A program made the position numbers and the translations under genes. A DNA stretch of 17,991 bases from Candidatus Poribacteria bacterium. Lineage in GTDB: Bacteria; Poribacteria; WGA-4E; WGA-3G. Under the pieces are notes generated by a model. That model saw nothing but the letters and a program-made list of their open reading frames with translations. It did not search any database and was not told the origin of the DNA. This document shows, one piece after another, positions 1-17,991 of the stretch (position 1 is its first letter; each line of letters begins with the position of its first letter). Location of the stretch: contig JAPPMR010000089.1 of assembly GCA_028818995.1 (NCBI GenBank), forward strand, positions 1-17,991, in the 5' to 3' direction.

Positions 1-1740
1 CTCGTATTGTCCTAATTTGCGTTTCGTCATCCCGCGATTGTGGTAGCGTACATCGTTCGGCCCCAGTCGTATTGCCTCATCATAATCGGCGATCGCAGCC
101 TCGTATTGTTCAAGCTTGTCTTTTGCATACCCCCGGTTACCGTAAGCTGTGGTATAATTTGGGTTAAGTCGTATTGCCTCATCACAATCAGCGATCGCAG
201 CCTCGTATTGTTCAAGCTTATTTTTTAGATATCCTCGGTTGTTGTAGGCACAGACGTAATTTGGATTAAGCCGTATTGCCTCATCATAATCAGCAATCGC
301 AGCCTCGTATTGTTCAAGTTTATCTTTTGCCCACCCCCTGTTGGCGTAGGCATAGTAGGCAAAAGCGTGGTTTGAACTTAGGCGTATTGCTGCATCAAAA
401 TCAGCCATTGCCGACTCGTATTGACCCAACCAATTCTTCGCAAGCCCACGCCTATTGTAAGCTGCAGCAGAATCTGGATTGATACGAATTTCCTCATTAT
501 AACGAGTAATCGCCGTCTCATAGTCTATTACTGCCTCCTCACGTTGTCCGAGTTTCTCCTTTGCTCTACCTCTCTGAGCATAGGCATTTGGATAATCAGG
601 TTTTAGCTGGATAGCTTCATCAAAGTCAGAAATCGCAGATTCATGTTGCCCAAGTTGGTTCTTTACATAGCCCCGATTTGCATAGCCAAAGTGGTAGTTA
701 GGATCCAATCGTATTACTTCCTCATAGTCGGCAATAGCAGCCTCATGTTGTCCTAATCGATTCTTTGCAATTCCACGACTGTTATAGGCTCCGACTAAAG
801 TTGGATCTAATCGAAGAGCCTCATTACAGTCTGCAATCGCCTCATCAAGTTGGTCAAGTTGACTCTTCACATATCCCCGGTTGGAATAGGCAGCCGCTTC
901 ATCCGGTTTTAGTCGAATGGCCTCATCATAGTCCGCAATCGCAGCTTCGTATTGCCCCAATTTGTGTTTTGCAATACCTCGATTGGTCCAGGCCTCGGCA
1001 AAGTCAGGTTTTAATCGTATTGCCTCATCATAGTCAAGGAGGGCGGCTTCATGGTGGTAAATTTCGTTTTTTGCGCCGCCGCGGTTGTAGTAGGCATCTG
1101 TATACTCGGGATTTAGGCGTATCGCCTCGTCGTAATCGGCAATCGCAGCCTCATATTGTTTCAGTTCACCTTTGGCAATACCGCGGTTGTAGTATGCATC
1201 TGCGTGGTCCGGCTTCAGGCGTATCGCTTCGTCATAATCAGCGATGGCGGGTTCGTATTGTTCCAATTCACCCTTGACGACACCACGGTTGTAGTAGACG
1301 TCTGTATACTCTGGGTTCAGTCGTATTGCCTCGCCATAATCGGCAATCGCAGGTTCGTGTTGGTTCAGTTCACCCCTCGCCCAACCCCGATTGTAGTATG
1401 CATTGGCATATTCTGGATTCAAGCGTATTGCCTCATCATAATCGGATATGGCCTCTTCAAGTTGACCGAGTGATGCCTTTGTAGCCCCTCGATCATTGTA
1501 AAAAACAGCATCGGGTTTGAGAGATAACGACTTGTCGTAAGCAGAAAGTGCCTCTTCTTTCCGACCACTTTCTGAAAGGAGGGATCCAACGGAAAACCAA
1601 GCATGGGCAGCAAGTTCGGTGTCTATTGCTTCGGCAAGAGTAGCCACGGCACGCCACTGCTCAATTGTATCTTCAACTGTTCCAGTTGTCTCAGGATTAT
1701 TGATGTCCTCTATAATTTTAATGAGCGTTTCTGCGTTCAC
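1..1740 (-). CDS. Tetratricopeptide-repeat protein, C-terminus cut off by window edge
   Basis: The frame is open from a GTG at 1740 to the left edge, giving 580 residues with no stop. The start is supported by AAGGA five bases upstream and an in-frame TGA shortly before it. After about 45 non-repeat residues come some 16 TPR units of 34 residues with the consensus AYYNRGxAKxxLxQYEAAIADYDEAIRLNP, the classic TPR pattern of small and large residues (N-R-G, A-I-x-D-Y, A-I-x-L-x-P). TPR arrays form a right-handed superhelix that binds peptides or proteins; the partner is unknown. I see no signal peptide or membrane segment in this part, so a cytoplasmic scaffold is likeliest. The period is exactly 102 bp except for a 9-bp insertion near 345-365, a 21-bp insertion near 505-530 and one unit short by a codon at the left edge. 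Codons are in phase throughout, so this is not a pseudogene. The C-terminal end lies outside the window. Confidence 0.93.
   Translation of the reverse strand, partial: MNAETLIKIIEDINNPETTGTVEDTIEQWRAVATLAEAIDTELAAHAWFSVGSLLSESGRKEEALSAYDKSLSLKPDAVFYNDRGATKASLGQLEEAISDYDEAIRLNPEYANAYYNRGWARGELNQHEPAIADYGEAIRLNPEYTDVYYNRGVVKGELEQYEPAIADYDEAIRLKPDHADAYYNRGIAKGELKQYEAAIADYDEAIRLNPEYTDAYYNRGGAKNEIYHHEAALLDYDEAIRLKPDFAEAWTNRGIAKHKLGQYEAAIADYDEAIRLKPDEAAAYSNRGYVKSQLDQLDEAIADCNEALRLDPTLVGAYNSRGIAKNRLGQHEAAIADYEEVIRLDPNYHFGYANRGYVKNQLGQHESAISDFDEAIQLKPDYPNAYAQRGRAKEKLGQREEAVIDYETAITRYNEEIRINPDSAAAYNRRGLAKNWLGQYESAMADFDAAIRLSSNHAFAYYAYANRGWAKDKLEQYEAAIADYDEAIRLNPNYVCAYNNRGYLKNKLEQYEAAIADCDEAIRLNPNYTTAYGNRGYAKDKLEQYEAAIADYDEAIRLGPNDVRYHNRGMTKRKLGQYE
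20..1480 (-). repeat. 102-bp tandem coding repeats (TPR units)
   Basis: The phrase resembling gtattgcctcatca recurs at 69, 171, 273, 384, 486, 609, 711, 813, 915, 1017, 1119, 1221, 1323 and 1425. Spacing is 102 bp apart from 111 (273 to 384) and 123 (486 to 609), both multiples of three. The units are similar in DNA as well as protein, which suggests tandem duplication or gene conversion. They encode the TPR units described for the gene covering them. Confidence 0.9.
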
Positions 1741-1905
1741 GGTTTTCCTTAATGAGGTATCTGAAGAGAATAGGAGACCTCACATCATTTTCGTATATTG
1801 ATATTCGTTTTCTAAGGGGTATTTTAGGGTGGGAGGGTTGGCTATTGTGTATACGGGTTTACGGACACTAATTTCTATTCTACTTGCTTTTGGAGTTAGC
1901 AAAAC

Positions 1906-2268
1906 TCATGCGCCCCATATAATTGCTTCAACTATGTCAGAAACTTGTTCTACTATTTCATCTGGCATCTCAATTTCAAAAACAGCATTTCTTGCATGCC
2001 AATCCAAACACTTGATTTGATCTGTCTGAATTGCACCATGCACTGAAAGACCTTCTGGAATAACAACATCAAAACGACTCGTTCTGACAGTTCGGGTAAT
2101 GGGACAAACAACAGCAACCTTTCGCCAATAGTTAAAATCCGAGGAGGATAGAACAAGAGCGGGACGACGTTTCATAGTTTCATTCCCGGTTTGAGGATCA
2201 AAATCTATCCACACAACGTCACCTCGCACCGGCACGTATTCCGGGTCGTACTGGGTTGCTGCTACCAT
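1906..2268 (-). CDS. mazF: MazF/PemK-family mRNA interferase toxin
   Basis: A 120-residue protein close to the usual MazF length (E. coli about 111). Family toxins are sequence-specific endoribonucleases that cut mRNA and arrest growth until bound by antitoxin. Diagnostic segments: RGDVVWIDFDPQTGNE at 15-30, KRRPALVLS at 33-41 (R35 aligns with the catalytic arginine of the family), the VCPIT strand at 54-58 with T58 as the likely catalytic threonine, and Q82-T-D-Q-I-K-C-L-D-W matching the family's DQVKSIAW segment. All core motifs are intact, so the toxin is probably active. Its ATG lies inside the 3' end of the upstream gene (7 bp overlap) with no strong Shine-Dalgarno site, so translation is probably coupled to the antitoxin, as usual for such pairs. 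It ends TGA. The cleavage site cannot be read from sequence. Confidence 0.93.
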   Translation of the reverse strand: MVAATQYDPEYVPVRGDVVWIDFDPQTGNETMKRRPALVLSSSDFNYWRKVAVVCPITRTVRTSRFDVVIPEGLSVHGAIQTDQIKCLDWHARNAVFEIEMPDEIVEQVSDIVEAIIWGA

Positions 2269-2954
2269 ACTTCATTACCGACCGGTGGTCCGGTGTCTAC
2301 CTCTCCGGATGCAGTATCATCAGTCTCTTGTGCAAGGAGGTCAGACAGTTTCACACGGGGGCGTTTTGCGGGACGACCAACCTTTTCGGCACGATGCAGT
2401 TTAAAAGGTCTTTTATCTACAGAATCATCGGATCCGTTCATATTGACATCTTGTGCAAGGAGGTCAGACAGTTTCACGCGCGGAAGTTTTGCGGGACGAC
2501 CAACCTTTTCGGGCCGATGCGGCTTGGGCATGCTTTGACCCAAGGAATGATTTTGGATTTTCATATCGAATTCCTCCTCATTACTCTCTTCAATGTCGGC
2601 TTTGCACTTCTCAATGAGGGTGTCAATGGAGTCCATCAAGGGAGTTAAAAGATGATTTTTATTTTCGCCAACGACAGCAGTTAAAGCCTCCAAAGATCCA
2701 ACAAGCTGTTGATAATCGTTGGGATTCAACGAGGCCAAAAGCTGACTCTCATTCCGTCCGACTACATCGGCCAATATATCCACAGCCACAGCAAGCGATT
2801 GAGGCACACCGACTGTTTTGGGAATAAGTGAACTGGGAGCCGGTTTTTGGTACTCAGCGGGACTCAATCCGTCAGCATCTTCAAATGCAATATCTAATTC
2901 AACACGATCTGCTATTGGTGGGGACTGTGGTGTCCGTTGCCTATCGGTTGACAT
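2262..2954 (-). CDS. Probable MazF antitoxin with non-AbrB N-terminus and duplicated C-terminal motif
   Basis: A 230-residue protein, about three times the length of MazE (82). Residues 201-230 (VKLSDLLAQ ... EVDTGPPVGNEVW) align with the toxin-binding tail of E. coli MazE, which as I recall it ends WGEPKDKEVW after a TLAEL helix. The swapped-hairpin AbrB/SpoVT DNA-binding domain expected before that tail is not recognisable. Instead residues 52-116 are leucine-rich with two similar segments (VVGRNESQLLASL at 64-76, VVGENKNHLLTPL at 94-106), then an acidic stretch (119-130), then two 41-residue-spaced copies of HR(P/A)EKVGRPAK(L/R)PRVKLSDLLAQ (146-168, 187-209). The GRP core flanked by basic residues resembles an AT-hook and could bind the A+T-rich promoter. 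Only the second copy carries the full acidic tail. GAGAGGGG lies six bases before the ATG. Antitoxin role is inferred from tail, position and overlap with mazF. Confidence 0.8.
   Translation of the reverse strand: MSTDRQRTPQSPPIADRVELDIAFEDADGLSPAEYQKPAPSSLIPKTVGVPQSLAVAVDILADVVGRNESQLLASLNPNDYQQLVGSLEALTAVVGENKNHLLTPLMDSIDTLIEKCKADIEESNEEEFDMKIQNHSLGQSMPKPHRPEKVGRPAKLPRVKLSDLLAQDVNMNGSDDSVDKRPFKLHRAEKVGRPAKRPRVKLSDLLAQETDDTASGEVDTGPPVGNEVW
2328..2400 (-). repeat. Direct repeat copy B in antitoxin gene
   Basis: About 73 bp closely matching 2451-2523 at an offset of 123 bp (41 codons). It encodes residues around 187-210, the second GRPAK...KLSDLLAQ unit. DNA-level similarity shows a fairly recent in-frame tandem duplication. 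Confidence 0.85.
2451..2523 (-). repeat. Direct repeat copy A in antitoxin gene
   Basis: Partner of 2328-2400. It encodes residues around 146-169. It starts with the same bases (ttgtgcaaggaggtcagaca) and diverges mostly at synonymous or conservative positions. Confidence 0.85.
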
Positions 2955-3083
2955 AATTTACCCCTCTCAAGTTTCCTCTATCATATACTGCGTATGTTCA
3001 CATCACACGAATCTAAATCTTCTTTTCGTCTACAATAAACTGCCTTTTCCTTAATGTTTAACGAACAATCCAGGATTACGTTT

Positions 3084-3112
3084 ACTATACCATGCCAAAT
3101 TATCGGTGTCAA
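3084..3112 (-). promoter_or_regulatory. Sigma-70 promoter P2 (proximal) of the mazF operon
   Basis: On the minus strand TTGACA (3107-3112), a 17-bp spacer and TATAGT (3084-3089). Transcription would start near 3077, leaving a leader of about 120 nt before the antitoxin ATG. It shares 28 of 35 bases with the distal promoter 44 bp upstream. Confidence 0.75.
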
Positions 3113-3127
3113 GGAAAACGCATAAAA

Positions 3128-3156
3128 ATTATATCATGCCAAAATACCGATGTCAA
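3128..3156 (-). promoter_or_regulatory. Sigma-70 promoter P1 (distal) of the mazF operon
   Basis: On the minus strand a full-consensus TTGACA (3151-3156), 17-bp spacer and TATAAT (3128-3133). The shared spacer segment TTTGGCATG next to the -10 box of both promoters may be an operator. The 44-bp offset is about four helical turns, so both copies lie on nearly the same face of the DNA. Confidence 0.8.
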
Positions 3157-3212
3157 GAGAAATTTGAAAATTGGCAAGTACACAATCAATTTGTTCCAGA
3201 GAGATGTTACCT

Positions 3213-4481
3213 TTAACGACTCCGAGTAGAATGCTGGCTAAATTGAGTCAAATAATTCCCAATCTTATCCTGAATCCCCCGCGCAGTTGCCGCCGATCCA
3301 ACATAGTGGCTTACGAGGATACCAAAAGCCAACACCTCACGATCTGCTGTTGTAGTGTAGCCAGCAAGTGCGGAAACACCACTTAACGTCCCTGTTTTCG
3401 CACGCAATGTCTTTTCAGCGTACATTCCTTGCATCCGATTCCTCAAAGTGCCATCAACACCAGCGATTGGAAGCGATGTCATAAATTCTGGTGCCAACTC
3501 AAAATTGCTATACATATAGACAAGTAATTTGGTCAACAATTCAACGTTGAGGAGATTGTAGCGAGAAAGTCCAGAACCGTCAACAAATCGGTGTGCAGGC
3601 GGTTCACCCAGAATCTCATCTAAAAATTCAGTAACAGTCTCTCTCCCCTTTTTCCACGTTCCCGGTTCACCCTTTACTTCAGCACCTATAGTTTTGAAAA
3701 GGAACTCTGCAATCCAATTGTTACTCGGTTTGTTCATTAGTTTGATGATGTCGGCAAGTGGTGGGGATAGATGTGCGGCAACTCTGTTTGCTTCTGATGG
3801 CACTGTTCCTGAGACAACCTCACCCATTACATTAATACCTTTTTGCGTCAGTGTGGTTTTCAGAAGATAGCCGCAAGCAATTGCCCTGCTACCTGTTTTA
3901 GCATCGGGTTCAATGTTGCGGATACTTAAGGCACTAATCCGAAGTGGTTTATCATCCCACATCCAGCCTGGACCTTCCCTAACAGTATCAAGGTAAGTTT
4001 CGTCTACAACAATGTTCCCTTGTACTGTTTTTACACCTGTTTGTGCAAATGCCTCACACAATTCCACAATATCATCTGATTGAAGTACCGGGTCAGCTTT
4101 ACCTTTAAGATATATGTTTCCTACAACTTGTGCGTCCGTTGTCGTATCGGTGTAAAGCGTTGTTGCAAACTGATAGCCCGATCCAAGTTTGGCCAAGGCG
4201 GTTGCTGCCGTAAACAGTTTCGTTGTTGAAGCGGGATGATGCAATTTGTGGTCATTTTTGGCATAAATGACCTCTCCCGTTTCAACTGCAACGACTTTTA
4301 TGCCTATGCTTGCCGTTGTAAACAGCGCGTCTTGCAATACTACATCAATATCCGCATGTAGTTTTTCAAGTGGATCGATAGAGGGTGTTGGCGGTTGTGG
4401 CTGGATGGGTTTTGTCCCGAATATTCCACAACTTGATAGCAACAATATACAACAAATTAAAAAAATGCTATAAGTTTTCAT
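3213..4481 (-). CDS. dacB: D-alanyl-D-alanine carboxypeptidase/endopeptidase (PBP4 type, peptidase S13), lipoprotein
   Basis: A 422-residue penicillin-binding protein of the PBP4 class, which trims or cleaves peptidoglycan peptides outside the cytoplasmic membrane. The three active-site motifs are present: S85-T-T-K88 (nucleophile Ser85), S253-N-N255 and K362-T-G364, along with the family segment DGSGLSRYN (301-309). The N-terminus is a lipoprotein signal peptide with lipobox L15-S-S-C18, so the mature protein should be tethered by lipidated Cys18, followed by a Pro/Gln-rich linker (24-36). E. coli DacB is longer (477) and not a lipoprotein. Residues 100-245 correspond to the insert between SxxK and SxN typical of PBP4 but shorter. 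No Shine-Dalgarno site precedes the ATG. The gene symbol follows family assignment only. Confidence 0.92.
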   Translation of the reverse strand: MKTYSIFLICCILLLSSCGIFGTKPIQPQPPTPSIDPLEKLHADIDVVLQDALFTTASIGIKVVAVETGEVIYAKNDHKLHHPASTTKLFTAATALAKLGSGYQFATTLYTDTTTDAQVVGNIYLKGKADPVLQSDDIVELCEAFAQTGVKTVQGNIVVDETYLDTVREGPGWMWDDKPLRISALSIRNIEPDAKTGSRAIACGYLLKTTLTQKGINVMGEVVSGTVPSEANRVAAHLSPPLADIIKLMNKPSNNWIAEFLFKTIGAEVKGEPGTWKKGRETVTEFLDEILGEPPAHRFVDGSGLSRYNLLNVELLTKLLVYMYSNFELAPEFMTSLPIAGVDGTLRNRMQGMYAEKTLRAKTGTLSGVSALAGYTTTADREVLAFGILVSHYVGSAATARGIQDKIGNYLTQFSQHSTRSR

Positions 4482-4494
4482 AATCTATTAATGT

Positions 4495-4522
4495 AGCATA
4501 AATCTTTAGATTATGAAAGCAA
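4495..4522 (-). promoter_or_regulatory. Possible promoter of the PBP4-type gene
   Basis: Minus strand TTGCTT (4517-4522), 16 bp, TATGCT (4495-4500). If used, the transcript would begin about seven bases before the ATG, giving an almost leaderless mRNA, which would fit the lack of a Shine-Dalgarno site. The match to consensus is mediocre. Confidence 0.35.
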
Positions 4523-4535
4523 AACATGTTGTGAA

Positions 4536-4564
4536 TTGACAAGATTCGTCAACATAGATACGAT
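4536..4564 (+). promoter_or_regulatory. Possible upstream promoter of cimA
   Basis: TTGACA (4536-4541), 17 bp, TACGAT (4559-4564). It lies 39 bp upstream of a second promoter-like sequence in the same direction. Confidence 0.45.
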
Positions 4565-4574
4565 TACAATAATC

Positions 4575-4603
4575 TTGACTTTTGCCCTAAATTGTGATAG
4601 AAT
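4575..4603 (+). promoter_or_regulatory. Probable promoter of cimA
   Basis: TTGACT (4575-4580), 17 bp, TAGAAT (4598-4603). The predicted start near 4610 leaves a leader of about 105 nt before the cimA ATG. The leader holds an imperfect palindrome, aggtttgcaagcct, at about 4665-4678 but no recognisable riboswitch. Confidence 0.6.
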
Positions 4604-4717
4604 TTCAACGAAAATAAACGGGTATTGCCATTAAAGGAGACATCGAATTTTGGCGTTGTAGAGCGAGGTTTGCAAGCCTATGTTCAAAAGCGCAAGTCAA
4701 AACTAATGTAAAAACAC

Positions 4718-6289
4718 ATGGTTGAATTTTACGATACAACACTCAGGGACGGTAGCCAAGCCGAAGGCGTAACATTTTCCGTTGAAGACAAACTTATCAT
4801 CATAGAAGTATTAGACGAGTTAGGTATTCGCTACATTGAAGGTGGTTACCCTGGTTCTAACCCGAAAGATATAGAGTTCTTCAAACGGGCAAAAGATATG
4901 GCGTTGAAAACAGCAACAGTTGTGCCGTTTGGCAGCACCCGATATCCTACATATTCCCCCGATGCTGACCCGAACTTGTCTGCTTTACTTGATACAGGGG
5001 CGAGAACTGTCACGATTTTTGGTAAAAGTTGGCGGCTCCACGCAACGGATGTCTTACGAGTTTCAGCAGAAGAAAACTTGGAATTAATTGAGAGTTCTGT
5101 TGCGTATCTTGTGGAAAACGGACGTGAAGTAATTTACGATGCCGAACACTTTTTTGATGGATACGCTGATGACTCGGAGTATGCAGTTCAAACACTTCGT
5201 GCCGCCGCAGTAGGTGGTGCGAAATGCCTCGTTCTTTGTGATACCAACGGAGGTCGGTTGCCTTTAGAAATTCAACAAGGTGTAAAAGCGGCGATGTCCA
5301 CATTCCCTTTGCCTATCGGTATCCATGCTCACAATGACGCTGGTATGGGCACAGCAAATTCTGTGTTGGCTGTTCAAGCCGGTGCAAACCATGTGCAGGG
5401 AACGTTCAACGGCTACGGTGAGCGGTGTGGCAATGCTAATCTTGCCTCTATTATCCCTACAATTCAACTAAAGTTAGGTATTAATTGTATTAGTGATGAT
5501 CAATTACAAGCAATTACCCGCGTATCTCGGTTAATCAGTGAGTTGGCAAACCTGCCGCATGATGAACGCCAACCCTATGTTGGACGCTCCGCTTTCGCGC
5601 ATAAGGGTGGTTTACACACGGACGCTATCCGAAAAAATCGCCTCACGTATGAACATATCATCCCTGAAAACGTTGGCAATACTCAACGCATTCTTGTCTC
5701 TGACCAAGCGGGGCGGGGCACTATCATGAAAAAAATTGAGAAGGAGTATCCGAACTACGATAAGAACTCGCCACAGGTACTTGAACTCTTCAACCGCCTT
5801 AAAGAATTAGAGAATGAAGGGTATCAGTATGAAGCTGCTGAAGCATCTTTTGAGTTGTTGACACGCAAAGTCTTTAATGGGTATGAATCCTTTTTTGAAC
5901 GACTCGGTTTTCGCGTTATTATTGAGAAGTTTACCGATCACACCATGCGTTCAGAGGCAACAGTAAAAGTTACTACACCAGACGGTGCTACGACCCACAC
6001 AGCGGCGGATGGCGATGGTCCTGTGAATGCGTTGGACACGGCACTAAGGAAAGCGCTTGAACAGTTCTATCCCGCCTTGCAGACAGTCAGATTGATAGAT
6101 TACAAAGTTCGGGTTTTAGATACTAAAGCAGGAACCGGTTCAAAGGTACGTGTGCTTATTGAAGCGAGTGATGGCGAAATGAATTGGAGCACCGTCGGGG
6201 TTTCTGAAAATATCATATCGGCAAGTTACGAAGCACTCATCGATAGTTTCGAATATAAGTTGTATAAAGATGAAGATGCAGCCAAATAA
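4718..6289 (+). CDS. cimA: (R)-citramalate synthase, CimA type
   Basis: A 523-residue member of the isopropylmalate/homocitrate/citramalate synthase family. CimA condenses pyruvate with acetyl-CoA to citramalate, the first step of the threonine-independent route to 2-oxobutyrate and isoleucine. The N-terminal TIM barrel carries YDTTLRDG (5-12, catalytic Arg10, metal ligand Asp11) and the metal-binding H203-A-H205-N-D. The segments FGKSWRLHATDVLR and FNGYGERCGNANL are typical of CimA rather than LeuA. A C-terminal LeuA-type regulatory/dimerisation domain spans about 385-515, usually the site of isoleucine feedback. Length fits CimA. The ATG at 4718 is the first usable start, since an in-frame TAA sits three codons upstream, and it starts exactly where the family does, yet no Shine-Dalgarno site precedes it. 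A (S)-2-isopropylmalate-type activity is less likely on motif grounds. Confidence 0.92.
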   Translation: MVEFYDTTLRDGSQAEGVTFSVEDKLIIIEVLDELGIRYIEGGYPGSNPKDIEFFKRAKDMALKTATVVPFGSTRYPTYSPDADPNLSALLDTGARTVTIFGKSWRLHATDVLRVSAEENLELIESSVAYLVENGREVIYDAEHFFDGYADDSEYAVQTLRAAAVGGAKCLVLCDTNGGRLPLEIQQGVKAAMSTFPLPIGIHAHNDAGMGTANSVLAVQAGANHVQGTFNGYGERCGNANLASIIPTIQLKLGINCISDDQLQAITRVSRLISELANLPHDERQPYVGRSAFAHKGGLHTDAIRKNRLTYEHIIPENVGNTQRILVSDQAGRGTIMKKIEKEYPNYDKNSPQVLELFNRLKELENEGYQYEAAEASFELLTRKVFNGYESFFERLGFRVIIEKFTDHTMRSEATVKVTTPDGATTHTAADGDGPVNALDTALRKALEQFYPALQTVRLIDYKVRVLDTKAGTGSKVRVLIEASDGEMNWSTVGVSENIISASYEALIDSFEYKLYKDEDAAK

Positions 6290-6322
6290 ATCCTGCCTAC
6301 TGTTTATAACTCTAAACTTTCC

Positions 6323-6351
6323 TTGACATTATTTTATATAAATGTTATACT
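6323..6351 (+). promoter_or_regulatory. Sigma-70 promoter of the CxxC protein gene
   Basis: TTGACA (6323-6328), 17 bp, TATACT (6346-6351), followed by GGAGG (6367-6371) six bases before the ATG at 6378. The 5' leader would be only about 20 nt. Confidence 0.8.
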
Positions 6352-6363
6352 TATTATAACATT
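6341..6363. promoter_or_regulatory. Candidate operator: perfect inverted repeat across -10 and start site
   Basis: AATGTTAT (6341-6348), 7-nt spacer, ATAACATT (6356-6363). The arms are exact complements centred at 6352, overlapping the -10 box and the expected transcription start, where a dimeric repressor would block polymerase. Being A+T-rich without a following T-tract, it is unlikely to be a terminator. Confidence 0.55.
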
Positions 6364-6377
6364 ATTGGAGGTGTGAC

Positions 6378-6941
6378 ATGGGAAATTTAGACCAAATTGA
6401 AAAAGCGGCGCAAAAACTAATAGGATTGTGTCAGAAAGAAAAACCGACAAAGACCGACAAGCAAAAGATGTTAGGGTTACACGCCGACATCCTTTCAGGT
6501 ATTGAAAATCTTACGGAATGTGAACTCTGTGGTGCTATCAGTGAAGTGATTGTAACGATGACGTTAGCTGAAGTCACAGCGAAATTGTGTAAGGAATGCG
6601 GCTTTAAAGCGTTGGACGTGGGAAAAATTCAGAAGACGACATCCCGAAAACGCACTCCCACTGCGAAAAAGCGGAATACTGATTCAAAAAAGACAGCACC
6701 AAAACCTGCTGAAACCCCTCAAGAACCTGAGTCCCCTGCAGCATTACATACTCGTGTGGAAGAACAGACTGGGATTAAGAAAACCGATGTCAAACGTCTA
6801 CACAAAATTGTGCAGGAAATTGCAACGCCGATGAATTTGGAAAATACTCTGACCTATGTGAAGCGCGAGGTAGAAAATGCTAAATTAAAGGTGGATGGAC
6901 AAGCGTTGGAAAAGGCAGTGGAAATTTTAAGGGCTGCATAA
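6378..6941 (+). CDS. Hypothetical protein with CxxC/CxxC zinc-ribbon-like motif and basic linker
   Basis: I do not recognise this 187-residue protein. It has a helical N-terminus (1-45), then C48-E-L-C51 and C71-K-E-C74 separated by 19 residues, a spacing compatible with one zinc site. A Lys/Arg/Thr/Pro-rich, probably disordered linker follows (86-118), then a helical C-terminal part (about 122-187). The basic linker next to a zinc-ribbon-like domain suggests nucleic-acid contact, but no named DNA-binding fold is visible. The strong promoter, good ribosome-binding site and inverted repeat over the start site suggest a regulated and possibly autoregulated gene. It is monocistronic and ends 24 bp from the convergent epimerase gene. 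A chaperone-like or structural zinc role is also possible. Confidence 0.8.
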   Translation: MGNLDQIEKAAQKLIGLCQKEKPTKTDKQKMLGLHADILSGIENLTECELCGAISEVIVTMTLAEVTAKLCKECGFKALDVGKIQKTTSRKRTPTAKKRNTDSKKTAPKPAETPQEPESPAALHTRVEEQTGIKKTDVKRLHKIVQEIATPMNLENTLTYVKREVENAKLKVDGQALEKAVEILRAA

Positions 6942-6965
6942 AATATAGCATACTCCGTTGTACCG

Positions 6966-7937
6966 TTACCCAGTTGGAATATCCTTTATCCAATCACGAT
7001 GTACTTGATACCATTCAACGAGTGCAGTGATCCCTTCACGGAAAGTTACCTGTGGTCGCCATCCCAAAAGTTGTCCTGCTTTTTGGATATTTGCCCACGT
7101 AGCACGTACATCCGCAGGATGAAACGGTTGATGTGATAATTCCGCCTTCTTGCCGACAAGTTCCTCTATCAATCTAATTGTATCAATTAATACAATCGGA
7201 CTATCTGAACCGAGATTTATGACCGTGTATCCCAGCGGTTTCAGTCCTGCTATCACGCCCCGTGCAATGTCTTCAACATAGGTGTAATCGCGCGAGGACT
7301 GTTTTCCATCACCATAGACAATAACCGGTTTTCCCTCACTAATCCATTGGACAAAACGAAACGCACTCATATCCGGACGTCCAGCGGGTCCATAGACAGT
7401 AAAGAAACGAAATATTGTTACGTCAATATCGTAGAGATGGTGGTAACTATGACAGAGTGCCTCTGCCCCTTTTTTTGAGGCAGCATAAGGGGAAAGCGGT
7501 CCATCTGTGTTCGCCTCTTCACTGAATGGAAGCGGATTATTGGCACCGTATAAACTTGAGGTAGAAGCTAACACAAATTTCTTTATTTTAGATGTACGAC
7601 AGAGTTCCAGTAGGTTTAGTGTGCCTGTAATGTTTGTATCAATGTAAACCCAAGGATTTTCAACGGATTGCCGAACACCTGCCCGTGCTGCGAGGTTAAT
7701 CACAGCATCAAAATGTTCATCAAATATGGGTTCAAGTGAAGCAAGGTCGCAAATATCTACACGGTGAAAATGAAATTCAGGTAGTGTTTGAAGTTGTGAA
7801 AGTCGCCACTTTTTAACCGTGACATCATAAGCATCGTTTAAGTTATCAATTCCAACCACGGTATGTCCTTCTGCGATAAGAAATTCAGTGACTTTCCACC
7901 CTATAAATCCAGCACATCCCGTGACAAGATATTTCAT
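6966..7937 (-). CDS. NAD-dependent nucleotide-sugar epimerase, probably UDP-glucuronate 4-epimerase
   Basis: A 323-residue extended short-chain dehydrogenase. The Rossmann NAD site is TGCAGFIG (6-13) with Asp31 ending the second strand (VVGIDNLND), which favours NAD over NADP. The catalytic set is the Ser126-128 region (ASTSSLYG) and Y151-A-A-S-K155. The segment RFFTVYGPAGRPDMSAFRF (177-195) closely resembles UDP-glucuronate 4-epimerases, so UDP-galacturonate supply for capsule, O-antigen or exopolysaccharide is the best guess; UDP-glucose 4-epimerase is the alternative. The start is supported by AGAGGA five bases upstream. The neighbouring genes are not polysaccharide genes, although a GT4 glycosyltransferase lies about 6 kb away. 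Confidence 0.85.
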   Translation of the reverse strand: MKYLVTGCAGFIGWKVTEFLIAEGHTVVGIDNLNDAYDVTVKKWRLSQLQTLPEFHFHRVDICDLASLEPIFDEHFDAVINLAARAGVRQSVENPWVYIDTNITGTLNLLELCRTSKIKKFVLASTSSLYGANNPLPFSEEANTDGPLSPYAASKKGAEALCHSYHHLYDIDVTIFRFFTVYGPAGRPDMSAFRFVQWISEGKPVIVYGDGKQSSRDYTYVEDIARGVIAGLKPLGYTVINLGSDSPIVLIDTIRLIEELVGKKAELSHQPFHPADVRATWANIQKAGQLLGWRPQVTFREGITALVEWYQVHRDWIKDIPTG

Positions 7938-8001
7938 ACCAATCCTCTACTAATTGATGCTTCTTTTATCCTCACTTAAGAAGCGATTTTACGACTATGC
8001 T

Positions 8002-8859
8002 TTATTCATCATCTACTTGGATATCATCAAGTTGCTCTTGAAAAAGCGATAACTCTATTTTAGCTTCTTCAGGTTTTGTATCCATTTCCGTTCCGAGTTC
8101 TTCCAATCGCTTTTCCTGCAAGACCATCAAAGTGTCCACTTTATCAACTTTCTGTTTTCCCTTTGTAATATTCTCATAATTAGCGTCTGCGCGGTTACAA
8201 AGTATCATTAACTCCCGATAATCTCTTATGCCTTGGTCTAATTGAGTCAAACCCCCACTGATATATGTTAGTTCAACGCGATACCGCTCCAAGTCTGTCC
8301 CTGTAAAAAAGTTAGAGAGTTTTTCTAAGACATCATTTAATTCAGTAAGCTGAATTTCCTTTTCAGACCACAGTATCTTTTTAGCAATGCCATCTACACT
8401 ATCGTTACCAATAACTGAAGCGTGATTTTTCAGGTTTTCCTGAAGTTGTTTCTGTAAGTTAACTAACCCTGATTTTTGATTTCTTATTGCCTGCCTAAAA
8501 TTTTCACAATCAGTTCGGATCTCAGGCAATTTTCCGTGAAGTTCCTGATACTTCTTTTTGAGTTTTTCAACATTTAAAATATAAGTTGGATACTGAATTT
8601 TGATATTCTTTGAAATCTCAGATTTCATTTTTTGGACTTTAAGCTTACTTGGCGCAATTCTTTCAAGACTCATGAGACCGCATAGAGTTGCCATCGAACC
8701 TGAAAATGATAGGAGTGCTGAGCCTGCAAAGAATAAGATGCTTTCCGCTGCTTGTGCCAATCCCAACCACCCGATTACACCGACAAATGAACCACTGCCT
8801 ATGAGAACCATCGGAAAGGACAAATATTTTTTTATTTCATCTTTGGCTTTAGAATCCAT
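8002..8859 (-). CDS. Membrane protein with two transmembrane helices and long coiled coil, unknown function
   Basis: A 285-residue protein when started at the ATG at 8859, preceded by AGGAG six bases upstream; a longer frame with a TTG start at 8883 has no such site. After a short charged N-terminus, two hydrophobic segments (about 15-35 and 40-65) form a hairpin rich in Gly, Ser and Ala. Residues 70-265 are charged and helical with heptad-like spacing (KLKKKYQELHGKL, NLQKQLQENL), probably a coiled coil. The tail is acidic. With a short loop between the helices, both ends should lie on the same side, probably the cytoplasm. I do not recognise a family. It may share a transcript with the epimerase gene 64 bp downstream. 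Confidence 0.8.
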   Translation of the reverse strand: MDSKAKDEIKKYLSFPMVLIGSGSFVGVIGWLGLAQAAESILFFAGSALLSFSGSMATLCGLMSLERIAPSKLKVQKMKSEISKNIKIQYPTYILNVEKLKKKYQELHGKLPEIRTDCENFRQAIRNQKSGLVNLQKQLQENLKNHASVIGNDSVDGIAKKILWSEKEIQLTELNDVLEKLSNFFTGTDLERYRVELTYISGGLTQLDQGIRDYRELMILCNRADANYENITKGKQKVDKVDTLMVLQEKRLEELGTEMDTKPEEAKIELSLFQEQLDDIQVDDE

Positions 8860-8912
8860 ATTTATCTCCTGTGTGTAGCACAATATCTCAATCCATCAAG
8901 TGCAATCGCAGC

Positions 8913-9443
8913 TTAAGGCTTTTCAGCTAATAGGGTATCAATTTGTTTTTTGAGTTCAGTATAAATTTCTGGGTTAAAATTCGCTTTCCGATGAAACACA
9001 ATTTTTCCTTGCGGTGAAATTAGATACAGATTGGGTTTCTTTTTTTCTGTTTGATAGCGTTGATGTACTTGCCCTTTCCAATCCATTAGGAACGTTACGG
9101 GTGGAGGCTTTCTTTTTATTCGGGAACGAATGAATCCTTTCGGTATAAATCCCGGTACGCTCCGCATATCCGCAATTATATAAGCAGTAACCCGTTTATC
9201 TTTCTTATAGTCTTTTTGAAATGCTTCTGCCCATTTGTCGTCTTCCTTCCGAATCTTCCGATTGCCCAAAATCAGTAAAACAAGTTTTCCGCGCAGCTTC
9301 TTCAAATTGTGCTGTTTCTCTTCAGCATCTTGAAGTGTAAAATCTGGTGCAGCATCCCCTACTTTTGGGGGTTTCACCTCTGCAAGGCTTGTAACACCTA
9401 CTAACGTAACACAAATGAGCAGACATGTAATTATCTTCATCAT
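8913..9443 (-). CDS. Exported thioredoxin-fold (redoxin/YtfJ-like) protein without catalytic cysteines
   Basis: Starting at the tandem ATGs 9443/9440 gives 176 residues with a clear signal peptide (K3, hydrophobic 4-18, cleavage after SLA21). The mature part begins like AhpC/TSA-type redoxins: VGDAAPDFTL (28-37), then LRGKLVLLILG (50-60). Where the CxxC or peroxidatic Cys would follow, it reads GNRKIRKEDDKW (60-71), and the mature protein contains no cysteine. Later features (VPGFIPKGFIRS, FLMDWKGQVHQRY, YLISPQGKIVF) resemble YtfJ-type periplasmic proteins, also a thioredoxin fold without standard redox chemistry. A binding or chaperone-like role outside the cytoplasm is therefore likelier than disulfide exchange. 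A longer frame starting at 9608 would overlap the divergent gene and hide the signal peptide, so I reject it. No Shine-Dalgarno site is visible. Confidence 0.82.
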   Translation of the reverse strand: MMKIITCLLICVTLVGVTSLAEVKPPKVGDAAPDFTLQDAEEKQHNLKKLRGKLVLLILGNRKIRKEDDKWAEAFQKDYKKDKRVTAYIIADMRSVPGFIPKGFIRSRIKRKPPPVTFLMDWKGQVHQRYQTEKKKPNLYLISPQGKIVFHRKANFNPEIYTELKKQIDTLLAEKP

Positions 9444-9448
9444 ACTTA

Positions 9449-9478
9449 ATTTTATCACAAGATATGAATTGATGTCAA
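9449..9478 (-). promoter_or_regulatory. Promoter of the thioredoxin-fold gene, possibly giving a leaderless mRNA
   Basis: Minus strand TTGACA (9473-9478), 18 bp, TAAAAT (9449-9454). Only five bases separate the -10 box from the first ATG (9443), so transcription should begin at or next to the start codon. Confidence 0.6.
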
Positions 9479-9507
9479 GCAGTGAACGAACACATGTTAA
9501 ATTTGCG

Positions 9508-9536
9508 TTGATATTAGCGGATAAATCTGTTATCAT
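9508..9536 (+). promoter_or_regulatory. Promoter of the 9571 gene
   Basis: TTGATA (9508-9513), 17 bp, TATCAT (9531-9536), about 35 bp before the ATG at 9571. It is back to back with the minus-strand promoter at 9449-9478. Confidence 0.6.
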
Positions 9537-9570
9537 ATTGAAATAGTTATTCTGTAAAGGCATTTCGCTT

Positions 9571-10272
9571 ATGAACGCTGAACCAACCGCTATAAACGAA
9601 CTACTCACTCAGATTCGTCAACATCTTCTTCCACAAGTTGCGAGTCTCACTGAATTCCAGTCAGTGACCGAGTTGCAACAATTTCGGAACCGTTTGCATA
9701 GTATCCACAATTTTTCTTTGCGTGCTGCACTGTCAGGTGAGATTAGTAATCAAGTTGAGGTCCTGCTTTCAACGAGTGCAAGTTTTTGGCACCTTATTGC
9801 TGAAAACGAGATGCTGTTGACAAACTTGAAGGACTTTACACGCGTTCGCACCTTCTCAGCAGAAGCAGAAGGCATAACTAACTTAGAGGAACTGCTTTCT
9901 GGAGAGGACACGCTGCGCGATGTGATTATCAACAGTATCGCCTTTATGCTAAATTGGAAGGCGAATACTATCTGGGTTGATTCTGCTAAAAAAGCACGCA
10001 CTGCGATGACAAAAAACTATATGCTTGAGATTCAAGATAGGATTTGGCAGTTTATCAAAGAAAGTCAAAATCAGTCAGAGCCGATTGATGTGGAACAATC
10101 TGAACGGATTCGACAACGAGCAGAAAAGTTCATGCAGATCATTCAAGTGGGTGAATTGACGACTGAAGCACAAGTGACCTTGTTGATGCAGATTTATAAC
10201 ATGTTACTCCGGTTCCAACTTGGACAACTGATTATCCAGTTAGAAAACCTGCAAGAAATTGAAACTAATTGA
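9571..10272 (+). CDS. Hypothetical all-helical protein upstream of mazG
   Basis: A 233-residue protein that I do not recognise. It is rich in Leu, Gln, Glu and Ile, has no signal peptide, membrane segment or Cys motif, and looks helical throughout. Its C-terminus (205-233) is a leucine/glutamine-rich amphipathic helix that could mediate oligomerisation. The ATG at 9571 has AAAGG ten bases upstream, a weak ribosome-binding site. It is 30 bp upstream of mazG on the same strand, so probably the first gene of a mazG/NMNAT-like operon, but nothing visible links it to nucleotide metabolism. Confidence 0.8.
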   Translation: MNAEPTAINELLTQIRQHLLPQVASLTEFQSVTELQQFRNRLHSIHNFSLRAALSGEISNQVEVLLSTSASFWHLIAENEMLLTNLKDFTRVRTFSAEAEGITNLEELLSGEDTLRDVIINSIAFMLNWKANTIWVDSAKKARTAMTKNYMLEIQDRIWQFIKESQNQSEPIDVEQSERIRQRAEKFMQIIQVGELTTEAQVTLLMQIYNMLLRFQLGQLIIQLENLQEIETN

Positions 10273-10302
10273 GGTTGCTGCCTATAAGTAAAAGGCTACT
10301 GT

Positions 10303-11085
10303 ATGAAGAAAGAACTGTTTGAATCACTTGTTGAAGTTATAGCGACACTAAGAGGCGAGAACGGATGCCCGTGGGATCGGGAACAGACACATACATCTTT
10401 AAAATCCACACTCATAGAGGAAACCTACGAGACAGTTGAAGCGATTGATTCTGGCGATCCCCGAAAATTGAAAGAAGAACTCGGTGATCTTCTGCTGAAC
10501 GTCATGCTCCAAGCGCAAATTGCTGCAGAAAACAAGGATTTTGACATCTACGATGTGATTGATACTTTGACAGAGAAATTAATTCGAAGACATCCACATG
10601 TTTTTGGTGATGTTGATGTTGATAACGCTGCAGAGGTCGTCAAGAACTGGGAAGCCATTAAAAGTCAAGAGGCTGGTTACGAAGATAGAAAATCGGTGCT
10701 TGACGGTATTCCGAATGCTTTACCCGCTTTACTTCGTGGGCAGAAAATACAGAAACGAGCAGCGCGAGTCGGTTTTGATTGGGATGACATTGCTGATGTG
10801 GTTGCGAAAGTAGACGAAGAGTTATTAGAGGTTAAGGAGAGCCTGCAGAAAAATGACTCAGATGCGGTTGAAATGGAAATAGGAGACCTACTGTTTGCTG
10901 TTGTGAATTTGTGCCGTTTTGTTGACCTTCAAGCCGAGGAGACGTTGCGAAAATCAAACCGTAAGTTTATTGCTCGTTTTAAACGGATGGAAACTGAACT
11001 GGCAAAACAAGGGAAGACTATTTCCGAGCAAACTCTCGCTGAACTCGACGAAATTTGGGAAGATGTTAAAAAAGATGAATCATGA
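10303..11085 (+). CDS. mazG: Nucleoside triphosphate pyrophosphohydrolase MazG
   Basis: A 260-residue tandem-domain MazG, matching the E. coli length of about 263. MazG hydrolyses NTPs/dNTPs to NMP and pyrophosphate, removing aberrant nucleotides and in E. coli lowering ppGpp. The N-terminal domain shows the family opening LRGENGCPWDREQTH (16-30), the Mg-binding E39-E-x-x-E43 and E59-L-G-D62. The linker contains RRHPHVFGD. The C-terminal domain has a second set, DEELLEVKES and EMEIGDLLFAVVNL, in which the acidic ligands are also retained, so it should be active. AAAGG lies seven bases before the ATG. The stop codon overlaps the next start as ATGA, implying translational coupling. Although E. 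coli mazG lies beside mazEF, here the mazF pair is about 8 kb away on the other strand. Confidence 0.95.
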   Translation: MKKELFESLVEVIATLRGENGCPWDREQTHTSLKSTLIEETYETVEAIDSGDPRKLKEELGDLLLNVMLQAQIAAENKDFDIYDVIDTLTEKLIRRHPHVFGDVDVDNAAEVVKNWEAIKSQEAGYEDRKSVLDGIPNALPALLRGQKIQKRAARVGFDWDDIADVVAKVDEELLEVKESLQKNDSDAVEMEIGDLLFAVVNLCRFVDLQAEETLRKSNRKFIARFKRMETELAKQGKTISEQTLAELDEIWEDVKKDES

Positions 11086-11813
11086 AGTCCTCTGATAAGT
11101 TTCAAACATACCCAGAATATGAAAAGTACTCCCAACTTATCAATCAATTAGATCCGAACGCATCATCACAGGTTGTAATTGTACATCGGACATCTAATCC
11201 TATTTGTGAATCAGGCAAAAAACTTGGTGTTTTTTCCGGATCTTTTAATCCGCTTACTGTGGCACACATCAAACTGGTTGAGGAAGCACGAGAACATTTC
11301 CAACTTGATGAGATGCTTTTGCTGCTTGCTAAGGCAAACGTTGATAAAGATGTATTTGGGTGGTCGTTAGCTGGTAGGATTCTTACACTCAAACATTATG
11401 CAGAAAAACATAATGATGTTTCAATTGGTCTATCCAGTCATGGTCGATACATTGACAAAGTAGAAGCTTTGAGAGCGGTTTATCCTGTTGATACGGAGTT
11501 TCACTTCATTGTCGGCTACGATACATTGGTACGGATTTTTGATCCGAAATACTATACGGATATCCAGACAGAATTACAATACCTTTTTTCACAGTGCTGC
11601 TTCATCGCTGCAAATCGTGACCATGTAGACATAGAAACGATAAAAGAATTCCTTGCTCAGCCAGCACTTCAATCGTATAAATCATCAATTGCCTACTTAA
11701 TACTCCCAGAATTCTATGCGGAAGTTTCCTCCACAGAAGTGCGTCAGCGGATAGCACAAGGGGATAACATCTCTCATTTAGTCCCACTTGTTATTGCCGA
11801 ATTTTTGGAATAA
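11082..11813 (+). CDS. NMNAT/NadD-like nucleotidyltransferase
   Basis: A 243-residue protein of the adenylyltransferase (HIGH superfamily) fold. The nucleotide site is GVFSGSFNPLTVAHIKL (49-65). GSFNPxTxxH, with Thr in place of the first His, is the form I recall from eukaryotic NMNAT (GSFNPITNMH), while bacterial NadD usually has GGTFDPxHxGH. The C-terminal SSTEVRQRI (about 215-223) matches the ISSTxIR phosphate-binding motif. VGYDTLVRIFDPKYY replaces the usual GxDxL segment and recalls fungal POF1-like NMNAT relatives. About 45 extra residues precede the core. The likely reaction is joining NMN or nicotinate mononucleotide to ATP's AMP in NAD synthesis or salvage; the substrate is not certain. 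Coupling to mazG through ATGA supports a nucleotide role. The last 40 bp overlap the convergent gene. Confidence 0.82.
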   Translation: MKSSDKFQTYPEYEKYSQLINQLDPNASSQVVIVHRTSNPICESGKKLGVFSGSFNPLTVAHIKLVEEAREHFQLDEMLLLLAKANVDKDVFGWSLAGRILTLKHYAEKHNDVSIGLSSHGRYIDKVEALRAVYPVDTEFHFIVGYDTLVRIFDPKYYTDIQTELQYLFSQCCFIAANRDHVDIETIKEFLAQPALQSYKSSIAYLILPEFYAEVSSTEVRQRIAQGDNISHLVPLVIAEFLE

Positions 11814-12394
11814 CCATTCCCGTTATACCATCTATAGTTAATGACGGGTTTCCCCAATTTTTTACACGCGTAAATACGTGCGTCTAAATGTTCACAAAAT
11901 AAACAAGAGTGAAAAAGACGAATTTCTGGTATAGGTTGAAAATGAGCACATCTGTTTGCAGTTTCAACCATATCACTTAGATGTGTTTGGAAAACGATAT
12001 TGTTTAATCCTGTTTTAGAAGCACGGTCTACCGCTCGTTTCTTTTCTCCAAGTTGTTCCCAGATTTTGTTAATGACTTCTGTTAAGATAGCGCGATATGT
12101 TCGTTCGCCGGGAGGCTCAGGGGAGTAAAGCGTAACCTCATGTTTGCGGCAATAATTAGCGAGTCTTTTAAGCAGGCTGGTATCACCTTTTCTGTATTCC
12201 TTCCTCAACTCTGCTTTGAATTTCTGCTGAAACTGTTCCCATTCAATAAGACGGAATTCCCATTTTTTTAACAGAGGCAAAGAAGGTGTGAGTTCAGGTA
12301 TTACTTTGATGCCTTCCACTTTCTGGTGACAGATAACGAACTTGTTAGGTGTCCTACTTTCTGTCTGGTTTTCGAGAGCGTCTAAATACAGCAC
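11774..12394 (-). CDS. DUF488-like protein with cysteine-rich C-terminal extension
   Basis: A 206-residue protein starting GTG at 12394, with AAGGA eight bases upstream and an in-frame TAG two codons before, so no earlier start is possible. Residues 35-115 resemble the C-terminal half of DUF488 (YeaO-type) proteins: the LTPSLPLLKKW/WEQFQQKFKAEL region, then HEVTLYSPEP and YRAILTEVI, where that family has APSxxLRKW, WEEFxRRYRAEL, VTLLYAARDE and AVVLxEFL. The usual N-terminal VDRLWPRG segment is not recognisable, so the domain may be partial or diverged. A C-terminal part (130-206) holds C149, C164-L-F-C167 and C177, a possible metal site. DUF488 has no firmly established function. The 3' end overlaps the convergent nucleotidyltransferase gene by 40 bp. 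Confidence 0.72.
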   Translation of the reverse strand: MLYLDALENQTESRTPNKFVICHQKVEGIKVIPELTPSLPLLKKWEFRLIEWEQFQQKFKAELRKEYRKGDTSLLKRLANYCRKHEVTLYSPEPPGERTYRAILTEVINKIWEQLGEKKRAVDRASKTGLNNIVFQTHLSDMVETANRCAHFQPIPEIRLFHSCLFCEHLDARIYACKKLGKPVINYRWYNGNGYSKNSAITSGTK

Positions 12395-12611
12395 ATTCTA
12401 CATCCTTTTCAGAGACACTATCTTCCATACTTATTTTAACGTTAAAACAAAGATGGCGTTTAGTTATTATATTTTATAGTTAAAATTTTATTTACGCAAC
12501 AAATATTTTCAATTGACGCAAAGATAGATAAGACAGGGTGAACCTAAGAAGTGTGAATGTAAGAAAGTAAGTTTGTTTAGATAGGAGTTATGTGGGGATG
12601 AACTGAATTGC
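12395..12611. other. A+T-rich intergenic stretch upstream of the DUF488-like gene
   Basis: No open frame here is convincing. On the minus strand, TTGAAA, 16 bp and TAAAAT (about 12487-12514) could be a promoter for the gene at 12394, which would leave a leader of roughly 90 nt. Further A+T-rich -10-like boxes nearby make the exact site uncertain. Confidence 0.4.
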
Positions 12612-12666
12612 GTTAAAAACCAACGCCAAATGCCAACTAAGAGGGATTTGCGTTTGGCATTTGGCG
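12612..12666 (-). terminator. Rho-independent terminator after the PhyH-family gene
   Basis: A perfect 13-bp stem, CGCCAAATGCCAA (12624-12636) with TTGGCATTTGGCG (12654-12666), and a 17-nt loop. Read on the minus strand it lies 23 bases after the stop at 12690 and is followed by a short U-rich run (TTGGTTTTTAA). The loop is longer and the U-run shorter than ideal. Confidence 0.7.
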
Positions 12667-12689
12667 AATTTTGGAAAACCGTAATCTAC

Positions 12690-13550
12690 CTATTGCTTAT
12701 TCCCGTACATTGGGTTTTCAAGAATAGATTGAACTTCGTAGATTGAGCCTTTCTTATCGGAGTAAGGTTCAGGCATACGAACAGGCGCAGGGACGATTCG
12801 CGGTTGGTTTGTAGGTTCACCTTGAATAATGAAGTCGTTGAATGTTTCCCAATCTGGAATGCCTTTCAGGGGCCACGCATCAACAGCACAATATTGGAAA
12901 AGCAATAAACGCCGAGGTTTGTCAGAGGTATTTGGAGCAGATCCATGCAAAGCTCTGACGTGGTGAATTGTAATTCCGCCAGCCTTTAACTCAATAGGCA
13001 CAGCACCTTCTGGTGTGAAATCTGGGTCAGTCACAGCACCGACAAAAGCACCGTTTTGGTGATGATCTAAGGTTTGCCCCTTGTGTGAACCGGGGAGTAT
13101 CATCAATGCCCCGTTCTCTACAGTCATATCATCAATTACCACGCCAACAGCAAGCAGATCGTCATTGGTATGTGGATAAAATGCCCAATCCTGATGCCAT
13201 TCTACAGGACTACCAAATTCGGGATATTTCATATTGAGTTTGTGCCCATTATACCGAATTCCTGAACCGATAAGTTGGGATACTAAGCCGAGTATATTAG
13301 GGTGGCGCAAGGTTTGGTCATAGATAGTGTGGTATAGGCATGGGCTTTTGATACGGCGTACACGCGGGTTTGCAGCCGAATGTCCGGGTTCAAGATCAAA
13401 AATGTCGTTATGTTCTGTGACCTCTCTGGATTTTTCAACAAATTCATCGGTAACACGACGAAGTGCTGCTACTTCCACGTCGTTTAGCACTGCTTCAACA
13501 CCGATGTAACCGTTTTTATCATAAAAATCAAGTTGTTCCTGTGTAAGCAT
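12690..13550 (-). CDS. Phytanoyl-CoA dioxygenase (PhyH) family Fe(II)/2-oxoglutarate oxygenase
   Basis: A 286-residue non-haem iron oxygenase. The facial triad is H119-Q-D121 (VEWHQDWAFYPHTND) and H202 in ALHGSAPN, followed by R213/R214 in KPRRLLLFQY as the 2-oxoglutarate-binding arginine; DMTVENGALMILPGSHKG (141-158) is the typical family strand. The enzyme should couple 2-oxoglutarate and O2 to oxidation of a substrate. The substrate cannot be read from sequence, and bacterial PhyH homologues act on many small molecules. It is soluble with no signal peptide. An excellent AGGAGG seven bases before the ATG fixes the start. It is followed by a hairpin terminator and not obviously in an operon. 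Large PhyH sets are, from memory, characteristic of Poribacteria, which is one reason for the tentative assignment. Confidence 0.92.
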   Translation of the reverse strand: MLTQEQLDFYDKNGYIGVEAVLNDVEVAALRRVTDEFVEKSREVTEHNDIFDLEPGHSAANPRVRRIKSPCLYHTIYDQTLRHPNILGLVSQLIGSGIRYNGHKLNMKYPEFGSPVEWHQDWAFYPHTNDDLLAVGVVIDDMTVENGALMILPGSHKGQTLDHHQNGAFVGAVTDPDFTPEGAVPIELKAGGITIHHVRALHGSAPNTSDKPRRLLLFQYCAVDAWPLKGIPDWETFNDFIIQGEPTNQPRIVPAPVRMPEPYSDKKGSIYEVQSILENPMYGNKQ

Positions 13551-13665
13551 TCATAAACCTCCTGGATATGATATTGCTTTCTATGGATGTTCTGCTGTCT
13601 TACCACTTGAATATTGCTTATCTGTCTTCAAGTTTTCCTGTTTGCTAAGTGTCTTCGAGAATTCA

Positions 13666-13686
13666 TCAAGACTCTATCAAGACTCT
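13666..13686. repeat. Short tandem duplication over a stop codon
   Basis: TCAAGACTCT occurs at 13666-13675 and again at 13677-13686 with one base between (11-bp period). On the minus strand the copies cover the last codons and TGA of the orphan gene and the bases just after it. Confidence 0.7.
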
Positions 13687-14177
13687 CTTGCCGGTCCGCG
13701 GATCAGTTGTAGGGCTTTGTTGTTGCTCATTTGGGCGTATCTTGCGTCTGTCTCATGTGAGATAACAATTTTAGAGCAAATGACTGAAAACTTTGCCCAA
13801 CCACATATAAAACTAAATTCCCAATCAATATCAATTCCATCAGGCACAGGTTCTATGTCTGTGTCTGAAATTCCCCATGTTGGACCAGCTTTTGGACCAT
13901 CATTGTGAAGCGGTGATGAGATAAAAAATGATTTGACATCTTTAAATTCAACTCGAACGAACTTATTATGCTCTTTTTTATAAGGGTCGGTATTGACAAT
14001 GAGAATAATTGTCTTATTAGCACTTCCAATCCCTATAGACGCGCCATTTTCATCTAAGGCTTTATAATCTTCAAACTTAATTTCAATCCCTGCAACGTAA
14101 TCATCATGAAAATTATTAAAATGCTTTAGTGCTTTTTCAGCTTCTTTGATATTAGTGGCTTCAAATCTATCATTCAT
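13677..14177 (-). CDS. Hypothetical protein, unknown family
   Basis: A 166-residue soluble protein that I do not recognise. The N-terminus is helical and acidic/basic (EAEKALKHFNNFHDDYVAGIEIKFEDY, in part), followed by beta-rich segments (KTIILIVNT at 55-63, FVRVEFKDVKSFFIS at 73-87) and a Trp/Asp-rich stretch (100-126). No signal peptide, membrane helix or catalytic motif is visible; two Cys (about 125 and 134) are not in a CxxC. Size and composition recall small single-domain orphans near toxins or immunity genes, but no partner is next to it. It follows the GT4 gene by 50 bp on the same strand. Its ATG at 14177 lacks a strong Shine-Dalgarno site, though coding-like length and codon use make it probably real. 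Confidence 0.65.
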   Translation of the reverse strand: MNDRFEATNIKEAEKALKHFNNFHDDYVAGIEIKFEDYKALDENGASIGIGSANKTIILIVNTDPYKKEHNKFVRVEFKDVKSFFISSPLHNDGPKAGPTWGISDTDIEPVPDGIDIDWEFSFICGWAKFSVICSKIVISHETDARYAQMSNNKALQLIRGPARES

Positions 14178-14227
14178 AAGTCGCTGTTCTCTTGATAATT
14201 TTGGTTTTGATGTTATTTATGCCATAA

Positions 14228-15343
14228 TTATACACCATTCTCATTATTAGTTTCAATTAGTTTTTCATATATGTCCTGAATCCTTTGGACATGTTTTTCA
14301 ACGCTAAAAACTGCCTCGGCATGTTTTCTGGCTGCCGCACCCATCTGAACACAATGCGTAGGGTTTTTAACAAGCTGAACAATCTTATCTGATATTGCCT
14401 CAATTGAGTCTAAGGGTATAACCCATCCTGTTACGCTGTCTACAATCATTTCAGAAGTGCTACCAATCGGTGTACCGATGACAGGTTTCCCTGATGCCAT
14501 TGCTTCAGCGATTACACTTCCGGCGGATAAAGTAACGAAAAGGTCCAGTTCCTGCATCACGCGCGGCATGTCGTTACGGTGTCCTGTGAAATGTATCACC
14601 TCTTCTAACTTATATTGAGATACCAATTGGCGAACTTCTTTATCATAAGCGCGATGCTCGGGTGTATCAAGTGCAGCACCGATGATGTGAAATCGAACGT
14701 TTTGGCATTGTTTGACAACTTCGCGCGCTATCTCAACAAAAGTTGTTTGTTTTTTAAAGGGTTCAATCCTGCCTACTATCCCGACTTTAAACCGATCCGT
14801 ATTTTTGTCTTTTACGATAGGATTAGGTTGAAAAACGGAAAGGTCAACACAGTTTAAGATGACATCAATTTTTTTCGAAGAAATACCTGCTTGAACGAGT
14901 GGGTTTTTACTCTGTTCTGAGATTGTAATGATGTGACTCATTTGGTCAAAGGCGTACTTTGACACTTGTGCAGGTGTTAGAAGATTCCGCACGTGTGAAA
15001 TGACGGAAACGTTGAGTTGGTTTTTAACTGGCAATAGATATGGATTGAGCCACGAATCGGAGGTGTGCATTAACTGTATGTTGTGTTCTTTAGCGAGATC
15101 GGTTAGCTTGGCGGCAGCAGTGTGGCGAGTGAGACGTGATACAATTTTTCGCCATGGAGGGAGATTGAGAATAGCGGTGGGGATATTCGCTTCTCTAAGT
15201 TGTTCAGCAAAAATACCATCGTCGGGACAGACAACGGTCGGTTGATAAAGGTTTTTATTTAGATGCGTAACAAGATAAAAAAGTTGTCTTTCGCCCCCAC
15301 CTATGCTTGATCCACAATGGCTAAGGTAAAGTATAGGAATCAT
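14228..15343 (-). CDS. Family 4 glycosyltransferase (GT-B fold)
   Basis: A 371-residue retaining glycosyltransferase. The N-terminal domain has the acceptor-side glycine loop GSSIGGGERQLFYLV (11-25). The C-terminal, nucleotide-sugar-binding domain begins VGIVGRIEPFKKQ (187-199) with Arg192 and Lys197 positioned to contact the donor phosphates. The GT4 signature follows as AGSVIAEAMASGKPVIGTPIG (274-294) with Glu280 as the second Glu of the usual Ex7E motif; the first Glu is replaced in this stretch (SAGS), which is a deviation. It likely transfers a sugar to a lipid or polysaccharide on the cytoplasmic side. Donor and acceptor are unknown. It starts 28 bp after the PRPP synthetase gene, without a clear Shine-Dalgarno site, so is probably co-transcribed. 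Confidence 0.87.
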   Translation of the reverse strand: MIPILYLSHCGSSIGGGERQLFYLVTHLNKNLYQPTVVCPDDGIFAEQLREANIPTAILNLPPWRKIVSRLTRHTAAAKLTDLAKEHNIQLMHTSDSWLNPYLLPVKNQLNVSVISHVRNLLTPAQVSKYAFDQMSHIITISEQSKNPLVQAGISSKKIDVILNCVDLSVFQPNPIVKDKNTDRFKVGIVGRIEPFKKQTTFVEIAREVVKQCQNVRFHIIGAALDTPEHRAYDKEVRQLVSQYKLEEVIHFTGHRNDMPRVMQELDLFVTLSAGSVIAEAMASGKPVIGTPIGSTSEMIVDSVTGWVIPLDSIEAISDKIVQLVKNPTHCVQMGAAARKHAEAVFSVEKHVQRIQDIYEKLIETNNENGV

Positions 15344-15371
15344 CTGTTTTCAGTAGGAGCGAAAGTCCTGA

Positions 15372-16373
15372 TTACACTGCAAAGTCAAGATGTTGATCGC
15401 GGAAAACTTGACTCACTGATCTGTGCTGGTGAACTCTTAGAATAGCTTGAGCGAGAAGTGATGCGATAGAAAGCACTTTGATTTTCCCATCAAGCTGCTT
15501 TTCTGCAGGAACAGGTATTGTATCTGTGGTAACCACTTCACGAATTGAAGGGTGACTAAGCCGTTCCAATGCAGGACCTACGAGTACAGCGTGTGCAATG
15601 CTAACATAAGCAGGCTTTGCACCAGCTGCTGCCAACGCTTGTGCTTGCTCATAGATACTTCCACCAGTTGCGATTTCATCATCAATAATAATCGGGGTTT
15701 TACCTTTAACGTCACCAACAAGTTCAACGAATTCGACATCCTGTCCATCAGCACCATTTCTCCGTTTGTGCATGATGGCTAACGGAAGACGAAGAATTTT
15801 AGCGTATTTTTCGGCAAGCTTCGCCCGTCCAACGTCAGGTGCGACAATTACCCCGTTTTCAATCTGTTTATCCCGGAAATAGTTTGCAAGGGTCGTTAGC
15901 GCAGTGAGGTGATCCATCGGAATATCAAAGAAACCTTGGATTTGTGGGACGTGCAGATCAATTGCCATCACCCGACTTGCCCCTGCGGTGGTCAGGAGAT
16001 TTGCCACGAGTTTCGCACTAATCGGTTCACGCCCTGTTGTTTTATGGTCTTGACGGGCATAACCGAAGTATGGGATGATAGCGGTAATCTGTCTTGCAGA
16101 TGCACGTTTCATCGCATCAATAGTAATGAGGAGTTCCATTAAGTTTTCGTTGGCGGGTTCGCTCGTGGGTTGAATAATATATATATCGGTGCCGCGTATA
16201 CTTTCTTCTATCTGTACACGCGTCTCACTGTTTGGAAATGGACCAATTGTAATTTTACCCAGTTCAACACCTAAAAGCGCAGCAATTTCTTTTCCCAAAG
16301 CCGGGTTCGCGCGTCCGGCAAATAGCCTAAAATCGTTGCGAACTTGCTGGTCTTGGTCTATCAATATGGACAT
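15372..16373 (-). CDS. prs: Ribose-phosphate pyrophosphokinase (PRPP synthetase)
   Basis: A 333-residue enzyme that makes PRPP from ribose 5-phosphate and ATP for purine, pyrimidine, NAD, His and Trp synthesis. Visible motifs: FPNSETRVQI (47-55, ribose/ATP loop), YFGYARQDHKTTGREPISAK (102-121, with R107-Q-D109), H141 in DLHVPQIQGFF, K203-R-R205 of the catalytic flexible loop, and the PRPP-binding loop IIDDEIATGGSI (229-240). That loop normally reads VDDMIDTGGT in class I enzymes; Glu232, Ala235 and Ser239 are variants worth noting, though the two Asp remain. AAGGAG eight bases before the ATG supports the start. It lies 71 bp after gpmI and 28 bp before the GT4 gene, probably one operon. Confidence 0.96.
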   Translation of the reverse strand: MSILIDQDQQVRNDFRLFAGRANPALGKEIAALLGVELGKITIGPFPNSETRVQIEESIRGTDIYIIQPTSEPANENLMELLITIDAMKRASARQITAIIPYFGYARQDHKTTGREPISAKLVANLLTTAGASRVMAIDLHVPQIQGFFDIPMDHLTALTTLANYFRDKQIENGVIVAPDVGRAKLAEKYAKILRLPLAIMHKRRNGADGQDVEFVELVGDVKGKTPIIIDDEIATGGSIYEQAQALAAAGAKPAYVSIAHAVLVGPALERLSHPSIREVVTTDTIPVPAEKQLDGKIKVLSIASLLAQAILRVHQHRSVSQVFRDQHLDFAV

Positions 16374-16444
16374 GCCAAAATCTCCTTAGTAAATTTTTAG
16401 CATTGACAATTTTGTTGGTATTTGCACAAAATTTGTAGACACAA

Positions 16445-17991
16445 TTAGATCAAGGATTCACCTGTCATTTCAGAAGGTTGTGGTAGACCGAGGAGACGTA
16501 GTGCTGTTGGTGCAATATCTGCCAGTCGTCCTCCTTGGCGCATCTGATGTTCTCTATATTGTTCATCAACAACAATGAGGTCGACATCATACGTAGTGTG
16601 TGCTGTATGAATACCGCCTGTTTCTGGGTCAATCATTTGCTCACAGTTGCCGTGGTCTGCTGTGACGATAAGTGCACCGTCTTTTTCTAAAACAGCATTA
16701 ACGATTTTTCCAACTCCTATATCAACTGCCTCAACTGCTTTGATAGCGGCTGGAAGCGAACCGGTATGTCCTACCATGTCACCGTTAGCGTAGTTTAAAA
16801 CCATCAAGTTATATTTGTCAGAGGCAATTCTGCGTAACATCTCATCTGTTACCCCCGGTGCTGACATTTCAGGTTTTTGATCGTAAGTCGTAACATCACG
16901 CGGAGAAGCAATAATTTGACGTTCTTCACCTTCATAAGGTTCATCTCGGTAATCATTGAAAAAGAACGTAACATGTGGAAACTTCTCCGTCTCGGCACAT
17001 CGGAATTGCGTGAAACCTGCCTCGCTGACATAAGCACCAAGCGTATTACACATTTTCGACGGTTTTTTGACAGCTGCTTCAACAGGCATTCCCTGTTCAT
17101 ATTCAGTCATCGTAATAAACTTAACGCTCATTTTACAATTCCGTTTAAAACCCATTTCGCGCATGACACCGTCTTTTCCTTCCGCTTGATATGGAAAAGT
17201 ATCAAGGCAGAAAGCTTTGGTGAGTTCGCGTGGTCGGTCACCTCTGAAGTTGTAAAAAATAATAGCGTCACCATCGGATATTCGCGGCAGCAGTTCTCCG
17301 TTATTGTCAACAACTACAGTCGATTTAATAAACTCATCACCTTTACGATTTTCATCATCTGGATTTTTGTAGTAATCACTGTATGCTTGTGTTGCTGTGG
17401 TAACGCGCGAACCGACTCCTTCGGTTAACAGACGATACGCGACTTCAACACGTTCCCATCGATCATCGCGGTCCATTGCATAGTAACGACCAATGACAGA
17501 GGCTATTTGTCCGATACCTATTTCTTTAAGTTTTGCTTCAATCTGTTCACAAAACTTGATGCCGAGGTCAGGTTGGCAATCGCGTCCATCGCTAAAGTTG
17601 TGTATGAAGACTTGATTAGTTTTCAGTCCATTGTTTTTCGCTAGTGAGAGGAGGGCATAAAGGTGTTCAAGCGAACTGTGAACGCCAGCATCGCTTGCCA
17701 AACCCATGAGATGTAAATTCGTTCCGTTGTTTTTCACATGGGCTATAGCATTTAAAAGCACTTCGTTCCGAGTGAACTCACCGGAACGAATCATTTTGCT
17801 GATACGCAGAAGTTCTTGATCTACAATGCGTCCTGCGCCGATATTTTGATGTCCGACTTCACTGTTGCCGATGACACCCGGTGGTAGACCGACATCTTCG
17901 CCAGAGGTGTGAATTTGGACATGCGGATAGTTTTGCCGTAACCAATCATCTACAGGTGTTTTCGCCAGATGAACAGCGTTTGACTCCTGAA
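16445..17991 (-). CDS. gpmI: 2,3-bisphosphoglycerate-independent phosphoglycerate mutase, N-terminus beyond window
   Basis: The frame runs in from the right edge (first full codon 17987-17989) and gives 514 residues, so only some 20 N-terminal residues with the first metal Asp are missing compared with an enzyme of about 514-540. GpmI interconverts 3- and 2-phosphoglycerate through a phosphoserine intermediate with two Mn ions. The catalytic Ser is in IGNSEVGHQNIGAGR (Ser codon 17861-17863). Other hallmarks are SDAGVHSS, FSDGRDCQPDLG (Asp/Arg substrate site), NGDMVGHTGS, VTADHGNCEQM and the C-terminal GGIHTAHTT with metal ligands, then GRLADIAPTALRLLG. All visible catalytic residues are intact. 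An internal ATG at 17794 would delete the catalytic Ser, so the true start is upstream of the window. Confidence 0.96.
   Translation of the reverse strand, partial: QESNAVHLAKTPVDDWLRQNYPHVQIHTSGEDVGLPPGVIGNSEVGHQNIGAGRIVDQELLRISKMIRSGEFTRNEVLLNAIAHVKNNGTNLHLMGLASDAGVHSSLEHLYALLSLAKNNGLKTNQVFIHNFSDGRDCQPDLGIKFCEQIEAKLKEIGIGQIASVIGRYYAMDRDDRWERVEVAYRLLTEGVGSRVTTATQAYSDYYKNPDDENRKGDEFIKSTVVVDNNGELLPRISDGDAIIFYNFRGDRPRELTKAFCLDTFPYQAEGKDGVMREMGFKRNCKMSVKFITMTEYEQGMPVEAAVKKPSKMCNTLGAYVSEAGFTQFRCAETEKFPHVTFFFNDYRDEPYEGEERQIIASPRDVTTYDQKPEMSAPGVTDEMLRRIASDKYNLMVLNYANGDMVGHTGSLPAAIKAVEAVDIGVGKIVNAVLEKDGALIVTADHGNCEQMIDPETGGIHTAHTTYDVDLIVVDEQYREHQMRQGGRLADIAPTALRLLGLPQPSEMTGESLI

Follow-up and report, generated by a model that had tools for sequence, protein, structure and literature searches.

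Antitoxins are sorted in a review by their DNA-binding domains, which are of the HTH, RHH, AbrB or Phd type, and the same review provides the model for the mechanism proposed below, in which the MazE tail folds onto MazF and blocks it (PMC4803016). Mixing and matching between toxin and antitoxin families is established (PMC7354431). MazE of E. coli combines an AbrB domain (PF04014) with a C-terminal MazF-binding tail, and its gene comes first and adjoins that of MazF. HigA of E. coli (PDB 5ifg and 5ycl) wraps HigB with two helices (PMC7984235), and HigA systems are encoded in the order toxin-antitoxin.

The window, that is, the whole stretch of 17,991 nucleotides of Candidatus Poribacteria DNA analysed here, contains an antitoxin gene that compares with both. 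Like E. coli MazE, its product ends in a MazF-binding-type tail and is encoded directly before MazF, but we found no AbrB domain in it, its tail unit is duplicated and it carries an N-terminal HigA domain. This domain is shared with E. coli HigA and with HTH-bearing plasmid HigAs; unlike these, the window antitoxin has no HTH, no adjacent HigB and an antitoxin-toxin gene order, and it bears MazE tails. The closest relatives of its N-terminal domain are HTH-less HigA-type proteins of about 75-150 aa encoded behind HigB, some of them in the same chromosomal slot, which differ from it in being paired with HigB and devoid of tails. Among type II toxin-antitoxin systems, the union of a HigA N-terminal domain with MazE tails is a new architecture. 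In the titles and abstracts among the matches listed, with subscription papers and preprints mostly outside the scope, we found no description of a HigA-MazE hybrid, of a tandem MazE tail or of these loci. An antitoxin changing its toxin is rarely visible, and here one slot shows apparent states before and after the change.

Antitoxin and toxin genes of the window

The original prediction placed an ORF of 230 residues before mazF, and this ORF exists. The genes of the locus follow the order CimA-like (plus strand), DacB-like, antitoxin, MazF and TPR gene (all minus strand), where the names CimA-like and DacB-like are our own reading of the sequence. The features are as follows:

2262-2954, minus strand: hybrid antitoxin ORF, 230 aa, ATG start; leader, HigA N-terminal domain, two MazE-type tail units and the C-terminal EVDTGPPVGNEVW
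2817-2954, minus strand: leader, residues 1-46, of low model confidence (block means of pLDDT 41-48 over residues 1-50)
2595-2816, minus strand: HigA N-terminal domain, residues 47-120; predicted helices 54-67, 69-75, 78-95 and 104-124
2451-2525, minus strand: tail unit 1, residues 144-168, KPHRPEKVGRPAKLPRVKLSDLLAQ
2328-2402, minus strand: tail unit 2, residues 185-209, KLHRAEKVGRPAKRPRVKLSDLLAQ
2265-2303, minus strand: MazE-type C-terminus, residues 218-230, EVDTGPPVGNEVW
1906-2268, minus strand: MazF toxin, 120 aa; PF02452 at 1.3e-20, matches to PDB MazF chains, 7-base overlap with the end of the antitoxin ORF
1-1740, minus strand: downstream TPR-repeat gene, extending past the window edge
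3084-3156, minus strand: two tandem sigma-70-like promoters 5' of the antitoxin gene, TTGACA-17-TATAAT at 3156-3128 and TTGACA-17-TATAGT at 3112-3084
3213-4481, minus strand: DacB-like gene (D-Ala-D-Ala carboxypeptidase), the upstream boundary of the slot

Both the antitoxin and the toxin are intact ORFs. The toxin is an ordinary member of the MazF/PemK family PF02452, its nearest solved chain among PDB sequences being 7bye_B (1.5e-21). The antitoxin is conserved, with 87 homologues at E<=1, of which the closest is 91% identical. As a whole it matched no PDB sequence, and no Pfam or NCBIfam family at E<=10, a range in which the HMMER filters discard most matches above about 0.1. It had no match in the plasmid collection searched, and a relative from locus L006 had no match in phages.

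The MazE-type tail and its duplication

The predicted MazE-type tail was borne out by two comparisons. The last 48 residues of the antitoxin gave one distinct match among 177,635 PDB sequences (E<=10), namely 7d2n_E, an AbrB/MazE/SpoVT-type antitoxin, and the match lies inside its tail (residues 40-80, E 0.13). In addition, a profile of Poribacterial tails scored 22.7 bits against residues 49-82 of E. coli MazE, a value reached by none of 1000 shuffles (best 5.6). In the AbrB-less Poribacterial relative L024, the tail matches the NCBIfam MazE model at 2e-5, which is under the model cut-off. Judged by sequence alone, the C-terminal tail of the window antitoxin is thus of the MazF-binding type of MazE. 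The absence of an AbrB/SpoVT domain also held: Pfam, NCBIfam and own-profile searches of residues 1-145 found none, and an AbrB profile made from the N-terminus of E. coli MazE gave the window protein an E of 5.2, compared with 2.5e-11 for E. coli MazE itself. However, the tail is not single. Two copies of the pattern HRxEKVGRPAKxPRVKLSDLLAQ are present, at residues 144-168 and 185-209 if flanking letters are included, so that the original description of one VKLSDLLAQ tail was right as to type and overlooked the duplication of the helix unit.

AbrB loss is common in this phylum and not special to the window protein. A search of 81 genomes of the phylum for PF02452 found it in 70, from which we hand-picked 75 MazF places, about every second row among the matches listed, three of them repeating loci of the antitoxin census given below. 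The ORF upstream of MazF carried AbrB and a tail in 9 places, a tail without AbrB in 29, a HigA N-terminal domain with a tail in 3 and something else in 33, and one place had none; AbrB is therefore missing in 32 of the 41 sampled MazE-tailed antitoxins. The suggestion of a new architecture thus stands as far as the hybrid is concerned, for which no description was found, but not for the loss of AbrB as such. The 29 proteins devoid of both AbrB and HigA domain (within L116-L190) consist of a short N-terminus and one or two tails. ORFs of 393-474 aa lie directly upstream of MazF in L160, L161, L169 and L177; by eye, those of L161 and L177 start like HTH regulators.

At least two tails were found in 20 of the 32 AbrB-less antitoxins and in none of the nine AbrB-type ones (p 0.0013, which the kinship of the genomes makes optimistic); the pattern overlooked a single unit in some AbrB proteins, which are only 80-91 aa long. 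This distribution suggests that a second tail on the same chain takes over the role of dimerisation through AbrB. Tandem tails are dispensable in places, 12 of the 32 AbrB-less antitoxins having a single tail, as have the hybrids P0082 and P0084. Across 132 sequences (87 homologues and 45 genome ORFs, partly overlapping), a pattern detected at least two units in 84 and a single unit in 21; in the other 27 it detected none.

The last two units of a protein have a mean identity of 0.79, compared with 0.60 for units at different positions in different proteins. Fourfold degenerate sites are identical in 188 of 229 cases within proteins (17 proteins with unit identity >0.65), compared with 364 of 719 when units of the same position are set side by side across loci (pairs with unit identity >=0.7). 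We read this similarity as a probable sign of concerted evolution by recent duplication or conversion. Unit identity is at least 0.68 in 64 of the 84 multi-unit sequences, including the hybrids with a single MazF (window, L004, L005 and L006, 0.84-0.92), and at most 0.64 in the other 20, four of which are the genome loci L002, L003, L010 and L009. The first three of these encode a two-domain MazF toxin in a 234-aa chain, and MazF is broken in L009. Tandem MazF-MazF toxins, unlike the single-domain PF02452 toxin of the window, lie at L002 2175-2879, L003 797-1501, L010 1992-2696 and L007 2241-2996; L007 has the two-domain toxin, and tail divergence was measured in the other three. The co-occurrence of diverged tails with a tandem MazF is a pattern across related lineages and not a test. 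Together, these findings suggest the rule that loss of the dimerising AbrB domain often comes with two toxin-binding tails on a single chain, which diverge where MazF is in tandem.

The HigA domain and its neighbouring toxins

Contrary to the prediction of an N-terminal region of unknown fold, sequence intermediates identify residues 47-120 as a homologue of the HigA N-terminal domain. Compared directly with E. coli HigA, the profile scores weakly (2.0 bits, a value reached by 6 of 1000 shuffles and surpassed by a decoy E. coli ORF with 2.5), and the HigA-domain profile found no HigA among PDB sequences at E<=10, the link being then made through an intermediate. Models of the whole protein (mean pLDDT 59.6) and of the 75-aa HigA P0128 (pLDDT 80.2) returned no HigA among the Foldseek and VIA-align matches listed, and for neither model did a Foldseek match reach E<=0.001; small helical bundles are hard for such methods. 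Hence, the link to classical HigA is made by the intermediates. We found no HTH family match in the window antitoxin; HTH_3 is present in L114 and L115. The proposal that a regulatory or stability module had been replaced is therefore correct about the missing AbrB domain, but what stands in the N-terminal part is a HigA domain, which in E. coli binds the toxin.

The short HTH-less HigA-type family, which includes P0125-P0207, is large (2044 proteins, mostly of about 75 aa among the 120 listed) and has no precomputed Pfam domain. Names in it include Gemmatimonadota, Planctomycetota and Roseiflexus records.

Antitoxin types and toxins pair in a consistent manner in a census of the window and 111 loci, which were selected for the similarity of their antitoxins and of which L001 and L055 represent one contig. 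The 70 ORFs with the domain and no a, b or d tail have HigB directly upstream in 43 cases and MazF alongside in none. Among 11 ORFs with domain and tail, MazF lies directly downstream in nine (broken in L009), the exceptions being L001 and L055, and HigB in none. MazF follows 25 of the 34 ORFs made of tails only, and HigB again none, so that HigB adjoins 0 of 45 tail-bearing ORFs, the window antitoxin being likewise without it. The 27 domain ORFs that have no recognised neighbour include the class c proteins, with tails like DEPEYTLDML..NPDY. In a Pfam search of three ORFs lying 3' of class c genes, TPR matched in all, mostly below the cut-off, and PF02452 in one (0.0011, below the cut-off). 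In L032-L046 (e.g. L032 2089-3432, minus strand), an HTH-less HigA N-terminal domain is joined to TPR arrays in proteins of up to 837 aa, mostly behind HigB; the leader of the window protein (residues 1-46) is possibly common to these fusions, by eye. L018 (1480-1749) has a HigA domain ORF in a neighbourhood like that of L019 but without HigB beside it.

The domains also differ at particular residues. We compared 43 domains with HigB upstream against 24 of the MazF type (10 genome loci and 14 hand-picked homologues). Tyr 117 is present in all 43 of the former and in at most one of the latter, Ala 104 in 36 of 43 versus 2 of 24, and Pro 123 in 40 of 43 versus 4 of 24. MazF-type domains keep Leu 84 and Leu 91 (24/24), Gly 96 (22/24) and His 101 (20/24), and class c domains keep Tyr 117 in 8 of 11. 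Position 112, a candidate signature taken from 21 stand-alone relatives, was discarded as it varies among the 43 HigB-paired domains. Since residues fixed in HigB-paired domains have been lost, the HigA domain of the hybrids is predicted to have probably stopped binding HigB.

Probable toxin exchange in the DacB slot

Several toxin-antitoxin arrangements occupy the same flank of DacB. HigB-HigA pairs are found there in L030, L056, L062 and L070, HigB with HigA::TPR fusions in L032-L035, L037-L039 and L043, HigA N-terminal domains with MazE tails and MazF in the window and L002-L006, and HigA N-terminal domains with class c tails in L008, L012 and L015; in L001 (= L055) the slot holds an ORF with domain and tail and no MazF by our own profile. 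In 36 further genomes, profiles detected no domain, tail, MazF or HigB at DacB (six of the stretches are shorter than 4 kb). The slot is thus mostly empty of such genes, and we read it as an insertion site. Repeated independent insertion into it could also have occurred. In L008 (1255-2837), a class c hybrid lies next to a tail-only protein with two tails and no MazF of its own, possibly a snapshot of an exchange.

A tree of 105 domain sequences over 69 columns was rooted with eight outside HigA-type proteins, which did not form one clade. It is indicative only, 49 of its 99 inner branches being open. In this tree, all MazF and class c hybrids other than L106 fall into a single clade (SH-aLRT 96) among HigB-paired HigAs, together with L052, a class c protein that had been placed with the fusions because of its length. 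Adjacent to this clade lies a group of stand-alone HigAs, among them the slot members L030, L056, L062 and L070 (fork support 80). Within the clade, class c and MazF tails are intermixed, with P0032 in the window group (98) and P0058 in a class c group (88), and this mixture suggests tail exchange within the hybrid clade. The exception, L106 (2512-2844), is a short HigA-type protein with a single class c tail and may represent a second independent fusion.

Based on the comparison of loci and on the domain tree, the explanation that we favour is that MazF probably replaced HigB in place, while the HigA domain stayed and gained tandem MazE tails that would neutralise MazF. The window protein is probably a hybrid type II antitoxin with a HigA front and MazE tails, in which the domain that served the old toxin apparently survives at the front of the present antitoxin. 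MazF would be translated from the second of the two overlapping genes. The antitoxin's disordered tails may fold onto the MazF dimer as the MazE tail does, thereby blocking the toxin, and two tails in one chain could occupy both sites of the dimer, a bivalency which AbrB-type MazE achieves through dimerisation. As for the HigA domain, it would be kept as a folded scaffold or, more tentatively, as a docking domain, perhaps for the TPR protein encoded next to it. As no DNA-binding domain was recognised, autoregulation may be missing or run through the basic GRP stretches.

The docking idea can be extended to a three-component system, in which the TPR protein, bound to the HigA domain, stabilises or titrates the antitoxin. 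We consider this possible, if on the unlikely side. A TPR gene with a recurring N-terminal part lies downstream of 7 of the 11 (10 distinct) ORFs with domain and tail and of 4 of the 7 ORFs in class c, to which L052, assigned to another class by its length, would add a fifth, and of none of the 34 tail-only ORFs, one of which has too little flank. Moreover, HigB systems in the same slot have the HigA domain fused to TPR repeats. However, the gene follows only 5 of 45 stand-alone HigA ORFs, and a single fusion matches the N-terminal profile of the TPR partner, so that the fused TPR parts may be of a different family. In L219 the TPR gene comes directly after DacB with no toxin-antitoxin gene, so it may be a mere neighbour; in L202 and L205 it lies about 3 kb further on. 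It is also conceivable, though rather doubtful, that the HigA domain is a toxin-independent socket: toxins (HigB, MazF, tandem MazF and TPR-linked MazF-like proteins) would be swapped together with matching tails, and domain and TPR partner would stay as a three-component module in which the TPR protein decides on toxin release through the HigA domain.

Regarding autoregulation, the basic GRP repeats might bind DNA and replace AbrB. Two HRxEKVGRPAKxPR stretches, which to our eye resemble AT-hooks, are present in the window protein and also in most class a relatives. On the other hand, no Pfam AT-hook matched at E<=10, although short motifs are easily missed, and P0025, P0026, P0028 and P0035 lack GRP in both copies with the rest of the stretch kept. 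This role for the repeats seems to us unlikely.

Still less probable is a bispecific antitoxin, whose HigA domain would neutralise a HigB encoded elsewhere in the genome and whose tails would neutralise MazF. Such a protein would fit the partial conservation of the domain core (Leu 84, Leu 91, Gly 96 and His 101) and the HigB-HigA loci in other genomes of the same family, but both the near-complete loss of Tyr 117 and the lack of HigB next to any tail-bearing ORF argue against it. A decaying MazEF locus with a functionless N-terminal relic is very improbable: MazF is broken in L009 and the slot of L001 holds a 118-aa antitoxin with no toxin by our own MazF profile (a partial PF02452 match, 5-90 of 109, lies close downstream), but in the window both ORFs are intact, and conservation of the domain extends to tens of relatives.

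The promoters of the window offered a candidate operator. The two near-perfect sigma-70 promoters at 3084-3156 are 44 bp apart and have similar spacers, with TTTGGCATG common to both. Yet similar T-rich spacers recur at other loci: among 16 perfect TTGACA-(16-18)-TATAAT sites in 558,272 bases of loci, a total that includes the contig of L001 and L055 two times, several have a T-rich spacer ending near GCATGG. We therefore rejected TTTGGCATG as an operator of the window's own and read it as promoter style; the tandem promoters are consensus matches, probably in a promoter style of these genomes.
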